Part shown: positions 1 to 64,000 of the stretch, piece by piece
Layout of the letters: each line of letters opens with the position of its first letter
Numbering within the stretch: position 1 is the first letter of the stretch
Assembly: GCF_041053055.1 (NCBI RefSeq)
Contig: NZ_CP163443.1
Location: 4,819,001 to 4,883,000, forward strand
Reading direction: 5' to 3'
DNA from: Streptomyces sp. R41
GTDB taxonomy: Bacteria > Actinomycetota > Actinomycetes > Streptomycetales > Streptomycetaceae
DNA: 64,000 bases
The notes under the pieces: generated by a model
Database searches by the model: none
What the model was told of the DNA's origin: nothing
The model's input: the letters and a program-made list of their open reading frames with translations, nothing else
Translations under genes and position numbers: made by a program

Positions 1-650
1 GCGACCACCATGGCGAGGGCGAGCCCGTCGGCCTGGGGGAAGCGTCGGCCCGTACGCGCACTGAAGATGATGTACGCCGCCCACATGGCGCCGGCGCCCA
101 GGGCAAAGGCGACACCGGTGGGGTCGAGGCTGCTGAAGCCTCCGCCGCCGAGCAGGAAGACCCCGCAGAGGGCGAGGCCGGCCCAGATCAGGTTCACGGC
201 GCGGCGGGACGCGAGGACGGAGAGCGCGAGTGGGCCGAGCACTTCGAGCGTGACCGCGGGGCCGAGCGGGATGCGGGCGACCGCCTGATAGAAGAGGCCG
301 TTCATCGCGGCCATCGTCACGCCGAAGACGACGACCGTGCCCCAGTCGGCGCGCGAGTGCCCGCGCACCTTGGGGCGGCAGACCGCGAGCAGCACGATCG
401 CGGCCACCAGCAGCCGCAGCGTCACCACACCGAGTGCGCCGACCCGTGGCATCAAGGTCACCGCGAGGGCGCCGCCGAACTGCACGGAGATGCCTCCGGC
501 CAGGACCAGGCCCAAGGGTCCGAGGGAGCCCCGTCGGCGCGGACCGCCCGCCGTGGGCACGCCTGCCGTGGGCACGCCCGCCGTGGGCACGGATGCCGTC
601 GCGGGGGCGGCCGGGGCCGGGGAGGACGGGGCGGCGCTGGGGGTGTTCAC
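1..650 (-). CDS. EamA/DMT-superfamily transporter, 3' end outside window
   Basis: Only the first 216 or so codons are in the window; the reading frame runs off base 1. The translated part has a disordered Ala/Pro-rich N-terminus followed by hydrophobic helices with the small-residue pattern of EamA (RhtA-like) exporters of the drug/metabolite transporter superfamily, which export amino acids or other metabolites across the inner membrane. The GTG start at 650 is preceded by GGAAGG at a good distance and by an in-frame stop seven codons further up, so the start is well fixed. Residues 21-35 contain a three-fold repeat of the pentapeptide VPTAG, from a 15-bp tandem repeat. The substrate cannot be told from the sequence. 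Confidence 0.8.
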   Translation of the reverse strand, partial: MNTPSAAPSSPAPAAPATASVPTAGVPTAGVPTAGGPRRRGSLGPLGLVLAGGISVQFGGALAVTLMPRVGALGVVTLRLLVAAIVLLAVCRPKVRGHSRADWGTVVVFGVTMAAMNGLFYQAVARIPLGPAVTLEVLGPLALSVLASRRAVNLIWAGLALCGVFLLGGGGFSSLDPTGVAFALGAGAMWAAYIIFSARTGRRFPQADGLALAMVV

Positions 651-1055
651 GGGGCCTTCCAGGGAATCGGCTCAGGGTTCGTTCATCGTGGTGTACCTCT
701 CGGTCCAGGGTAATGGACTCCGTCAGGTGTGTGAAGCCGTTGCGCAACTGTCCTGGGGCGAGGAGAGGTCGGTGGGGACGTCAGGCACCGGTCCAGGGCG
801 CCTCGTCACAAAAGAGGGGGCGGCCGTCGGCCACCGCCGCAGGGCCGGGCACCACGAACCGCCACCTCCCGCAGCCCGCCCGCCGGGCCCTCAACCAGGC
901 CCAAGATCCCGTCACCGCACCCACCGAGCCCCACCCGCAAAGGTCACCCGTTCGGCCCAAGAGTCCCCCCTCCAGGAAGCGCCCCGGGCGCACACCACAG
1001 CAGGTGGATCGACCCCCGACCCACTCCCGCTCACCAGAACCCGGTACGACTCGGT
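651..1055. other. Non-coding spacer upstream of the EamA gene
   Basis: This stretch of about 400 bases separates the start of the EamA gene from the end of the FemX-like gene, both on the minus strand. No reading frame here has convincing protein character or a ribosome binding site. It should contain the EamA promoter and the 3' end of the upstream transcript. I see only short GC-rich palindromes and no recognisable operator. Confidence 0.5.
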
Positions 1056-2219
1056 TCAGCGGCGCGCCATGTACAGGTCCAGTGCCTTGTGCAGCAGGCG
1101 GTTGAGCGGGAAGTCCCACTCGCCGAGGTACTCCACGGCCTCGCCGCCCGCGCCCGCCTTGAAACGGAGCAGGCCCAGCAGGTGGTTGGACTCCTCCAGC
1201 GTGTCGGTGATGCCGCGGAAGTCGTAGACGGCGGCGCCGAGTTCGTGGGCGTCGGTCATCATGCGCCACTGGATGGCGTTGTTGGGCTGGACCTCGCGCT
1301 TGTGGCTGGTGGAGGCGCCGTAGGAGTACCAGACGTGGGTACCTACGGTGAGCATGGTGGCCGCCGCGAGGACGTCGCCGTCGTGGTGGGCGAGGTAGAG
1401 CCGCATGCGGTCGGGGTCCTCGGCCGTCAGCGCGGTCCACATGCGCTGGAAGTAGGACAGCGGGCGCGGGATGAAGCGGTCGCGTTCGGCCGTCTCGACA
1501 TACAGCTCGTAGAACGCGGGCAGGTCGTCGTGGCCGCCCCGCACCACCTTCACACCGGCCTTCTCGGCCTTCTTGATGTTGCGCCGCCACTGCTGGTTGA
1601 GCCCGCGCTGGATCTCCTCCAACGAGCGTCCGGCGAATGGCACTTGGAAGACGTACCGCGGCTGTCCCGCCGCGAAGCCGTCCTCGCCGCCCGGCTCGGT
1701 CCGCTGCCAGCCCGCGCGGCGCAGCCGGTCGGCGACTTCGACGGCGCCCGGCTCGTACGTCGTCGCCTCCACGTCCCCCAGCCGCCGCGCCGCCGGATCG
1801 GCGATCGCCGCCTTGACCGCGTCCGCGCTCCATCGGCGTACGACGACGGGCGGACCCATCTTCACCGAGAACGCGCCCCGCCCCTTGAGGTACGCCAGCA
1901 TCGGTTCGAGCCAGCGCTCGACGAGGTCCGGCGCGTGCCAGTCGATGACCGGTCCCTCGGGCAGATACGCGAGGTACCGCTTCACCTTCGGCAGCGGGCG
2001 CAGCAGCACCAGCCCGACGCCGACCAGTCGCCCGCCTCCGCCTCCGCCATGCCCATCGCCGCCATCGCCGTCGCCGTCGTCGAACCAACCCAGGCTCTCC
2101 GCCTGCCAGTCCGGCTTCACATCGCCCCACGACGGCACCTGCATGTGGCTGGCCGAGGACCGCGTCCTGACGAACGCCAGGTGTTCTTCACGGGTGATCG
2201 CCTGAAGGCGGAGGCTCAT
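1056..2219 (-). CDS. femX: FemAB-family peptidoglycan bridge aminoacyltransferase (FemX-like)
   Basis: A 387-residue cytoplasmic protein of the FemAB/FemX family, which transfers an amino acid (glycine in Streptomyces) from aminoacyl-tRNA to the stem peptide of lipid II to start the peptidoglycan cross-bridge. Family-like segments include the N-terminal SASHMQVPSWGDVK block, RSLEEIQRGLNQQWRRNIKK in the centre and the KREVQPNNAIQWRMM stretch near the C-terminus, in the usual order of the two GNAT-like halves. The ATG at 2219 is chosen over a GTG six bases upstream because GAGGAG sits eight bases before the ATG but only two before the GTG. A Gly/Asp run (about residues 49-64) interrupts the N-terminal lobe and is not typical of the family. 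In S. coelicolor a member of this family (VanK/FemX type) is linked to glycopeptide resistance; nothing here points to a van cluster. Confidence 0.85.
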   Translation of the reverse strand: MSLRLQAITREEHLAFVRTRSSASHMQVPSWGDVKPDWQAESLGWFDDGDGDGGDGHGGGGGGRLVGVGLVLLRPLPKVKRYLAYLPEGPVIDWHAPDLVERWLEPMLAYLKGRGAFSVKMGPPVVVRRWSADAVKAAIADPAARRLGDVEATTYEPGAVEVADRLRRAGWQRTEPGGEDGFAAGQPRYVFQVPFAGRSLEEIQRGLNQQWRRNIKKAEKAGVKVVRGGHDDLPAFYELYVETAERDRFIPRPLSYFQRMWTALTAEDPDRMRLYLAHHDGDVLAAATMLTVGTHVWYSYGASTSHKREVQPNNAIQWRMMTDAHELGAAVYDFRGITDTLEESNHLLGLLRFKAGAGGEAVEYLGEWDFPLNRLLHKALDLYMARR

Positions 2220-2261
2220 GCGCACTGCTCCTCGGGGTCCTGAGGGTTCTGGGATCTGGGT

Positions 2262-2330
2262 CTGGGGTCCGGGGGTCCGGGGTCCGGGGGCCCTTGGGCC
2301 CTGGGGCCCTGGGGTCCCCGGCTGGCTGGA
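2262..2330. repeat. G-rich low-complexity spacer repeats
   Basis: The spacer between the FemX-like and dehydrogenase genes is built from short iterations of GGTCCGGGG and GGGCCCT. The copies are imperfect, 8-10 bases long and all on one strand. They could form GC hairpins in the transcript, but there is no clear single stem and no T-run. Confidence 0.5.
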
Positions 2331-2343
2331 TCTGCCAGCGTAC

Positions 2344-5322
2344 TTACGGGCGTCCCTCCGTCAGCGCCTGCGCCAGTACCTCCGCGAGGTGTCGCCCCCT
2401 CCGCCCGGCCAACTGCTCCAGCTGGGTGCGGCAGGAGAAGCCGTCCGCCAGGATCACCGTGTCGTCGGCGGCCGCGCGGACCGCTGGGAGCAGTTGCTCC
2501 TCCGCGCAGGCCGTCGACACCTCGTAGTGGCCCTTCTCGAAGCCGAAGTTGCCCGCGAGGCCGCAGCAGCCGCCCGCGAGGGTGCCGGTCAGGCCCGCCG
2601 CCTCGCGCAGCCGGCGGTCGGCGGCGTCGCCGAGAACCGCGTGCTGGTGGCAGTGGGTCTGACCGACGGCCGGGCGGTCCAGGCGGGGCGGGGTCCAGTG
2701 CGGGGCATGGCGTTCCAGCGCCTCGGCGAACGTCAGCACCGCCGCCGCCAGACGCGCCGCGCGGGGGTCGTCGTGCAGCAGTTCCGGGAGGTCGGTGCGA
2801 AGGGCGGCGGCGCAGCTCGGTTCCAGTACGACGACCGAGATGCCGTCCATCTCCAGGTAGGGCTCCATCAGGTCGAGCGTGCGGCGCAGCCCGGCGCGGG
2901 CGCGGTCGAGCTGGCCGGTCGACACGTACGTCAGGCCGCAGCAGACGCGTTGGCGGCGCCGCAGAAGCACGTTGAGGCCGAGGGAGCCGACGGAGCCCGA
3001 CCGGCCGTCCCCGATCGGCCCGAAACCCATAAGTGTCGTGGGCGGCAGCAACACCGTGAGCCCGGCCGCCTCGAGGACCCGTACGGCCGCCCTGCCGACG
3101 GACGGTGAGAGGTACTCGGTGAAGGTGTCGGGCCACACCACTACGGTGTCCCCTGCGAACCCCGGGAACGCGTCCCGTTCCCCGCGCCGAGCGTCCCGGA
3201 CGAACGCCCGCACCCGGTCCCTGTACCTCCGCGACCACCATCGGCTGAACGTCTCCCGCGCCACCCGCGGAATCTCCCGCTCGGGCGCGATCCCGCCCAG
3301 CCGCTTGGCCACGGCGGCCAACGGCCGTACCGACGCAAGAAAGTTGACCAGCCGGGCCGAGTGCGTCCGGGTCACCGCCGCCAGCCAGACCGGCAGCCAC
3401 CCCATCGCGTAGTGCGCGGCCGGGCGCCGTCGCCCCTCGTAGTGGTGGTGGAGGAACTCCGCCTTGTACGTGGCCATGTCGACGCCGACCGGGCAGTCCG
3501 ACTTGCACCCCTTGCAGGAGAGGCACAGGTCCAGCGCGTCACGGACCTCGGTGGAGCGCCAGCCGTCCGTCACGACCTCACCCGCGAGCATCTCGTGCAG
3601 CAGCCGCGCCCGCCCGCGCGTGGAGTGCTCCTCCTCGCCGGTCACCCGGAAGGAAGGGCACATGACACCCGCGCCCGCCGCCACGGGAGCACGGCACTTG
3701 GCGACCCCCACACATCTGCGCACCGCCGCCGAGAAGTCCCCGCCGTCCGCCGGATATCCGAACACCACGTCCACCGGCTTCCGCGGCAGCACCGCGAACC
3801 GCAGGTTCTCGTCCAGCCGGTGCGGTCGTACGAGCATCCCGGGGTTGAGCAGGTCGTCCGGGTCCCAGATGCCCTTGGCCCGCTCGAAGAGGCCCACCAT
3901 CTCGGCGCCGTACATCGTGGGCAGCAGCTCCGCGCGCGCCTGCCCGTCCCCGTGCTCGCCGGACAGGGAGCCGCCGTGGGACACGACGAGTGCCGCGAGC
4001 TCCTCGGAGAAGCGCCGGAAGCGGGCCACGCCTTCGGGGCTCATCAGGTCGAAGTCGATGCGCACGTGGATGCAGCCGTCGCCGAAGTGCCCGTACGGAG
4101 TGCCGCGCAGGCCGTGGGCGGACAGCAGGCCTCTGAAGTCCCGGAGATACGCGCCCAGCCGGGCGGGGGGCACCGCGCAGTCCTCCCAGCCGGGCCAGGC
4201 CTCGCTGCCGTCCGGCATCCGGGTCGCCGTACCGCTCGCGTCCTCCCGGATGCGCCACAGGGCGCGCTGTCCGGCCGGGTCGGTGACCACGAGGGCGTCC
4301 GTCACGTCCGCCGCTCGCACGATCGTGTCCGCACGCGCGCGTGCCTCCGCCTGCGACGCGCCGCCCGTCTCCACGAACAGCCAGGCCCCGCCCCGCGGCA
4401 GCCCGGCGCCGGCCGGCACGAGATCCGCGGCCATCCCCTCCACCGTGAGTGGCCGGTGCGGCAGCAGCCCCGCGGCCGCCTCCGCCGCCGCGCTCTCGTC
4501 CGGATACGCCAGCACGGCCAGCGCCCGCGCGCGCGGCGCCTCCACCAGTCGTACGACCGCCTCGGTCAGCACCCCCCAGGTGCCCTCGGAGCCGCAGAAG
4601 GCGCGGGCGACGTCCGCGCCCTTCTCGGGGAGGAGGGCATCCAGCGCGTACCCGGAAATACGGCGCGGGAGGTCCGGGAAGCCGGTGCGCAGACGCGCCA
4701 ACTCGCCCTCCACCAGGGCCCGGAGGCCATCGGGGGCACCCGCCCAGTCCCGTCCGAGGCCCACGGAGACCCCTTGCCCGGTGATCACGGACAGCTCCCG
4801 CACGCTGTCCGCCGTCGTGCCCCAGGCCACCGAGTGGGAGCCGCACGAGTTGTTGCCGATCATCCCGCCGAGGGTGCAGCGGCTGTGGGTCGAGGGGTCG
4901 GGGCCGAAGCGCAGGCCGTGCGGGGCCGCGGCGTCCTGGATGCGGTCCAGTACGACACCGGGCTGGACCACGGCCGTACGGGCCTCCGGGTCGAGCGACA
5001 CGATCCGGTTCATGTGGCGTGTGAAGTCCAGGACGATGCCCGTGCCCGTGGCCTGCCCGGCGATCGACGTGCCGCCGCCGCGCGGCACCACCGGCACGCC
5101 GTGCGCGCGGCACACGGTGAGGGCCGCCGCCACGTCGTCGGCGTCGCGCGGGGAGACCACGCCGAGCGGGACGCGCCGATAGTTGGACGCGTCCATGGTG
5201 GTCAGCGCCCGCGCGGTCGCGTCGAAGGCGACCTCGCCGCGCACCGCCTTCTCCAGCCCGGTCCGCAGACCCGCGAGATCGGCCGCCGGCGCCGGTGTGC
5301 CCTGCTCCCCTAGATCCGTCAT
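2344..5322 (-). CDS. FAD-linked and 4Fe-4S 2-hydroxyacid dehydrogenase (D-lactate dehydrogenase/YdiJ-like)
   Basis: About 992 residues. The N-terminal half is an FAD-binding PCMH domain (VPRGGGTSIAGQ near residues 75-90) with a C-terminal FAD-oxidase cap. Two ferredoxin-like clusters follow: CVGVAKCR...MCPS near 536 and LSCKGCKSDCPVGVD near 597. Two CCG-type motifs, VCCGLTYV near 794 and GCCGLAGNFGFEKG near 920, end the protein. This order is that of the fused D-lactate or D-2-hydroxyglutarate dehydrogenases that pass electrons to the respiratory chain; the exact acid is not decided. The ATG at 5322 is preferred to a start 111 bases upstream because the extra residues are unlike the family and run through an 11-bp repeat block. 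It is divergent from the conservon. Confidence 0.85.
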   Translation of the reverse strand: MTDLGEQGTPAPAADLAGLRTGLEKAVRGEVAFDATARALTTMDASNYRRVPLGVVSPRDADDVAAALTVCRAHGVPVVPRGGGTSIAGQATGTGIVLDFTRHMNRIVSLDPEARTAVVQPGVVLDRIQDAAAPHGLRFGPDPSTHSRCTLGGMIGNNSCGSHSVAWGTTADSVRELSVITGQGVSVGLGRDWAGAPDGLRALVEGELARLRTGFPDLPRRISGYALDALLPEKGADVARAFCGSEGTWGVLTEAVVRLVEAPRARALAVLAYPDESAAAEAAAGLLPHRPLTVEGMAADLVPAGAGLPRGGAWLFVETGGASQAEARARADTIVRAADVTDALVVTDPAGQRALWRIREDASGTATRMPDGSEAWPGWEDCAVPPARLGAYLRDFRGLLSAHGLRGTPYGHFGDGCIHVRIDFDLMSPEGVARFRRFSEELAALVVSHGGSLSGEHGDGQARAELLPTMYGAEMVGLFERAKGIWDPDDLLNPGMLVRPHRLDENLRFAVLPRKPVDVVFGYPADGGDFSAAVRRCVGVAKCRAPVAAGAGVMCPSFRVTGEEEHSTRGRARLLHEMLAGEVVTDGWRSTEVRDALDLCLSCKGCKSDCPVGVDMATYKAEFLHHHYEGRRRPAAHYAMGWLPVWLAAVTRTHSARLVNFLASVRPLAAVAKRLGGIAPEREIPRVARETFSRWWSRRYRDRVRAFVRDARRGERDAFPGFAGDTVVVWPDTFTEYLSPSVGRAAVRVLEAAGLTVLLPPTTLMGFGPIGDGRSGSVGSLGLNVLLRRRQRVCCGLTYVSTGQLDRARAGLRRTLDLMEPYLEMDGISVVVLEPSCAAALRTDLPELLHDDPRAARLAAAVLTFAEALERHAPHWTPPRLDRPAVGQTHCHQHAVLGDAADRRLREAAGLTGTLAGGCCGLAGNFGFEKGHYEVSTACAEEQLLPAVRAAADDTVILADGFSCRTQLEQLAGRRGRHLAEVLAQALTEGRP

Positions 5323-5372
5323 ACCCCCAGGATGCCGCCGGGCACTGACAGTGACGGTCAGCCGCGCACCCC

Positions 5373-5431
5373 GAATCGCGGACGGATCGCGGACGGATCC
5401 CGGACAGATCGCGGCTCGATCACGGTCGATC
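5373..5431. repeat. 11-bp phased repeats between divergent genes
   Basis: Five to six imperfect copies of an 11-base unit close to GGATCGCGGAC lie head to tail between the dehydrogenase and the conservon. The period is about one helical turn, so all copies face the same side of the DNA, as for an array of regulator half-sites. No protein is known to me for this motif. Confidence 0.6.
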
Positions 5432-5476
5432 ATGCAACCGCTTCCAAAACCTTCCCAATTGGATCACGAACTCCCA

Positions 5477-5482
5477 TATAGT
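5477..5482 (+). promoter_or_regulatory. Possible -10 element of the conservon operon
   Basis: TATAGT is the best -10-like hexamer in the divergent spacer and lies about 110 bases before the start of cvnA. A CAATTG palindrome and TTGGAT lie just upstream, but none is at the ideal 17-18 base spacing for a -35 box. The promoter assignment is tentative. Confidence 0.35.
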
Positions 5483-5591
5483 GACGGCGAGTTGAGCATC
5501 AGGTGTCGCTTCTCGCTCACGACACGCCCGAGGAAACGCCCGACAACACGACCGAGGAACGTTCTCCCCCCAGAACACGACCGAGGACCGA

Positions 5592-7343
5592 TTGATGACC
5601 GCGCCCCTCCCCTCCGGCGAACGACCCACCCTCCGCGCCGTCGCGCCCGCTCCCCTGATCGCCGCCGTCCCGGCCGCGCTCGCGGTGGTCGGCGCGGTCG
5701 CCCTGGCGCCCGACTCGGTGCGCGCTCCCCTCGCCTGGGGCGCGGGCGCGGCCGCGGTGCTGCTGTGCGCGGCCGTCGCGGTGGCCGCCCGCGCCGTACA
5801 GACGGCGAAGCTGGTACGCCGCCGACTCGACACCGTGACCCAGGACGCCGGACGGCTGCTGCAGGAACGGGCCCGGCTGGCCGATGAGTTCAATCAGGAG
5901 CGGGCCCGGCTGGCCGACGACTCCGCGCGCGAGCGGGCCCGCCTGGCCGAGGCGGCGGCCCAGGAACGCGTGCGTCTGACCGAGGCGGCGGCACAGGAAC
6001 GCGCCCGTCTCACTGAGGAGTTCGCGGCAGAGCGGCAGCACCTCACCGGCGAACGCGCCCGTCTCGCCGAGGAGAACGCCCGGCTGACCGAGCGCGCCCG
6101 GCATTCCACGAGCCAGCGCGCCGCCGCGGTCTCGGCGACCGCCAACGCGGCGGGCCGCATGCAGGCGCTGGCCACCGGCATGCTCGCCGACCTGCGCGCC
6201 ATGGAGGAGCGGCACTCCGACGAGGAGGTCCTCGCCGACCTCCTCCACCTCGACCACCGCACCGCGCAGGCGGGCCGCCTCGCCGACTCCGTCGCCGTCC
6301 TCACGGGCGCCCGGTCGGGCCGCCGCTGGGCACGCCCCATCGTCATGGAGTCGATCCTGCGCGGCGCGATGGGCCGCATCGGCGGCTACCAGCGCGTGCG
6401 CGTGCACTCCGCCAGCGAGGCCGCCGTCGCCGGACACGCCGCCGAGGGCGTGATGCACGCGCTCGCCGAACTCCTCGACAACGCCGCGAACTTCTCGCCG
6501 CCAACGGCCGAAGTGCATGTGTACGTCGAAGAGGTCCCGGCCGGTGTCATCGTCTCCGTCGAGGACAGCGGGCTCGTCATGGGCGACGTCCAGCTGCGCC
6601 GCGCCGAGCGCGCCGTCTCCGCGGACGCCGAGAACACAGCGGAGCTCGGCGGGCTCACGGGCACCCGGCTGGGCCTCGCGGTGGTCGGCCGGCTCGCCCG
6701 CAAACACGGGCTGAAGGTGTCCTTCCGGCCCTCCGCGCGCGGCGGCACGGGCGTCCTGGTGCTCATCCCCCAGGACATCCTCACGCCCTCGACCACGCCG
6801 CTGCCGTCCGCACCGCTGCCCGCGGAGCCCGAGCCGGCCGCGATCCCGGTGCCGGCCACCGAGGTGTCGTACGCCGCCGGCCGTGCGGTGGGCGACCTCG
6901 ACCCGGACCCGGTCCCCACCCACGACTCGCCCCGGCACGAGCCGCTCCCGCCGTCCACGGGCGGCCTCCCCAAGCGCCGCCGCGGCCGCACCCTCGCGCA
7001 CGCCGAGCGCAGCCGAGCGCACGCGGCGCAGCCGCCCCGGACCGATCCGGAGCCCCGTACCGCCGACGACTCCACGGCAAGCGCCGCGGCCCGCTTCAAC
7101 AGCTTCCGCGAGGCGGTACGCGCCACGGCACCCGCGCCGGGCCCCGAGGACGCCGTACGGGACTCAGAAGACGTACGGATCGAGGCAGACGTACGGACAG
7201 ACGCGGACGCCCGTACGGACGCAGGCGTACGGACCGACGAAGCCGTAGAGGCCACAGCCCCCGCCACCCCCTCGAACTCGAACTCGCACGCCCACCCGCA
7301 GCCGCAGCCGCACTCGCACCCGGAAGGCGACACCACTTCATGA
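5592..7343 (+). CDS. cvnA: Conservon sensor-like ATPase (CvnA type)
   Basis: A 583-residue membrane protein. Two hydrophobic segments lie at about residues 15-35 and 45-65. A long coiled coil of about six 11-residue repeats of the type ERARLAEAAAQ follows (about 95-185), then a dimer-like helical region and a GHKL ATPase domain (ELLDNAANFS N-box, VEDSG, TRLGLAVVGRL). The C-terminal 200 residues are disordered and repetitive (VRTDAD-like). This is the architecture of the CvnA proteins, which are thought to act as a membrane receptor complex with CvnB-D. The phospho-acceptor histidine is not obvious. The start may be TTG or the ATG in the next codon. The stop overlaps the next start as ATGA. 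Confidence 0.9.
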   Translation: MMTAPLPSGERPTLRAVAPAPLIAAVPAALAVVGAVALAPDSVRAPLAWGAGAAAVLLCAAVAVAARAVQTAKLVRRRLDTVTQDAGRLLQERARLADEFNQERARLADDSARERARLAEAAAQERVRLTEAAAQERARLTEEFAAERQHLTGERARLAEENARLTERARHSTSQRAAAVSATANAAGRMQALATGMLADLRAMEERHSDEEVLADLLHLDHRTAQAGRLADSVAVLTGARSGRRWARPIVMESILRGAMGRIGGYQRVRVHSASEAAVAGHAAEGVMHALAELLDNAANFSPPTAEVHVYVEEVPAGVIVSVEDSGLVMGDVQLRRAERAVSADAENTAELGGLTGTRLGLAVVGRLARKHGLKVSFRPSARGGTGVLVLIPQDILTPSTTPLPSAPLPAEPEPAAIPVPATEVSYAAGRAVGDLDPDPVPTHDSPRHEPLPPSTGGLPKRRRGRTLAHAERSRAHAAQPPRTDPEPRTADDSTASAAARFNSFREAVRATAPAPGPEDAVRDSEDVRIEADVRTDADARTDAGVRTDEAVEATAPATPSNSNSHAHPQPQPHSHPEGDTTS

Positions 7344-7747
7344 CCGGCACGACCACCGCCGACGAGAAGCTCACCTGGCTCATCGAGGGCCTGCTTGAGC
7401 GCACCCCGGGCGCCCGGCACGCGCTCGTGCTCTCCCGCGACGGCCTGAAGCTGTGCCGCACCCCGGAGCTGTCGGTCGACGAGGCCGACCAGCTCGCCGC
7501 GATCGCCGCCGGCATCCAGTCGCTGTCGCACGGCGCGTCCGTGGAGTTCGGCGACGGCAGTGGTGGAGTGCGCTCGGCCATGGCCGAGTTCTACGGAGGG
7601 GTCCTGTTCATCGTGGAGGCTGGCGACGGAGCGCACCTGGCCGTGGTCACCGCCGAGGACGCGGACGCCGGTCTGGTCGGGCACAACATGAGCGAACTCG
7701 TGGAGCAACTCGGCGAACACCTGATCGCGCAGCCCCGTACGTCATGA
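7340..7747 (+). CDS. cvnB: Roadblock/LC7-domain protein (CvnB type)
   Basis: A 135-residue protein made of a single roadblock/LC7 fold. The start DEKLTWLIEGLLERTPGARHA and the later LVLSRDGL and VEAGDGAHLAVVT strands are characteristic. In the cvn9 system of S. coelicolor the B protein associates with CvnA and CvnD; it probably acts as an adaptor or GTPase regulator. It overlaps cvnA by four bases (ATGA) and is itself overlapped by cvnC in the same way, which shows translational coupling. Confidence 0.92.
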   Translation: MTGTTTADEKLTWLIEGLLERTPGARHALVLSRDGLKLCRTPELSVDEADQLAAIAAGIQSLSHGASVEFGDGSGGVRSAMAEFYGGVLFIVEAGDGAHLAVVTAEDADAGLVGHNMSELVEQLGEHLIAQPRTS

Positions 7748-8091
7748 GCCGCCCGGGCAGGGACGACGCGCCCGACCGGCTGTACACCCTCACGGGAGGG
7801 CGCAGCCGGTCCGCGTCCGGCACCCCCTTCGACCTGGTGACGCTGGTGGTCGCGGAGTGCGATCCGGTGGTGGGCATGCAGTCGGAGCACGCCGCGATCC
7901 TGCGACTCGCCCAGCGGCCCACGGCGGTCGTCGAGATCGCGGCAGAGCTGCGGCTGCCGGTGAGTATCACGAAGATCCTTATCTCCGACCTCCTCGCCGC
8001 GGGCCGCGTCAGCGCCCGCCACCCGCACGCCGCCGCTCTCCCCGATCCCGACATCCTGGAGCAGGTGCTCGTTGGACTCCGCAACCTCTGA
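7744..8091 (+). CDS. cvnC: DUF742 protein (CvnC type)
   Basis: A 115-residue protein with the DUF742 signature: the N-terminal RLYTLTGGRSR motif, the FDLVTLV segment and a winged-helix-like body ending in LISDLLAAGRV. DUF742 proteins are the third member of conservons and are thought to bridge the roadblock protein and the GTPase. Coupled to cvnB by ATGA. Its last codons lie inside the start of cvnD and inside the first copy of a 21-bp duplication. Confidence 0.92.
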   Translation: MSRPGRDDAPDRLYTLTGGRSRSASGTPFDLVTLVVAECDPVVGMQSEHAAILRLAQRPTAVVEIAAELRLPVSITKILISDLLAAGRVSARHPHAAALPDPDILEQVLVGLRNL

Positions 8092-8758
8092 CGCTCGTAC
8101 GTCAACCTCTGACGCTCGTACGTCCACGGGTGCCCCCGGCGCCCGTACGCCCCTGGCGGCATCGGCCGACAACGGCCTCAAGATCGTGGTCGTCGGCGGC
8201 TTCGGCGTCGGCAAGACGACCCTGGTCCGCTCCGTGAGCGAGATACGTCCCCTCAACACCGAGGAGACGATGACGCAGGCCGGCGCGACCGTCGACGACA
8301 TCAGCGAGGTGCGCGGCAAGTCCGCGACCACCGTCGCCTTCGACTTCGGCCGCATCACGCTGGACGCCCGCAATGTGCTGTACCTCTTCGGAGCGCCGGG
8401 GCAGGAGCGCTTCTGGCTCCTCTGGGACCGGCTGTTCTCCGGCACGCTCGGCGCGGTCGTCCTCGTCGACACCCGCCGTATCGACGACTCCTGGTACGCG
8501 ATCGACCGCCTGGAGCACGTCGGCACGCCGTTCATCGTGGCCTGCAACGACTTCGGCGGCCCCCCGCACCCGCCCAGCCGGATCCGCGAGGCCCTCGCCC
8601 TCGACCCGCGCGTCCCGCTGCTCGACTGCGACGCCCGCTCACGGGAGTCCGGCAAGCGGGTGCTGATCACGCTCGTCGAGCACCTCAAGTCTCTGTGCAC
8701 CCCTCACGGCGCCGCGACCGCGCACGGCGCCATACGATCACCGGAGTTGGCGCTGTGA
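8072..8758 (+). CDS. cvnD: Conservon small GTPase (CvnD type)
   Basis: A 228-residue Ras-like GTPase with the P-loop GGFGVGKTT (near residue 43), a switch region around EETMTQAG, and G3 as GAPGQERFW. The G4 position reads ACNDFGG instead of a standard NKxD, as is usual in this divergent family. The TTG start inside cvnC gives the family-typical N-terminus MDSATSD. In conservons this GTPase is the output switch of the CvnA-C complex. Its stop overlaps the next GTG start (GTGA), tying it to the P450 gene. Confidence 0.9.
   Translation: MDSATSDARTSTSDARTSTGAPGARTPLAASADNGLKIVVVGGFGVGKTTLVRSVSEIRPLNTEETMTQAGATVDDISEVRGKSATTVAFDFGRITLDARNVLYLFGAPGQERFWLLWDRLFSGTLGAVVLVDTRRIDDSWYAIDRLEHVGTPFIVACNDFGGPPHPPSRIREALALDPRVPLLDCDARSRESGKRVLITLVEHLKSLCTPHGAATAHGAIRSPELAL
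8083..8124 (+). repeat. Perfect 21-bp tandem duplication across the cvnC/cvnD overlap
   Basis: Bases 8083-8103 are repeated exactly at 8104-8124. The first copy holds the cvnC stop codon. Both copies are read in the cvnD frame and add a second SDARTST to its N-terminus. The duplication keeps both reading frames intact, since 21 is a multiple of three. Confidence 0.9.
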
Positions 8759-9963
8759 CCCCCGCCCCCGTGCCCCTCAGCGGGCCCCGGTTCCAGACCG
8801 AACCCGCCGAGCTGTACCGGGAGATGCGGCGCGAGCACGGTGCCGTGGTGCCGGTCGTGCTCGACGGCGACGTACCGGCGTGGCTGGTGCTCGGCTATCG
8901 CGAACTGCACCAAGTCACCGGCGATCCCGTGCTGTTCAGCCGGGACTCCGACCTGTGGAACCAGTGGGAGCGCATCCCCGACGACTGGCCGCTGCTGCCG
9001 ATGATCGGCCGCAAGCAGCCGTCCATCCTCTACACGGTCGGCCAACGCCATCGCGAGCGCGCCGCGATGATCAGCGACGCGCTCGAAGCGGTCGATCCCT
9101 TCGAACTGCGCTCCCACGCCGAGAGGTTCGCCGACGAACTGCTCGACGCGATCTGCGCCAAGGGCGAGACGGACATCGTCGGGGAGTACGCGGCGCTGCT
9201 GCCCGTCCGCGTCCTCGCGACGCTCTACGGCTTCGCGGAGGAGCAGGGGCCGGGCCTGGTCACCGCCCTGAACGACATGATCAACGGGCGGGAGGAGGCG
9301 CTGGCGGGCCAGCGGCACCTGGCCACGTCCATGGCGCGGTTGCTGGCCGACCGGAAGGCCGAGCCCGCGCACGACGTGGTCAGCCGCATGCTGGCAAACG
9401 CGAGCGGCTTCACCGACGAAGAGGTGATGCAGGACCTGATGGTCATGATGGCCGCGGGCCACCAGCCGACCGCCGACTGGATCGGCAACTCGCTGCGCCT
9501 GATGCTGACGGACGAGCGTTTCGCGGCGTCGCTCTTCGGCGGCCGGCACAGTGTCGCCGAGGCCATGAACGAGGTCCTGTGGGAGGACACCCCCACCCAG
9601 AACGTGGCGGGGCGCTGGGCCTCCCGCGACACTCAGCTCGGCGGCCGCCGCGTCCGCGCCGGCGACCTGCTGCTGCTCGGCCTCCAGGGCGCCAACTCCG
9701 ACCCCCAGGTCCGCACCGACGGCTCCGCCCTCACCGGCGGCAACAAGGCCCACTTCTCCTTCGGCCACGGGGAGCACCGGTGTCCGTTCCCGGCCCAGGA
9801 GGTGGCGGAGGTGATCGCGCGGACCGGGATCGAGGTCGTACTGGACCGGCTGCCGGACATCGACCTGGCCGTGCCTGCCGAGTCGCTGGCCCGGCGGCCG
9901 TCCCCGTGGCTGCGGGGCCTGACCGCGCTGCCCGTGAGGTTCACGCCTGTTCCTGCCCGGTGA
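8755..9963 (+). CDS. Cytochrome P450, CYP157-like, lacking the ExxR motif
   Basis: A 402-residue P450 coupled to cvnD through GTGA. The haem loop is FSFGHGEHRCPFPAQE: the cysteine ligand is present but the usual following glycine is proline. In the K-helix the expected ExxR reads EVLW, with no arginine, and the I-helix has AAGHQPTADW in place of AGxET. Loss of ExxR is known from the CYP157 family, whose genes sit in conservons next to a CYP154. The natural substrate of these P450s is unknown and catalytic activity should not be assumed. Confidence 0.88.
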   Translation: MTPAPVPLSGPRFQTEPAELYREMRREHGAVVPVVLDGDVPAWLVLGYRELHQVTGDPVLFSRDSDLWNQWERIPDDWPLLPMIGRKQPSILYTVGQRHRERAAMISDALEAVDPFELRSHAERFADELLDAICAKGETDIVGEYAALLPVRVLATLYGFAEEQGPGLVTALNDMINGREEALAGQRHLATSMARLLADRKAEPAHDVVSRMLANASGFTDEEVMQDLMVMMAAGHQPTADWIGNSLRLMLTDERFAASLFGGRHSVAEAMNEVLWEDTPTQNVAGRWASRDTQLGGRRVRAGDLLLLGLQGANSDPQVRTDGSALTGGNKAHFSFGHGEHRCPFPAQEVAEVIARTGIEVVLDRLPDIDLAVPAESLARRPSPWLRGLTALPVRFTPVPAR

Positions 9964-10004
9964 AACCCCGTCACGCCCGGTCGGCCTGTTTTCCGGCCGG
10001 GGGC

Positions 10005-10022
10005 CTGGGGGTTGTCCCCCAG
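10005..10022 (+). terminator. Short hairpin between the two P450 genes
   Basis: CTGGGGG and CCCCCAG pair perfectly around a TTGT loop in the 100-base gap between the P450 genes. There is no T-run, so it may slow or stabilise the transcript rather than end it. Confidence 0.4.
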
Positions 10023-10065
10023 ATGGATGCAGTACGCCCACTCCCGTTCTTGGAGGCCCTGCCGC

Positions 10066-11280
10066 ATGACCACTCGTATCGCCCTGGACCCCTTCGTCAC
10101 CGATCTGGAGGGCGAGAGCGCGGCACTTCGCGCGGCGGGCCCGCTGGCCGCCGTCGAACTGCCGGGCGGCGTCCCGGTGTGGGCGGTCACGCACCATGCC
10201 GAGGCCCGCGCCCTGCTCACGGACCCCCGGCTGGTGAAGGACATCAACGTCTGGGGTGCGTGGCAGCGCGGCGAGATACCCCCGGACTGGCCGCTGATCG
10301 GGCTCGCCAACCCCGGCCGCTCCATGCTCACGGTGGACGGCGCGGACCACCGGCGTATGCGCACGCTGGTCGCGCAGGCGCTCACCCCACGCCGGGTGGA
10401 GCAGATGCGCGAGCGGATCACCAAGCTGACGGAGGGGCTGCTGGACGGTCTGCCGGACTCCGCCGAGGTGATCGACCTGAAGGCGGACTTCGCCTACCCC
10501 CTCCCCATGTACGTCATCGCCGATCTCATGGGCATCGACGAGTCCCGGCCTCCCCGCCTCAAGGAACTCTTCGAGAAGTTCTTCTCGACGCAGACTCCGC
10601 CGGCGGAGGTCATCGCGACGCTGACGGAGCTGGCGGGCATCATGGCGCAGACGGTCGCGGCGAAGCGCGCCGAGCCCGGCGACGACCTCACATCCGCGCT
10701 GATCCTGGCCTCAGAGGACGGCGACCACCTCACCGACGAGGAGATCGTCTCCACCCTGCAGCTGATGGTCGCGGCGGGTCACGAGACGACGATCTCGCTG
10801 ATCGTCAACGCGGTGGTCAACCTCTCCACCCATCCCGACCAACGCGCCCTCGTCCTTACCGGCGAGGCCGATTGGGCGTCAGTGATCGAGGAGACCCTCC
10901 GCTACTCCACCCCCACCTCCCACGTCCTCATCCGCTTCGCGACGGAGGACGTCCCGGTGGGTGACGAGGTGCTCCCCGCGGGGGACGCCCTGATCGTGTC
11001 GTACGGCGCGATCGGCCGTGACGAGCAGGCTCACGGTCCGACCGCCGGCGCCTTCGACATCACCCGCGGCACCGAGAACCGCCACATCTCCTTCGGCCAC
11101 GGCCCCCATGTCTGCCCCGGCGCCGCGCTCTCCCGCCTGGAGGCGGCGGTCGCCCTCCCGGCCCTGTACGCCCGCTTCCCGTCCCTCGATCTGGCGATCC
11201 CCGCCTCGGAACTCCGCCACAAGCCCGTGGTGACCCAGAACGATCTCTTCGAGCTGCCGGTGCGGCTGACCACGGGCTGA
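10066..11280 (+). CDS. Cytochrome P450, CYP154-like
   Basis: A 404-residue soluble P450 with all canonical motifs: AAGHETTISL in the I-helix, EETLRY as ExxR, and FGHGPHVCPGAAL around the haem cysteine. The start is placed at the ATG that opens MTTRIALDPFV, the usual family N-terminus; an upstream in-frame start would read through the hairpin. A CYP154 directly after a CYP157 at the end of a conservon is a recurring Streptomyces arrangement. Several CYP154 enzymes hydroxylate steroids or small aromatics in vitro; the physiological substrate here is unknown. Confidence 0.9.
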   Translation: MTTRIALDPFVTDLEGESAALRAAGPLAAVELPGGVPVWAVTHHAEARALLTDPRLVKDINVWGAWQRGEIPPDWPLIGLANPGRSMLTVDGADHRRMRTLVAQALTPRRVEQMRERITKLTEGLLDGLPDSAEVIDLKADFAYPLPMYVIADLMGIDESRPPRLKELFEKFFSTQTPPAEVIATLTELAGIMAQTVAAKRAEPGDDLTSALILASEDGDHLTDEEIVSTLQLMVAAGHETTISLIVNAVVNLSTHPDQRALVLTGEADWASVIEETLRYSTPTSHVLIRFATEDVPVGDEVLPAGDALIVSYGAIGRDEQAHGPTAGAFDITRGTENRHISFGHGPHVCPGAALSRLEAAVALPALYARFPSLDLAIPASELRHKPVVTQNDLFELPVRLTTG

Positions 11281-11290
11281 GGTGGGGAGG

Positions 11291-12632
<1,342 letters not shown>

Positions 12633-12646
12633 CAGTTCTTTCCCAT

Positions 12647-12687
12647 ACGTCGAGTCTTCTCGTACGTCGAGTCTTCTCGTACGTCGA
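12647..12687 (+). repeat. 17-bp tandem repeat after serC
   Basis: The unit ACGTCGAGTCTTCTCGT occurs twice without a mismatch and is followed by a third partial copy of seven bases. It lies between the serC stop and the terminator hairpin. The unit contains TCTCGTACG across its junction, a string also found in the 17-bp repeat near 15.9 kb. Confidence 0.9.
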
Positions 12688-12689
12688 TG

Positions 12690-12717
12690 GGGGCGCCCGG
12701 CACTCGCAGGGCGCCCC
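12690..12717 (+). terminator. Bidirectional terminator between serC and the cellulase gene
   Basis: GGGGCGCCC and GGGCGCCCC form a perfect 9-bp stem with a 10-base loop, just before the converging stop codons of serC and the cellulase gene. A CTCTCT run follows. Confidence 0.75.
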
Positions 12718-12721
12718 TCTC

Positions 12722-14812
<2,091 letters not shown>

Positions 14813-14851
14813 TACTCGAAGTGACGCAGGTCGGCTCCGACGTAATGCAGG

Positions 14852-15826
14852 TCAGTTCCGGCGCAGCAGCCGCCTGAAGCCGATGACGACGGCGAAGGCG
14901 GCTGCGACCGCGATGGCGCCGACCTTGAACCCGCCGCTCAGCCCGTCGCCGTCACTGCCGGAGGCCGAACCGCCGCCCTTCGAAGGCGACTTGGACCCGG
15001 ACCCGCTGTACCCGGGCACGCTCTCCGGCTGCACGCTGCTGTTCGCGCCCTCGCTCCCGTACATGAGCTCGGACCCGTCGGGGGTGTAGGTGACGGACTC
15101 GCCCTGCCCCTGCAGGGGGACGTTCAGCCGCCCCTGGCGTTTGATCTTCCCGCCGTTCCAGTCGTACGAGATCCCGCCGAAGTACCCGCGTACGGCGAGC
15201 TGCTTGCCGTCGGGCGAGAAGGCGCCGTCGGTTGCCCAGAGGTCGACCGTGGCGACGGGCTCGAAGACGTTGGTGCCGGAGGCGGAGAGCTGGGCGGGGC
15301 CCTGGTAGAGGTGGCCGCCGTCCTCGTTCTTGTCGACGATGTAGACGCGCCCGGTCTTGGGATGGACCATCAGCGACTCGGCGTTCCGCGGCCCGTCCGA
15401 GTACTTCACGACGTACTGCGTGGCGCGGATCGTCTGGTCCTTGAGCACCTTCGGCTCGGGCAGCTTGTAGATCCACACGTGGTCCCACTTGCCGCCGAGG
15501 TTGTCCCCGATGTCACCGACGTAGAGGCTGTCGTCCGGGCCGATGGAGATGGCCTCGACATCCCGGGGGGCGCCGACCCCGCTCATGGTGATGGTGGCGA
15601 CGGTCTGGCCCGTCCTGCTGTCGACGGCGTACAGGTACGCCCCGTCGTCGCTGTCGTTGTGGGTCCAGTAGATGCCGGGGTGGGCGTGCGAGGCGGCGAG
15701 TCCGCTGGACTCGGTGATCCTGGGATCCTTGATCGTGAACCCCTCGTCCGCGCTGTCGGCGACGGCCGGCGCCGCCAGGGCGACGACGAGGACGGCTCCG
15801 GCGAGAAGCGAAGGCGATGGGCGCAT
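14852..15826 (-). CDS. Surface-anchored beta-propeller-like protein
   Basis: A 324-residue protein with a signal peptide (SLLAGAVLVVALAAPAVA), a central domain of repeated beta-strand motifs (GIYWTHNDSDDG, VEAISIGPDDSLYVGDIGDN, LMVHPKTGRVYIVDKNEDG) typical of propeller proteins, a Ser/Gly-rich linker near 265-290, and a C-terminal membrane helix followed by RRLLRRN. It should sit on the outer face of the membrane. The strand pattern suggests sugar or calcium binding, but the role is unknown. It converges on the oxidoreductase gene. Confidence 0.8.
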   Translation of the reverse strand: MRPSPSLLAGAVLVVALAAPAVADSADEGFTIKDPRITESSGLAASHAHPGIYWTHNDSDDGAYLYAVDSRTGQTVATITMSGVGAPRDVEAISIGPDDSLYVGDIGDNLGGKWDHVWIYKLPEPKVLKDQTIRATQYVVKYSDGPRNAESLMVHPKTGRVYIVDKNEDGGHLYQGPAQLSASGTNVFEPVATVDLWATDGAFSPDGKQLAVRGYFGGISYDWNGGKIKRQGRLNVPLQGQGESVTYTPDGSELMYGSEGANSSVQPESVPGYSGSGSKSPSKGGGSASGSDGDGLSGGFKVGAIAVAAAFAVVIGFRRLLRRN

Positions 15827-15879
15827 GGCCCCAAGCGTGCCATCCCGGCGGACGGTTCACGCGGCGGCCGCCGGCCGAA

Positions 15880-15947
15880 CTCGCGTGGAGGCATGTCTCG
15901 CGTGGAGGCGTGTCTCGTACGAAGGCGCGTCTCGTACGAAGGCGTGT
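15880..15947 (+). repeat. Four 17-bp tandem repeats before the SGNH hydrolase
   Basis: Four head-to-tail 17-base units at 15880, 15897, 15914 and 15931. The first two read CTCGCGTGGAGGCRTGT and the last two CTCGTACGAAGGCGYGT, so two sub-types were each duplicated. They lie in the divergent spacer between the propeller gene and the hydrolase. Confidence 0.9.
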
Positions 15948-16003
15948 CCAGCTTCACACCCCCACGGCCCGAGACACCCCCGCTGATCGTCCATGATGAG
16001 CGG

Positions 16004-16687
16004 ATGCTCAGGTTCATGCCCGTCGGCGACTCCATGACGATCGGTAGCGCGGGCGAACACACATGGCGTTACCGAATGTGGCAGCACCTGCGCGCGACGT
16101 ACGGGGGCCCGTTCAAGATCGTCGGTCCGCGCGAGACGCTCTACGACAAGGCGACGGACTCCCCCGACTCCTACGAGTACGCGGACCCGGACTTCCCCCG
16201 CGCCCACCTGGCCGGCTGGGGTGAGGGCTGGCTGCACATGGCCCCACTGATAGGCGAGGCGGTCCGCGCGCAGCGCGCCGACGTCCTGCTCGTCTCCCTC
16301 GGCCTGATCGACCTCGGCTTCTACACGAACGCGGCCCAGACCGCGGACAACGCCCGCGCCTTCATCGAGCAGGCCCGCGCCGCGAACCCGCGCATCCGCA
16401 TGGTCCTGCTCCCGGTGATACCGAATGTCCGCGCCGAGTCCGACGCCCCCTTCGCCGCCGAGGTCGCCTCCTTCAACGAACTCCTCGCCAAGACCGTGGC
16501 CGACCTCGACGAGCCCCGCTCCCCGCTCCTCCTGGCCTCCCCACCGCCCTCGTACGACATCAACTTCGACACGTACGACGGCACGCATCCGAACGCGAGC
16601 GGCGAGCACAAGATCGCGGAGGGCTTCGCGGAGGCGATGTACCAGGCGTGGGACCTCGGCGAGCCGTACGAGGCCGAAACCGCCTGA
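16004..16687 (+). CDS. SGNH/GDSL-family hydrolase
   Basis: A 227-residue esterase-like protein of the SGNH fold. Block I is MPVGDSMTIG with the nucleophile serine in GDSM. Block V is YDGTHPNASGEH with the Asp-x-x-His pair. LLVSLGLIDLGF takes the place of the usual GxND block, so one oxyanion residue differs from the standard. There is no signal peptide with the chosen ATG, so it appears cytoplasmic. Substrates of such enzymes are acyl or acetyl esters; this one is not known. The ribosome site is weak. Confidence 0.85.
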   Translation: MLRFMPVGDSMTIGSAGEHTWRYRMWQHLRATYGGPFKIVGPRETLYDKATDSPDSYEYADPDFPRAHLAGWGEGWLHMAPLIGEAVRAQRADVLLVSLGLIDLGFYTNAAQTADNARAFIEQARAANPRIRMVLLPVIPNVRAESDAPFAAEVASFNELLAKTVADLDEPRSPLLLASPPPSYDINFDTYDGTHPNASGEHKIAEGFAEAMYQAWDLGEPYEAETA

Positions 16688-16775
16688 CCGATTCCCGGCG
16701 TTGCCTGGTCACCGTGCGTATCGTTGTACTGCGCGGCTGCACTCGACCGGGTGGCAGCCGGGGAGGAGCGCCACG

Positions 16776-17372
16776 ATGACCGTCCTTGAAGACAGGATCG
16801 AGATGGCCGAGAGCAGGGAGAGCACCGGCGAGCTCACGCTCGACACGATGTTCGAGTGGCTTGAGAAGGGTCCCATCCCCGAGGGTTACAAGGTTGAAAT
16901 CGTCGGGGGGCACATCTTCATGTCACCGCAGCGGGACACCCACTGGGAGATCATCGCAGCCATCTATGACCAACTGCGGGACAAGTACCCACGCCAGCGC
17001 GTGAAGTCCGACGTACGCATCGACTACCCCGGCTACCTCAACGGCTTCGCAAGCGATGTCACGCTACTCGCCAGGGACGCCGAGCAGAACGAGAAGGGCC
17101 TCTGGCGTTACCAGGAAGTCGTTTTCGTGGCCGAGGTCGTCTCCAAAAGCACCGCCGCCAACGACTACGGCCCCAAGAAGACGGCGTACGCACGTGCCGA
17201 GGTCCCCGTCTACATCATCGTCGACCCCTACCAGGGCAGGAGCCACATCTTCACCCAGCCCAAGGACGGCGACTACATGACCGAGTTGAAGATCGCGTTC
17301 GGTCTCGCCGTGGACCTCACTGACACGGTGGTCGGCCTCACCCTCAAGACAGACGAATTCCCCCGGGACTGA
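16776..17372 (+). CDS. Uma2-family putative endonuclease
   Basis: A 198-residue protein of the Uma2 (DUF820) family, a PD-(D/E)XK nuclease fold that is greatly expanded in actinobacteria and cyanobacteria. The order is PEGYKVEIVGGHIFMSP, then SDVTLLA, then VFVAEVVSKSTAANDYGPKK with the acidic and lysine residues expected at the active site, and VPVYIIVDP. GGGAGGAG lies a few bases before the ATG. No methylase or partner gene is adjacent, and the role of the family remains unclear. Confidence 0.9.
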   Translation: MTVLEDRIEMAESRESTGELTLDTMFEWLEKGPIPEGYKVEIVGGHIFMSPQRDTHWEIIAAIYDQLRDKYPRQRVKSDVRIDYPGYLNGFASDVTLLARDAEQNEKGLWRYQEVVFVAEVVSKSTAANDYGPKKTAYARAEVPVYIIVDPYQGRSHIFTQPKDGDYMTELKIAFGLAVDLTDTVVGLTLKTDEFPRD

Positions 17373-17381
17373 AGCGCGGGC

Positions 17382-18008
17382 ATGTGGCACGATGCCGCGA
17401 TGATCGCCAACTCGCCCATACCCCCCGCTGTTCCCGCCGGTCAGTTGGCCCGGACCCCGCAACCAGTACTCGACCTCCCCCACGGCCTGGAGCTGCGTCC
17501 CTGGCTCCCCGGCGACGCCGACGCGCTGGTGGCCGCGGGCCAGGATCCGGCGATTCGCCAATGGAACCTCCTGCACGTGGAGTCACTCGACGACGCGCGC
17601 AAGAGGATCGAGCGGATGCACGAGCGCTGGCAGGCCGAGCAGGGCGCGATCTGGGCCATCGCACGGTCGGGCGGCGGCGACTGCGGCGGCAAGGCCATGG
17701 GACTCATCGGGTGGAACGACATCGATCTCACCGGCGGCAGCGCCGAGATCGTCTACTGGATTCTGCCCGCGGCCCGTGGCGGCGGTGTCGTGGTCGAGGC
17801 CGTGAAGCGCATCGGCCGGTGGGCCCTTGAGGACCTCGGGCTGCACCGCCTGCGGCTGTGCCACTCGGTGGCCAACCCGGCGTCCTGCCGCGTGGCGGCC
17901 AAGGCCGGATACTCGCTCGAAGGCACCATGCGCGGCGCGCTGCTGCACGCGGACGGCTGGCACGACCAGCACCTGCACGCGCTCGTCCAGGGGGACAGTG
18001 CCTCCTAG
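17382..18008 (+). CDS. GNAT-family N-acetyltransferase
   Basis: A GNAT acetyltransferase of 202-208 residues, depending on whether the ATG at 17382 or 17400 is used. LELRPWLPGDADALVAAGQ opens the domain. EIVYWILPAARGGGVVVEAV covers the acetyl-CoA loop, although the classical Q/RxxGxG/A is degenerate (ARGGGV). LHRLRLCHSVANPASCRVAAKAGY is the typical C-terminal half. It resembles the RimJ/RimL-like group that acetylates protein N-termini or small molecules. Confidence 0.88.
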   Translation: MWHDAAMIANSPIPPAVPAGQLARTPQPVLDLPHGLELRPWLPGDADALVAAGQDPAIRQWNLLHVESLDDARKRIERMHERWQAEQGAIWAIARSGGGDCGGKAMGLIGWNDIDLTGGSAEIVYWILPAARGGGVVVEAVKRIGRWALEDLGLHRLRLCHSVANPASCRVAAKAGYSLEGTMRGALLHADGWHDQHLHALVQGDSAS

Positions 18009-18042
18009 GTACGTCTCCTGGGCACGCCTCTTCGGTCAACGC

Positions 18043-18822
18043 TCAGGTCCGGGCAGTGGTCCGCGCCGTCACCAGCGCGAAGGAAAGGTACTCGCCCGAG
18101 TCGGCGGTCAGCATGTCGATGACGGGCTGTTGCGCGGCCCGCCCCTCCGGCAGGTGCTCGGCGCACGCCCGGCTCCACAGCAGCCAGTCCCGCCAGGCAT
18201 CCTCCTGCAGCCGCGCGGACGTCACGGTGACCAGTTCGGTGATCTCCCACTGGAACCGCCACCACTCCGGGGTGTGCCAGGCGATGGCCTCCCAGCCGAC
18301 CACCGCCTTGATGTGCGGGGGTATCGCGCCGAGTTCGCGGACCTCGCGGGTCAACGCCGGTGTGGCAATGCCCAGTTGGCCACCGGGACGCAGAAATCGC
18401 ACCAGGTACGGCAGATAGCTGTCCGCCGTACCGAAGTACTCGAACGCGTCGATGCTCACGATCGCGTCGAAACTCCCCTCCCGGAAGGGCAGTTGATGCG
18501 CCTCGGCCCGTACGGCCTCCACCTGGCCGCCGACGCCCGCCGCCGCGAAGACGGCCGCCGCCTCGTCCGCCCCGACCCACCAGTCGGCCGCGACGACCTG
18601 TACGCCGTACTCCCGCGCGAGGAACACCGAAGTCGCCCCCTTCCCCGACCCGAGGTCGAGGACCCGCATGCCGGGCCGCAGATCCAGGTCCCTGGCGAGG
18701 TCCTCCAGGAGCCACAGGGGGTTGGGCCCCATGTCGAGGCCGAGCAGCCAGGCGGGGTCGTAGGCGGATGAGCGGGGGTAGTGGTCCGGGCGTACGAGCG
18801 CGGCGAGTTCAAGGGCGGTCAC
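18043..18822 (-). CDS. SAM-dependent methyltransferase
   Basis: A 259-residue class I methyltransferase. Motif I is MRVLDLGSGKGATSVFL (near residue 53), the acidic residue after beta-2 lies in VVAADWW, and FDAIVSIDAFEYFG is the post-II region. These features fit the small-molecule methyltransferase group. The gene converges on the GNAT gene with a gap of 34 bases. The acceptor is unknown. Confidence 0.88.
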   Translation of the reverse strand: MTALELAALVRPDHYPRSSAYDPAWLLGLDMGPNPLWLLEDLARDLDLRPGMRVLDLGSGKGATSVFLAREYGVQVVAADWWVGADEAAAVFAAAGVGGQVEAVRAEAHQLPFREGSFDAIVSIDAFEYFGTADSYLPYLVRFLRPGGQLGIATPALTREVRELGAIPPHIKAVVGWEAIAWHTPEWWRFQWEITELVTVTSARLQEDAWRDWLLWSRACAEHLPEGRAAQQPVIDMLTADSGEYLSFALVTARTTART

Positions 18823-18841
18823 GGGGGCCGAGCCAAGCGGA

Positions 18842-19264
18842 TCAGGGGCTGTGGGACAACCGGGTTTCGGGGTGGGGTGGCAGGTGGTCCTCCGCCCAGT
18901 ACGCCAGGGCCGCCAGCGGAATCAGGAACGCCCTGCCGTGCGCGGTGAGCGCGTACTGGGAGCGGAGCGGTGGCCCGGGGAGCACCGTGCGGGTGATGAG
19001 GCCCGCGGTAGCCAGTTCGTGGAGCCGGGGAGCATCCGGTCGCTGATGCCCGGCACCCGCTCGCGCACCTCGCCGAAACCGGCGGGGCCTTTGGCGAGTG
19101 CGGCGAGGACCAGCCCGCCCTCGGACTGTGGGCACAGCCCCCTCCACAAGGGAGCGATTGGCGGAATTGCGCCACTCCTCCCCGCCCAGGAAGGGCCACC
19201 AACAGCCCACCCCTGGCACAAATCTGACGGCAGGCACCGCCAGTCCGCCCACGTACGCGGTCAC
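18842..19264 (-). pseudogene. HxlR-family regulator, frameshifted and N-terminally degraded
   Basis: The C-terminal half, RLHELATAGLITRTVLPG to YWAEDHLPPH, is typical HxlR winged-helix sequence. The preceding part, LVLAALAKGPAGFGEVRERV and GISDRML, is in another frame; the two join near 19021-19035, where one base appears to be missing. The region before LVLAAL no longer matches the HxlR N-terminus and its conserved cysteine block. The remnant is divergent from the aldo/keto reductase at 19349, the usual place for an HxlR regulator of a redox enzyme. It is therefore probably a dead regulator. Confidence 0.7.
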
Positions 19265-19348
19265 GGTTCGCCGGCTGCTTCGTCAGCGAACAGCCTGAAG
19301 AAGTCGGTCCTTGCCTAGAGCGCACTCCACCCCGTTGGCTAGTCAGTC

Positions 19349-19504
19349 ATGAAGTACACGCAGCTCGGACGCACGGGACTCAAGGTCAGCCGGCTCGTCC
19401 TCGGCACCATGAACTTCGGTCCGCAGACCGATGAGGCCGACAGTCACGCCATCATGGACGCGGCGCTGGACTCGGGGATCAACTACTTCGACACGGCCAA
19501 GTAG
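19349..19504 (+). pseudogene. Aldo/keto reductase, N-terminal fragment cut by the element
   Basis: Fifty-one codons, beginning MKYTQLGRTGLKVSRLVLG and ending INYFDTAK with a stop supplied by the inserted element. The fragment keeps the first barrel strand and the active-site aspartate but lacks the catalytic Tyr, Lys and His. The rest of the gene begins at 24966, on the same strand and in the matching phase, starting with the same eight bases TTCGACAC. The intact gene would have encoded about 330 residues. Confidence 0.93.
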
Positions 19505-19516
19505 GCATTTTGATGC
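19487..19516. other. attL: core and left attP arm
   Basis: TTCGACAC (19487-19494) is the host/element overlap. GGCCAAGTAGG follows, then the arm CATTTTGATGC at 19506-19516. Together with attR this rebuilds an attP of about 50 bases with 24 bases between the arms CAAAATG and CATTTTG, so the symmetry centre falls inside or next to the shared core. Confidence 0.8.
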
Positions 19517-19586
19517 ATCGAGATACGCAGCGACCGCCGCCCCCCATGTAGAGGAGCGGCGGTCGCGGGCTCGGGGAGCCCGCTGA

Positions 19587-20582
19587 TCACCAGGCGAAGG
19601 CCTCCGGAGACGGGCCCGGCCCGGGGAAGATCTCGTCGAGCGAGGTGAGGACTTCCTCGCTCAGTTCCAGCTCTACGGCCCGCAGCGCAGACTCCAGCTG
19701 TTCGGCGGTGCGCGGGCCCACGATCGGGCCGGTGACGCCGGGACGGGTGAGGAGCCAGGCCAGGGCGGCTTCTCCGGGCTCGATGCCGTGCTTGTCGAGG
19801 AGGTCCTCGTACGCCTGGATCTGCGCGCGTGAGGTGGGGTTGGCGAGGGTGTCGGCGGCCCTGCCGCTGGCCCGGCGCCCGCCCGAGATCTCCTTCTTGA
19901 TGACTCCGCCGAGCAGTCCGCCCTGGAGCGGCGACCAGGGGATGACTCCGAGGCCGTACTCCTGCGCGGCCGGGATGACCTCCATCTCGGCGCGGCGCTC
20001 GGCGAGGTTGTAGAGGCACTGCTCGCTGACGAGGCCGATGGTGCCGGAGCGGTGGGCGGCGATCTCATTGGCCTGGGCGATCTTGTAGCCGGGGAAGTTG
20101 GAGGACCCGACGTAGAGGATCTTGCCCTGCTGGATGAGCGTGTCGATCGCCTGCCAGATCTCCTCGAAGGGGGTGGCACGGTCGATGTGGTGGAACTGGT
20201 AGACGTCGATGTAGTCGGTCTGCAGCCGCTTGAGGCTGGCGTCCACGGCCCTGCGGATGTTCAGCGCGGAGAGCTTGTCGTGGTTGGGCCAGGGGGCCTC
20301 GCCGTCGGCGGCCATGTTGCCGTACACCTTGGTCGCGAGCACGGTCTTGTCGCGCCGCTCGCCGCCCTTGGCGAACCAGTTGCCGATGATCTCTTCGGTA
20401 CGGCCCTTGTTCTCGCCCCACCCATAGACGTTGGCCGTATCCACGAAATTCAGCCCCGCGTCCAGCGCAGAGTCCAGGATCGCGTGGCTGGTGGGTTCGT
20501 CGGTCTGAGGTCCGAAGTTCATGGTGCCGAGCACCAGCCGACTGACCTTGAGTCCCGTGCGTCCGAGCTGCGTGTACTCCAT
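19587..20582 (-). CDS. Intact aldo/keto reductase carried by the element
   Basis: A 331-residue NADPH-dependent aldo/keto reductase with the full catalytic set: Asp and Tyr in VDTANVYGWG, Lys in LATKVYG and His in YQFHHID. By eye it differs from the reconstructed host protein at about 31 positions, roughly 90% identity, and the two agree to the last residues SPEAFAW. It could therefore replace the function destroyed by the insertion. Around the position equal to the att core the DNA has changed much more than elsewhere: the core TTCGACAC reads GTGGATAC, and codons unusual for the genus (AAT, GAT, TAT, GGG) cluster there. The ATG opening MEYTQLGRTG is chosen by homology. Confidence 0.9.
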   Translation of the reverse strand: MEYTQLGRTGLKVSRLVLGTMNFGPQTDEPTSHAILDSALDAGLNFVDTANVYGWGENKGRTEEIIGNWFAKGGERRDKTVLATKVYGNMAADGEAPWPNHDKLSALNIRRAVDASLKRLQTDYIDVYQFHHIDRATPFEEIWQAIDTLIQQGKILYVGSSNFPGYKIAQANEIAAHRSGTIGLVSEQCLYNLAERRAEMEVIPAAQEYGLGVIPWSPLQGGLLGGVIKKEISGGRRASGRAADTLANPTSRAQIQAYEDLLDKHGIEPGEAALAWLLTRPGVTGPIVGPRTAEQLESALRAVELELSEEVLTSLDEIFPGPGPSPEAFAW

Positions 20583-20676
20583 GGCCCCCAAGCCAACGCC
20601 TTCGAGCCCGCTCAAGGCAACCGGTACCTGCGCCTCTGTGCGCCTTCCTCAGCCGCTTACGCGTGACTGTCCGAGG

Positions 20677-21279
20677 TCACCCCGCCGTACCGGTGAGCGC
20701 CCGGTAGACAGTCGCCTGACCGATGCCAAGAGCCTTGGCGATGGCACCGTAGCTCTGACCCTCCGCCCTCAAGTCTTCGGCGCGCTGGATCATCTTGGGG
20801 TCCATGGCCTTGGGGCGCCCGCCCACCTTGCCCTGCGCCTTGGCGGCGGCGAGTCCGGCAACGGTCCGGTCCTTGATGAGCGCCCGCTCGAACTCGGCCA
20901 TGGCCGCGATGATCTGGAAGAACAGTCGCCCGTCGGCGGAAGTGGTGTCGACGGAGGACAGAGCACCGGTCAGCACCTTGAACCCCACTCCCTTGGCACG
21001 CAGGCCGTCAACGATGGACACCAGGTCGATCAGCGACCGGCCGAGACGATCGAGCTTCCAGACGCACAGGGTGTCGCCCTCACGCAGGTAGTCGAGTACG
21101 GCTGCCAGCTCTGGCCGGTCGGCGTTCTTCCCGCTGGCCGTTTCCTCGAAGATGCGGGCGCAGCCTGCCTCCGTCAGCGTGTCGCGCTGTAGCTGCGCCT
21201 CCTGGTCTTCGGTGCTGATGCGTGCGTACCCAATGAGGTGCCCCGCGGGAGTGATGATCTTCGACACAAGCCGGATCAT
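20677..21279 (-). CDS. Small serine recombinase (resolvase/invertase, Pin-like)
   Basis: About 200 residues. The catalytic domain starts IGYARISTEDQEAQL with the nucleophile serine, includes VWKLDRLGRSLIDL and MAEFERALIKDRT, and is followed by a helix-turn-helix ending SYGAIAKALGIGQATVYRAL. Enzymes of this type resolve or invert DNA between short sites, or act as transposon resolvases. ATG codons at 21279 and 21291 are both possible starts. A cluster of repeated boxes at 21290-21439 lies right at and before the start, where res sites are normally found. This is a second recombinase in addition to the element's large integrase. Confidence 0.9.
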   Translation of the reverse strand: MIRLVSKIITPAGHLIGYARISTEDQEAQLQRDTLTEAGCARIFEETASGKNADRPELAAVLDYLREGDTLCVWKLDRLGRSLIDLVSIVDGLRAKGVGFKVLTGALSSVDTTSADGRLFFQIIAAMAEFERALIKDRTVAGLAAAKAQGKVGGRPKAMDPKMIQRAEDLRAEGQSYGAIAKALGIGQATVYRALTGTAG

Positions 21280-21289
21280 TCCACAACTC

Positions 21290-21439
21290 ATTCCGAAACA
21301 CCAAGTGTTCCAGAACATCGAATGCATGAGTTTCGGAACGGGATGGCGGCACGCTCTGGAGCGTTCCGATAACCATCGTTTCTGGAATGACCCTGGCGTG
21401 ATCACGCCCCGCCAGGGTCAACGGCTTGAAGTTCCAGAC
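21290..21439. promoter_or_regulatory. Res-like cluster of six GTTCC-x-AAC boxes
   Basis: Six related boxes occur in 150 bases upstream of the resolvase: ATTCCGAAAC (21290), GTTCCAGAAC (21307), GTTTCGGAAC (21330, inverted), GTTCCGATAAC (21363), GTTTCTGGAAT (21378, inverted) and GTTCCAGAC (21431). Pairing of direct and inverted copies is what a multi-subsite res region looks like. The cluster overlaps the resolvase start, so binding would also repress the gene. Confidence 0.6.
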
Positions 21440-21450
21440 AGCACGGGAGT

Positions 21451-22047
21451 TCAGCTCGGCCATGGCAGCACGGTGAGTTCCGGCCACTGGCTCTTCCAGC
21501 GCGTGGCCTTGGCCTCGTAGACCTCCTGCGGGGCAAGGACCGGGTTGGGGCGGACCACAAGGTTGAAAATGTCGGAGAGCCCATGGGGTGCATACACGCG
21601 CCACTCTCCGGTCGGTTCCAGCCTCACGCCCAGGCAGCACGTGGTCGCCGCGAAGCAGTCGATCGCAGCCTCGGCCGAATCGTGTGGCGGGCAGGGCTTC
21701 CCGAACTTCTGCTCGTACCAGAGATGGACGCGCGCCTCGTTACGGATCTCCACCTCGGCCGACAGGTCGTCGAACACCTCTCGCCCTGCCTTGATCACCT
21801 CATCCTCTGCCGTCCAGGACAGGTCGATGTTGTCGAAGTAGAAGAGGTCGTAGTCCTTGATGCCGGTGGCCGGTGGCCTGTCGGTGACCACGTTCCACAC
21901 CGTTTGGAAGAGACACCCCGCTGTCACGTACCAGCCGGGCAAGGCCATCGTCGCTGCCCTGCCCAGCACCTCCGTCAATACCTCGTTGCGGGAGAGCACA
22001 GTCCGCAAGACGCCAAGCTGCTCATCGAGAGGAAGTCGACCAAACAT
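21451..22047 (-). CDS. Nucleotidyltransferase-family protein (NTP_transf_6/COG3575-like)
   Basis: A 198-residue protein with a minimal nucleotidyltransferase core: ALPGWYVTAGCLFQTVWNVV, then GIKDYDLFYFD carrying the metal-binding aspartates, and later RNEARVHLWYEQKFG and a C-terminal block ending in KATRWKSQWPEL. The family is predicted to transfer nucleotides but has no settled substrate. As cargo of a small mobile element it might be a defence or toxin-like enzyme, which is inference only; no antitoxin partner is evident next to it. Confidence 0.8.
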   Translation of the reverse strand: MFGRLPLDEQLGVLRTVLSRNEVLTEVLGRAATMALPGWYVTAGCLFQTVWNVVTDRPPATGIKDYDLFYFDNIDLSWTAEDEVIKAGREVFDDLSAEVEIRNEARVHLWYEQKFGKPCPPHDSAEAAIDCFAATTCCLGVRLEPTGEWRVYAPHGLSDIFNLVVRPNPVLAPQEVYEAKATRWKSQWPELTVLPWPS

Positions 22048-22634
22048 CGGTCCTGCGTATCACGCATGCCGGGATGCACGAAGCGAGTTGACGCCAAGCG
22101 GAGGCGTCGAAGCGGCGGCGAACGGGCGGGGGTATGACCCTGTGAAGGCGCCATAACAGACCGCTCTGTCTTGGCAGCTCAGGTCCTGCCACGGTTCCAG
22201 GGGTCGCCAGAGGCTCGGCGAAGCGTGTAGCGCCTTGTCCTGCTTCTTCATGAAGTGGGGCGCTTGCGCGCCTCTGCCTCGACCTACCGTTGTACGTAAG
22301 GGACTTTCCACTGTGCGGCCCCTTCGGGGCCGTCCTCGATGTTGACGCGCTTCGGACGGTGGCGCTTTCCGGCCGCCCCTTGCCGCTTTCTCCTTCGCCC
22401 TTGCCCCAAAGGCTTCGCTCTGTCGGTCCCGCCAGGGGCCGCCCTGTCCTTGCCCCTGGTGCCCTCCGCTTCCCCTTCCTTCGGCTCGCCACTGTCTCCA
22501 GAGAGATAGAGAAGAACAGCACGAACTACCAGGTCAGAAGCGTGCCACTACACGTCTCGCGTGCAGTGGCACCCCCGATCGACACGTACTGCGTGCATCT
22601 CGCTCGCCCCACCTGTACGTCTCACGTGTCGGCC
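22048..22634. other. Spacer within the element, no convincing gene
   Basis: About 590 bases without a reading frame I can defend. It contains a perfect GGCCCC-TTC-GGGGCC hairpin near 22317-22331 and a C/T-rich segment to 22500 with several short GGCTTCG-type stems. It separates the nucleotidyltransferase from the unknown gene and may hold the nucleotidyltransferase promoter or an untranslated RNA. Confidence 0.4.
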
Positions 22635-23071
22635 CTACGGACGCCAGCGCCTCGCCGGATACACGCGGTGCTCTTCACAGAACTTGTCTCCATTGCCCTT
22701 CTGCACACGACACTCCGTAAGGACAAGGCACCGCCGGTTCGACTCGGGCTCGACGAAACCCCACCCCTTGGCCCTACGGATGTGGTTGTTCAGCGCGTTG
22801 ACCGACAAGGACTTGCCGTTCTTGTCGGCGAGCACCTCGTTCAGCTTCCCCTTGGGGAACTCCGCGTGCCCGATCTGGTTCGCCCACCCCATGGCCGCGT
22901 ACTCGACACGGTGGGCGTAGTCGAAGCGCGGCTCCCTGGCCCGACGCTTGTACTCCTCCTGAGAAACGGCGATGTAGTCACCCTCGAACTGGATCGGCGT
23001 ACGCCCCACAGGCAGCCCCTTCGTCCACGGCGCCGTGAGCGCCGGTAGGTCCCCGTCGAAGCGGGGGTCAT
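22635..23071 (-). pseudogene. Unknown element protein, apparently frameshifted near its start
   Basis: The main frame encodes 124 residues from a GTG at 23009: GRTPIQFEGDYIAVSQEEY, then GKSLSVNALNNHIRRAKGWG and CEEHRVYP near the end, possibly a winged-helix DNA-binding protein. The good protein character continues upstream of 23009 (RFDGDLPALTAPWTKGLPV) to about 23062, but there is no start in that frame. An ATG at 23071 preceded by AAGGGAG is one base out of phase, and a run of five G (23063-23067) lies between. Adding one base to that run would give MTPRFDGDLPAL. Either the gene is broken, or the run was mis-sequenced, or GTG 23009 is the true start. Confidence 0.5.
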
Positions 23072-23248
23072 GGGCTCCCTTCTGGTAGGCGTGCGCCTGA
23101 TCAGCCGAGGTGGAAGGTGTATAGAGGCACAGCGGTACCCAACATGTCGGACTCCGCCGGCACTCCCGAGGTTGCGATGACGCCCGTCACAGCGATCCGA
23201 GCACGGGAAGGGCCCTGTGATCGAGCCCTGCTCGTTTCGACCCTGGTC

Positions 23249-24895
23249 CTAGCCGTGCGTCGCCGTGAACTGCCGTACCCGATCGCTGAAGTCCCGGGGG
23301 AACTCGATCTCGATGCGGCCGATCCTCTGACGCATCTTTCCCTCGTCGAGGGTCACGAGAGGCTTGCCGCCGATGTAAGCAACCGGGACGTCGTCGATGT
23401 GCACGGTCACCCTCAGCCCGGCGGAACGGAGTTCCTTGCCCTTCTCCTCATCGGTGGAGAGTTGCGCCCAACGCTGCCGGTACGTCTGGCCGGTCGGGAT
23501 CTCTTCCCAGGTGTCAGGCCGGGTGGGGAGGGACATGAGCTGTTCTCGCTTCGCATCCAAGCGCGCGTACGACTCCCGATACTCCTGCTTACCGGTCTCG
23601 GAGGAGTAGAGCCCGGCTTCCCGATCCTCACGCAGTTCCGCCAGAGCGCGGGTCACTTCCTCGACGTCCTTCGTGTGGTCGACACCGGGACGGAAGACTC
23701 GACGGACGATCTCGATATCTCCTGCTACACGCAGGAACTCACCCTCGACCGTGCTCTCAAGAAGAGCCGCGCTGATGCTCTTGTTCCCCGTGCTGCACGG
23801 CTTGTGGGTGATTCTGCTGGCGCAGCGGTAGTGGGGCCAGTTGTGGCCAGGAGCGCGGTATACCGGCTCATCGCAAGCGCAGAACGCCACCCTCAGCAGT
23901 GGGGAACCTCCCGTACGGCTGCCGGACCTCTTGCTGGTGTTCTCCTCCAGCTTCTTGCTCGCGAGTTCCCAGTCCTCTTTGGAGATCAGCGGTTCAGCGC
24001 GCTGAAGCGGCAAACCGTCAGCACCACGGACGAGACGAGTCCGCCGCTCGGTCCGTCCATCGGGGAGAGTGACCTCTTCGGTCATCTCAACCTGTCCCAG
24101 GAGGGCGGGAGAACGGAGCAACTTGGCCAAGTTGCTGGAGGTCCATCGCGACCCCTTCGGCTCCTTGCCGCTCCGGATGCGCTGGGCATCGACGGAGGCC
24201 GGTGTCTTGGTGGCGTCTTCGTTGAGCCACCGGCAGAGACTGTTCGCGGACTCGCCGCCGATGATCCTGCGCACGATCTCTCGCAGCGTCCCAGCGGTGT
24301 TCAGCCCGTACTCGTCGGGCACGAGCGTCCAGCCGTCGCCGGTCTCCGCCTTCTCCGGTCGGTAGCCGTACGGCACCTTGCCTCCGCGCCAGCGCCCTTC
24401 CTTCATCAGGTGCACATAAGACGACTTGGCCCGGGCTTTGATGGCTTCGAGCTCCCCCTCCGCGAAGGAGGCGATGAGCTGGAACAGGATGCGCCCCATG
24501 GGGGACGACAGGTCGATGTCCCCCTCCGCCGTGGCGATCTGCTTGCCGGTCCGGTCACACCACTCAGCGAGTACGTTGACGTGAATCACTCGGCGGGAAA
24601 GCCGGTCGAGCTTCCACGCGCAGATGATGTCGAACTCCGCAGCGCGGCACTCCTCCCACGCGAGCCGGTGCTCGATGTCGCTCACGTCCTTGCCGATCGT
24701 GGACGGCAGCCACTTGCCGAACTCGGGACGCTTCCAAGGTTCGACGCCTCCAGACACGTCGACGTCCTCGACCCAGCCGACGATGACGTGTCCGTTCCCG
24801 TCCGCCCATCGTTGAACGGATGCCTTCTGCCGGACGACCGACGTGCTCTCGTCGCTCTCCCTCGACAGGCGAACTACCCCCAGAACCCTTGCCAC
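23249..24895 (-). CDS. int: Large serine integrase
   Basis: A 548-residue large serine recombinase. The catalytic domain begins ARVLGVVRLSRESDESTS with the nucleophile near residue 11 and includes CAWKLDRLSRRVIHVNVL. It is followed by a recombinase domain (GKVPYGYRP onwards), a zinc-ribbon-like region with cysteines in FCACDE, HYRCAS and KPCST, and a coiled-coil segment near VTRALAELREDRE. The GTG start at 24895 has GAGGAAGG seven bases upstream and is preferred to the TTG 33 bases earlier. The gene lies directly beside attR, as usual for integrases, and is the enzyme expected to have integrated the element. Confidence 0.93.
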   Translation of the reverse strand: MARVLGVVRLSRESDESTSVVRQKASVQRWADGNGHVIVGWVEDVDVSGGVEPWKRPEFGKWLPSTIGKDVSDIEHRLAWEECRAAEFDIICAWKLDRLSRRVIHVNVLAEWCDRTGKQIATAEGDIDLSSPMGRILFQLIASFAEGELEAIKARAKSSYVHLMKEGRWRGGKVPYGYRPEKAETGDGWTLVPDEYGLNTAGTLREIVRRIIGGESANSLCRWLNEDATKTPASVDAQRIRSGKEPKGSRWTSSNLAKLLRSPALLGQVEMTEEVTLPDGRTERRTRLVRGADGLPLQRAEPLISKEDWELASKKLEENTSKRSGSRTGGSPLLRVAFCACDEPVYRAPGHNWPHYRCASRITHKPCSTGNKSISAALLESTVEGEFLRVAGDIEIVRRVFRPGVDHTKDVEEVTRALAELREDREAGLYSSETGKQEYRESYARLDAKREQLMSLPTRPDTWEEIPTGQTYRQRWAQLSTDEEKGKELRSAGLRVTVHIDDVPVAYIGGKPLVTLDEGKMRQRIGRIEIEFPRDFSDRVRQFTATHG

Positions 24896-24947
24896 TTCGG
24901 CACCTTCCTCCCCAGTCCAGGAGGACAACGCTAGGCAGAAGCAACCA

Positions 24948-24973
24948 GCATGTCAAAATGAATTCTTCGACAC
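24948..24973. other. attR: right attP arm and core
   Basis: GCATGTCAAAATG (24948-24960) is the right arm, inverted relative to the left one, followed by AATTC and the core TTCGACAC (24966-24973). From the core onwards the sequence is the 3' part of the host reductase, continuing as TGCGAACGTGTACGG. Confidence 0.8.
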
Positions 24974-25820
24974 TGCGAACGTGTACGGCTGGGGTGAGAA
25001 CAAGGGCCGTACGGAATCGATCATCGGGAGCTGGTTCGCCAAGGGCGGCGAGCGGCGCGACAAGGTGGTCCTCGCCACCAAGGTGTACGGGAACATGGCG
25101 GTCGACGGCGACCCATGGCCGAACCACGACAAGCTCTCCGCGCTCAACATCCGGCGGGCGGTCGACGCCAGTCTCAAGCGGCTCCAGACCGACTACATCG
25201 ACATCTACCAGTTCCACCACATCGACCGCTCGACTCCCTTCGAGGAGATCTGGCAGGCGATCGACGTGCTGGTCCAGCAGGGGAAGATCCTCTACGTGGG
25301 GTCCAGCAACTTCCCCGGGTACAAGATCGCCCAGGCCAACGAGATCGCCGCGAGGCGCCACGGCACCATCGGCCTCGTCAGCGAGCAGTGCCTCTACAAC
25401 CTCGCCGAGCGGCGCGCCGAGATGGAGGTCATTCCGGCAGCGCAGGAGTACGGGCTCGGGGTCATCCCCTGGTCACCGCTGCACGGCGGACTCCTCGGCG
25501 GGGTCATCAAGAAGGAGGCCGAGGGCGGACGCAGGGCGAGCGGCCGGGCCGCCGACTCCCTCGCCAACACCACGATCCGCGCGCAGATCCAGGCGTACGA
25601 GGATCTGCTCGACAAGCACGGCCTGGAGCCCGGCGAGACCGCGCTGGCCTGGCTGCTGACCCGGCCCGGTGTCACCGGGCCCATCGTCGGCCCGCGCACC
25701 GCGCAGCAGCTGGAGTCCGCGCTGCGCGCCGTAGAGCTGGAACTGTCGGAGGAGCTCCTGACGTCCCTGGACGAGATCTTCCCGGGTCCTGGCCCGTCGC
25801 CGGAGGCCTTCGCCTGGTAG
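24966..25820 (+). pseudogene. Aldo/keto reductase, C-terminal fragment cut by the element
   Basis: Codons for FDTANVYGWGENKG through to SPEAFAW, 284 in all, including the catalytic Tyr, Lys (LATKVYG) and His (QFHHIDR). No ribosome site or start precedes it, so it is not expected to be translated in the integrated state, although the frame stays open into the element and a fused product cannot be excluded. Joined to the fragment at 19349 across the shared TTCGACAC it gives an uninterrupted protein of about 330 residues. Confidence 0.92.
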
Positions 25821-25857
25821 CCCGGGAGGGCATGCCGAAGCGGGCGGTGGCGGTCGG

Positions 25858-25944
25858 TTACTTGACCGCCGCCGCCAGCGCCACCACGACGAACATCAGC
25901 ACGAGCACACCGGCCATGATCCGGTTACGGGTCTTCGGGTCCAC
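25858..25944 (-). CDS. 28-residue single-pass membrane peptide
   Basis: A very short gene that starts with GTG and reads MDPKTRNRIMAG followed by a hydrophobic helix VLVLMFVVVALAAAVK. The charged N-terminus followed by one membrane segment suggests a small membrane-associated peptide with its N-terminus inside. Similar tiny peptides beginning with DPKTRNRIMAG are known to me from Streptomyces genomes, which supports a real gene. The function is unknown. It is the first gene right of the split reductase and lies just downstream of thpR on the same strand. Confidence 0.65.
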   Translation of the reverse strand: MDPKTRNRIMAGVLVLMFVVVALAAAVK

Positions 25945-25953
25945 GCATCGAGC

Positions 25954-26523
25954 CTAACCGGCCGCCCCGAGCGGCCAGCGGGCGACCACCTCGTAACGGG
26001 GCTGCTCCCCGGGCACCCCCGACTTCGGCAGACGGCTGCGGACGAGGCAGAGCTCCCCCACCGTCCACTCCTGCCCCTCGAAGGAGTGCAGGGCGGTGAC
26101 GTACGCCTCGAAGTGCGCGGAAGCGCGGCTGCGGGCCACTGTCAGGTGCGGGTGGTAGGGGCGGTGCTGCCCCATCGGGATGCCCGCCTTGTGCGCGGCC
26201 GCCTCCGCCCGGTCGGCCAGCAGCCGCATGGTCTGCAGGTCGCCTGCCGCGCCGACCCACAGGGCGCGCCCTCCGAAGTGGCCGCCGCCGCGAAGGGACA
26301 AGGGGAAGGGATCCGTACGGTGGGCCGCGCGCGCCAGCCGTTCCGAGAGGTCCGGGACGATCTCCTCGTCCACCTCGCCGTAGAACGCGAGCGTGAAGTG
26401 CCAGCCGGGACGGCCCGTCCAGCGCAACCCGTCGGCTCCCGGCAACCGCTCCAACTCATCGACCTCCGAGGCGAGTTCACGGATCGCACCCTCTGGAGGC
26501 AGCACCGCCGCAAAAAGTCTCAT
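25954..26523 (-). CDS. thpR: RNA 2',3'-cyclic phosphodiesterase (2'-5' RNA ligase family)
   Basis: A 189-residue member of the 2H phosphoesterase family. The two HxTx motifs are HFTLAF near residue 42 and HLTVAR near 124, giving the twin catalytic histidines. These enzymes open 2',3'-cyclic phosphates on RNA ends and, in the reverse reaction, join tRNA halves in vitro; the cellular role is unsettled. MRLFAAVLPPE is the standard N-terminus, and GGAAGGG lies ahead of the ATG. Confidence 0.92.
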   Translation of the reverse strand: MRLFAAVLPPEGAIRELASEVDELERLPGADGLRWTGRPGWHFTLAFYGEVDEEIVPDLSERLARAAHRTDPFPLSLRGGGHFGGRALWVGAAGDLQTMRLLADRAEAAAHKAGIPMGQHRPYHPHLTVARSRASAHFEAYVTALHSFEGQEWTVGELCLVRSRLPKSGVPGEQPRYEVVARWPLGAAG

Positions 26524-26591
26524 GGCGTCACCCTTCCAGGGAATGGATCATCCGGCGACCCCCGCCGACCTGGAGATACGCACGTCTACCG

Positions 26592-26607
26592 GGGCGTCCA
26601 GACGCCC
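26592..26607. terminator. Small hairpin between the MFS gene and thpR
   Basis: GGGCGT and ACGCCC pair around a CCAG loop in the 134-base gap between two minus-strand genes. The stem is short and lacks a T-run, so it is a weak terminator candidate. Confidence 0.35.
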
Positions 26608-26657
26608 GTGCCCGGAATCCTGCTGCTTGCCGGCCCGGCGCGTGTTGCCGTCCGTCG

Positions 26658-28055
26658 TCACGCCGCCGGGGCCAGCTGCTCCTCCCGCCGCTCCTTCGGG
26701 ACGAAGCGGACGTGCGGGTGGCCGTGGTGCCAGCCGAGGGAGACGCGGAGGCCGCCGATGCGGGCCAGGATCAGGCCGATCGTGGTCGCGGCCGCCAAGG
26801 AGATCAGGCCGCCGAGGGCGAAGCCGACTCGGGCGCCGTAGGCGTCGGTGACCCAGCCGACCAGGGGTGCCCCCAGTGGCGTACCGCCCATGAAGACCAT
26901 CATGAACAGGGCCATGACGCGGCCCCGCATGGCGGGGTCGGTGGCCATCTGGACCGAGGTGTTCGCGGTGACGTTGACCGTCAGGCCGAAGATGCCGATC
27001 GGGACCATGAGGAGGGAGAAGAGCCAGAGGGAGGGGGCTGCCGCCGCCACCACTTCCAGCGCACCGAAGGCCACCGCCGCCGCGATCAGGATGCGCAGCC
27101 GGGCCGTGCCACGGCGGGCGGCGAGCAGCGCGCCGGCCAGCGAGCCGAGCGCCATCAGCGTGTTGAAGAGGCTGTACGCGCCGGCGCCCGCGTGGAAGAT
27201 GTCGTCCGCGTACGCCGAGAGCCAGACCGGGAAGTTGAAGCCGAAGGTGCCGATGAAGCCGACGAGGACGATCGGCCAGATCAGCTCCGGGCGGCTCGCC
27301 ACGTACTGAAGGCCTTCTCGCAACTGGCCCTTGCCGCGGGGCGTCCGCTCGACGACGTGCAGTTCGCGGGCGCGCATCAGCAGCAGGCTCGCGATGGGGG
27401 CCACGAAGGACAGGCCGTTGAAGAGGAAGGCCCAGCCGGTGCCGACGCCCGTGATCAGCAGGCCGGCCACCGCGGGGCCGACCAGGCGGGCCGACTGGAA
27501 GTTCGCCGAGTTCAGGCTGACCGCGTTCTGCAGCTGGCCCGGGCCGACCATCTCGGAGACGAAGGACTGACGGGCCGGGTTGTCGACGACCGTGGCGAGG
27601 CCTACGGCGAAGGCGGCCAGGTAGACGTGCCAGACCTGGACATGGCCGGAGAGGGTGAGGAAGGCGAGCGCGAGGCCGGTGACAGCCATCGCCGTCTGCG
27701 TCACGAGCAGCGCGGGCCGCTTGGGGAGGCGGTCGACGAGAACACCGCCGTACAGCCCGAAAAGCAGCATCGGCAGGAACTGCAGCGCGGTGGTGATACC
27801 GACCGCGGCGGACGAACCGGTCAGGCTCAGCACCAGCCAGTCCTGGGCGATGCGCTGCATCCAGGTGCCGGTGTTGGAGACGACCTGGCCCAGGCAGAAC
27901 AGGCGGTAGTTCCGGATCTTCAGCGAGCTGAACATCGAGGAGGAACGGGAGGTGCCGGATTCAGCGCGGGAGGCACCGGTTGAACGGTCGGGAGCGGACG
28001 GGGAGTCGTGGGTGGCTGGTGCGGGGGCGGAATCTGCTCCGGGTCCCGTACTCAA
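26658..28055 (-). CDS. MFS transporter (EntS/MFS_3-like exporter)
   Basis: A 465-residue 12-helix major facilitator with a Ser/Ala-rich cytoplasmic head of about 40 residues. FRxF-type start SSLKIRNYRLFCLGQVVSN, the loop 2-3 motif GGVLVDRLPKRP and the central DNPARQSFVSEMVGP are typical of the MFS_3 exporters that expel drugs or siderophores. It starts with TTG after AGGAGG. The MarR gene follows about 100 bases upstream on the same strand and probably controls it. The substrate is not known. Confidence 0.9.
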   Translation of the reverse strand: MSTGPGADSAPAPATHDSPSAPDRSTGASRAESGTSRSSSMFSSLKIRNYRLFCLGQVVSNTGTWMQRIAQDWLVLSLTGSSAAVGITTALQFLPMLLFGLYGGVLVDRLPKRPALLVTQTAMAVTGLALAFLTLSGHVQVWHVYLAAFAVGLATVVDNPARQSFVSEMVGPGQLQNAVSLNSANFQSARLVGPAVAGLLITGVGTGWAFLFNGLSFVAPIASLLLMRARELHVVERTPRGKGQLREGLQYVASRPELIWPIVLVGFIGTFGFNFPVWLSAYADDIFHAGAGAYSLFNTLMALGSLAGALLAARRGTARLRILIAAAVAFGALEVVAAAAPSLWLFSLLMVPIGIFGLTVNVTANTSVQMATDPAMRGRVMALFMMVFMGGTPLGAPLVGWVTDAYGARVGFALGGLISLAAATTIGLILARIGGLRVSLGWHHGHPHVRFVPKERREEQLAPAA

Positions 28056-28129
28056 AAGGGCTCGCCTCCTAGGCAGTCGTTGACGTCGGCGTCATGGGAG
28101 GGCGTCGGCGATGGTGTCGAGACATGGGA

Positions 28130-28153
28130 GCGGCCCTCCCGGGAGAGGGCCGC
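28130..28153 (-). terminator. Hairpin after the MarR gene
   Basis: GCGGCCCTC and GAGGGCCGC form a perfect 9-bp stem with a six-base loop immediately after the marR stop codon and before the MFS start. It may reduce read-through into the transporter gene. Confidence 0.6.
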
Positions 28154-28159
28154 AGGTGG

Positions 28160-28615
28160 TCACAGATGGGCGAGTTTTTCCAGAACGGGGGCGGCCTCGC
28201 GGAGCTTCGCCCATTCGTCCTCCTCGAGGGCCTCGACCAGTCCGGCCAGGAACGCGTTCCGCTTGCGGCGGCTCTCTTCGAGCATCGCTTCGGCCTTGTC
28301 GGTCTGCGTGACGACCTTCTGGCGCCGGTCCTCGGGGTGCGGCTCCAGCCTGACAAGCCCCTTGGCTTCGAGCAGCGCGACGATGCGTGTCATCGAGGGC
28401 GGCTGCACATGCTCCTTGCGGGCGAGCTCGCCCGGCGTGGCGGTGCCACAGCGGGCCAGGGTGCCGAGCACCGACATCTCGGTGGGGCTCAGCGACTCGT
28501 CGACCCGCTGGTGCTTGAGTCGACGCGACAACCGCATCACTGCGGAGCGCAAGGCGTTCACGGCGGCCTCGTCGTCGCCATGGGTGAGGTCAGGCATGTC
28601 TTTAGCGTAACTCAT
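28160..28615 (-). CDS. MarR-family transcriptional regulator
   Basis: A 151-residue winged-helix repressor. SLSPTEMSVLGTLARCG and ATPGELARKEHVQPPSMTRIVALLEAKGLV form the HTH, and PHPEDRRQKVV is the wing. The ATG at 28615 is chosen because GGGAG lies just ahead; an ATG 18 bases later is possible. An inverted repeat over the start suggests autoregulation. The neighbouring MFS exporter is its likely target, with release by a ligand that the exporter removes. Confidence 0.9.
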   Translation of the reverse strand: MSYAKDMPDLTHGDDEAAVNALRSAVMRLSRRLKHQRVDESLSPTEMSVLGTLARCGTATPGELARKEHVQPPSMTRIVALLEAKGLVRLEPHPEDRRQKVVTQTDKAEAMLEESRRKRNAFLAGLVEALEEDEWAKLREAAPVLEKLAHL

Positions 28616-28629
28616 TACTCTCCCTAAAG
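28600..28629. promoter_or_regulatory. Probable MarR operator over its own start
   Basis: Nested inverted repeats: outer CTTTAG (28600-28605) with CTAAAG (28624-28629), inner GTAA-CTCA-TTAC (28607-28618). The element covers the marR start codon and ribosome site. Size and symmetry suit a MarR dimer. Confidence 0.55.
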
Positions 28630-28740
28630 ACCACCGCAATGCCCGTGAACCGCGCCACTGAACCCCGACATCACTCATATGAGTGAGCCCGCTCCCGAAA
28701 GTGACCCCTCGTCGTCCGGCGTCCGGCGACCCTCGACTCC

Positions 28741-28923
28741 ATGGGGACCAGCGTGCTCAGCCTGCGGATAGACGGGGAGCTGCTCAACCGGCTCCGACAC
28801 CACGCCGCCAAACGCGGAATGAGCGTCCAGGACTATGTCGTCCGGACGCTCATTCGCGATGACTTCGACGAGCGGTTCCAGACCGCGGTCGAGGAGACGG
28901 AGAAGTTCTACGGGGTCAGGTGA
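28741..28923 (+). CDS. Ribbon-helix-helix protein
   Basis: A 60-residue protein with the short RHH fold: strand SVLSLRIDGEL, helix LNRLRHHAAKRG, then MSVQDYVVRTLIRDD. RHH proteins bind DNA as dimers and are often antitoxins, but the neighbours are a marR gene and a purine permease on the opposite strand, and no toxin gene is adjacent. ATG at 28741 and GTG at 28753 are both possible starts; neither has a clear ribosome site. Confidence 0.75.
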   Translation: MGTSVLSLRIDGELLNRLRHHAAKRGMSVQDYVVRTLIRDDFDERFQTAVEETEKFYGVR

Positions 28924-28939
28924 GACCCCGTGAGGCCGC

Positions 28940-30391
28940 TTACGTCAGACCCAGCGCCGGCATCAGGTAGTAGAAGGCGAACACCGCCGACACCACGTAC
29001 ATCGCGATCGGGATCTCGCGGCCACGGCCGGCGGCCAGGCGCAGCACCACGAAGGTGATGAAGCCCATGCCGATGCCGTTCGTGATCGAGTAGGTGAACG
29101 GCATCATCATCATCGTCACGAAGGCCGGGATGGCGATCGTGTAGTCCGCCCAGTCGATCTCCTTGACCGAGTGGGACATGATCAGGAAGCCCACCGCGAT
29201 GAGCGCGGGCGTGGCGGCCTGCGACGGCACCATCGTGGCGACCGGGGTGAGGAACAGCGCCACGGCGAAGAGCGCGCCGGTGACGACGTTGGCGAGGCCG
29301 GTGCGGGCGCCCTCACCGACGCCCGCCGTGGACTCCACGAAGCAGGTGGTGGCCGAGGAGGAGGTGGCGCCGCCCGCGGCGACCGCGATGCCGTCGACGA
29401 AGAGGACCTTGTTGATGCCGGGCATCTGGCCCTGGGCGTCGGTCAGCTTGGCCTCGTCGCTGATGCCCATGATCGTGCCCATCGCGTCGAAGAAGGTCGA
29501 CAGCAGGACCGTGAAGACGAAGAGGATGCCGGTCAGTACGCCGACCTTGTCGAAGCCGCCGAAGAGGCTGACCTTGCCGACGAGGCCGAAGTCCGGGGTG
29601 GCGACCGGGTTGCCGGGCCACTTCGGGGTGGTCAGACCCCAGGACGGGATCGTGGCGACGGCGTCGATGATCACCGCGACGACCGTCATCGTGACGATCG
29701 AGATGAGGATCGCTCCGGGCACCTTGCGCACCATCAGGGCGAGAGTGAACAGCGTGCCGAGGATGAAGACCAGGACGGGCCAGCCGTTGAGGTGACCGTC
29801 GGCGCCGAGCTGGAGCGGGACCGTGGTCTGCGCGACGTCCGGGATGCGCGTGACGAAGCCGGAGTCGACCAGGCCGATCAGCATGATGAACAGGCCGATG
29901 CCGATCGCGATGCCCTTGCGCAGGCCCAGCGGCACGGCGTTCATGACACGCTCACGCAGACCGGTGGCGACGAGCAGCATCACGATGAAGCCGGCGAGGA
30001 CGACCATGCCCATCGCGTCCGGCCATGACATCCGCGGCGCGAGCTGGAGCGCGACGACCGTGTTCACACCCAGCCCCGCCGCCAGCGCGATCGGCACATT
30101 GCCGATGACACCCATGAGGAGCGTGGTGAACGCCGCGGTCAGGGCGGTCGCGGTGACCAGCTGGCCGTTGTCCAGGTGGTGCCCGTACATGTCCTTCGCG
30201 CTGCCCAGGATGATCGGGTTCAGCACGATGATGTAGGCCATCGCGAAGAAGGTGGCGAAACCACCGCGGATCTCGCGCGGGATGCTGGAACCCCGCTCGG
30301 AGATCTTGAAATAGCGGTCCAGGACGCCCTGCGCGGGGCCGGGCTCCGGCTGCTCCGGGGTGGGGGCCTTGGTGAGGGCCGAGGTGGACAT
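28940..30391 (-). CDS. NCS2-family purine permease (AzgA-like)
   Basis: A 483-residue membrane protein of the AzgA/PbuG branch of nucleobase transporters, which import hypoxanthine, guanine or adenine by proton symport. RGGFATFFAMAYIIVLNP in the first helix, AAGLGVNTVVA and, late in the protein, SSATTCFVESTAGVGEGART are the signature blocks. The ATG at 30391 has GAGG six bases upstream. The preceding GTG would extend it by four residues only. Its spacer contains a TTCGTACGAA palindrome. Confidence 0.92.
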   Translation of the reverse strand: MSTSALTKAPTPEQPEPGPAQGVLDRYFKISERGSSIPREIRGGFATFFAMAYIIVLNPIILGSAKDMYGHHLDNGQLVTATALTAAFTTLLMGVIGNVPIALAAGLGVNTVVALQLAPRMSWPDAMGMVVLAGFIVMLLVATGLRERVMNAVPLGLRKGIAIGIGLFIMLIGLVDSGFVTRIPDVAQTTVPLQLGADGHLNGWPVLVFILGTLFTLALMVRKVPGAILISIVTMTVVAVIIDAVATIPSWGLTTPKWPGNPVATPDFGLVGKVSLFGGFDKVGVLTGILFVFTVLLSTFFDAMGTIMGISDEAKLTDAQGQMPGINKVLFVDGIAVAAGGATSSSATTCFVESTAGVGEGARTGLANVVTGALFAVALFLTPVATMVPSQAATPALIAVGFLIMSHSVKEIDWADYTIAIPAFVTMMMMPFTYSITNGIGMGFITFVVLRLAAGRGREIPIAMYVVSAVFAFYYLMPALGLT

Positions 30392-30708
30392 GCGTGACCT
30401 CATACGTGCGGGGGCCTTACGGGGCCAGTGCGGGCGCCCTGACGATGCGGATCCCCGCGCTCGAGCGGAGTCGAGAGTGGGGAGGGCGCCGGGCTGGGAA
30501 CTTGATCGAGTCTGGCCGTTACGCGATCACCAGCAGGTTTCTTCGATGTTTCCGTTGGTGTTTCGTACGAACAGAAAGAGCCGGACTCAGACCGTTTCAG
30601 TATGAACATATGAGTCCGAAATCGCTATCTCCGCGCGTAGACCGTTGGTATACAAGGGCACCACGGACCTGGCGGTGAACAGCGCGGCGACCCTCGTAAG
30701 CTGTGCAC
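30392..30708. promoter_or_regulatory. Divergent promoter region with TTCGTACGAA palindrome
   Basis: About 300 bases between the purine permease and the DUF2530 gene. It is less GC-rich than its surroundings from 30530 to 30660. A 10-base perfect palindrome, TTCGTACGAA, lies at 30562-30571 and could bind a dimeric regulator. I looked for a purine riboswitch in the permease leader and saw no convincing three-way junction. Confidence 0.4.
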
Positions 30709-30987
30709 ATGGCGAAGTGGACCCCCAAGCACGAGGCGCCGGAGCCCCTGGAGGGGCCCGTCGTCGCCACCATCACGGGCGGCACGATCCTCTGGTTCGT
30801 CCTCTTCCTGGCGCAGCTGCCGTTCTACGGCTGGTTCGACGACCACGGGCACACCTGGTGGGTGTGGACGTGCCTGGCCGGCGCGGGCCTCGGACTGATC
30901 GGTATCTGGTACGTCCGGAGGCGTGACGCCGCCATCAAGCGCGACGCGGCCGCCGGCCCGGACCAGGCCGCCACTGCCGCGGAGTAA
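30709..30987 (+). CDS. DUF2530 membrane protein
   Basis: A 92-residue protein starting MAKWTPKHEAPEPLEGPVV, with two membrane helices (IITGG-to-LAQLPF region and VWTCLAGAGLGLIGIWYV) and a charged tail RRRDAAIKRDAAAG. This is the DUF2530 family of actinobacteria, whose function is unknown. The gene stands alone between divergent and same-strand neighbours. A GTG two codons upstream is a less likely start. Confidence 0.85.
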   Translation: MAKWTPKHEAPEPLEGPVVATITGGTILWFVLFLAQLPFYGWFDDHGHTWWVWTCLAGAGLGLIGIWYVRRRDAAIKRDAAAGPDQAATAAE

Positions 30988-31099
30988 CCAGCTCCCCCTA
31001 CACCCAGAGCATCACTCCCCCGCGCCGCCGTCCTCCCCAGGTCGGATCTTTGGGGCACTCGGCAGGTGAAGCCGTATATCCACACGTACCGTCGAATGC

Positions 31100-33499
31100 A
31101 TGACGCACATCGACGCGGGCGCCGAACTCGATCCCGTTCACCCCGTGCCCATACCCGCCTCGCGGCGGTCGGAGGGGCTGTCCGCCGCCGAGGTGGCCGA
31201 GCGGATCGCGCGCGGCGAGGTGAACGACGTCCCCGTGCGCAGCAGCCGCTCGATGGGCGAGATCGTCCGCGCCAACGTCTTCACCCGGTTCAACGCGATC
31301 ATCGGCGTGCTCTGGCTGGTCATGCTGTCCGTGGCGCCGTTCCAGGACAGCCTCTTCGGGTACGTGATCATCGCCAACACCGGGATCGGCATCATCCAGG
31401 AGTGGCGGGCCAAGAAGACCCTGGACTCGCTCGCGGTGATCGGCGAGGCGAAACCGACCGTGCGCAGGGCGGGGGTCGCCGTCACGGTCAGCACCTCCGA
31501 GATCGTGCTCGGGGACCTGATCGAGATCGGGCCCGGCGACAAGATCGTCGTCGACGGCACCTGCGCCGAGGCCGACGGCCTGGAGATCGACGAGTCGCTG
31601 CTCACCGGTGAGGCCGACCCCGTGGTCAAGCAACCCGGCGACGAGGTGATGTCGGGCAGCTTCGTGGTCGCGGGCGGCGGCGCGTTCACCGCGACGAAGG
31701 TGGGACGGGAGGCGTACGCGGCGCAGCTCGCCGAGGAGGCGTCACGGTTCACGCTGGTCCACTCCGAGCTGCGGACCGGTATCTCCACGATCCTCAAGTA
31801 CGTGACGTGGATGATGATCCCGACCGCGATCGGCCTGGTCATCAGCCAGCTCGTGGTCAAGCAGCACGGCTTCAAGGACTCGATCGCGCGGACGGTCGGC
31901 GGGATCGTGCCGATGGTCCCGGAGGGGCTGGTCCTGCTCACCTCCGTCGCCTTCGCGATCGGCGTCATCCGCCTTGGCCGGAAACAGTGCCTCGTGCAGG
32001 AACTTCCGGCCATCGAGGGGCTCGCCCGTGTCGACACCGTCTGCCTCGACAAGACCGGCACCCTCACCGAGGGCGGCATGGACGTCACCGAGGTGCGGCC
32101 GCTCCAGGGCGCCGACGAGACGTACGTACGCAATGTCCTCGGCGCGCTGGGCGAGTCGGATCCGCGGCCCAACGCCTCCCTGCAGGCGATCATCGACGCC
32201 TACCCGGACGTCGAGGAGTGGCGCTGCACCGAGTCGCTGCCGTTCTCGTCGGCCCGCAAGTACAGCGGGGCGTCCTTCAGCGAGGGGAACGGGGAGTCCA
32301 GTACATGGCTCCTCGGCGCCCCCGACGTGCTGCTGCCCGCCGGGGACCCGGCACTCGCGGAGACCGAGCGGCTGAACGAGGCGGGCCTGCGGGTGCTGCT
32401 GCTCTCCCGGGCCTCCAAGGACCTCGACGACCCGGAGGTCAAGAAGGGCGCCCGGCCCACCGCCTTGGTCGTCCTCGAACAGCGGCTGCGCCCGGACGCG
32501 GCGGACACCCTGCGCTACTTCGCCGAGCAGGAGGTCAGGGCGAAGGTCATCTCCGGCGACAACGCGGTGTCGGTGGGCGCGGTGGCCGGGAAGCTCGGGC
32601 TCACCGGCTCCGTCCTGGACGCGCGCCACCTCCCCGACGAGAAGGAGGAGATGGCGAAGTCGCTGGACAAGGGCACGGTGTTCGGGCGGGTCACCCCGCA
32701 GCAGAAGCGGGACATGGTGGGCGCGCTGCAGTCGCGCGGGCACACGGTGGCGATGACGGGCGACGGCGTGAACGACGTACTCGCCCTGAAGGACGCCGAC
32801 ATCGGTGTCTCGATGGGCTCGGGCTCGGAGGCCACCCGGGCGGTGGCCCAGATCGTCCTCCTCAACAACAGCTTCTCGACGCTGCCCTCGGTGGTCGCGG
32901 AGGGCCGCAGGGTCATCGGGAACATCACCCGGGTCGCGACCCTCTTCCTGGTGAAGACGGTCTACTCGGTGCTGCTGGCCATCCTGGTGGTGTGCTGGCA
33001 GGTCGAATACCCCTTCCTGCCACGGCACTTGACGCTGCTCTCCACCCTGACGATCGGCGTCCCGGCCTTCTTCCTCGCGCTCGCCCCCAACAAGGAGCGC
33101 GCGAAACCCCACTTCGTACGACGGGTGATGCGGTACTCGATCCCTGGCGGGGTCATCGCCGGGGTGGCCACCTTCGTGACGTATCTGCTCGCCCGTCACT
33201 ACTACACCGGCGCGGGCTCGCTGGACGCGGAGACCAGCGCCGCCACGCTGACGCTCTTCCTGATCTCGATGTGGGTGCTCGCGATCATCGCCCGGCCCTA
33301 CACCTGGTGGCGGATCTGCCTCGTCGCCGCGATGGGCGGGGCGTTCCTGCTGGTGCTCATGGTGCCGGGCCTGCAGCACTTCTTCGCGCTGAAGCTGGTC
33401 GGCACGACGATGCCGTGGATCGCGGTGGGCATCTCGGCGGTGGCGGCGGCCGCCCTGGAGTTCCTGTGGAAGTGGGTCGACCGCCGCTTTCCCGCGTGA
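31100..33499 (+). CDS. Cation-transporting P-type ATPase (HAD-IC)
   Basis: A 799-residue P-type ATPase. Key elements in order: the actuator-domain LTGEADPV near 177, PEGL in the fourth helix near 275 (a P2-type feature), the phosphorylated aspartate in CLDKTGTLTEG near 317, the ATP-binding domain to about 530, MTGDGVNDVLALKDADIGV near 552, and C-terminal membrane helices with PTT-like VPAFFLALAPN. There is no heavy-metal domain and no CPC motif, so the ion is more likely Ca2+, Mg2+ or another cation than a soft metal. It lies alone, with the secreted DUF5707-like gene convergent. Confidence 0.9.
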   Translation: MTHIDAGAELDPVHPVPIPASRRSEGLSAAEVAERIARGEVNDVPVRSSRSMGEIVRANVFTRFNAIIGVLWLVMLSVAPFQDSLFGYVIIANTGIGIIQEWRAKKTLDSLAVIGEAKPTVRRAGVAVTVSTSEIVLGDLIEIGPGDKIVVDGTCAEADGLEIDESLLTGEADPVVKQPGDEVMSGSFVVAGGGAFTATKVGREAYAAQLAEEASRFTLVHSELRTGISTILKYVTWMMIPTAIGLVISQLVVKQHGFKDSIARTVGGIVPMVPEGLVLLTSVAFAIGVIRLGRKQCLVQELPAIEGLARVDTVCLDKTGTLTEGGMDVTEVRPLQGADETYVRNVLGALGESDPRPNASLQAIIDAYPDVEEWRCTESLPFSSARKYSGASFSEGNGESSTWLLGAPDVLLPAGDPALAETERLNEAGLRVLLLSRASKDLDDPEVKKGARPTALVVLEQRLRPDAADTLRYFAEQEVRAKVISGDNAVSVGAVAGKLGLTGSVLDARHLPDEKEEMAKSLDKGTVFGRVTPQQKRDMVGALQSRGHTVAMTGDGVNDVLALKDADIGVSMGSGSEATRAVAQIVLLNNSFSTLPSVVAEGRRVIGNITRVATLFLVKTVYSVLLAILVVCWQVEYPFLPRHLTLLSTLTIGVPAFFLALAPNKERAKPHFVRRVMRYSIPGGVIAGVATFVTYLLARHYYTGAGSLDAETSAATLTLFLISMWVLAIIARPYTWWRICLVAAMGGAFLLVLMVPGLQHFFALKLVGTTMPWIAVGISAVAAAALEFLWKWVDRRFPA

Positions 33500-33515
33500 G
33501 CGTTGCGTGCAGGAG

Positions 33516-34451
33516 TTACTTCACGTCGACGTAGTCACCGGTGGCCGAGACCGCCGGGGTGGTCGAGGTTCCCTCGAAACGGAAGCGCCAGTAACCGTCG
33601 TAGTTGGCGGTGGCGGTGGCCTTCACGTTGCCGGTCGAGTCCGACGTCACCGTCTTGACCGTGGTGTACGTGCTGGTGCCCGCCTTGCGGAACTGCAGCT
33701 TCACGGGCTGGTTGGTGTAGCCGTGGTACAGGTTGTCCTCCCAGTTGGCGCGGGACAGCTTGCCGGTGGCGGTCAGGGTCCTGCCCTTGTAGACCGGCTC
33801 CGGGCCCGCGTTGACCGTCAGCTTGGAGTAGCGCTGCACGTTCGGGGAGGTGAAGCCGCCCTGGTCGGCGATGCCCACGTTGTCCCAGTTGATGTCGTCG
33901 CTGGTCCAGTCCTCGCCGTTGTAGGCGACGGCCAGGGCCGCGGCGTGCCAGGAGCCGGCGTCCGAGTTGATCAGCTCGCCGGCGGCCGGGTAGATGTCGA
34001 CGTTGCCCTTGCAGGTGGCGACGGTCGACGAGGTGGCCGTGCAGGTCGCGTCGTAGTCACCGAACAGCATGTTGTCCGGCGCGTCGAACGAGCCCTTGTA
34101 GAGGTAGGGGGCGGTGAAGAAGTCGGCGGCGGTGATGTCGACGTCGGCGCCGTGGGTCATCGTGTAGGTGACCGGGACGGTGACGTGGTTGCTGATGCCG
34201 ACCTTGATCGCCGCGCCACCGTTCACCTTGACGTTGGAGAAGGTGGCGTCGAGGGCGTACGGCATGCCGGTGTCGGCGGCGGTGGAGGTGCTGAACGCGG
34301 CCTTGCCGGCGGCGGCGTGGGCGACTTCCTGCGCCTTGGTGACCGCGGCACGGTCGGAGGAGGCGGAGTCGGCGGCGTGGGCGCCCGGCACGACGAGGGC
34401 GGAGAGGGCCAGGGCGCCGGAGACGGCGGCCACGGTGGCACGTATGCGCAT
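33516..34451 (-). CDS. Secreted DUF5707-like protein
   Basis: A 311-residue protein with a signal peptide (RIRATVAAVSGALALSALVV ending AHAADS). It has one pair of cysteines (DATCTATSS and TCKGNVD) and Ig-like beta domains, the last containing VKLQFRKAGTSTYTTVKTV and ending in WRFRFEGTSTTPAVS, a bacterial Ig-like repeat seen in many Streptomyces exported proteins. It should be released or cell-wall associated. The function is unknown. The gene converges on the P-type ATPase. Confidence 0.8.
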   Translation of the reverse strand: MRIRATVAAVSGALALSALVVPGAHAADSASSDRAAVTKAQEVAHAAAGKAAFSTSTAADTGMPYALDATFSNVKVNGGAAIKVGISNHVTVPVTYTMTHGADVDITAADFFTAPYLYKGSFDAPDNMLFGDYDATCTATSSTVATCKGNVDIYPAAGELINSDAGSWHAAALAVAYNGEDWTSDDINWDNVGIADQGGFTSPNVQRYSKLTVNAGPEPVYKGRTLTATGKLSRANWEDNLYHGYTNQPVKLQFRKAGTSTYTTVKTVTSDSTGNVKATATANYDGYWRFRFEGTSTTPAVSATGDYVDVK

Positions 34452-34628
34452 GCGATCCCCAAGTGGAGAAAGGGGCCCCGGTGGTGGTCGTTCCTCACGG
34501 CTCGTCGTCGCACGGGGCCCAAGTGATCGTGGAGTCTGTTGACTCGGGAGATCAGATCCGCGGCCGGTGAGAATGGTTGTACGGGGGGTGAATATTTTGT
34601 GCGCGTATTAACAAGATCACAGGAAGCA

Positions 34629-34666
34629 GCCGGGGGCCGCACAGCGTTCAGCCGCGCGGCCCCGGC
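34629..34666 (-). terminator. Terminator after the sacsin-like gene
   Basis: GCCGGGGGCCGC and GCGGCCCCGGC pair with one bulged G around a 15-base loop, directly after the stop codon of the minus-strand ATPase gene. Confidence 0.65.
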
Positions 34667-34672
34667 ACAGCG

Positions 34673-37600
34673 TCAGTCGAACCAGCGGTCCCGGGCCAGT
34701 TCCTCTGTGCGGGACGAGTCCTCCAGGAGGGCCGCGACCTCGAAGCGGCGCGGCCACTGGCCGGCCGCCCAGGCGAGTCCGGCCGCGACGCCCTCCACGG
34801 TGGCGGCGTGCAGCACGCCGTCGCGGGTACGCCGCCAGTCGAGTTCGGTGCCGTCGACGACGAGTTCCTCGTGTTCGACGTACGAGGTGGGGGTCGACGG
34901 GCCGAGCAACACCCGTACGGAGTCCGGTACGTCGTGTTCGGTGCCCTCGGAGTCCACGTCCCCGGTGACGGACTCACTCAGCCGCCGCACCTGGAACAGC
35001 TCGGCGAGCTCGGCCGCGCGCGACGGCCGTACGGGAAGCAGCGGCACCCCACCGGTGAAGGGCAGCAGGTCGGGCGAGTCGACGACCACGGCGTCGGCGG
35101 CGTCCACGACGCGCACCTCACCGTCGACGACGGCCCGCAGCTCGTCCGGCAGGGTCACCTGCTCGGGGTCGAGGTCGGCCAACGCGCTGTAGAGGGCGTG
35201 CAGTTGGGCGCCGGAGACCTTCCGGTCGGGGTCGGCGAGCCGGTCGAGGAGCTCGGCGGCGCCGCCGGGTTCGCCGAGGAGGGCGGCCACCGAGGTACGC
35301 ACGCCGAGCGCCCGCAGCACCTGCTCGTCGTCGAAGCCGGTGGCGTCGGCGGCGTCGTACAGGCCGTGCAGGAGCGGGTCGCTGCCCTCGGCGCGCAGCC
35401 CGGCGGGGCGGCGGCCGTCGAGGACGGGATGGCCGCGCAGCCACCAGGCCGTGTACGGCCGGACGATCTCGTGCGTGCCGTCCGGCAGCAGGACCCGCAC
35501 CGGCTGGGTGATCGCGTCCCGCAGCGGCGGCTGCGAGAGCAGGGCGAGGGCCTGCGGCCACCGCTCGTCGTCCACCAGGTCCAGATCCCGTACGGCGACG
35601 ATCTCGGTGGCGACCGGCGGCACCGGCGTGTCCGGCAGCCGGTCGAGGACGTCCTCGCACCACACGTCGACGGCGTCAAGGAGGCCCGCGTCATCAGGTT
35701 CGGCGAAGTCGGAGTCGCGCGGCTCCAGTTCGTCCGGGTCGAGGACGAGGTCGGTGGAGCGTACGAGGGCGAAGTTGGCGAGCACGCCACAGGCCGCGAG
35801 CGGCTGTTCGCCCCAGCGGTCGGCCAACTCGCTGTCGATGAAGGCGAGTTCGTCCTCGCGCATGACCTGCGCGAACCGGCTGCCGGGCAGCACCAGTTCA
35901 CCCGCGGGCGCGAGTTCGCCCTCGTCGTCCGGGAGGGCGAGGGCGCCGAGCCAGGGCTCGTCGCCGGGTTCGAGGCCTGCGTCGCGGATGAGCGCGAGCA
36001 CGGTGTCGGCCAGTTCCTCGGCGTCCGGCGCGTCCTCGTCCCACGCCCCGCCGTCGTCGTCGAGCGAGGCGGCGACGGCGCCGCGCACCTGCGGGGTGGT
36101 GAGCACGGCGCGAGGCGTGGCCGGAAGGGCGCCCAGCTTCTCCAGGAGCGGGTGGGCGGCGTCCGGGTGGGCGACCTTGAGGCCGAGGCGGGCGAGGGAG
36201 TCGGAGGTGGCGGCCCAGGTGTCGTCCGGGGTGGGCCCGTCGGGAACCGGCAGCAGGACCTGCCGGGGGCCGATGGTCGTGCGCCCGTCGGCGAGCGGCA
36301 CGGGCAGCCCCGAGAGCCGGTCGGGGTCGACCCCGGCGAGGCTGTCGTAGAGACTCCGCCACCAGGTCGGGTCCTTCTCGAGACCGGCGAGGCGGTCCAC
36401 GGCCTCGGTGAGGGGCACCCGCGCGACCCCCAACGTCCGCAGCTCCACCCGGCGTTCGAGCCCGGCGGGCAGCAGGCTGGGGAGCACCTCGGCGAGGACG
36501 CGGACGGTCTCGGCTCCGGCGCCCTCGACGATCTCGGCGTCGCGGGGGCGCAGGGCGACCGGGTTCTCCGCGGCGCTGGTCTCGGGCCATTCGGTGGGGG
36601 CGTCCGGGGCGTTGACCGGCTCGACGGCGGGCGGCAGGAACGCGGTGCGCGGCAGCCGGTCCAGGATCGCCTGGCGCAGGGCGCCGTCCAGCTCGCCCTT
36701 GCCGAGCGGGCCGGGCACGAGGTCGATGATCCCGGTGTCCACCGGGCGCCAGGCCGCGAGCAGTTCGGCGTACGCGTCCGCCGCGCGCTCCACCAGGAAG
36801 TCGGTGAGCGGGCCGAGGGCGGCATGACGGCGGGTGGTGTCGAGCGGGAGAGAGGCGATGAGCAGGGCGGGGACGCCGAGGGGCTCGTCGCTGGGCGTGG
36901 GCGCGTGCACGACGGGGCTGGTGCGGGGGCGGCCGGGGGTACCGTCGCCGCTGTCCACGGGCACGGCCCAGGTCACCGACCAGTGCGGACGCAGCCGCTC
37001 CTCGACCGGACGGTCGGCGAGCAGGGCGGCGTCGAGGGGTCCGTGGTGGGAGATGGTGCGGTAACGGGTGGTGCCTTCGCGGGAGTCCTCGAGGGTGACG
37101 CCATGCTCTTCGGTACGGCGCCGGAGAGTGCGTACGTCCGCGTCCCCGATCTCGACGACCACTTCCTCCAGGCCCGGCAGGGCGAGCAGGAGGGCGTCGT
37201 CGATGTTCTGCAGGAGGCGCTCGGCGAGATCCTGGGCGGCGGGGTCCCGCAGGGGCATGATCACGACGGTGTCGTACGGGTCCGGGGCGGTGCCTTCGGC
37301 CGCGAACGGCAGCCGGAGCAGGGGCACATGACCGTCTCGGCGGCGGATCTCGTCCCCGAGTCCCGGGCTGTGGCGGGCGGTGTCCCCCGCCAGCTCGCGG
37401 GCCTCGGCGAGGGACCAGCGGACGCCGCCGTGCCGCCCGACGACGGCGGGCTCGTCCGTGACGGCCAGCACGGCGGCGAAACCGACGCCGAATCGTCCGA
37501 CGGCGCCGACGGCCGTGTCGTGCGCGTCGCGCTTCGCGGAGGCGCGGAGGGTGGAGAGCGATTCGACGCCGGCCGCGTCGAGGGGGGCGCCGGTGTTGGC

Positions 37601-37858
37601 GGCGACGAGTACGTCGTCGCGGAGGGTGAGGCGGAGGCGGCCGGGGACGCCGGCACGGGCCGCGGCATCGGCGGCGTTCTGAGCGAGCTCGACGACGAGC
37701 CGGTCTCGATACCCGCCGAGGACGAGATCTTCCTCGGCGTTGGCGTCCTCGCGGAACCGGGCCGGGCTGGTCGCCCAGGCGTCCAGCACGCCGCGTCGCA
37801 GGCGCGCCGTCCCGAACGGGTCCGCGCCCTCGGCTGCCGGCCGCACGAACTTGCTCAC
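34673..37858 (-). CDS. Sacsin-like protein with Hsp90-type ATPase domain
   Basis: A 1061-residue protein. The N-terminal 250 residues form a GHKL ATPase of the Hsp90/sacsin type: ELAQNAADAAARAG is the N-box near residue 57, VLVAANTGAPLD the ATP-lid Asp region, and GRFGVGFAAVLAV the glycine loop. The remaining 800 residues are acidic, rich in Asp/Glu/Pro/Leu and without known motifs, as in the large bacterial sacsin-repeat-like proteins. The role is probably chaperone- or scaffold-like in the cytoplasm, but the clients are unknown. The start MSKFVRPAAEGADPFG is the family-like N-terminus. Dispersed repeat copy 2 lies upstream. Confidence 0.82.
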   Translation of the reverse strand: MSKFVRPAAEGADPFGTARLRRGVLDAWATSPARFREDANAEEDLVLGGYRDRLVVELAQNAADAAARAGVPGRLRLTLRDDVLVAANTGAPLDAAGVESLSTLRASAKRDAHDTAVGAVGRFGVGFAAVLAVTDEPAVVGRHGGVRWSLAEARELAGDTARHSPGLGDEIRRRDGHVPLLRLPFAAEGTAPDPYDTVVIMPLRDPAAQDLAERLLQNIDDALLLALPGLEEVVVEIGDADVRTLRRRTEEHGVTLEDSREGTTRYRTISHHGPLDAALLADRPVEERLRPHWSVTWAVPVDSGDGTPGRPRTSPVVHAPTPSDEPLGVPALLIASLPLDTTRRHAALGPLTDFLVERAADAYAELLAAWRPVDTGIIDLVPGPLGKGELDGALRQAILDRLPRTAFLPPAVEPVNAPDAPTEWPETSAAENPVALRPRDAEIVEGAGAETVRVLAEVLPSLLPAGLERRVELRTLGVARVPLTEAVDRLAGLEKDPTWWRSLYDSLAGVDPDRLSGLPVPLADGRTTIGPRQVLLPVPDGPTPDDTWAATSDSLARLGLKVAHPDAAHPLLEKLGALPATPRAVLTTPQVRGAVAASLDDDGGAWDEDAPDAEELADTVLALIRDAGLEPGDEPWLGALALPDDEGELAPAGELVLPGSRFAQVMREDELAFIDSELADRWGEQPLAACGVLANFALVRSTDLVLDPDELEPRDSDFAEPDDAGLLDAVDVWCEDVLDRLPDTPVPPVATEIVAVRDLDLVDDERWPQALALLSQPPLRDAITQPVRVLLPDGTHEIVRPYTAWWLRGHPVLDGRRPAGLRAEGSDPLLHGLYDAADATGFDDEQVLRALGVRTSVAALLGEPGGAAELLDRLADPDRKVSGAQLHALYSALADLDPEQVTLPDELRAVVDGEVRVVDAADAVVVDSPDLLPFTGGVPLLPVRPSRAAELAELFQVRRLSESVTGDVDSEGTEHDVPDSVRVLLGPSTPTSYVEHEELVVDGTELDWRRTRDGVLHAATVEGVAAGLAWAAGQWPRRFEVAALLEDSSRTEELARDRWFD

Positions 37859-37957
37859 GGTTCACTCTCCCTCTCGCCTGGCGCGACCGCGAGTGCTGCG
37901 CCCGGCCGCGGCATGAAGGTACCGCGCCCCGACCCGCCCTCCGGCCGGGCTCTCATG

Positions 37958-38129
37958 GTTTTCGCCCCCGCCACCATGGGGGCTGGGGGGCCGTGCCCCG
38001 TCAGGGGCGCGGGGAACTGCGCGACAAGCCCCCACCGGCGCGCAGCAAAAAAGACAACCCAGGGGGGTCTGGGGGGCGAAGCCCACCAGGTACGGGAACG
38101 GGTAGGGGCGGCGGGGGCGAAAACAAACT
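37958..38129. repeat. Dispersed intergenic repeat, copy 2
   Basis: A block with the same mirror ends (TTTTCGCCCCCGCC and GGCGGGGGCGAAAA) and the core GGGGCGCGGGGAACTGCGCG at 38004-38035 in full. It fills the gap between the sacsin-like gene and the DUF3027 gene, both on the minus strand. Confidence 0.85.
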
Positions 38130-38135
38130 CCCGGG

Positions 38136-39059
38136 CTACGAGTGGCCGAGTTCCGCCGACTCGTCGGTCGTGATCGAGACCGAACCGGAATCCGGGGAGG
38201 GGCGCAGCGGGAAGGGATCCACCCGGGTTTCGTCGATCACCGGCGGAGCCGGGCGCGGAGGCTTCGGCATGACCGCGGCTTCGGAGTGGCCGCCGCAACC
38301 GTAGGAGAGCGAGACGACGTGCCCGTCGGCGGGCGAGAACTCATTGGCGCAGACACCGAACGCCTGTCCGAGCGAGCCCCCGATGGGGTTGAGGAAGCCA
38401 CAGCTGACGCACGACGCGGGCGCGGCCTGCGCCATCGCGGTCTTCGGCCCGTACCCCTCCTCCCACCGGTCGGCCGCGACATGCAGCCCGTACCGGGACA
38501 GGACGCGGGCACGGCGCAACCCCAGCTCCTCCGCCACGGCGGCGATCGAGCCCCGCCGAGGCGCGACCGGCAGCGTCGCCGGCGTCCCGCCCGCGACCTC
38601 CGCGTCCTCCGCCTCCACCAGCTCGGCCATCTCCTCCGAGACGGGCGAGTTCGGCGGCGGCTCGTCCTCGCCGGTGAAACCGGGCTCGAGGCGGAGATCC
38701 TCGGCATCCGTGGGCAGCAGGTCCCCCGGCCCCATGTCGCCGGGCCGCAGGCGCTCGCTCCACGGCACCCACTCGGGGGCGAGGAGAGCGTCGTTGCCGG
38801 GCAGCAGGACCGTCTCGTCGAGCGTGACGAACTTCGCCCGGGAGGCGCGGGCCACGGTCACGGCCCAGCGCCAGCCGCGGTAGCCCAGCTCCTCGCACTC
38901 GAAGAAGTGCGTGACAACGCGGTCCCCCTCGGAGACCAGCCCCACGTGCGCGCCGACGATGCCGGGTGCGGCGGCCTCCTCGGCGGCGGCGCGGGCGAGG
39001 TCGACGGCCTCGGCGCACAGGCGGTCGGGGGTGCGGCTTCGCGTTGTCGCTGCGCTCAC
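38136..39059 (-). CDS. DUF3027 protein
   Basis: A 307-residue cytoplasmic protein of the actinobacterial DUF3027 family. The first half has LCAEAVDLARAAAEEAA, VVTHFFECEELGYRGWRWA and WVPWSERLRPGDMGPGD. The second half has a winged-helix-like segment RARVLSRYGLHVAADRW and a cysteine-rich tail (SCVSCGFLNPIGG, GVCANEFSPADG, SYGCGGHSE) that could hold a metal. The function is unknown. The GTG start at 39059 begins SAATTRSRTPDRL. Confidence 0.85.
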   Translation of the reverse strand: MSAATTRSRTPDRLCAEAVDLARAAAEEAAAPGIVGAHVGLVSEGDRVVTHFFECEELGYRGWRWAVTVARASRAKFVTLDETVLLPGNDALLAPEWVPWSERLRPGDMGPGDLLPTDAEDLRLEPGFTGEDEPPPNSPVSEEMAELVEAEDAEVAGGTPATLPVAPRRGSIAAVAEELGLRRARVLSRYGLHVAADRWEEGYGPKTAMAQAAPASCVSCGFLNPIGGSLGQAFGVCANEFSPADGHVVSLSYGCGGHSEAAVMPKPPRPAPPVIDETRVDPFPLRPSPDSGSVSITTDESAELGHS

Positions 39060-39757
39060 AGGTATCGCTTCTCTCCTACGCCGTCTCACGGGTGCGCCGT
39101 TTCTCGGCGGGGGTGCGGACGGAGCGGACCGGGGGACCGCGTCGACGTCCGCGCCCGATCGCACTCGGGCGCACCTACGCCATCCATTCTGCGGGATGGC
39201 CGAGAGGCGCGCGGCCGAGAACAATCGCCGCAGGCGCGTTACGCACGCTACCTTCTCCTGGCCCCTGGGCCCACACCGGCGGGGCTCTTCTGCGCTCCGC
39301 GCCGGGCTTTCCGCCGCTCCGCGGCCGGGGTCTTCGGCGCTCCGCGCCTGGGTCTGCGCCGCTCCGCTGCGGTTTCTTCGCCGCTCCGCGGCGGTTTTTT
39401 TCGGCGCTCCGCGCCGTGTTTCCCGCCCGCCCACCCGACTCGGTCCGTCCCGCGGGCTCCGCCCGGACGCTCGCCCCCCGGCGCCCCCCGGCGTTCGCCC
39501 TCGGCGCTCACCCCCCGCCCCACTCGTCCCCCAACGCGCGCCCCGACACTCGTCACCCGAGACTCGCCCCCGCCCCACTCGGCCCCAACGCTCGCCCCCG
39601 ACACGCGTCCCCCCGACACTCGCCTCCGAAGTACTCCCCCGAAGTACGCCCCGAACGACTCCCCGAAGTACGCCCGGCCGCTGCGCCCCCGCCCCACTCG
39701 GCCCCCATACGCGCGGTAACCGCACTACGCACCCCCATCTCGGGGCACTATGACGGA
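39060..39757. repeat. 700-base divergent spacer with 22-bp hairpin array and C-rich tract
   Basis: No reading frame here looks like a protein. Six copies of GCTCCGC start at 39294, 39316, 39339, 39361, 39383 and 39406, a period of 22-23 bases, each followed by a complementary GCGGxG and a T-rich piece. A tract from about 39440 to 39720 is strongly C-rich on the plus strand and includes GAAGTAC at 39628, 39641 and 39666. A separate hairpin, GCCATCC/GGGATGG, lies at 39179-39200. Confidence 0.7.
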
Positions 39758-41191
39758 GTGGCAGCCGCAAGGTCGCCCCAGGGAGCCACCGGAGTCGGTG
39801 GCGGTGCCAAGGGGAGCAGTCGGAGTGGCGGATCGGGCCGGGTGAGTGGGTCCGTCCGTGCGGTCGGGCGTGCCCTGCACTTCCCGGTGACGGGGACGGC
39901 GCGCGGGATCCGGAAGGCGACGCACGCGCACGGGGCGGGTGAGTCGGGGCTCGGCAAGCTGATCGAGCTGCACGCGGTGAACGGTGCCGGGGATGTCATG
40001 ATCACCGTCGCCCTCGCCTCCACCGTCTTCTTCTCCGTACCGACCGACGAGGCCCGCGGCCGCGTCGCCCTGTACCTCGCCATCACGATGGCGCCCTTCA
40101 CTCTCCTCGCCCCCGTGATCGGCCCCCTCCTCGACCGCCTCCCGCACGGCCGCCGCGCCGCCATGGCGGGAGCGATGCTCGCCCGGGCCTTCCTCGCGCT
40201 GCTGCTCTCCGGCGCGGTCGTCACCGGCAGCCTCGAGCTGTATCCGGCGGCGCTGGGGGTGCTGGTCGCGTCGAAGGCGTACGGGGTCGTACGCAGTGCT
40301 GTCGTGCCACGGCTGCTGCCGCCCACGTTCTCCCTGGTGAAGGCCAACTCCCGGGTCACCCTCGGCGGGCTCCTCGCCACCGGTGTCGCCGCGCCGATCG
40401 GGGCGGGACTACAGGTGCTCGGCCCGCGCTATCCGCTCTACGGCGCCTTCGTGATCTTCATCGCGGGTACGTTCCTGTCGTTCACGCTGCCGCACAAGGT
40501 CGACTCGGCCAAGGGCGAGGACAGAGCGCTGCTCGCCGCGGACGAGGAGCATCTGCACGGGCCGCAGCTGATCAAGAAGAAGATGCGCCGGCCCGGACTG
40601 CGGACCGTCGGCACGGCCGTCACGCACGCGCTCGGCGCCAACGCGTCCCTGCGCTGCCTCTCCGGCTTCCTGATCTTCTTCCTCGCCTTCCTGCTGCGCG
40701 AGCACCCGCTCACCGGCGAGAGCGCGGCGGTCTCGCTGGGGATAGTGGGCGTCTCCGCGGGCGCGGGCAACGCGCTCGGCACCGCGGTCGGAGCCTGGCT
40801 GAAACAGCGCGCTCCCGAGATCATCATCGTGACCGTCGTGGCGTTCGTGCTGGGGGTCGCGATCATCGCCGCCCTCTTCTTCGGGGCGGCCCTCGTGGCG
40901 TGTCTCGCCGCGGTCGCCGGGTTCGCGCAGGCCCTCGCCAAGCTGTCGCTGGACGCGCTGATCCAGCGGGACGTCCCGGAACTCGTCCGCACGTCCGCGT
41001 TCGCCCGCTCCGAGACCCTGCTGCAGATGGCCTGGGTCATCGGCGGCGGCATCGGCATCGCGCTGCCGCTCAACGGCACGCTCGGGCTGTCCGTGGCCGC
41101 CGCGATCGTCGCCGCGGGGTGGCTGACGACCGCACGGGGGCTGCTGAGCTCGGCGCGGCACGGGGGAGCCGGGCGGCCCCGGGTGGCCTGA
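39758..41191 (+). CDS. MFS-type membrane transporter
   Basis: A 477-residue multi-spanning protein. After a Gly/Ser-rich head and HFPVTGTARGIRKATHAHGAGES comes a helical bundle with ELHAVNGAGDVMITVALAST, FTLLAPVIGPLLDRLPHGRR (a degenerate loop 2-3 motif) and PRLLPPTFSLVKANSRVT. It resembles the MFS_3-type exporters. The substrate is unknown. The GTG start has only a weak ribosome site, but TATGAC lies eight bases upstream, compatible with a leaderless transcript. Confidence 0.83.
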   Translation: MAAARSPQGATGVGGGAKGSSRSGGSGRVSGSVRAVGRALHFPVTGTARGIRKATHAHGAGESGLGKLIELHAVNGAGDVMITVALASTVFFSVPTDEARGRVALYLAITMAPFTLLAPVIGPLLDRLPHGRRAAMAGAMLARAFLALLLSGAVVTGSLELYPAALGVLVASKAYGVVRSAVVPRLLPPTFSLVKANSRVTLGGLLATGVAAPIGAGLQVLGPRYPLYGAFVIFIAGTFLSFTLPHKVDSAKGEDRALLAADEEHLHGPQLIKKKMRRPGLRTVGTAVTHALGANASLRCLSGFLIFFLAFLLREHPLTGESAAVSLGIVGVSAGAGNALGTAVGAWLKQRAPEIIIVTVVAFVLGVAIIAALFFGAALVACLAAVAGFAQALAKLSLDALIQRDVPELVRTSAFARSETLLQMAWVIGGGIGIALPLNGTLGLSVAAAIVAAGWLTTARGLLSSARHGGAGRPRVA

Positions 41192-41274
41192 GCCGGGCGG
41201 CCAGGCGGGGGCACGGTACGGCACGCCGCACCCCACGTGGGGAGAGCGCTGGACGTGCCCGATAGCCTTTCGCC

Positions 41275-41772
41275 ATGACATCCCTGCCCCGCGGCAGAGC
41301 CGCTAATGGACTCAGCGCTGCGCGCCGTCGTCGCGCCGTTGCCGTCGTCGGCACCGTATCCGCCGGACTCCTCGTCCTGTCCGCCTGTGACAAGCCGACG
41401 CCGCTGGCCACCATCACGGTCGGCAAGAACTCGGTGAGCTCCGAGACCGACTGCTACAACGACGGCAAGGCGGTGAAGACCGCGGACCTGGCGAGCTGCC
41501 TGAAGTCCAAGGACATCAAGTCCATCAAGGTCGACCCCGACGAGACCGTGCGCTTCGGCGTGGACCCGAAGATCGCGGACAACGGCTGGACGATCCTGAT
41601 GAACGGTCAGCCGCTGACCGACTCCAGCAACAAGACGTACCGCACGATCCCGGGCAGCGTGTTCTTCAACGCGCAGTACGGCGCCAGCGGCAACTCCACG
41701 CTCGTCTCCATCAAGGAGGGCGAGAAGACGGTCACCGGCCTGTGGTCCTTCAAGCTCAAGAAGGACTCCTGA
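41275..41772 (+). CDS. Lipoprotein, DUF2771-like
   Basis: A 165-residue lipoprotein. A twin-basic stretch RRRRAVAV, a hydrophobic segment and the lipobox LSAC place the mature N-terminus at the cysteine near residue 38. The mature domain begins TPLATITVGKNSVSSETDCYND and holds a likely disulphide pair (TDCYN and ASCLKS). The family is actinobacterial and of unknown function. It is followed at once by mqnB, which overlaps its stop codon, so they are co-transcribed. Confidence 0.85.
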   Translation: MTSLPRGRAANGLSAARRRRAVAVVGTVSAGLLVLSACDKPTPLATITVGKNSVSSETDCYNDGKAVKTADLASCLKSKDIKSIKVDPDETVRFGVDPKIADNGWTILMNGQPLTDSSNKTYRTIPGSVFFNAQYGASGNSTLVSIKEGEKTVTGLWSFKLKKDS

Positions 41773-42509
41773 CCACGTCTTCCGCGGTACGTGTCCTCGT
41801 AGCCACCGCGGTCCCGGTCGAACGGGACGCGGTGGCCGGGGCGTTCACGGTCGCCGTTCATGAGGTCCCGTTGCCCGGGGTGGTGCTGCACCGAGCGGGA
41901 GGAACAGGCGGAACAGCCCGGTACGACCTGCTCGCCGCCGGCGTCGGCCCCGCTCTCGCCGCCGCCTCCACCGCCTCCGCGCTCACCGCGGCCGCGATCG
42001 GCGGCGAACCGTACGACCTGGTCGTCTCGGCGGGTATCGCCGGCGGCTTCCAGCCGGACGCCCCGGTCGGGTCGCTCGTCGTCGCCGACGACATCACCGT
42101 GGCGGATCTGGGCGCGGACACCGCGGACGGCTTCGTCCCCGTCACCGGACTCGGCTTCGGAACCGTCAGCCACCGTCCACCGGAATCACTCGTGCGAGCG
42201 ATCACCGCGGCCACGGGTGGACGCGCCGGGACGGTGCTCACCGTCTCCACCGTGACCGGCACCGCCGCCCGCGCCGCCGAGCTGCGCGCCCGGCACCCCC
42301 GCGCCCTCGCCGAGGCGATGGAGGGGTTCGGGGTCGCCGAGGCGGCCGCGGCTCATGGTGTGCCCGTCCTTGAGCTCCGCGCGGTCTCCAACCCCGTCGG
42401 CCGGCGCGATCGCGCCGCCTGGCGCATCGGCGACGCTCTCGCCGCACTCAGCGAGGGTTTCGGGAAGCTCGCACCCGTACTGGAGAGTTGGAACCCATAT
42501 GAGCCCTGA
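41769..42509 (+). CDS. mqnB: Futalosine hydrolase
   Basis: A 246-residue nucleosidase of the futalosine pathway to menaquinone; it splits futalosine to dehypoxanthinyl futalosine and hypoxanthine. RVLVATAVPVERDAV, GVGPALAAASTASAL, SAGIAGGF and EAMEGFGVAEAAAAHGVPVLE are the PNP/UDP family blocks, with the catalytic acid at the end. No ATG, GTG or TTG fits the family N-terminus. A CTG at 41769 overlaps the upstream stop as CTGA, with AAGGA just before it, so a CTG start coupled to the lipoprotein gene is the best reading; an upstream GTG at 41742 is the alternative. Confidence 0.9.
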   Translation: MTTSSAVRVLVATAVPVERDAVAGAFTVAVHEVPLPGVVLHRAGGTGGTARYDLLAAGVGPALAAASTASALTAAAIGGEPYDLVVSAGIAGGFQPDAPVGSLVVADDITVADLGADTADGFVPVTGLGFGTVSHRPPESLVRAITAATGGRAGTVLTVSTVTGTAARAAELRARHPRALAEAMEGFGVAEAAAAHGVPVLELRAVSNPVGRRDRAAWRIGDALAALSEGFGKLAPVLESWNPYEP

Positions 42510-43359
42510 GAAGCTGCCCGAGCCCTTGCGGATCGCCTACTCGCCCTGCCCGAACGACACCTTCGTCTTCGACGCCTGGGCGCACGGCCGGGTGCCGGGC
42601 GCGCCCGCGCTCGACGTCACCTTCGCGGACATCGACATCACCAACGGCATGGCCGAGCGCGGCGAGTTCGACGTTCTGAAGGTGTCGTACGCCGTGCTGC
42701 CGTACGTCCTCGACGAGTACGCGCTGCTGCCGTGCGGCGGCGCGCTGGGGCGGGGCTGCGGGCCTCTGGTGCTCACCCGCGAGGCCGACGCGGACCTCAC
42801 GGGGCGTACGGTCGCCGTGCCCAGCGAGAAGTCGACCGCGTACCTCCTCTTCCGGCTGTGGGCCGCGGATGTCGTGGCCGGCGGTGTCGGCGAGATCGTG
42901 GTCATGCCGTTCCACGAGATCATGCCCGCCGTTCGGGACGGGAAGGTCGACGCGGGGCTCGTCATCCACGAGGCGCGCTTCACGTACCAGAACTACGGGC
43001 TGCACAAGCTCGCCGACATGGGCGAGCACTGGGAGCGGACGACCGGGCTGCCCATCCCGCTCGGCGCGATCATCGCCAAGCGCTCACTGGGCGAGGAGCG
43101 GCTGAAGGCCCTCGCCGAGGCGACCCGCGCCTCGGTCCGCGCCGCCTGGGACGACCCGGAGGCCTCCCGCCCCTACGTCCTGGAACACGCCCAGGAGATG
43201 GATCCGAAGGTCGCGGACCAGCACATCGGCCTGTACGTCAACGAGTTCACGGCCGATCTGGGCGACGACGGGTATGCCGCCGTCCGCGGACTGCTCACAC
43301 GTGCGGCGGCCGAGGGGCTGGTACCGCCCCTCGGCCCGGATGCGCTGAATTTCCCGTAG
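42499..43359 (+). CDS. mqnD: 1,4-dihydroxy-6-naphthoate synthase
   Basis: A 286-residue enzyme of the futalosine menaquinone route that converts cyclic dehypoxanthinyl futalosine to 1,4-dihydroxy-6-naphthoate. LRIAYSPCPNDTFVFDAW, VLKVSYAVLPYVLDEY, LTGRTVAVPSEKSTAYLL and LGAIIAKRSLG are the MqnD signatures of a periplasmic-binding-protein-like fold. It overlaps mqnB by 11 bases, so the two are made from one message. The remaining mqn genes are not in this window. Confidence 0.96.
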   Translation: MSPEKLPEPLRIAYSPCPNDTFVFDAWAHGRVPGAPALDVTFADIDITNGMAERGEFDVLKVSYAVLPYVLDEYALLPCGGALGRGCGPLVLTREADADLTGRTVAVPSEKSTAYLLFRLWAADVVAGGVGEIVVMPFHEIMPAVRDGKVDAGLVIHEARFTYQNYGLHKLADMGEHWERTTGLPIPLGAIIAKRSLGEERLKALAEATRASVRAAWDDPEASRPYVLEHAQEMDPKVADQHIGLYVNEFTADLGDDGYAAVRGLLTRAAAEGLVPPLGPDALNFP

Positions 43360-43363
43360 GCGT

Positions 43364-43747
43364 CTAGACGTCCAACTGGTCGGCGACGGCTCGCAGCAGG
43401 CCCGCGATCTTCTTGCCGGACGCCTTGTCGGGGTAACGGCCCTTCTCCAGCATCGGCGTGATGTTTTCGAGGAGGGTCGTCAGGTCCTGGACGATGGAGG
43501 CCAGTTCGTCCGGCTTGCGGCGCTGCGCGGCCGCGACGGAGGGGGTCGGGTCCAGGAGGGTCACCGAAAGCGCCTGGTCACCACGCTGACCGGCGACGAC
43601 GCCGAACTCCACGCGCTGGCCGGGCTTGAGAGCATCGACTCCGGCGGGCAGGACCGAGGAATGAACGAAGACGTCACCGCCGTCGTCGCGGGAGAGAAAG
43701 CCGAAGCCCTTCTCGCTGTTGAACCACTTGACCTTGCCGGTAGGCAC
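43364..43747 (-). CDS. Cold-shock-domain protein with C-terminal extension
   Basis: A 127-residue protein. Residues 1-65 are a cold-shock domain: PTGKVKWFNSEKGFGFLSRDDGGDVFVHSS, read in parts, contains both RNP motifs (KGFGFL and VFVHSS). A 60-residue tail with ASIVQDLTTLLENITPMLEKG follows, which is longer than the classical 67-residue CspA proteins. It binds single-stranded nucleic acid. GAGGAC lies four bases before the GTG start. It converges on mqnD with only four bases between the stops. Confidence 0.93.
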   Translation of the reverse strand: MPTGKVKWFNSEKGFGFLSRDDGGDVFVHSSVLPAGVDALKPGQRVEFGVVAGQRGDQALSVTLLDPTPSVAAAQRRKPDELASIVQDLTTLLENITPMLEKGRYPDKASGKKIAGLLRAVADQLDV

Positions 43748-43931
43748 GTCTGTCCTCGTCCTCGTACTCGTCGGAAACTGCTCTGAAAACTGCGCGGGCA
43801 ACTGCCCGTAAACGGCTCTGGATAGCACTACAGCGGGTCGTCTGACCCGCCGGTACCAAGGCTAATGGTCCGGCGGCTGGTGACAAGACGTCGCTGGATT
43901 GTTCCTTCGCGCAGGGAACTACCCTGGTCCG

Positions 43932-44183
43932 GTGCGTGACAAAACCCAAGCGAATTCCGCAGAAGCCGGTGACCGGCTGATCCGTGCCGGTGCCATCGTG
44001 TTCTTCATCGGTGCCGTGGCCACTCTGGTCACCGTGGCACCGCTGCTGCTCGGTACGGCTCCTTTTCCGACATACATGTTCGGCTTGAGCATGCTCATGG
44101 GTGTCGGATTCCTGTTGGCCGGAGCCGGGGTGCTCCAGTCCATCGCGGAGGGCCGCCGCCGGGCGCGCGCCGCGCGGGGTTAG
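43932..44183 (+). CDS. Small two-helix membrane protein
   Basis: An 83-residue protein with a short charged head (RDKTQANSAEAGDRLIRA), two membrane helices (GAIVFFIGAVATLVTVAPLL and FGLSMLMGVGFLLAGAGVL) and a basic tail RRRARAARG. The GTG start follows GGTCCG. Its family is unknown to me. It is divergent from the cold-shock gene. Confidence 0.75.
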   Translation: MRDKTQANSAEAGDRLIRAGAIVFFIGAVATLVTVAPLLLGTAPFPTYMFGLSMLMGVGFLLAGAGVLQSIAEGRRRARAARG

Positions 44184-44207
44184 CGCGATGCCTCGCGCGG
44201 ACAGGCC

Positions 44208-44852
44208 CTAGCGGTTGCCGGCTTCGCGGCGACGCCGGTATTCCTCCAGCCACGCCGGGAACTCCGTGAGATCGGCGAGGACGACGTCCGCGCCCGCCGC
44301 GCGGAGCTCTGCGGCGTCGCACGGTCCGGTAGCCACGGCGACGGAGTACGCGTCCGCCGTGTGCGCGCCGCGTACGTCTCCGGTGTGGTCGCCGACGTAC
44401 ACGCTCGCGCCGTGCTCGCGGAGCGCCTCCGCCTTCTGCTCGGCCCACAGATTGCCGACGACCGCGTCCGCGTCGATGCGCAGATGTTCCAGATGCAGCT
44501 TGGCGCTGGGCTCCCACTTCGCCGTGACGACGACGGCGCTCCCGCCCGCCGCCCGCACGGCCGCGACCGCCTCCCGGGCGCCGGGCATCGCGAGCGTGCC
44601 GGTGATGGCGTGTGTGGGGTACATCTCACGGTAGAGATCCGCGACGGCGGGGACATCCTTTGCCGGGAACCAGTTGACGAGCTCGTCCTCCAGCGGCGGC
44701 CCGAGCCGCGTGACCACCAGATCGCAGTCGATGTAGATCCCCGTCCGCGCGGAGAGCGCCTGGTAGCAGGCGTGGATACCGGGGCGGGAGTCGATCAGGG
44801 TCATATCGAGGTCGAAGCCGACGGTCAGCGCGGTGGAAGTCATATGGGCCAT
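44208..44852 (-). CDS. HAD-family phosphatase
   Basis: A 214-residue haloacid dehalogenase-type hydrolase. The nucleophile motif is VGFDLDMTLIDSRPG, motif II is VVTAKW with threonine, the lysine is in WAEQKAEALRE, and VYVGDHTGDVRGAHTADAYSV is the acidic motif III. With a helical cap between motifs I and II it resembles phosphoglycolate phosphatases and pyrophosphatases. The substrate is open. Two ATG codons nine bases apart (44852 and 44843) are possible starts. Confidence 0.9.
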   Translation of the reverse strand: MAHMTSTALTVGFDLDMTLIDSRPGIHACYQALSARTGIYIDCDLVVTRLGPPLEDELVNWFPAKDVPAVADLYREMYPTHAITGTLAMPGAREAVAAVRAAGGSAVVVTAKWEPSAKLHLEHLRIDADAVVGNLWAEQKAEALREHGASVYVGDHTGDVRGAHTADAYSVAVATGPCDAAELRAAGADVVLADLTEFPAWLEEYRRRREAGNR

Positions 44853-44888
44853 TGTGCCCAGCGCCCGCGAGGCAAGGCGGTCCGCCGG

Positions 44889-45866
44889 TCAGCGTTGGCG
44901 TTGGGAGCGCCAGACCAGGTAGAGGGCGGAGGTGACGGCGGCGCCGCGGACGACCCAGGGCCAGGTCTCGGCGAGTGCGTCGTTCATGTGGCCCTCGGCG
45001 ATGGGGGCTCCCCAGCGGCCGTTCGTGCGGCCCCAGAGCCAGACGATGCCGGCCGTGGCGGCCAGGCCGGGCAGTACGAGGACCGCCCACTTCGACTCGG
45101 CGGGGGTCAGCCGGCGCGAGCCGTACGCGATGAGCCAGCCGAGGCCCAGGGCGAACCAGTTGCCGAGGACGGCGCCGGCGACCAGGAGTGCGGCGGCGAG
45201 CAGGAGGAGGGGGTTGCTCCAGCCGCTGAGGCCGGGGAGGCGGCGGCGCGGGGTCCGGTCGGTCTCCTCCTCGACTTCCGGCTCCTTCTCCGGAACCGTC
45301 TCCTTCGGTGGCTTCGCCTCCTCGTCGGGCTTCTTCTCGGGCGGCCGCTTGAGCAGCTCGGGGATCTCCACACCTCCGACGAACCCCGGCACGCTGTCGT
45401 CGAGCCCGAACGGGCTGCTGTCCACGCGCCACCAGTCCGGCTGTGTGACGCTGTCGCCGAGTTCCTGCGCGTTCGCGAGGTGCGGCGGGGAGGGGGCGTC
45501 GAGGCTCTCGGTGGGTTCGGACTCCGCGGGGCGCGGCCTCGGGACGACGCGGCGCAGGCCCTTGGGACGGGGCGCCGGTTCGGTCGCGCGCTGGGTGGGG
45601 ACGGCGGCCCACGTCTGCGTCCCGGGACCCGTGTCGCCGCCCTGGCCGGCGGCCGCGACGATCTCGTCGGGGGTGCCCAGGCGGGCGAGGATCCGGCGGA
45701 CGGCGGCCGGGCTGTCGACGGTCGTCTTCGCCCTGCGGCGGTCGATCTCGTTGCGCAGCTCCGAGACCAGCCGCATGCGGGTCGCGGACGGCAGCTGGCG
45801 CTGCTGGGCCAGGTCGCCGACCCGGCTCAGGTAGTCGAAGACAAGCTGGTCGCTCTCGATCCCCAC
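44889..45866 (-). CDS. Integral membrane protein with cytoplasmic N-domain
   Basis: A 325-residue protein. Residues 1-60 form a helical domain (DQLVFDYLSRVGDLAQQRQL and RMRLVSELRNEIDRRRAK) like those found in HAAS-type sensor adaptors. A disordered Pro/Glu-rich linker with PPEKKPDEEAKPPKE follows, then four membrane helices starting at WSNPLLLLAAALLVAG. The function is unknown. The GTG start has GGAGGGG upstream. Divergent from the WYL-ended protein, with repeat copy 3 between. Confidence 0.8.
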   Translation of the reverse strand: MGIESDQLVFDYLSRVGDLAQQRQLPSATRMRLVSELRNEIDRRRAKTTVDSPAAVRRILARLGTPDEIVAAAGQGGDTGPGTQTWAAVPTQRATEPAPRPKGLRRVVPRPRPAESEPTESLDAPSPPHLANAQELGDSVTQPDWWRVDSSPFGLDDSVPGFVGGVEIPELLKRPPEKKPDEEAKPPKETVPEKEPEVEEETDRTPRRRLPGLSGWSNPLLLLAAALLVAGAVLGNWFALGLGWLIAYGSRRLTPAESKWAVLVLPGLAATAGIVWLWGRTNGRWGAPIAEGHMNDALAETWPWVVRGAAVTSALYLVWRSQRQR

Positions 45867-45919
45867 GAAGTCCCCTCCGGGGCGCGCGCGTTGAATACCC
45901 CGTGCTGACGAAGGTACCG

Positions 45920-46072
45920 GGTTTCTTCGCCCCCTCTGCCTCTGCCCGCCCCGTATGGGCCGCGGGGAACTGCGCGACAAGCCCTCACCGCCCCGCACCA
46001 GGAGAACAACCGAAGGGGGCTGGGGCGCAGCCCCCAGGTACGGGGCGGGCAGGGGCGGAGGGGGCGAACAAC
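45920..46072. repeat. Dispersed intergenic repeat, copy 3
   Basis: A 150-base block between divergent genes, so it must share space with two promoters. The core at 45960-45988 has two changes relative to copies 2 and 5. The mirror ends are TTCTTCGCCCCCTC and GAGGGGGCGAA. Confidence 0.85.
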
Positions 46073-46107
46073 ACCCCACCCCCACCCCACCCGCTACCGT
46101 TGACAGG

Positions 46108-48642
46108 ATGAGCACCGAGACCGCTCCGCGTTCCCTGGCGGAAGCCCTCCGCGCGCGGGACGACGCCTCACTGTCCGCGCTCCTCAGGTCCCGCCCGGAC
46201 CTGATCACCCCCGTCCCCACGGACCTCACCCAGCTCGCCACCCGTGCCGGCACCCGCGCCTCGGTCGTCCGCGCCCTGGAGCGCCTGGACCGTTTCGCCC
46301 TGCAGACCGCGGAGGCCCTGGCCGTGGCGTCGGAACCGGCGACGCACGACGAACTGCTCGGACTCATGGCGGGCGACGACGCGGACCCGGCGGTCACGGC
46401 GGCGTTCCCGCGCGCTCTCGGGACGCTCCGCGAGCAGGCCCTGGTGTGGGGCCCCGACGACCGCCTCCGGCTCGTACGGACGGCCCGGGAGCTGCTCGCC
46501 CCGTCGCCGCAGCACCCCTCCCCGACGGGGCTCGGCCCGACCGTCGCGGAGGCGACGGCGGGCATGTCCCCCGGGCGCATCCAGGAGATCGTGGCGGCGG
46601 CCGGGCTGCCCACCACCCACGACTCCGTATCCGCCGTCGCGGCGCTCGGCAGCCTCTTCACGGACCGCACGCGCATGGCGGCAATCCTCGACGACGCCCC
46701 CGCCGAGTCGCTGGACGTGCTGTCCCGGCTGGTGTGGGGACCGCCCTACGGCCAGGTGACGGCGGACCCGGCGCGCCATCTGCGCTGGCTCATCGACCGC
46801 GGGCTGCTGCTGCCGACGGCGCCCGGCACGGTCGTGCTGCCCCGGGAGGTCGCCCTGCACCTGCGGGCGGGCCGCGCGCACCGGGCGACGGAGCCGGTGG
46901 CGCCGGCGGTCGAGGCAGCGCGGACCCACCGTCCACAGGTTGTGGACGCCGCGGCCGCGGGCCAGGCGTACACGGCGCTGGCGACCATCGAGGAGCTGCT
47001 CAAGGACTGGCACGAGGGCGGTCCGGCCGTGCTGCGCGCGGGCGGACTGAGCGTGCGGGACCTGAAGCGGACGGCGGTGGCACTCGACCTGGCGGAGCCG
47101 GTGGCCGCGTTCTGGGTGGAACTCGCCTACGCCGCGGGCCTGTTGGCGTCGGACGGCGAGGCGGACGAGCGGTACGCGGCGACGCCCGCGTACGACGAGT
47201 GGCTGGAGCTGCCCGCCGCCGAGCGCTGGGCGCGGCTCGCCTCGGCGTGGCTGACCGCGACCCGCACGCCGGGCCTGGTCGGGGGGAGGGACGCGAAGGA
47301 CCGTACGTTGTCGGCGCTGGGGCCCGGCCTGGACCGTTCCGCCGCGCCCGAGGTCCGCCACCGTGTCCTCGCCCTCCTCGCCGCACTCCCCGAGGGCGCC
47401 TCCCCCACCACGGACTCCGTCCTCGCCCGCCTCCACTGGGAGCGCCCCCTGCGGGGCCCCCAGGACGCCACGGACGACCTGCGCACCCGACTGGCCCGCT
47501 GGACCCTGTCCGAGGCGGAGCTGCTGGGCATCACGGGCCGTGGGGCGCTGTCCGCGCAGGGGCGGGCGCTGCTGGGGTTCCCGGCGGCGACCGCCCAGGA
47601 CGCCGACTCCTCCGGCCCCGGCGACAAGCTTCCCGTCCACAAGCGGCACCACCCGCTCCCCGAAGCCACGCACTCCCCCGCCGAGCAGGCCGCGGCGGCC
47701 GCCCGGGCGGCCCGCCTGCTCGCCCCGCTCCTCCCCGAGCCGCTGGACCACGTCCTCCTCCAGGCGGACCTGACCGCGGTCGCGCCGGGCCCCCTGGAGC
47801 GCCCCCTGGCCGACACGCTCGGCGTCCTCGCGGACGTGGAGTCGAAGGGCGGGGCGACGGTCTACCGCTTCACGCCGGGCTCGGTGCGCCGTGCTCTCGA
47901 CGCGGGCCGCTCGGCGTCGGACCTGCAGGCCTTCCTCGCGGCCCACTCCCGCACCCCCGTCCCGCAGCCGCTCGCGTATCTGATCGACGACGTGGCGCGC
48001 AGACACGGGCATCTGCGGATCGGCGCGGCATCGGCGTACGTCCGGTGCGACGACGACGCGCTGCTGAACGAGATCCTCGCCGACAAGCGCTCGGCCGGAC
48101 TCCGCCTGCGCCGCCTGGCGCCCACGGTCCTCGCCGCCCAGGCCGACCCGGCCGCCCTGCTCGAAGGCCTCCGCTCCATGGGCTTCGCACCCGCCGCCGA
48201 GTCCGCCGAGGGCGACGTCCTGATCACCCGCGCGCACGCCCACCGCACCCCGCCGCGCACGGCCCCGGCACCCGTCCCCGACGGGCCTCCGGTCCCCGAC
48301 GCCACCCTCCTCGGCGCCGCGATCCGCGCCATCCGCGCCGGTGACCTGGCCTCCACGACCCCGCGCAAGCCGGCCCCGGCCACCGACCGCCCCGGCAACG
48401 GCGAACTCCCCCGCACCAGCTCCGCCGAGACCCTCGCCACCATGCAGGCCGCCGTGCTCACCGGCGAGTCCCTCTGGATCGGCTACGTCAACGCCGAGGG
48501 CTCCGCCAGCCAGCGCGTCATCGCCCCCATCCGCGTCGAGGGCGGCTTCGTCACGGCGTACGACCACACCGCTGACGAAGTCCGCACGTATCCGCTGCAC
48601 CGCGTGACGGGGGTGTCGGAGCTGGCGGACGACCAGCCGTGA
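46108..48642 (+). CDS. Helicase-associated (XPB-type C-domain) protein with C-terminal WYL-like domain
   Basis: An 844-residue protein of the actinobacterial group annotated as helicase C-terminal or DNA-binding protein. The N-terminal third has repeated winged-helix-like units (SVVRALERLDRFALQTAEAL and VSAVAALGSL). The middle has the XPB-associated domain around EPLDHVLLQADLTAVAPGPL and VTVY-like strands. The last 70 residues, LWIGYVNAEGSASQRVIAPI and TYPLHRVTGV, look like a WYL fold. There is no Walker A or DExH box, so it cannot be a helicase itself. It lies 76 bases before an XPB helicase gene on the same strand and probably works with it in DNA repair or repair regulation. Confidence 0.82.
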   Translation: MSTETAPRSLAEALRARDDASLSALLRSRPDLITPVPTDLTQLATRAGTRASVVRALERLDRFALQTAEALAVASEPATHDELLGLMAGDDADPAVTAAFPRALGTLREQALVWGPDDRLRLVRTARELLAPSPQHPSPTGLGPTVAEATAGMSPGRIQEIVAAAGLPTTHDSVSAVAALGSLFTDRTRMAAILDDAPAESLDVLSRLVWGPPYGQVTADPARHLRWLIDRGLLLPTAPGTVVLPREVALHLRAGRAHRATEPVAPAVEAARTHRPQVVDAAAAGQAYTALATIEELLKDWHEGGPAVLRAGGLSVRDLKRTAVALDLAEPVAAFWVELAYAAGLLASDGEADERYAATPAYDEWLELPAAERWARLASAWLTATRTPGLVGGRDAKDRTLSALGPGLDRSAAPEVRHRVLALLAALPEGASPTTDSVLARLHWERPLRGPQDATDDLRTRLARWTLSEAELLGITGRGALSAQGRALLGFPAATAQDADSSGPGDKLPVHKRHHPLPEATHSPAEQAAAAARAARLLAPLLPEPLDHVLLQADLTAVAPGPLERPLADTLGVLADVESKGGATVYRFTPGSVRRALDAGRSASDLQAFLAAHSRTPVPQPLAYLIDDVARRHGHLRIGAASAYVRCDDDALLNEILADKRSAGLRLRRLAPTVLAAQADPAALLEGLRSMGFAPAAESAEGDVLITRAHAHRTPPRTAPAPVPDGPPVPDATLLGAAIRAIRAGDLASTTPRKPAPATDRPGNGELPRTSSAETLATMQAAVLTGESLWIGYVNAEGSASQRVIAPIRVEGGFVTAYDHTADEVRTYPLHRVTGVSELADDQP

Positions 48643-48718
48643 TCATCGCCCCTTGAGGCACACTGGAGGTTTGGCCGGTCATCCGCGCAGGGGTGTCGGC
48701 ACGCAGAAAGGGACAGGC

Positions 48719-50380
48719 GTGAACGGACCCCTCATCGTCCAGAGCGACAAGACGCTGCTCCTCGAGGTCGACCACGAGCTCGCCGACGCCTGCCGTCGGG
48801 CCATCGCGCCGTTCGCCGAGCTGGAGCGGGCGCCCGAACACATTCACACGTATCGGGTGACGCCGCTCGGGCTGTGGAACGCGCGGGCCGCGGGGCACGA
48901 CGCCGAGCAGGTGGTGGACGCGCTCGTGGAGTTCAGCCGCTATCCCGTGCCGCACGCGTTGCTCGTGGACATCGCCGAGACCATGGACCGCTATGGACGG
49001 CTCACCCTCAGCAAGGACCCCGCCCACGGTCTGGTGCTCACCACCACCGACCGGCCGGTCCTCGAAGAGGTGCTGCGGTCGAAGCGGGTCGCGCCGCTCG
49101 TCGGTGCGCGGATCGACCCGGACACCGTGGCCGTGCATCCGTCGGAGCGCGGGCAGATCAAGCAGACCCTGCTGAGGCTGGGCTGGCCGGCCGAGGACCT
49201 CGCCGGGTACGTCGACGGGGAGGCGCACCCCATCGAGCTGGCGGAGGACGGGTGGGCGCTGCGGCCGTATCAGAAGCAGGCCGTGGAGAACTTCTGGCAC
49301 GGCGGCAGCGGGGTCGTCGTGCTGCCCTGCGGTGCCGGTAAGACGCTCGTGGGGGCCGGGTCGATGGCGCAGGCCAAGGCCACCACCCTGATCCTCGTCA
49401 CCAACACCGTCTCCGCCCGGCAGTGGAAGCACGAACTGGTGAAGCGGACCTCGCTGACCGAGGACGAGATCGGCGAGTACAGCGGTACGAGGAAGGAGAT
49501 CCGGCCGGTCACCATCGCGACGTACCAGGTGCTGACGACCAAGCGGAAGGGCGTCTATCCGCACCTCGAGCTCTTCGACTCGCGGGACTGGGGGCTCATC
49601 GTCTACGACGAGGTGCATCTGCTGCCCGCGCCCGTCTTCAAGTTCACCGCCGATCTGCAGGCCAGGCGCCGGCTGGGGCTCACCGCGACCCTCGTGCGCG
49701 AGGACGGGCGCGAGTCGGACGTCTTCTCGCTGATCGGGCCCAAGCGGTTCGACGCGCCCTGGAAGGAGATCGAGGCGCAGGGCTACATCGCGCCCGCCGA
49801 CTGTGTCGAGGTCCGGGTCAATCTCACCGACGCCGAGCGGCTCGCGTACGCCACCGCGGAGACCGAGGAGAAGTACCGCTACTGCGCGACGACGGAGACC
49901 AAGCGGAAGGTCACGGAGGCGATCGTCCGCCGCTTCGCGGGGCAGCAGATCCTTGTCATCGGGCAGTACATCGACCAACTCGACGAGCTGGGCGAGCACT
50001 TGAACGCGCCCGTCATCAAGGGCGAGACCAGTAACGCGCAGCGCGAGAAGCTCTTCGACGCGTTCCGGGAGGGCGAGATCAGCGTCCTCGTCGTGTCCAA
50101 GGTCGCGAACTTCTCCATCGACCTGCCGGAGGCGACCGTCGCCGTCCAGGTCTCGGGCACCTTCGGGTCACGGCAGGAGGAGGCCCAGCGGCTGGGCCGG
50201 GTACTGCGACCGAAGGCCGACGGACACCAGGCCCACTTCTACTCCGTGGTCGCCCGCGACACCATCGACCAGGACTTCGCCGCCCATCGGCAGCGGTTCC
50301 TCGCCGAGCAGGGGTACGCCTACCGGATCGTCGACGCGGACGAGCTGCTGGCCGACAACGCCGACAGCGCCGAGAGCTGA
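48719..50380 (+). CDS. XPB/Rad25-type DNA repair helicase
   Basis: A 553-residue superfamily 2 helicase. An N-terminal damage-recognition-like domain precedes the motor. Motif I is LPCGAGKT near residue 203, motif II YDEVHL (DExH) near 296, motif III GLTATLVRED, and domain 2 has VIKGETSNAQREKLFDAF, SKVANFSIDLPEA and QRLGRVLRPK. This is the bacterial XPB family, thought to unwind DNA in a repair pathway with a Bax1-like or other nuclease. The GTG start has AAAGGGA ahead. Its last 61 bases overlap the convergent mannosyltransferase gene. Confidence 0.94.
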   Translation: MNGPLIVQSDKTLLLEVDHELADACRRAIAPFAELERAPEHIHTYRVTPLGLWNARAAGHDAEQVVDALVEFSRYPVPHALLVDIAETMDRYGRLTLSKDPAHGLVLTTTDRPVLEEVLRSKRVAPLVGARIDPDTVAVHPSERGQIKQTLLRLGWPAEDLAGYVDGEAHPIELAEDGWALRPYQKQAVENFWHGGSGVVVLPCGAGKTLVGAGSMAQAKATTLILVTNTVSARQWKHELVKRTSLTEDEIGEYSGTRKEIRPVTIATYQVLTTKRKGVYPHLELFDSRDWGLIVYDEVHLLPAPVFKFTADLQARRRLGLTATLVREDGRESDVFSLIGPKRFDAPWKEIEAQGYIAPADCVEVRVNLTDAERLAYATAETEEKYRYCATTETKRKVTEAIVRRFAGQQILVIGQYIDQLDELGEHLNAPVIKGETSNAQREKLFDAFREGEISVLVVSKVANFSIDLPEATVAVQVSGTFGSRQEEAQRLGRVLRPKADGHQAHFYSVVARDTIDQDFAAHRQRFLAEQGYAYRIVDADELLADNADSAES

Positions 50381-51525
50381 GGCAGCAGGACCAGCGCCAG
50401 TAGCGCGTACGGCGACGCCAACGGCTGCTGCCACCACGGGAGTTGTAGATCCAGGGCGCCCTGGTGCGGGACCAGCCACAGGGTGCGGGCCGTGAAGACC
50501 ACCGCCACCAGCGCCGCCGTATGCCTGCGGCCGTCCGCCGCCAGCACGGCGATCAGCGGTACGCACCACACCCAGTGGTGCGACCAGCTGATCGGGCAGA
50601 CGAGGAGTGCGGTGAAGGCGATGATCAGGATGCCCCGACGGTCGTTGACGGTGGCCGTGCGGCGGGCCAGCCAGAGGCCCGCGCAGGCGACGGCCACCAT
50701 CGGCAACGCCCACGCCGGGCCCGGCGACGGCTCCCCCAGCGCACGCGCGATCAGCCCCTGGAGCGACTGGTTGTCCACGATCCACGCCTTGCCGACGCGG
50801 TCGGTCTCGTAGAGCCGTCGGGTCCAGAAGTCCACGCTCGCGTACGGCAGCACGAGCGCCCCCAGCAGTACGGTCCCGGCGCATGCGGCCAGAGCCGTCG
50901 CTCCCTCGCGCACGCGCCGGGTGAGCAGCAGATACGCGATGAAGACGGCGGGGGTGAGCTTCACGCCCGCGGCGATGCCGAGGGCGATTCCCTTGCCGGG
51001 CGCGCCCGGCGGCCGGGTCAGGTCCCAGAGGATCAGGCAGGCGACAGCGAGGTTGACCTGGCCGAAGAGGACGGTCTGGAAGACGGGTTCGAGCCAGAGG
51101 GCGAGGGCGGTGGCGGCGCAGACGGCGGGGAGCCGCTCGGGGAGTCCCGCGAGACGGCAGGAGAGGCGGACCAGCGCGGCCAGCAGGGCCACGTTCCCGG
51201 CGACGAACGCCACCTTGAGGGCGGCCGGCGGGAGCCAGGCCGTCGGCACGAAGAGGAGCGCCGCGAAGGGCGGGTACGTGGCGGGCAGCCGCCACTCGGT
51301 GACGGTGAAACCGTAGAGATCCCTGCCGTTCAGTACGGCCGCGCCCTCGGCCCGGTAGACCAGCGCGTCCGCCATGGGGGCGTGCGTGACGACACAGAGG
51401 GCGCAGAAGGCGGCGAGGGAGAGAGCGAGCAGGGGAAACAGCGTGGACAGGGCGGAGTGAGTGGTGAACTGGGCGAACTGGGCGACTTCTTTGGGTGAGT
51501 TGTCGGTCACGTTCCGTTGCGGCAC
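50320..51525 (-). CDS. GT87-type polyprenyl mannosyltransferase-like membrane protein
   Basis: A 401-residue polytopic GT-C glycosyltransferase of the GT87 (DUF2029) group. The first loop has DALVYRAEGAAVLNGRDLYG and WRLPATYPPFAALLFVP with the acidic residue expected for catalysis. LFGQVNLAVACLILWDL, GIAAGVKLTPAVF and VDNQSLQGLIARAL are the typical later blocks. Such enzymes add mannose or arabinose from polyprenyl-phosphate donors outside the membrane. The C-terminal helix and Ser/Ala tail are encoded opposite the last codons of XPB. Confidence 0.88.
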   Translation of the reverse strand: MPQRNVTDNSPKEVAQFAQFTTHSALSTLFPLLALSLAAFCALCVVTHAPMADALVYRAEGAAVLNGRDLYGFTVTEWRLPATYPPFAALLFVPTAWLPPAALKVAFVAGNVALLAALVRLSCRLAGLPERLPAVCAATALALWLEPVFQTVLFGQVNLAVACLILWDLTRPPGAPGKGIALGIAAGVKLTPAVFIAYLLLTRRVREGATALAACAGTVLLGALVLPYASVDFWTRRLYETDRVGKAWIVDNQSLQGLIARALGEPSPGPAWALPMVAVACAGLWLARRTATVNDRRGILIIAFTALLVCPISWSHHWVWCVPLIAVLAADGRRHTAALVAVVFTARTLWLVPHQGALDLQLPWWQQPLASPYALLALVLLPQLSALSALSASSSSASTIR

Positions 51526-51539
51526 GGAGTGACCCTAGT

Positions 51540-51559
51540 GCCGGGCGGTACGGCCCGGC
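51540..51559 (-). terminator. Hairpin between two minus-strand genes
   Basis: GCCGGGC and GCCCGGC form a perfect stem with the loop GGTACG in the 41-base gap between the small gene at 51567 and the mannosyltransferase gene. Confidence 0.55.
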
Positions 51560-51566
51560 GTACGGC

Positions 51567-51758
51567 TCACCGCCGCCGTACGCCCGCTTCCTCGCCGTAC
51601 TCGCCGAGGAGCACCACTCCGAACGCCGCCTCCGCGAACACCTTCACGGCGCGCAGGGCGTCGCCGAGGCGGTGGCGGTGGTGGGTGGAGGAGGCGGCGG
51701 TCGCGCCATGGGGCTGAACGGGATGGACAGGGCCTGGGGTGAAGGTTGCTGCGCTCAT
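51567..51758 (-). CDS. Small conserved-looking protein (63 aa)
   Basis: A 63-residue protein that starts MSAATFTPGPVHPVQPHG and ends with the helical HRHRLGDALRAVKVFAEAA followed by FGVVLLGEYGEEAGVRRR. The C-terminal half has an amphipathic helix and a hydrophobic patch and looks like real protein, unlike the shadows of neighbouring genes. I cannot name its family. It stands alone between a hairpin and the HelD/HelR spacer. Confidence 0.6.
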   Translation of the reverse strand: MSAATFTPGPVHPVQPHGATAASSTHHRHRLGDALRAVKVFAEAAFGVVLLGEYGEEAGVRRR

Positions 51759-52101
51759 GTATCCATGGTGGAACGCCGGGCCCCGAATGGCGTCGGCCTG
51801 CGGACCGAACCTCCGCGGACCCCTCGTACACCTGCGGGCCGCCCGCCGTACGCCTCACGACGGACCCCGACCCCTAGGGTCCTCGGGGGCGCGTCCCTGA
51901 GGCGGTGGAAAAACCGTTGGCCCCCACATCCTCCGGTCACCTAGAATCTCCGCTCTTGCCCGCCTCCCTTCACGGAGTGCCGCCGCCCGGCCGGAAACCG
52001 GACGGCTCTCAGGAATCACGCACTGTCACCGATTCCGCCCGGATCCATCGGCAACTCCTCGACGGAATCACTCCCGCAGCAGGTCCCCGGAGGCAACCCC
52101 C
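51759..52101. other. Upstream region of the HelD/HelR-like gene
   Basis: About 340 bases with no defensible gene. A TAGAAT hexamer at about 51942-51947 could be a -10 element and CCGGCCGGAAACCGG near 51989 a small stem. I looked for the rifamycin-associated element (an inverted GGGGCTTG/CAAGGCCC) that precedes helR in some actinomycetes and did not find it. Confidence 0.4.
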
Positions 52102-54165
52102 GTGTCCACCCCGCCCGACTATCCGTCCGACACCCCGTCCGACGATCCCCTCTCCCGCGAGCGGACCCACCTCAGCGACTCCCGCGCCGCGCTGCGCGCG
52201 ATGCGCGAGGACGTGGAGAACCTCGACATCAGCGATGTCACCGCGAACTGGGTGAACGCCGCCGTCCTGCAGCACCAGATCGACGAGCGCATCAAGGCCC
52301 TCGCCGACCTCAGCCACACCCCGCTGTTCTTCGGGCGGCTCGACTACCTGCATGCACCGGGCGCCGACAAGGCGGAGGGCGCGGAGGGTGAGCGGTTCTA
52401 CATCGGGCGGCGGCATGTGCACGACGCCGAGGGCGACCCGATGGTCATCGACTGGCGCGCGCCGGTGTCGCAGCCGTTCTACCGGGCCTCGAAGAAGGAC
52501 CCGATGGACGTCGGGCTCAGGCGCCGCTTCGGTTACACCGGCGGCGACCTCACGGCGTACGAGGACGAGCATCTGTCGGACCCGGCCGAGGCGGCGACGA
52601 CCAGCAAGCTGCTCCAGCAGGAGATCGAGCGGCCGCGCGTCGGCCCGATGCGCGACATCGTGGCGACCATCCAGCCGGAGCAGGACGAGATCGTACGGTC
52701 GGGCCTGTCCGGCTCGGTCTGTGTGCAGGGAGGCCCCGGTACCGGCAAGACCGCCGTCGGCCTGCACCGGGTCGCCTACCTTCTCTACGCCCACCGGGAG
52801 CGGCTCGCCCGCACCGGCACCCTCGTCATCGGGCCGAACAAGTCCTTCCTGCACTACATCGAGCAAGTCCTCCCGGCCCTCGGCGAGTTGGAGGTCAAGC
52901 AGGCGACCGTCGACGATCTCGTCGCGCAGGTCGAGGTGCGCGGGAGCGACGACGCGGCCGCCGCCGTCATCAAGGGCGACGCCCGGATGGCCGAGGTGCT
53001 GCGCCGGGCCGTCCGCTCGCACGTGACCGTGCCCACCGAGCCGGTCGTGGTGGTGCGCGGTTCGCGGCGCTGGCGGGTGGCGGCGTACGAACTCGAAGAT
53101 CTCGTGCGGGAGTTGCTGGACCGCGACATCCGCTACGGCGCCGCGCGCGAGGCGCTTCCGCAGCGGATCGCGCACGCCGTGCTGGTCCAGATGGAGCGGT
53201 CGGGCGAGGCGCCGGACGACCGGGTGCAGGACGCCGTCGCCCACAACACCGCCGTGAAGGCCGCGGTCAAGGCGATCTGGCCGGCCGTCGACCCGGCCAA
53301 GCTCGTGCTGCGGCTGCTCTCCGACGCGGACTTCCTCGCCGTACACGCGGCGGGGATCCTCGGCGAGGACGAGCAGAAGGAGATCCTCTGGCAGAAGCCG
53401 GTGCGCTCGGTGAAGTCGGCCAAGTGGTCCGCCGCCGACGCCGTGTTGATCGACGAGGCCACCGATCTCGTCCAGCGCACGCACTCGCTCGGGCACGTGG
53501 TGCTCGACGAGGCGCAGGATCTGTCGCCGATGCAGTACCGGGCGGTGGGGCGGCGCTGCACGACCGGGTCGGCGACTGTGCTCGGGGATCTCGCGCAGGG
53601 GACGACCCCTTGGGCCACCCGGAGCTGGGACGAGGCGCTGCGCCACCTCGGCAAGGCGGAGGCCGTCGTGGAGGAGCTGACGGCGGGCTTCCGCGTGCCC
53701 ACGGATGTCATCGCGTACGCGTCCCGGCTGCTGCCGCACATCGCGCCCGGGCTGACGCCGGTGGCGTCGGTGCGGGAGAACCCGGGATTTTTCGAGGTGC
53801 GGCCGAGCGCGGCCGACTCCGAAGTGGTGGGCGCCTGCGCGGAGTTGCTGCGCAACGAGGGCTCGATCGGGCTCATCGCCGCGGACGCCCGGATCCCGGT
53901 CCTCGCCGAGGCGCTGACGACGGCCGGGCTGACGTATCTCGGTCCGGGCGAGGAGACGACGGCCGAGACCCGCCTCACCCTGGTGCCGGCCTCGCTCGCC
54001 AAGGGCCTGGAGTACGACTACGTGGTCCTGGACGAGCCGCAGGCCGTCGTCGACGGCGAGCCGGACGAACGGACCGGCCTGCGCCGCCTGTACGTGGCCC
54101 TGACCCGAGCGGTCTCGGGCCTGATCGTGACGCACGCGGCACCGCTGCCGCCCCAACTTGCCTAA
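52102..54165 (+). CDS. UvrD-like superfamily 1 ATPase of the HelD/HelR type
   Basis: A 687-residue superfamily 1 motor protein. An N-terminal coiled-coil region precedes FFGRLDY and VIDWRAPVSQPFYRAS, which are hallmarks of the HelD group. Walker A is GGPGTGKTAVGL near 211, motif II VVLDEAQDLSPMQ, and the C-terminal motor motifs include LTAGFRVPTDVIAYA, LAKGLEYDYVVLDE and RRLYVALTRAVSGL. HelD-type proteins remove stalled RNA polymerase from DNA, and HelR members also displace rifamycins. The size fits, but the sequence alone does not separate HelR from HelD. GGAGG lies eight bases before GTG 52102. Confidence 0.88.
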   Translation: MSTPPDYPSDTPSDDPLSRERTHLSDSRAALRAMREDVENLDISDVTANWVNAAVLQHQIDERIKALADLSHTPLFFGRLDYLHAPGADKAEGAEGERFYIGRRHVHDAEGDPMVIDWRAPVSQPFYRASKKDPMDVGLRRRFGYTGGDLTAYEDEHLSDPAEAATTSKLLQQEIERPRVGPMRDIVATIQPEQDEIVRSGLSGSVCVQGGPGTGKTAVGLHRVAYLLYAHRERLARTGTLVIGPNKSFLHYIEQVLPALGELEVKQATVDDLVAQVEVRGSDDAAAAVIKGDARMAEVLRRAVRSHVTVPTEPVVVVRGSRRWRVAAYELEDLVRELLDRDIRYGAAREALPQRIAHAVLVQMERSGEAPDDRVQDAVAHNTAVKAAVKAIWPAVDPAKLVLRLLSDADFLAVHAAGILGEDEQKEILWQKPVRSVKSAKWSAADAVLIDEATDLVQRTHSLGHVVLDEAQDLSPMQYRAVGRRCTTGSATVLGDLAQGTTPWATRSWDEALRHLGKAEAVVEELTAGFRVPTDVIAYASRLLPHIAPGLTPVASVRENPGFFEVRPSAADSEVVGACAELLRNEGSIGLIAADARIPVLAEALTTAGLTYLGPGEETTAETRLTLVPASLAKGLEYDYVVLDEPQAVVDGEPDERTGLRRLYVALTRAVSGLIVTHAAPLPPQLA

Positions 54166-54270
54166 CCGGGCAAGGACTTCAACAGGGCATCCAGGAGGTC
54201 GGGGAACCGGGCGTCGAGGTCGTCGCGGCGCAGCTGCACATAGCTGGTCGGCTGGTCGATCGCGGTCGCC
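54162..54270 (-). pseudogene. C-terminal remnant of a transcriptional regulator
   Basis: About 35 codons on the minus strand end in IDQPTSYVQLRRDDLDARFP and DLLDALLKSLPG followed by TAG, which overlaps the stop of the HelD/HelR-like gene by four bases. The stretch has the look of the tail of an ArsR- or MarR-like winged-helix regulator. There is no start or HTH. Confidence 0.6.
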
Positions 54271-54543
54271 CTGATCACCCGCGTGGCCTCCCTGGACCCC
54301 GCCAACGCTCCCGTCCTGGTCTCCCTCAACAGCAGCGCGCTCTACCTGGGCATGGCGGCGGCCGGCGGTACGGGCAGCCTGGCGATCGCCTTGTTCGGCG
54401 ACCGGTGGTTCCTGCTGGTGGGTGCGGGACTGATGGCGCCGGCGACGGGGGTGGCGGCGGTCACGACCCGGGCACGGAAAGGCGGTGGCCCCCGGCGCCG
54501 AGCACCGGAGGACACCAACGGCCGTACAGACGCCGTTACTTGA
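54260..54543 (+). pseudogene. C-terminal remnant of an MFS transporter
   Basis: From about 54260 the plus strand reads VALITRVASLDPANAPVLVS, then LNSSALYLGMAAAGGTGS and two hydrophobic segments, the last three helices of an MFS exporter. The first nine or so helices are missing. It lies back to back with the regulator remnant, as if one internal deletion removed the divergent promoter and both gene starts. An 86-residue translation from an internal GTG is possible but unlikely to be functional. Confidence 0.65.
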
Positions 54544-55750
54544 ACTTGCGGCTGGTCGCCAGATAGACCTGCTTGGCGTTCTTGCCGAGGCGAGGCCCGG
54601 TGATGAACGTCTTGCGGTCGCTCAGCGAGTTGTTCGAGACCAGGTAGGTCCGCCCGTTGTGCGTCATGAACCAGGGCCCGCCGGAGGCGCCGCCGTTCAT
54701 CGTGCACCCGATCATGAACTGGGCGGGGGCATTGCTCGCCAGCACGAAACGCTTGGTGGCGCCGCGGCAGTCGTACATCTTCGAGCCGTCGTACGGCGAC
54801 TCGGCGGGGTAGCCGCGGACCTTCATGTTCTTGACCTTGTTGGCCGCCGGGGCGTTGAACCACACCGGCAGGGCCGAACCGAGCCGCTCCTGAAGGGACT
54901 TCTTTCCGCTCTCGGGCTTCACGTGCAGCACGGCGTAGTCGTACGCCGAGGCCGCGTTGCCCTGGTGGCCGCCACCCTTGATCCACTGGGACGACGTCGT
55001 GGCCCAGTTGGCCCACCAAATGCCGTACGGGGAGACGGACTTGGCGCGCGGGTTGGTGATCTGCCGGTTGCTCAGCCGCGCGCCGTTGTTGTACGAGGGG
55101 ACGAAGGCGATGTTGCGGTACCAGCCGCCGCCCTTGCCCGCGTGCACACAATGGCCCGCGGTCCACACCATGTTGGACTTGCCCGGGTGCGCCGGGTCGG
55201 TGACGACCGCGGCGGAGCAGACCATGGCGCCCTCGGGCGAGGAGAAGAACAGCTTGCCCACGGGGGCCGCGTAGTGGTGGTAGGTCGCCTTGACCTTCGT
55301 GGCCGCCTTCCGCTTCACCGTCCCGTCGGGCAGGTACGAGGTGGCGCCGCTGCCCGAACCGGTGCTGGTGCTGCCCGCCTGCGCGACCGGAATGCTGGAC
55401 TTGGCCGCGGCCATCTTCTCCGGCGTCCAGAAGTCCTTGATGTACGGGTTGGCGAAGTCCTCGGCCTTGGATGCCCAGTTGCTGTAGTCCTTCCACCCCC
55501 CGTTCTTCCACTTCTCCAGGGCGGCGCCGCTGAGGTCGGTGGGAATGCCGGCGGGCAGCTTGTAGCCGCCGAGCGAGGTGGAGCCGTCGTCGTCCTGGCC
55601 GGTGTCGACGTTCTTGTCCGCCTGCGTGGACGACGAGGGCCGCGCGGCGGCCCCGTCGTCCTTCTTGCTGTCGCAGGCCGTGGTGGTGACCATGATGGCC
55701 GCGATCACGGCTGCGGCGGCCGCGAGCGAGCGGCTGCGTATGGATGGCAT
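54536..55750 (-). CDS. Trypsin-like serine peptidase, lipid-anchored
   Basis: A 404-residue exported peptidase. The N-terminal RSRSLAAAAAVIAAIMVTTTAC ends in a lipobox-like TTTAC, so the mature protein is probably a lipoprotein. The chymotrypsin-fold catalytic triad is visible: His in WTAGHCVH near 200, Asp in AYDYAVLHV near 270 and Ser in GGASGGPWF near 355. A 100-residue segment without motifs lies before the protease domain and may be a pro-region. The ATG at 55750 follows AAGG. The substrate is unknown. Confidence 0.9.
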   Translation of the reverse strand: MPSIRSRSLAAAAAVIAAIMVTTTACDSKKDDGAAARPSSSTQADKNVDTGQDDDGSTSLGGYKLPAGIPTDLSGAALEKWKNGGWKDYSNWASKAEDFANPYIKDFWTPEKMAAAKSSIPVAQAGSTSTGSGSGATSYLPDGTVKRKAATKVKATYHHYAAPVGKLFFSSPEGAMVCSAAVVTDPAHPGKSNMVWTAGHCVHAGKGGGWYRNIAFVPSYNNGARLSNRQITNPRAKSVSPYGIWWANWATTSSQWIKGGGHQGNAASAYDYAVLHVKPESGKKSLQERLGSALPVWFNAPAANKVKNMKVRGYPAESPYDGSKMYDCRGATKRFVLASNAPAQFMIGCTMNGGASGGPWFMTHNGRTYLVSNNSLSDRKTFITGPRLGKNAKQVYLATSRKFK

Positions 55751-55959
55751 GGAGCCTTGTCCCCCTGTTACTACGTGCGTGTTGCCGGCGGCGCGCATGC
55801 GTGTGCTTCGCTGCGCTGCGCCTGCGTGCGTGCGAGTTGTCATGCCCCGGCTCATCGAGGCCTTCCCAATATGCACGCACAAAGCCGGACGGTGATCGCC
55901 GGGAGACTCTCAACACACAACAACTACCTGGCGGATATGGATCCGTGACCTCGGGGGCC

Positions 55960-56041
55960 GGCGACAGCCCGTCCGGCGCTCGAGGACGAGCGCGAAGCGC
56001 GACACGGGGGTCTGGGGCCCGCGCCCTTGGCCCGGGCGCGG
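55960..56041. repeat. Second type of intergenic repeat with terminator stem after cutC
   Basis: The string GACAGCCCGTCCGGCGCTCG, then AGGACGAG and GGGGGTCTGGGG, is a common Streptomyces intergenic repeat. The end of the block forms a stem of CCGCGCCC (56019-56026) with GGGCGCGG (56034-56041) just after the cutC stop. Confidence 0.7.
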
Positions 56042-56049
56042 CAGCATGC

Positions 56050-56739
56050 CTACGCGTCCAAGGCCGTCCGCCACTCCCGTACCGCCTCCGGTGACACCGG
56101 GGCGGTCCATCCGCCCGGGCGGGCGGCGCCGCCGATGTGGAAGGCGTCGATGCCCGCCGTGCGCAGGCGCGCCACGTGGTCGAGGCGCAGGCCGCCGCCG
56201 ACCATGATCCGCGGCTCGTAGCCCGGCTCACCGCGGCGCGCGGCCTCGGCGAGCAGCGTGGGCAGGCCGTCGTCCACGCCCGCCGCGGACCCGGCGGTCA
56301 GGTAGGCGTCGAGGCCCGGCAGGTCGGCGAGCTGCTTGCGCAGGGCGTCGCGGTCGGCGGCGCGGTCGATCGCGCGGTGGAAGGTCCAGCGGCAGCCGTC
56401 CAGTTCGGCGACGAGCCGCTCCACGGCGGCCAGGTCGGGGCCGCCGTGCTCGTCGAGGAACCCGAGCACGAACTCGTCCGCCCCCGCGGCGCGCATCTCG
56501 CCGGCGACGCGTACGAGCGCGTCGACGTCATCCGCGGCGAAGCCGTCCGTCAGGCGGAGCATCACGCGCAGCGAGATGTCTACGGCGGCGCGGATCGCGG
56601 TGAACGTCTCCACCGCGGGGGTGAGACCGTCGGCGGCCATGTCGGTGACCAGCTCGAGGCGGTCCGCGCCTCCGGCCTGGGCGGCGACGGCGTCCTCGGC
56701 GTCGAGGGCGATCACCTCCAGGACTGCACGCTTACTCAT
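56050..56739 (-). CDS. cutC: CutC-family protein
   Basis: A 229-residue TIM-barrel protein of the CutC family. LEVIALDAEDAVAAQAGGAD, RLELVTDMAADGLTP, EFVLGFLDEHG, FHRAIDRAADRD and IMVGGGLRLDHVARL follow the family order, although the first block usually starts VCV or LEV. CutC is reported to bind Cu(I) and was linked to copper homeostasis; an enzymatic role is possible and not settled. A DasR-like site lies 24-39 bases before the start, which would place the gene in the amino-sugar regulon. Confidence 0.93.
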   Translation of the reverse strand: MSKRAVLEVIALDAEDAVAAQAGGADRLELVTDMAADGLTPAVETFTAIRAAVDISLRVMLRLTDGFAADDVDALVRVAGEMRAAGADEFVLGFLDEHGGPDLAAVERLVAELDGCRWTFHRAIDRAADRDALRKQLADLPGLDAYLTAGSAAGVDDGLPTLLAEAARRGEPGYEPRIMVGGGLRLDHVARLRTAGIDAFHIGGAARPGGWTAPVSPEAVREWRTALDA

Positions 56740-56762
56740 GTGACCTCTTCCCTAGGGCGGCT

Positions 56763-56778
56763 ACAGGTCTAGTCCAAT
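56763..56778. promoter_or_regulatory. DasR-like (dre) site upstream of cutC
   Basis: ACAGGTCTAGTCCAAT matches 13 of 16 positions of the dre consensus ACTGGTCTAGACCACT, including the central GGTCTAG and CC. DasR represses N-acetylglucosamine and chitin genes in Streptomyces. Position 24 bases before the cutC start suits repression. Confidence 0.55.
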
Positions 56779-56840
56779 CCCAGGGTACGCGGGTGATGCG
56801 GCCGCCGCGAGAAGATCACGCCGAGTTGGTGTGCGGGCGG

Positions 56841-56972
56841 GGGTTTTCGCCCCCTCCGCCCCTGCCCGTCCCGTCCCTGGGGGCTGCCGCCCCCAGACCC
56901 CCGCCAAAAGATCGCGCAGTTCCCCGCGCCCCTAAAAGGGGCGCGGGGAACTGCGCGGGGTCTGGGGGCGCG
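56841..56972. repeat. Dispersed intergenic repeat, copy 4, with a perfect 20-bp stem
   Basis: This copy holds the core twice in opposite orientation: CGCGCAGTTCCCCGCGCCCC and its exact complement, separated by TAAAA (56913-56957). It should form a very stable hairpin and lies directly after the stop codon of the minus-strand gene at 56973, where it would end transcription. Confidence 0.9.
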
Positions 56973-57647
56973 TCAGCCGAAGATGTTCAGCTCGCCCTCC
57001 CCCGCCCCGACCAGCTCATAGCGCTCCCCCGCAACCGGCCGCCCCGCGTACAGCCGTACCAGCGTCGCCGCATCGCCGATGTACCGGGCCGGCGGCCGGT
57101 CCCCCGGCACACTCCCCAACCGCAGCGGCTCATCCACGTCGTCGAGGTCGGCGTGCAGCGGCAGATGCTCCTTCTCGCGGGTGACCCGCGCGAGAAGGGT
57201 GAGCGCGTACGGCAGCCCGTCGCCCGCGTAGGCCCCGGGCTCCCCGAAGACCTCGCGTACGTCCCCGGCGTGCACCCACTCGCCCAGCGCGATGGGGTCG
57301 AGCACGCCACCCGCCTCGGCGATCACCGGCCCGGCCTCGGTCATCCCGCGCTCCAGCTCGTCCACGATCCGCGCGTTCGTCCAGTCGGACCGCTCGGCGA
57401 TGTCACGGTCGTTCGACTCGGGCGAGAACACCCCCTTCTCGAACCGCCGCTCCACCACCCGGATCAACGCGGCCGAACAGTGCGCGAGCACGTCCCGCAC
57501 GGTCCACCCCGGACACGCGGCGGTCGCCAGCGCGAAGTCCTCGTCCGGCCTGGCCCGCAGCAGCGGTATCAACGCGTCACGCTCGATGGTCAGGAGCCGC
57601 CCGGGCAGCTCGGGGTCCCGTACGTCGTGCACGTCCGCAGTAGTCAT
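56973..57647 (-). CDS. Maleylpyruvate isomerase/DinB-like protein
   Basis: A 224-residue protein of the mycothiol-dependent maleylpyruvate isomerase N-terminal/DinB four-helix group. FALATAACPGWTVRDVLAHCS gives the conserved PGWTVRDVLAH motif with one metal-ligand histidine; GEWVHAGDVREVFG gives another. Members of the group use mycothiol or bind metals; most have unknown substrates. The ATG at 57647 is preceded by a purine-rich stretch. It is divergent from the HD-domain gene. Confidence 0.85.
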   Translation of the reverse strand: MTTADVHDVRDPELPGRLLTIERDALIPLLRARPDEDFALATAACPGWTVRDVLAHCSAALIRVVERRFEKGVFSPESNDRDIAERSDWTNARIVDELERGMTEAGPVIAEAGGVLDPIALGEWVHAGDVREVFGEPGAYAGDGLPYALTLLARVTREKEHLPLHADLDDVDEPLRLGSVPGDRPPARYIGDAATLVRLYAGRPVAGERYELVGAGEGELNIFG

Positions 57648-57694
57648 GGGCTCCACGCTAGGGCCCCGAGGGCGCCGCACGGGAGAATGAGCGC

Positions 57695-58336
57695 ATGGCC
57701 GATCTCGACGCCCTGCGCACCCGCTGGACCCGCGCCCTGGAAGGAGCCCGGGCGCCCGGCGGCCCGGACCCTGCCCCGTACGCGGACAATCTCCTCGCCC
57801 GCTGGCAGGAGCCCCAGCGCCACTACCACACCGTCACGCACCTCCAGGCGGTCCTTGACCACATCGACGTACTGGAGAAGTACGCGGACGACCCGGACCT
57901 CGTACGCCTGGCCGCCTGGTTCCACGACGCCGTGTACTTCCCCGACCGCTCCGAGAACGAGGAGCGCTCGGCCCGTCTCGCGGAACGCGCGCTCCCCGAG
58001 GCCGGGCTGTCCGAGGAGAAGACCGGGGAGGTCGCCGGCCTGGTCCGCCTCACCGTCACCCACGACCCGGCCGACGACGACCGCAACGGCCAGGTCCTGT
58101 GCGACGCCGACCTGGCCATCCTGGCCTCGTCCCCGAACGCGTACGCCGCCTACACCGCCGCCGTCCGCCAGGAGTACGCCTTCGTCCCGAACGACGCCTT
58201 CCGCGAGGGCCGCGCCGCGATCCTGCGCCAACTCCTCGACCTGCCCCGCCTGTTCCACACACCGCACGGGGCGGCGCAGTGGGAGGCAACGGCGCGGTAC
58301 AACATCGGCGCCGAGCTGGAGCTGCTCACCGACTGA
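57695..58336 (+). CDS. HD-domain metal-dependent phosphohydrolase
   Basis: A 213-residue HD-type hydrolase. RHYHTVTHLQAVL is the upstream histidine block, AAWFHDAVYFPDRSENEERSA carries the HD pair, and VLCDADLAILAS provides the distal aspartate. Enzymes of this class hydrolyse nucleotides or other phosphoesters in the cytoplasm. The substrate is not predictable. MADLDALRTRWTRALEG is a typical start. Confidence 0.9.
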   Translation: MADLDALRTRWTRALEGARAPGGPDPAPYADNLLARWQEPQRHYHTVTHLQAVLDHIDVLEKYADDPDLVRLAAWFHDAVYFPDRSENEERSARLAERALPEAGLSEEKTGEVAGLVRLTVTHDPADDDRNGQVLCDADLAILASSPNAYAAYTAAVRQEYAFVPNDAFREGRAAILRQLLDLPRLFHTPHGAAQWEATARYNIGAELELLTD

Positions 58337-58426
58337 CGTCACTCACGCACTCGCGGGCTTACACGGTCACACGCTCACGCCTAAAACTGGTTCGACGACG
58401 GGCGATGGACCACGTACGAAGGAGGG

Positions 58427-59752
58427 ATGCCCCCAAGCCCTGGACCGCTGCCCTCTGGACCGTTGCCCCCGGATCCGCCCCATACGGCCGATACGGCCGC
58501 CCCTGCCACTCACCCTCACCACCCGCGCCCCCGCATGCCCCTGTCCGTCTACATCCTCGGACTCTCCGTCTTCGCCCTCGGCACCAGCGAGTTCATGCTC
58601 TCCGGACTGTTGCCGCCCATCGCCGACGACATGGACGTCACGATCCCGCAGGCGGGCCTGCTGATCTCGGCGTTCGCGATCGGCATGGTCGTGGGAGCGC
58701 CCCTCCTCGCGGTGGTGACGCTGCGGCTCCCGCGACGGACCACCCTCGTCGCCCTGATCGCGGTCTTCGGCCTGGGCCAGGTCGCGGGAGCGCTCGCGCC
58801 GACGTACGCCGTGCTGTTCGCGTCCCGCGTCGTCAGCGCGCTCGCCTGCGCCGGCTTCTGGGCGGTCGGCGCGGCGGTGGCCATCGCGATGGTGCCGGTG
58901 AACGCGCGGGCCCGGGCGCTGGCCGTGATGATCGGTGGTCTGTCGATCGCGAATGTGCTGGGAGTGCCGGCCGGTGCCTTCCTCGGTGAGGGGCTCGGCT
59001 GGCGTTCGGCCTTCTGGGCCGTGGGCGCGGCCTCCGCGATCGCCCTCGTCGGGATCGTCACGCTCATCCCGCGTATTCCACTCCCCGACGAGAAGCCGCA
59101 GCTCAAGCGCGAACTGCGCATCTTCCGCGACCGTCAGGTCTGGCTGTCCATCGGTGTCATCGCGCTCGGCGCGGCCGGCATCTTCTGCGCGTTCAGCTAT
59201 CTCGCGCCGCTGCTCACGGAGGTGGCGGGGCTCGACGACGGATGGGTGCCGACCGTGCTCGCGCTCTTCGGGGCCGGCGCGCTGATCGGTACGACGATCG
59301 GCGGGCGGATCGCCGACGCGCACCTTTTCGGGGTGCTGATCAGCGGCATCGCGGCCGACACCGTCATCCTGATCGCGCTCGCGCTGTTCGGGCGGTTCGC
59401 GATCGCCGCCGTCGCCCTCTCCTTCCTCCTCGGAATCGCCTGCTTCTACACCGCGCCCGCGCTCAACGCCCGGATGTTCAACGTCGCCGCGGCCGCGCCC
59501 ACCCTGGCCGGCGCCACGACCACGGCCGCCTTCAACCTGGGCAACACCGGCGGGCCCTGGATCGGCGGCGCGGTCATCGACGCGGGGTTCGGGTACACCT
59601 CCACCGCCTGGGCGGGCGCGGCCATGACGGTGGCCGCGATCGGCGTGGCCGTCGTCTCACTGCGACTGCATCGCCGTACGCAGTCCTCGCGCGTCGTGAC
59701 CGTCGTGACCAAGGCGGACGGCACGAACAAATCGGTGCGTACGGAAGCCTGA
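58427..59752 (+). CDS. MFS drug exporter (Cmx/CmrA-like)
   Basis: A 441-residue major facilitator with 12 helices. VYILGLSVFALGTSEFMLSG is the typical first helix of the Cmx/AraJ/YdhP group, which exports chloramphenicol and sugars. A proline-rich head of about 36 residues precedes it if translation starts at 58427, where GGAGG is only one base before the ATG; an ATG about 108 bases later (PLSVYILG) is the alternative. The substrate is unknown. The following gene starts 20 bases downstream and may share the transcript. Confidence 0.87.
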   Translation: MPPSPGPLPSGPLPPDPPHTADTAAPATHPHHPRPRMPLSVYILGLSVFALGTSEFMLSGLLPPIADDMDVTIPQAGLLISAFAIGMVVGAPLLAVVTLRLPRRTTLVALIAVFGLGQVAGALAPTYAVLFASRVVSALACAGFWAVGAAVAIAMVPVNARARALAVMIGGLSIANVLGVPAGAFLGEGLGWRSAFWAVGAASAIALVGIVTLIPRIPLPDEKPQLKRELRIFRDRQVWLSIGVIALGAAGIFCAFSYLAPLLTEVAGLDDGWVPTVLALFGAGALIGTTIGGRIADAHLFGVLISGIAADTVILIALALFGRFAIAAVALSFLLGIACFYTAPALNARMFNVAAAAPTLAGATTTAAFNLGNTGGPWIGGAVIDAGFGYTSTAWAGAAMTVAAIGVAVVSLRLHRRTQSSRVVTVVTKADGTNKSVRTEA

Positions 59753-59772
59753 TCCGACCTATCCTCGCCCGC

Positions 59773-60924
59773 ATGGGAGACATGGGCGGGGACGTGAGCG
59801 GGCACCTGGGCGGGGACGTGAGCAGGCACCTGGGCGCGGACCAGGTGGCGGAAGCCGTCGCGGGGAGCGTCGCGCTGCTGCGTACGGCTGCCGGGCGGGA
59901 CTGGGACGGCGTCAAGGCGGGACGCCTGGAGTGGAGTTGCCGGCGGACGGCCGAGCACATCTCCAGCGATCTCATCGCGTACGCGGGGCAGCTGGCCGGG
60001 CGGGCCACCGAGGCGTACGTGCCCTTCGAGATCGTGATGGAGGACGGCACCGACAACGCGGGCGTCGTCGACGTGATCGAGACGACCGGCGCCCTGTTCG
60101 CCGCCGCCGTCCGTACGACGCCGCGCGAGGTGCGCGCCTTCCACCCGTACCCCTTCCGCAGCGCGAACCGCGAGGGCTTCGCCGCGATGGGCATCGCCGA
60201 AGTCCTGCTGCACACGCATGACATCGCCGAGGGGCTGGAGCTCGCGTACGAACCCCCGGCCGCGCTCTGCGAGGGCGTCCTCACCCGGATCTTCCCGCAC
60301 GTCCGACCCGGGCCGGCTCCCTGGTCCACCCTCCTGTGGGCCACCGGCCGGGGCGAGCTGCCGGGCCGCGCCCCGGTCACCGAGTGGCGCTGGAGCAACA
60401 ACCTCGTGATCGAGTCCGAGCGGCTCACGCTCCAGGGGGTCACCCCGGCGGCCGCCGCCGACCTGCACGCGGGCGGCACCGGCGGCTTCGAGTGGATCGA
60501 GGGCGGTCCGTTCGAGGGCACGCGGGATGCCGCCGGGATGGTCGTGAAGGCGTACGAGGACGGGGTGCACCGGCCCGAGTGGGGCATGTTCGTCCTCGTA
60601 CGCCGCGAAGACGGGCGCGCGGTAGGCGGAATGGGCTTCCACGGCGCGCCCGACGAGGAGGGCCGGGCCGAGGTCGGCTACGACCTCGCGGAGAACGCCC
60701 GTGGCAACGGTTACGCGACCGAGGCACTGCGCGCTCTTGCCGACTGGGCCCTGGCCCGCGACGACGTCCAGCTCCTCTACGCCGCCATCGACCGGGCCAA
60801 CGGGCCCTCCCATCGCGTCATTTCGCGCGCCGGGTTCACGCGGGTGAGCGAGGACGTGGAGCGCTACGCGTACGAGCAGCGAGGCATGGACCGCGCACTG
60901 CTGCTCTACGCCCGGGAGGCCTGA
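59773..60924 (+). CDS. DinB/maleylpyruvate-isomerase-like domain fused to GNAT acetyltransferase
   Basis: A 383-residue two-domain protein. Residues 20-205 form a helical domain related to the mycothiol-dependent maleylpyruvate isomerase group (WSCRRTAEHISSDLIAYAGQ, GIAEVLLHTHDIAEGL). Residues 210-383 are a GNAT acetyltransferase of the RimJ/L type: ESERLTLQGVT, MGFHGAPDEEGRAEVGYDLA, ARGNGYATEAL and GPSHRVISRAGF. The fusion suggests recognition of a thiol or small molecule followed by acetylation, which is inference. The N-terminus has a duplicated GGDVSxHLG from a 27-bp tandem repeat; the true start could lie at one of the GTG codons inside it. Confidence 0.85.
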   Translation: MGDMGGDVSGHLGGDVSRHLGADQVAEAVAGSVALLRTAAGRDWDGVKAGRLEWSCRRTAEHISSDLIAYAGQLAGRATEAYVPFEIVMEDGTDNAGVVDVIETTGALFAAAVRTTPREVRAFHPYPFRSANREGFAAMGIAEVLLHTHDIAEGLELAYEPPAALCEGVLTRIFPHVRPGPAPWSTLLWATGRGELPGRAPVTEWRWSNNLVIESERLTLQGVTPAAAADLHAGGTGGFEWIEGGPFEGTRDAAGMVVKAYEDGVHRPEWGMFVLVRREDGRAVGGMGFHGAPDEEGRAEVGYDLAENARGNGYATEALRALADWALARDDVQLLYAAIDRANGPSHRVISRAGFTRVSEDVERYAYEQRGMDRALLLYAREA

Positions 60925-60929
60925 CAGCC

Positions 60930-61054
60930 GGGGCTGCCCTGGGTCCCTGGGGGCTGCACCCCTGGAGGGGCGCGGGGAACTGCGCGACAAGCCCCCACGC
61001 ACCCGCGGCCAAAAGACAAATACGGGTCGGGCAGGGGCGGAGGGGGCGAAAAAC
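60930..61054. repeat. Dispersed intergenic repeat, copy 5
   Basis: Lies between convergent genes. Its core at 60967-60998 is identical to that of copy 2, and the right end is GGCGGAGGGGGCGAAAA. It lacks the full left end. Confidence 0.85.
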
Positions 61055-61067
61055 CCGCGGCCAGCCC

Positions 61068-61340
61068 TCACCCGCTGGCCCCCGGACGCTTCCGGCGCCG
61101 CAGCCCCGCCCCGTACAGCAGCCGCACCACCTCCCGGCTGCTGACCTGCACCGCCCCCGCGCGCACCGCGTCCTCGTACCGATGCGCGGGAATGTCGTAG
61201 TGGTCCCGCTCGAAGGCGCGCCGCGGCGCGCCCAACTCCGCGGCGAACGCGTGCAGTTCGTCGTACGAGACGTCGCTGATCAGGTGGGACCACATGCGGC
61301 CGTGCCCCGGCCAGGCGGGCGGATCGATATAGACGGTCAC
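61068..61340 (-). CDS. DUF4031 protein
   Basis: A 90-residue protein: TVYIDPPAWPGHGRMWSHLI then SYDELHAFAAELG and RRAFERDHYDIPAHRY. This is the DUF4031 family of unknown function, recognisable by DPPxWPGHGxxWSHL. Its GTG start overlaps the stop of the next gene upstream as GTGA, so both are translated from one message. Confidence 0.88.
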   Translation of the reverse strand: MTVYIDPPAWPGHGRMWSHLISDVSYDELHAFAAELGAPRRAFERDHYDIPAHRYEDAVRAGAVQVSSREVVRLLYGAGLRRRKRPGASG

Positions 61341-61720
61341 GAGGACGGGGTCCCACCCGTCGCCGAGCCCAGGGAGCCCACCGAGGCGACCTTCACACCC
61401 GCCTTGTGGCACACCCAGTGCGGGTCGGGCCCCAACTCGGGCTCGACGTCGAGGGCATGCGGGTCACCGGAGCCGCAGACGGGACACAGCGGCCACCGGC
61501 CGTACCGCTCCAGCAAGGCGTCCTGCACGTCCTGGGCGACGAGCCCGGCGACGTAGCCCGCGCCCTCCGGCCACTGCTCGATCCACCAGCGGCGCTGCAC
61601 CACCGACTCCTCCACGAGGGAGACGACGTCCGCCTCGGCCACCTCGCCCGCGACGAGATCGGCGAGGACAAGGGCGCGAGCCGCGTGCAACGCCTGCTCC
61701 AGGGGGCTGATGGGGTCCAT
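61337..61720 (-). CDS. Small zinc-ribbon-like protein
   Basis: A 127-residue protein with an acidic helical first half (DPISPLEQALHAARALVLAD, RRWWIEQWPEGAGYVAGLV) and a CPVCGSGDPHALDVEPELG segment with a later HWVCHKAG, so a CPxC...C/H metal site is likely. The function is unknown. It forms a two-gene operon with the DUF4031 gene. It is divergent from the murR-like gene with 55 bases between the starts. Confidence 0.82.
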   Translation of the reverse strand: MDPISPLEQALHAARALVLADLVAGEVAEADVVSLVEESVVQRRWWIEQWPEGAGYVAGLVAQDVQDALLERYGRWPLCPVCGSGDPHALDVEPELGPDPHWVCHKAGVKVASVGSLGSATGGTPSS

Positions 61721-61758
61721 GCACCCATTGTGCGCACCCTTGACCGTATGCCCCAACG

Positions 61759-61771
61759 GAAAATATCTTTC
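61759..61771. promoter_or_regulatory. GAAA/TTTC inverted repeat before the murR-like gene
   Basis: GAAAATATCTTTC is an inverted repeat with five central bases. It lies four bases before the GTG start of the RpiR-type regulator, in the short divergent spacer, where it could be an autoregulatory operator. It is unusually AT-rich for the window. Confidence 0.4.
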
Positions 61772-61775
61772 AGAT

Positions 61776-62702
61776 GTGACCCATGACGTGAAGGAAATTT
61801 TCGCGGGAGAGGCGCCGCCCGCCCCCGCCGCCCTCGCGGCCAAGGTGCGGACGCTCGCCCCGTCGATGACCCGCTCCATGCAGCGGGTCGCCGAGGCCGT
61901 CGCCGGTGACCCGGCCGGCTGCGCCGCCCTCACGGTCACCGGCCTCGCCGAGCTCACCGGCACCAGCGAGGCGACGGTCGTCCGTACCGCCCGCCTGCTC
62001 GGCTATCCGGGCTATCGGGATCTGCGCCTGGCGCTCGCCGGGCTCGCCGCCCAGCAGCAGTCGGGGCGCGCGCCCGCCGTCACCGCCGACATCGCGGTCG
62101 ACGACCCCATCGCGGACGTCGTCGCGAAACTCGCCTACGACGAGCAGCAGACCCTCGCCGACACCGCCGCCGGGCTCGACACCGTCCAGCTCGGCGCGGC
62201 GGTCGCCGCGATCGCCGCGGCCCGCCGCATCGACATCTACGGCGTCGGTGCGTCCGGTCTGGTCGCCCAGGATCTCTTCCAGAAACTCATGCGCATCGGG
62301 CTCATAGCCCACGCGCACAGCGACCCGCACCTCGCCGTCACCAACGCGGTGCAGCTGCGCGCCAAGGACGTGGCGATAGCCATCACGCACTCCGGCTCGA
62401 CCGGCGACGTCATCGAACCGCTCCGGGTCGCCTTCGAGCACGGGGCGACGACGGTGGCGATCACCGGCCGCCCTGGCGGTCCCGTCACGCAGTACGCGGA
62501 CCACATCCTCACCACGTCGACGGCCCGCGAGAGCGAGCTGCGCCCGGCGGCGATGTCGTCGCGCACGAGCCAGCTGCTGGTGGTGGACTGTCTGTTCGTG
62601 GGGGTGGCCCAGCGGACGTACGAGACGGCGGCGCCGGCACTGTCCGCCTCGTACGAGGCCCTGGCGCACCGCCACACGCCGCGCGGCGGCGGACACCGCT
62701 AG
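61776..62702 (+). CDS. RpiR/MurR-family regulator with SIS domain
   Basis: A 308-residue regulator. The N-terminal HTH of the RpiR type includes MTRSMQRVAEAVAGDPAGCA, LTVTGLAELTGTSEATVVRT and LGYPGYRDLRLALAG. The C-terminal SIS domain has IDIYGVGASGLVAQDLFQKL and IAITHSGSTGDVIEPL for binding a phosphosugar. Directly before murQ it is expected to sense MurNAc-6-phosphate or GlcNAc-6-phosphate. The GTG start begins THDVKEIFAGEAP. Confidence 0.9.
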   Translation: MTHDVKEIFAGEAPPAPAALAAKVRTLAPSMTRSMQRVAEAVAGDPAGCAALTVTGLAELTGTSEATVVRTARLLGYPGYRDLRLALAGLAAQQQSGRAPAVTADIAVDDPIADVVAKLAYDEQQTLADTAAGLDTVQLGAAVAAIAAARRIDIYGVGASGLVAQDLFQKLMRIGLIAHAHSDPHLAVTNAVQLRAKDVAIAITHSGSTGDVIEPLRVAFEHGATTVAITGRPGGPVTQYADHILTTSTARESELRPAAMSSRTSQLLVVDCLFVGVAQRTYETAAPALSASYEALAHRHTPRGGGHR

Positions 62703-62728
62703 GCCGCGCGCACCCACAGGACCATCTT

Positions 62729-62790
62729 CCGCTTCTCCGCTCTTCTCTCTCCTGTCTCTCTTCTGTCTCTCTTCTAGTTCTCTTCTCCAA
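62729..62790 (+). repeat. C/T tract between the regulator and murQ
   Basis: A 60-base stretch almost free of purines, with TCTCTCTTCTGTCTCTCTTC and related repeats. It lies in the 150-base gap before murQ and may slow transcription or serve as an RNA-protein binding site. It is unlike the rest of the window in composition. Confidence 0.7.
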
Positions 62791-62852
62791 CGGGGCCCTT
62801 CTTCTCGCAGCACCGGAAAGTCGTCGTACCGCACGGAAAAGAGCCGTCCTCC

Positions 62853-63800
62853 ATGACCTCAACCGCCGACGCCTCCTCCAACTACCGTGGCCTGAGGGCC
62901 GAGTTGGAGACGCTGACCACCGAGGCGTTCCGCCCCGAACTCGCCGAGATCGACCAGCTGGCCACCCTGGACATCGCGAAGATCATGAACGGCGAGGACG
63001 CGACCGTGCCGACGGCCGTCGCGGCGCAGCTCCCGCTCATCGCCGCCGCCATCGACGACATCGCGGACCGCATGTCCCGTGGCGGCCGCCTCATCTACGC
63101 CGGCGCGGGCACCGCGGGCCGTCTCGGTGTCCTGGACGCCTCCGAGTGCCCGCCCACCTTCAACACCGATCCCTCCGAGGTCGTGGGCCTGATCGCGGGC
63201 GGCCCGACCGCCATGATCACCTCGATCGAGGGCGCCGAGGACTCCAAGGAGCTGGCGGCACAGGACCTCTCCGAACTGGGGCTGACCCCCGACGACACCG
63301 TGGTCGGCGTCTCCGCCTCCGGCCGTACCCCGTACGCGGTGGGCGCCGTCGAACACGCCCGCGCGCGGGGCGCGTTGACGATCGGCCTGGCCTGCAACGC
63401 GGACAGCGCGCTCGCCGCTGCCGCGGACCACGGCCTCGAGGTCGTCGTGGGCCCCGAGCTCCTGACCGGCTCGACCCGCCTGAAGGCGGGCACGGCCCAG
63501 AAACTCGTCCTCAACATGCTCTCGACGATCACGATGATCCGCCTCGGCAAGACGTACGGGAACCTGATGGTCGACGTACGCGCCTCGAACGAGAAGCTAC
63601 GGGCCCGCTCCCGCCGCATCGTCGCCCTCGCCACCGGAGCCTCGGACGAGGAAATCGAACAGGCCCTCGCCGCCACGGACGGCGAGGTGAAGAACGCCAT
63701 CCTGACCATCCTCGGCAAGGTGGACGGCCCCACCGCGGCCCACCTCCTGGAGGAGAGCAAGGGCCACCTGCGCGCGGCACTGGCGGCAGCACACCACTGA
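62853..63800 (+). CDS. murQ: N-acetylmuramic acid 6-phosphate etherase
   Basis: A 315-residue SIS-fold lyase that splits MurNAc-6-phosphate into GlcNAc-6-phosphate and D-lactate during cell-wall recycling. LRAELETLTTEAFRPELAEI, RLIYAGAGTAGRLGVLDASE, PPTFNTDP, GVSASGRTPYAVGAVEHARA and GPELLTGSTRLKAGTAQKLV are the MurQ signatures, with the catalytic glutamate in DASECPP. It follows the RpiR-type regulator on the same strand. Confidence 0.97.
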   Translation: MTSTADASSNYRGLRAELETLTTEAFRPELAEIDQLATLDIAKIMNGEDATVPTAVAAQLPLIAAAIDDIADRMSRGGRLIYAGAGTAGRLGVLDASECPPTFNTDPSEVVGLIAGGPTAMITSIEGAEDSKELAAQDLSELGLTPDDTVVGVSASGRTPYAVGAVEHARARGALTIGLACNADSALAAAADHGLEVVVGPELLTGSTRLKAGTAQKLVLNMLSTITMIRLGKTYGNLMVDVRASNEKLRARSRRIVALATGASDEEIEQALAATDGEVKNAILTILGKVDGPTAAHLLEESKGHLRAALAAAHH

Positions 63801-63803
63801 AAA

Positions 63804-63910
63804 CCGGCCGCCACAGCTGTGGGCATGCGTGCCGCCAGGGCGGCGCCCGTCCCAGTAGACGTAGCTGTGGACAGTCGTTCCGCCGGGCGGAGCGGGTGGG
63901 CACAGCGGAA
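63804..63910. repeat. Third type of intergenic repeat, two units
   Basis: Two related units start at AGCTGTGG (63815 and 63863, 48 bases apart) and continue into GCCGCCAGGGCGG and TCCGCCGGGCGGA stems, followed by GGGTGGGCACAGCGG. Elements with TGTGGGCATGCG and GGGTGGGCACAG are frequent between Streptomyces genes. They follow murQ and may end its transcript. Confidence 0.65.
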
Positions 63911-63964
63911 CCCTGCAAGCGCCGGTAAGCGCACCCACCCCCGAGCAACCAGGACCAGCGCACA

Positions 63965-64000
63965 GTGAACACCTCCCCCCACACCACCGCCGCCGCGATC
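63965..64000 (+). CDS. Start of a further gene, cut by the window end
   Basis: A GTG with AGGA nine bases upstream opens MNTSPHTTAAAI before the window ends. Twelve codons are too few to name a family. The close spacing after murQ on the same strand suggests it belongs to the same amino-sugar locus. Confidence 0.45.
   Translation, partial: MNTSPHTTAAAI

Follow-up and report, generated by a model that had tools for sequence, protein, structure and literature searches.

Mobile elements with a serine integrase are generally found to interrupt genes that the host can spare, or the ends of genes. The locus described here raises the question of how such an element can sit in the catalytic-motif codons of a conserved enzyme gene, and why it carries a complete second copy of that gene in which the integrase target is spelt differently. 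The DNA analysed is a stretch of 64,000 nucleotides (G000:C1:4819001-4883000, referred to as the window in this article) from the 10.46-Mb single-contig genome of Streptomyces sp. R41. A sequence-only reading of this DNA had proposed that the element carries a replacement copy of the gene it disrupts, altered at the att core. We consider it probable that this is an insert-and-rescue element whose rescue copy has been recoded to prevent its use by the element's own attP. Comparison with related elements supports replacement together with target alteration as an evolved, shared pattern, and it goes beyond the sequence-only reading in that the trait is common to many elements, cargo tails have been exchanged with host genes, and inversion between the cargo and the broken copy seems to occur.

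Organization of the element

The serine-integrase element occupies positions 19493-24971 (5.48 kb; 5,479 bp counting one AC) and splits a chromosomal aldo/keto reductase (AKR) gene at the codons of its DTA-x-x-YG motif. The host gene starts at 19349 on the plus strand, is broken after TTCGACAC at 19494, resumes with a second AC at 24972 and ends with its stop codon at 25820. Its 5' fragment (19349..19504, plus strand) consists of host sequence through the AC at 19493-19494, followed by element sequence up to an in-frame TAG at 19502-19504, and is 80% identical to the cargo across residues 1-51; the 3' fragment (24972..25820, plus strand) runs from the right AC copy (24972-24973) through the stop. 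The sequence TTCGACAC is found at both ends of the element as a short shared core. An in-frame fusion of an element-borne gene end with the host gene is absent: the 5' fragment meets the TAG, and the complete gene brought by the element is separate and inverted.

Five ORFs were examined on the minus strand of the element. The one nearest the 5' fragment (19587..20582) encodes a complete AKR of 331 aa (PF00248, E=1.3e-72), the putative rescue gene, to which we refer as the cargo. A small serine recombinase gene (Resolvase PF00239 plus HTH_7) lies 94 bp upstream of it at 20677..21279, its longest ORF spanning 20677-21405. The large serine integrase is encoded at 23249..24895 with a likely GTG start at 24895, the longest ORF reaching 24928, and contains PF00239 at residues 16-180 and PF07508 at residues 211-330 of 559 aa; for a zinc ribbon domain in its C-terminal part, Pfam gave no match at E<=0.001. 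The small recombinase and a 124-aa orphan protein (22635..23009) flank a 198-aa protein with a Pfam match to nucleotidyltransferase family PF06042 (21451..22047), of which no relative was listed in the search around the relatives' integrases. The orphan has no match in Pfam or NCBIfam; its relatives, at 40-73% identity, are found beside integrases of both target types described below, and it may be a candidate directionality factor or regulator.

The Pfam and NCBIfam scan found no virion, replication or conjugation genes among the five ORFs. An origin from a known phage or plasmid was considered and rejected, all matching phage records (1009) and plasmid records (539) being below 60% identity; among viral contigs four stretches matched a pattern and none was confirmed. 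A consensus scan of 19340-25000, a kind of scan that says little for Streptomyces, detected no promoters.

The cargo and the split host protein are identical at 300/331 aa (90.6%), with 86.5% identity at the nucleotide level, in agreement with the value of about 90% over the whole length that the sequence-only reading had given. The altered letters at the att core were likewise as described: on the minus strand at 20437-20444 the cargo has GTGGATAC in place of the host's TTCGACAC, that is, GTG GAT AC versus TTC GAC AC at codons 47-49, the central dinucleotide AC being kept unchanged. The closest solved sequences are two AKRs, 8xr2 and 8jwk. Following the AKR motif, we take Asp48, Tyr53, Lys85 and a His to be the catalytic residues, and the site spans the codons of Asp48 and Tyr53. 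A close AKR gene is present in 190/199 genus genomes (E<=1e-120), i.e., it is near universal.

Related elements and their targets

The integrase search returned matches in 12/392 genus genomes at E<=1e-100 and 20 genome_contigs loci, and, at E<=1e-150, in 10/394 family-level and 5/394 class-level genomes, all of these sets overlapping. The family- and class-level searches added only two new elements, namely G680, which is of AKR type, and G468, which is of yifB type; the others (G537, G651 and G865) correspond to loci L026, L039 and L040. All named relatives are from Streptomyces, except one from Actinorugispora.

After merging of duplicates there are 26 AKR-targeting loci, comprising 25 with an integrase (partial in L043 and split in G680) and G012. 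A full-length AKR is carried by 25/25 AKR-type loci with a readable far end, L040 being outside this count as its sequence ends 1 kb beyond the integrase. The sequence-only reading had asked whether each relative carries a homologue of its target, and for these AKR-targeting elements the answer is yes in every case, with an altered site. The newly added G680 fits the pattern in carrying an AKR cargo; at this locus (L177, 8151-12042) about 2 kb of other sequence separates the integrase gene into two parts, and the AKR cargo is intact. At L161 in G012 (7972-10272) an intact AKR cargo lies between 5' and 3' AKR fragments. The 18 kb fetched yielded no integrase, and the locus looks like a stripped element that has retained nothing but its rescue gene.

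Six further loci target yifB (L024, L037, and those in G169, G030, G191 and G468, labelled L165, L166, L167 and L178), a name that rests on TIGR00368 and PF01078/PF13335 in two loci and on likeness in the rest. In none of the six was a second yifB copy found, both junctions being in view in five of them and only one in G030. In the integrase tree, built without G468 and G680, the yifB types are grouped with support 0.978 and the window integrase falls outside this group, with the AKR types, while its pairwise identity is 77% to the yifB-type L024 versus 64-76% to the AKR types (the 76% being a partial match). The sister clade shows that a change of target between yifB and AKR has taken place. 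Relatives that lack the reductase, which the sequence-only reading had named as evidence against its proposal, do exist; they are this sister clade inserting in yifB, and they do not count against the proposal for the AKR-targeting elements.

The substitution pattern of the cargos is that of genes under purifying selection, constrained like the native genes. Compared with the nearest native from codon 61 on, median dN/dS is 0.170 for cargos (n=23), 0.168 for natives (n=99) and 0.166 for host 3' fragments (n=20). The fragments thus show no general relaxation, which fits recent insertions and is no proof that the host copy is dispensable. Decay of the host fragments was considered as proof of redundancy and set aside, as it is not general among the 20 fragments; it is visible in L026, L032 and L034, and L041 has two stops. 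In L036 and L164 no host AKR fragment was found.

Crossover and attachment sites

The crossover was located from the junctions of relatives and from the midpoint of the inverted attP arms. In L031, the integrase-side junction reads GGCGTCAAAATTGATCTTTGAACAC and then host sequence, and the other side reads host TTCGACAC and then CGCCAACCGGCAATTTTGACGCC; the reconstituted attP has 13-bp arms that are perfect inverted repeats with the AC of codon 49 at their midpoint. The attP of the window element has 8-bp inverted arms, TCAAAATG on the left (24953..24960) and CATTTTGA on the right (19506..19513), again with AC at the midpoint, compared with 13-bp arms in L031 and others. The bases to the left of AC on the integrase side vary among elements and are often not TTCGAC, so they are derived from the element, and the exchange is therefore placed at AC, that is, at bases 1-2 of codon 49, of which the window has its left copy at 19493..19494. 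Small insertions at the crossover, for example a repeated AC, are seen at the left junctions of L029, L030 and L041.

Counting outward from AC, positions 5 and 6 of attB are both A in 9/9 left halves and 18/18 right halves. The corresponding positions of attP are A in 16/18 and 17/18 left halves and in 7/9 and 6/9 right halves, three of the latter being shifted by small insertions. In the left attB half, position 6 falls on the first T of codon 47. By-eye comparison was also made for the idea that the cargo site mimics attP, which was discarded; in the window, the resemblance to attP is closer for the native left half than for the cargo.

Recoding of the cargo site

Divergence, dN/dS and codon statistics were obtained from the 23 cargos and 99 natives that remained after removal of identical rows, with L163 and L177 left out. 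The 99 natives are the fetched subset of the 190 matching genomes, mostly from the top of the ranking by likeness to the window cargo, and are not a random sample. The stretch of codons 43-56 (20415..20456, minus strand, in the window cargo), which is the counterpart of the attB footprint, was chosen when differences in this region were already apparent but the crossover had yet to be mapped; codon 49, where the crossover lies, is its centre.

Codon 47 is never TTC in the 25 cargos (GTA in 10, CTG in 7, GTT in 3, GTG in 3, GTC in 1 and TTT in 1), whereas TTC is found in 94 of the 99 natives (the others having GTG in 3, GTC in 1 and CTC in 1). Residue 47 is changed in 24/25 cargos; the cargo of L036 keeps Phe47, spelt TTT GAT. 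The core codons of L164 are GTA GAC ACG. The central AC is unaltered in the cargos. A clustering of AAT, GAT, TAT and GGG codons at the core, pointed out in the sequence-only reading, was borne out. Among all cargos, TAT for Tyr53 occurs in 18/23 versus 7/99 natives, GGG for Gly54 in 20/23 versus 12/99, and GAT for Asp48 in 9/23 versus 1/99. Two-fold codons ending in T amount to 51/114 within codons 43-56 and 48/1044 elsewhere in cargos, compared with 33/586 and 58/4596, respectively, in natives, and codons 43-56 have the largest gap between cargos and natives in this measure, ranking first among 319 windows of 14 codons. The window cargo taken alone has 3/5 T-ending codons in this stretch versus 1/45 elsewhere (Fisher p=0.002), and in L019 none of the two-fold codons of the footprint ends in T.

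Compared with L044, the nearest native by tail, the window cargo has 13 differences in the 42 nt of codons 43-56 and 60 in the 825 nt after them, while native-native pairs of similar tail divergence differ at 2.3 nt in this stretch on average and 0/65 of them reach 13. The excess in the core over the nearest native is such that it is reached by 7 or fewer native pairs of like divergence in 16/23 cargos. It is not unusual in the remaining 7/23 (L018, L025, L027, L028, L033, L034 and L075), where 4.7-43% of native pairs are as large; for six of these seven the nearest native itself has Val47 (L110, L118). In total codon difference between cargos and natives, codons 43-56 rank 5 of 319, and windows within codons 27-50 are equally high. 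The uneven divergence anticipated by the sequence-only reading, an excess in about 30 bases, stands as regards its position, with a peak at the attB footprint that includes synonymous positions, and does not stand as regards its width, the raised region being wider than 30 bases.

The extension of raised divergence back to about codon 27 is one of several observations that agree with a different explanation, namely rescue without immunity, according to which the cargo was captured long ago from a diverged AKR with Val or Leu at position 47, and the difference in the core was inherited without any selection against the integrase. The heads of the cargos (codons 1-56) mostly form one clade, so the 25 cargos are not 25 independent events, and Val or Leu is found at position 47 in 5/99 natives. 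The heads of the window cargo and L036 appear to be separate from the main group, in a 168-nt tree that resolves little. Simple inheritance does not account well, however, for the six forms of codon 47, one of them a synonymous Phe, nor for a peak of synonymous T-ending codons exactly around the crossover, nor for the retention of the patch in L019, L026 and the window cargo, whose tails were replaced by host-like sequence. We therefore regard it as unlikely.

Another possibility is that an altered enzyme activity is the reason for keeping the cargo, the replacement of Phe47 by Val or Leu beside the catalytic Asp being the point and the change of the att site a by-product. Residue 47, which we take to adjoin the catalytic Asp of the AKR, is indeed altered in nearly all cargos, yet this leaves the synonymous changes at codons 48, 53 and 54 unexplained, L036 retains Phe, and cargos and natives have the same dN/dS, which makes the explanation very improbable in our view.

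Mosaic cargos and probable inversions

In a tree of the tails (codons 56 on) the cargos are scattered among natives, while the heads mostly cluster. Simple vertical descent of the cargos was rejected, as the tails fall at several native positions and the heads mostly together. The tail of the window cargo groups with natives of G067 and G182, and with neither the other cargos nor the 3' fragment of its own host, which suggests that the element probably came from another Streptomyces lineage. Compared with natives, L019 (from G256) differs at 17/822 nt in the tail and at 35/168 nt in codons 1-56, and L026 at 28/822 nt and 32/168 nt, respectively.

The cargo and the host 3' fragment form inverted repeats of about 850 bp. 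In L026, L036 and L164 (the last from the same genome as L019) the full AKR adjoins the native downstream genes, as expected if recombination between the inverted repeats of cargo and 3' fragment had placed the recoded head before the host tail. Gene conversion was considered for the mosaics in L019 and L026 and set aside, inversion being the simpler process given the gene order in L026, L036 and L164.

The same repeats bear on the idea that the patch serves to make homologous recombination of the cargo with the inverted 3' fragment of the host gene less frequent. The length of the repeats, and loci arranged as an inversion would leave them, indicate that such recombination could matter; a patch of 42 bp in 996 bp, however, leaves the remainder about 87% alike, the inversions seem to have occurred anyway, and the patch is centred on the crossover. 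We give this idea almost no credence.

Uninterrupted AKR genes with Val47 and cargo-like heads were observed at L153 in G171 (7065-8054), L154 in G064 (7052-8041) and L155 in G134 (5225-6211). Both flanks keep the native gene order in G171, G134 is rearranged, and G064 has no flank match. Transfer of the patch into the native gene would fit these cases, natural variation being the alternative, and these genes may be alleles that acquired resistance along with the recoded patch.

Proposed explanation and significance

We return to the insert-and-rescue reading given at the outset. Several of its parts can be read from the DNA: the element is inserted, its cargo is intact with the site altered, the cargos are under purifying selection, the recoding is localised, and the arrangement recurs in 25 elements. 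Rescue is well supported by the comparison. The large serine integrase would use as attB the catalytic-motif codons of the conserved Streptomyces AKR gene, and recombination with attP would split that gene. The element brings a complete AKR gene, presumably expressed and able to replace the split one functionally, so the host would keep the enzyme. An element that holds its own target gene would have attP and attB on one circle, so that a cargo with a functional attB would work against it; serine integrases are described as joining attP with attB and no other pairing unless a phage-encoded factor is supplied (PMC3783163). The stretch of the cargo equivalent to attB carries synonymous and conservative (Phe to Val/Leu) substitutions, changes that may be limited to these kinds because the site lies on highly conserved codons. 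If the integrase refuses this recoded site, as we infer, the circular element would have no pair of attP and working attB, and the resident copy would offer no second target. Avoidance of self-recombination would then be the selective cause of the recoding, and the apparent benefit to the element is to spread without costing the host its enzyme and without attacking itself.

A broader account concerns the family as a whole: an integrase lineage would have adopted a conserved and useful gene as attB and would keep a functional copy of it, selection would repeatedly rewrite the footprint and thereby keep the element from recombining with itself, tails would be refreshed from host genes with the patch retained, and patches may have entered G171, G064 and G134, making these hosts resistant. 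We judge this account about equally likely to be right or wrong.

The AKR family indicates another route for serine-integrase elements, in which the target gene is carried whole and rewritten. Some 25 natural variants show which substitutions in an enzyme under continued selection may escape the integrase. The family also opens two questions to testing: how self-recombination is avoided by an element with both attP and its target gene, and how an integrase lineage shifts to a conserved target. In addition, the attP/attB pairs could become integration tools for Streptomyces that spare the function of the target.

Comparison with known systems

The R41 element shares with large serine recombinase elements and prophages (phiC31, Bxb1, A118 and phiJoe types) the combination of PF00239 and PF07508, an inverted-arm attP with a central dinucleotide, and a target inside a protein gene; it differs from them in adding a whole copy of the target gene with an altered att site. 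The family looks like a natural counterpart of engineered rescue drives. In home-and-rescue and Cleave-and-Rescue gene drives a gene is disrupted and a recoded rescue copy is carried. The AKR family shares this logic, with a complete rescue copy in 25/25 and target-site recoding in 25/25 (codon 47 not TTC). Gene drives, in contrast, are designed nuclease systems in animals with biased inheritance, whereas the present case is a natural integrase element of bacteria in which the copy is predicted to be resistant.

Published accounts of natural elements mostly concern disrupted targets or targets restored by a supplied gene end. Streptococcal ICEs with serine integrases are described as disrupting protein genes that are mostly non-essential (PMC4701971), phiJoe as inserting near a gene end (PMC5311408), and, among integration tools for Streptomyces, most targets are reported to be inactivated, with two exceptions named (PMC12924846). 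According to a survey, 12.4% of site-specific integrases have a magnesium chelatase gene as their target (PMC10083194), to which the Mg-chelatase-like yifB of the sister clade may be compared; the main text of that survey of serine integrases contains no word beginning with "restor-". The sequence-only reading had suggested that the strategy is undescribed, and apparently it is, since no whole-gene, site-recoded rescue in a serine-integrase element was found in the open-licence PubMed Central literature.

In tRNA islands the target is restored by an element-borne gene end (PMC4383910), and dusA islands provide a new 5' end of dusA (PMC4482086). These islands have in common with the present family that the host retains the function of the target after insertion. 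They differ in that the supplied piece is fused to the split gene, whereas here the two host pieces remain apart, and the element supplies a complete gene of its own, oppositely oriented and with an altered site. Restoration by gene ends, as in tRNA genes and dusA, is thus already known, and what appears to be new here is a whole, rewritten target gene.
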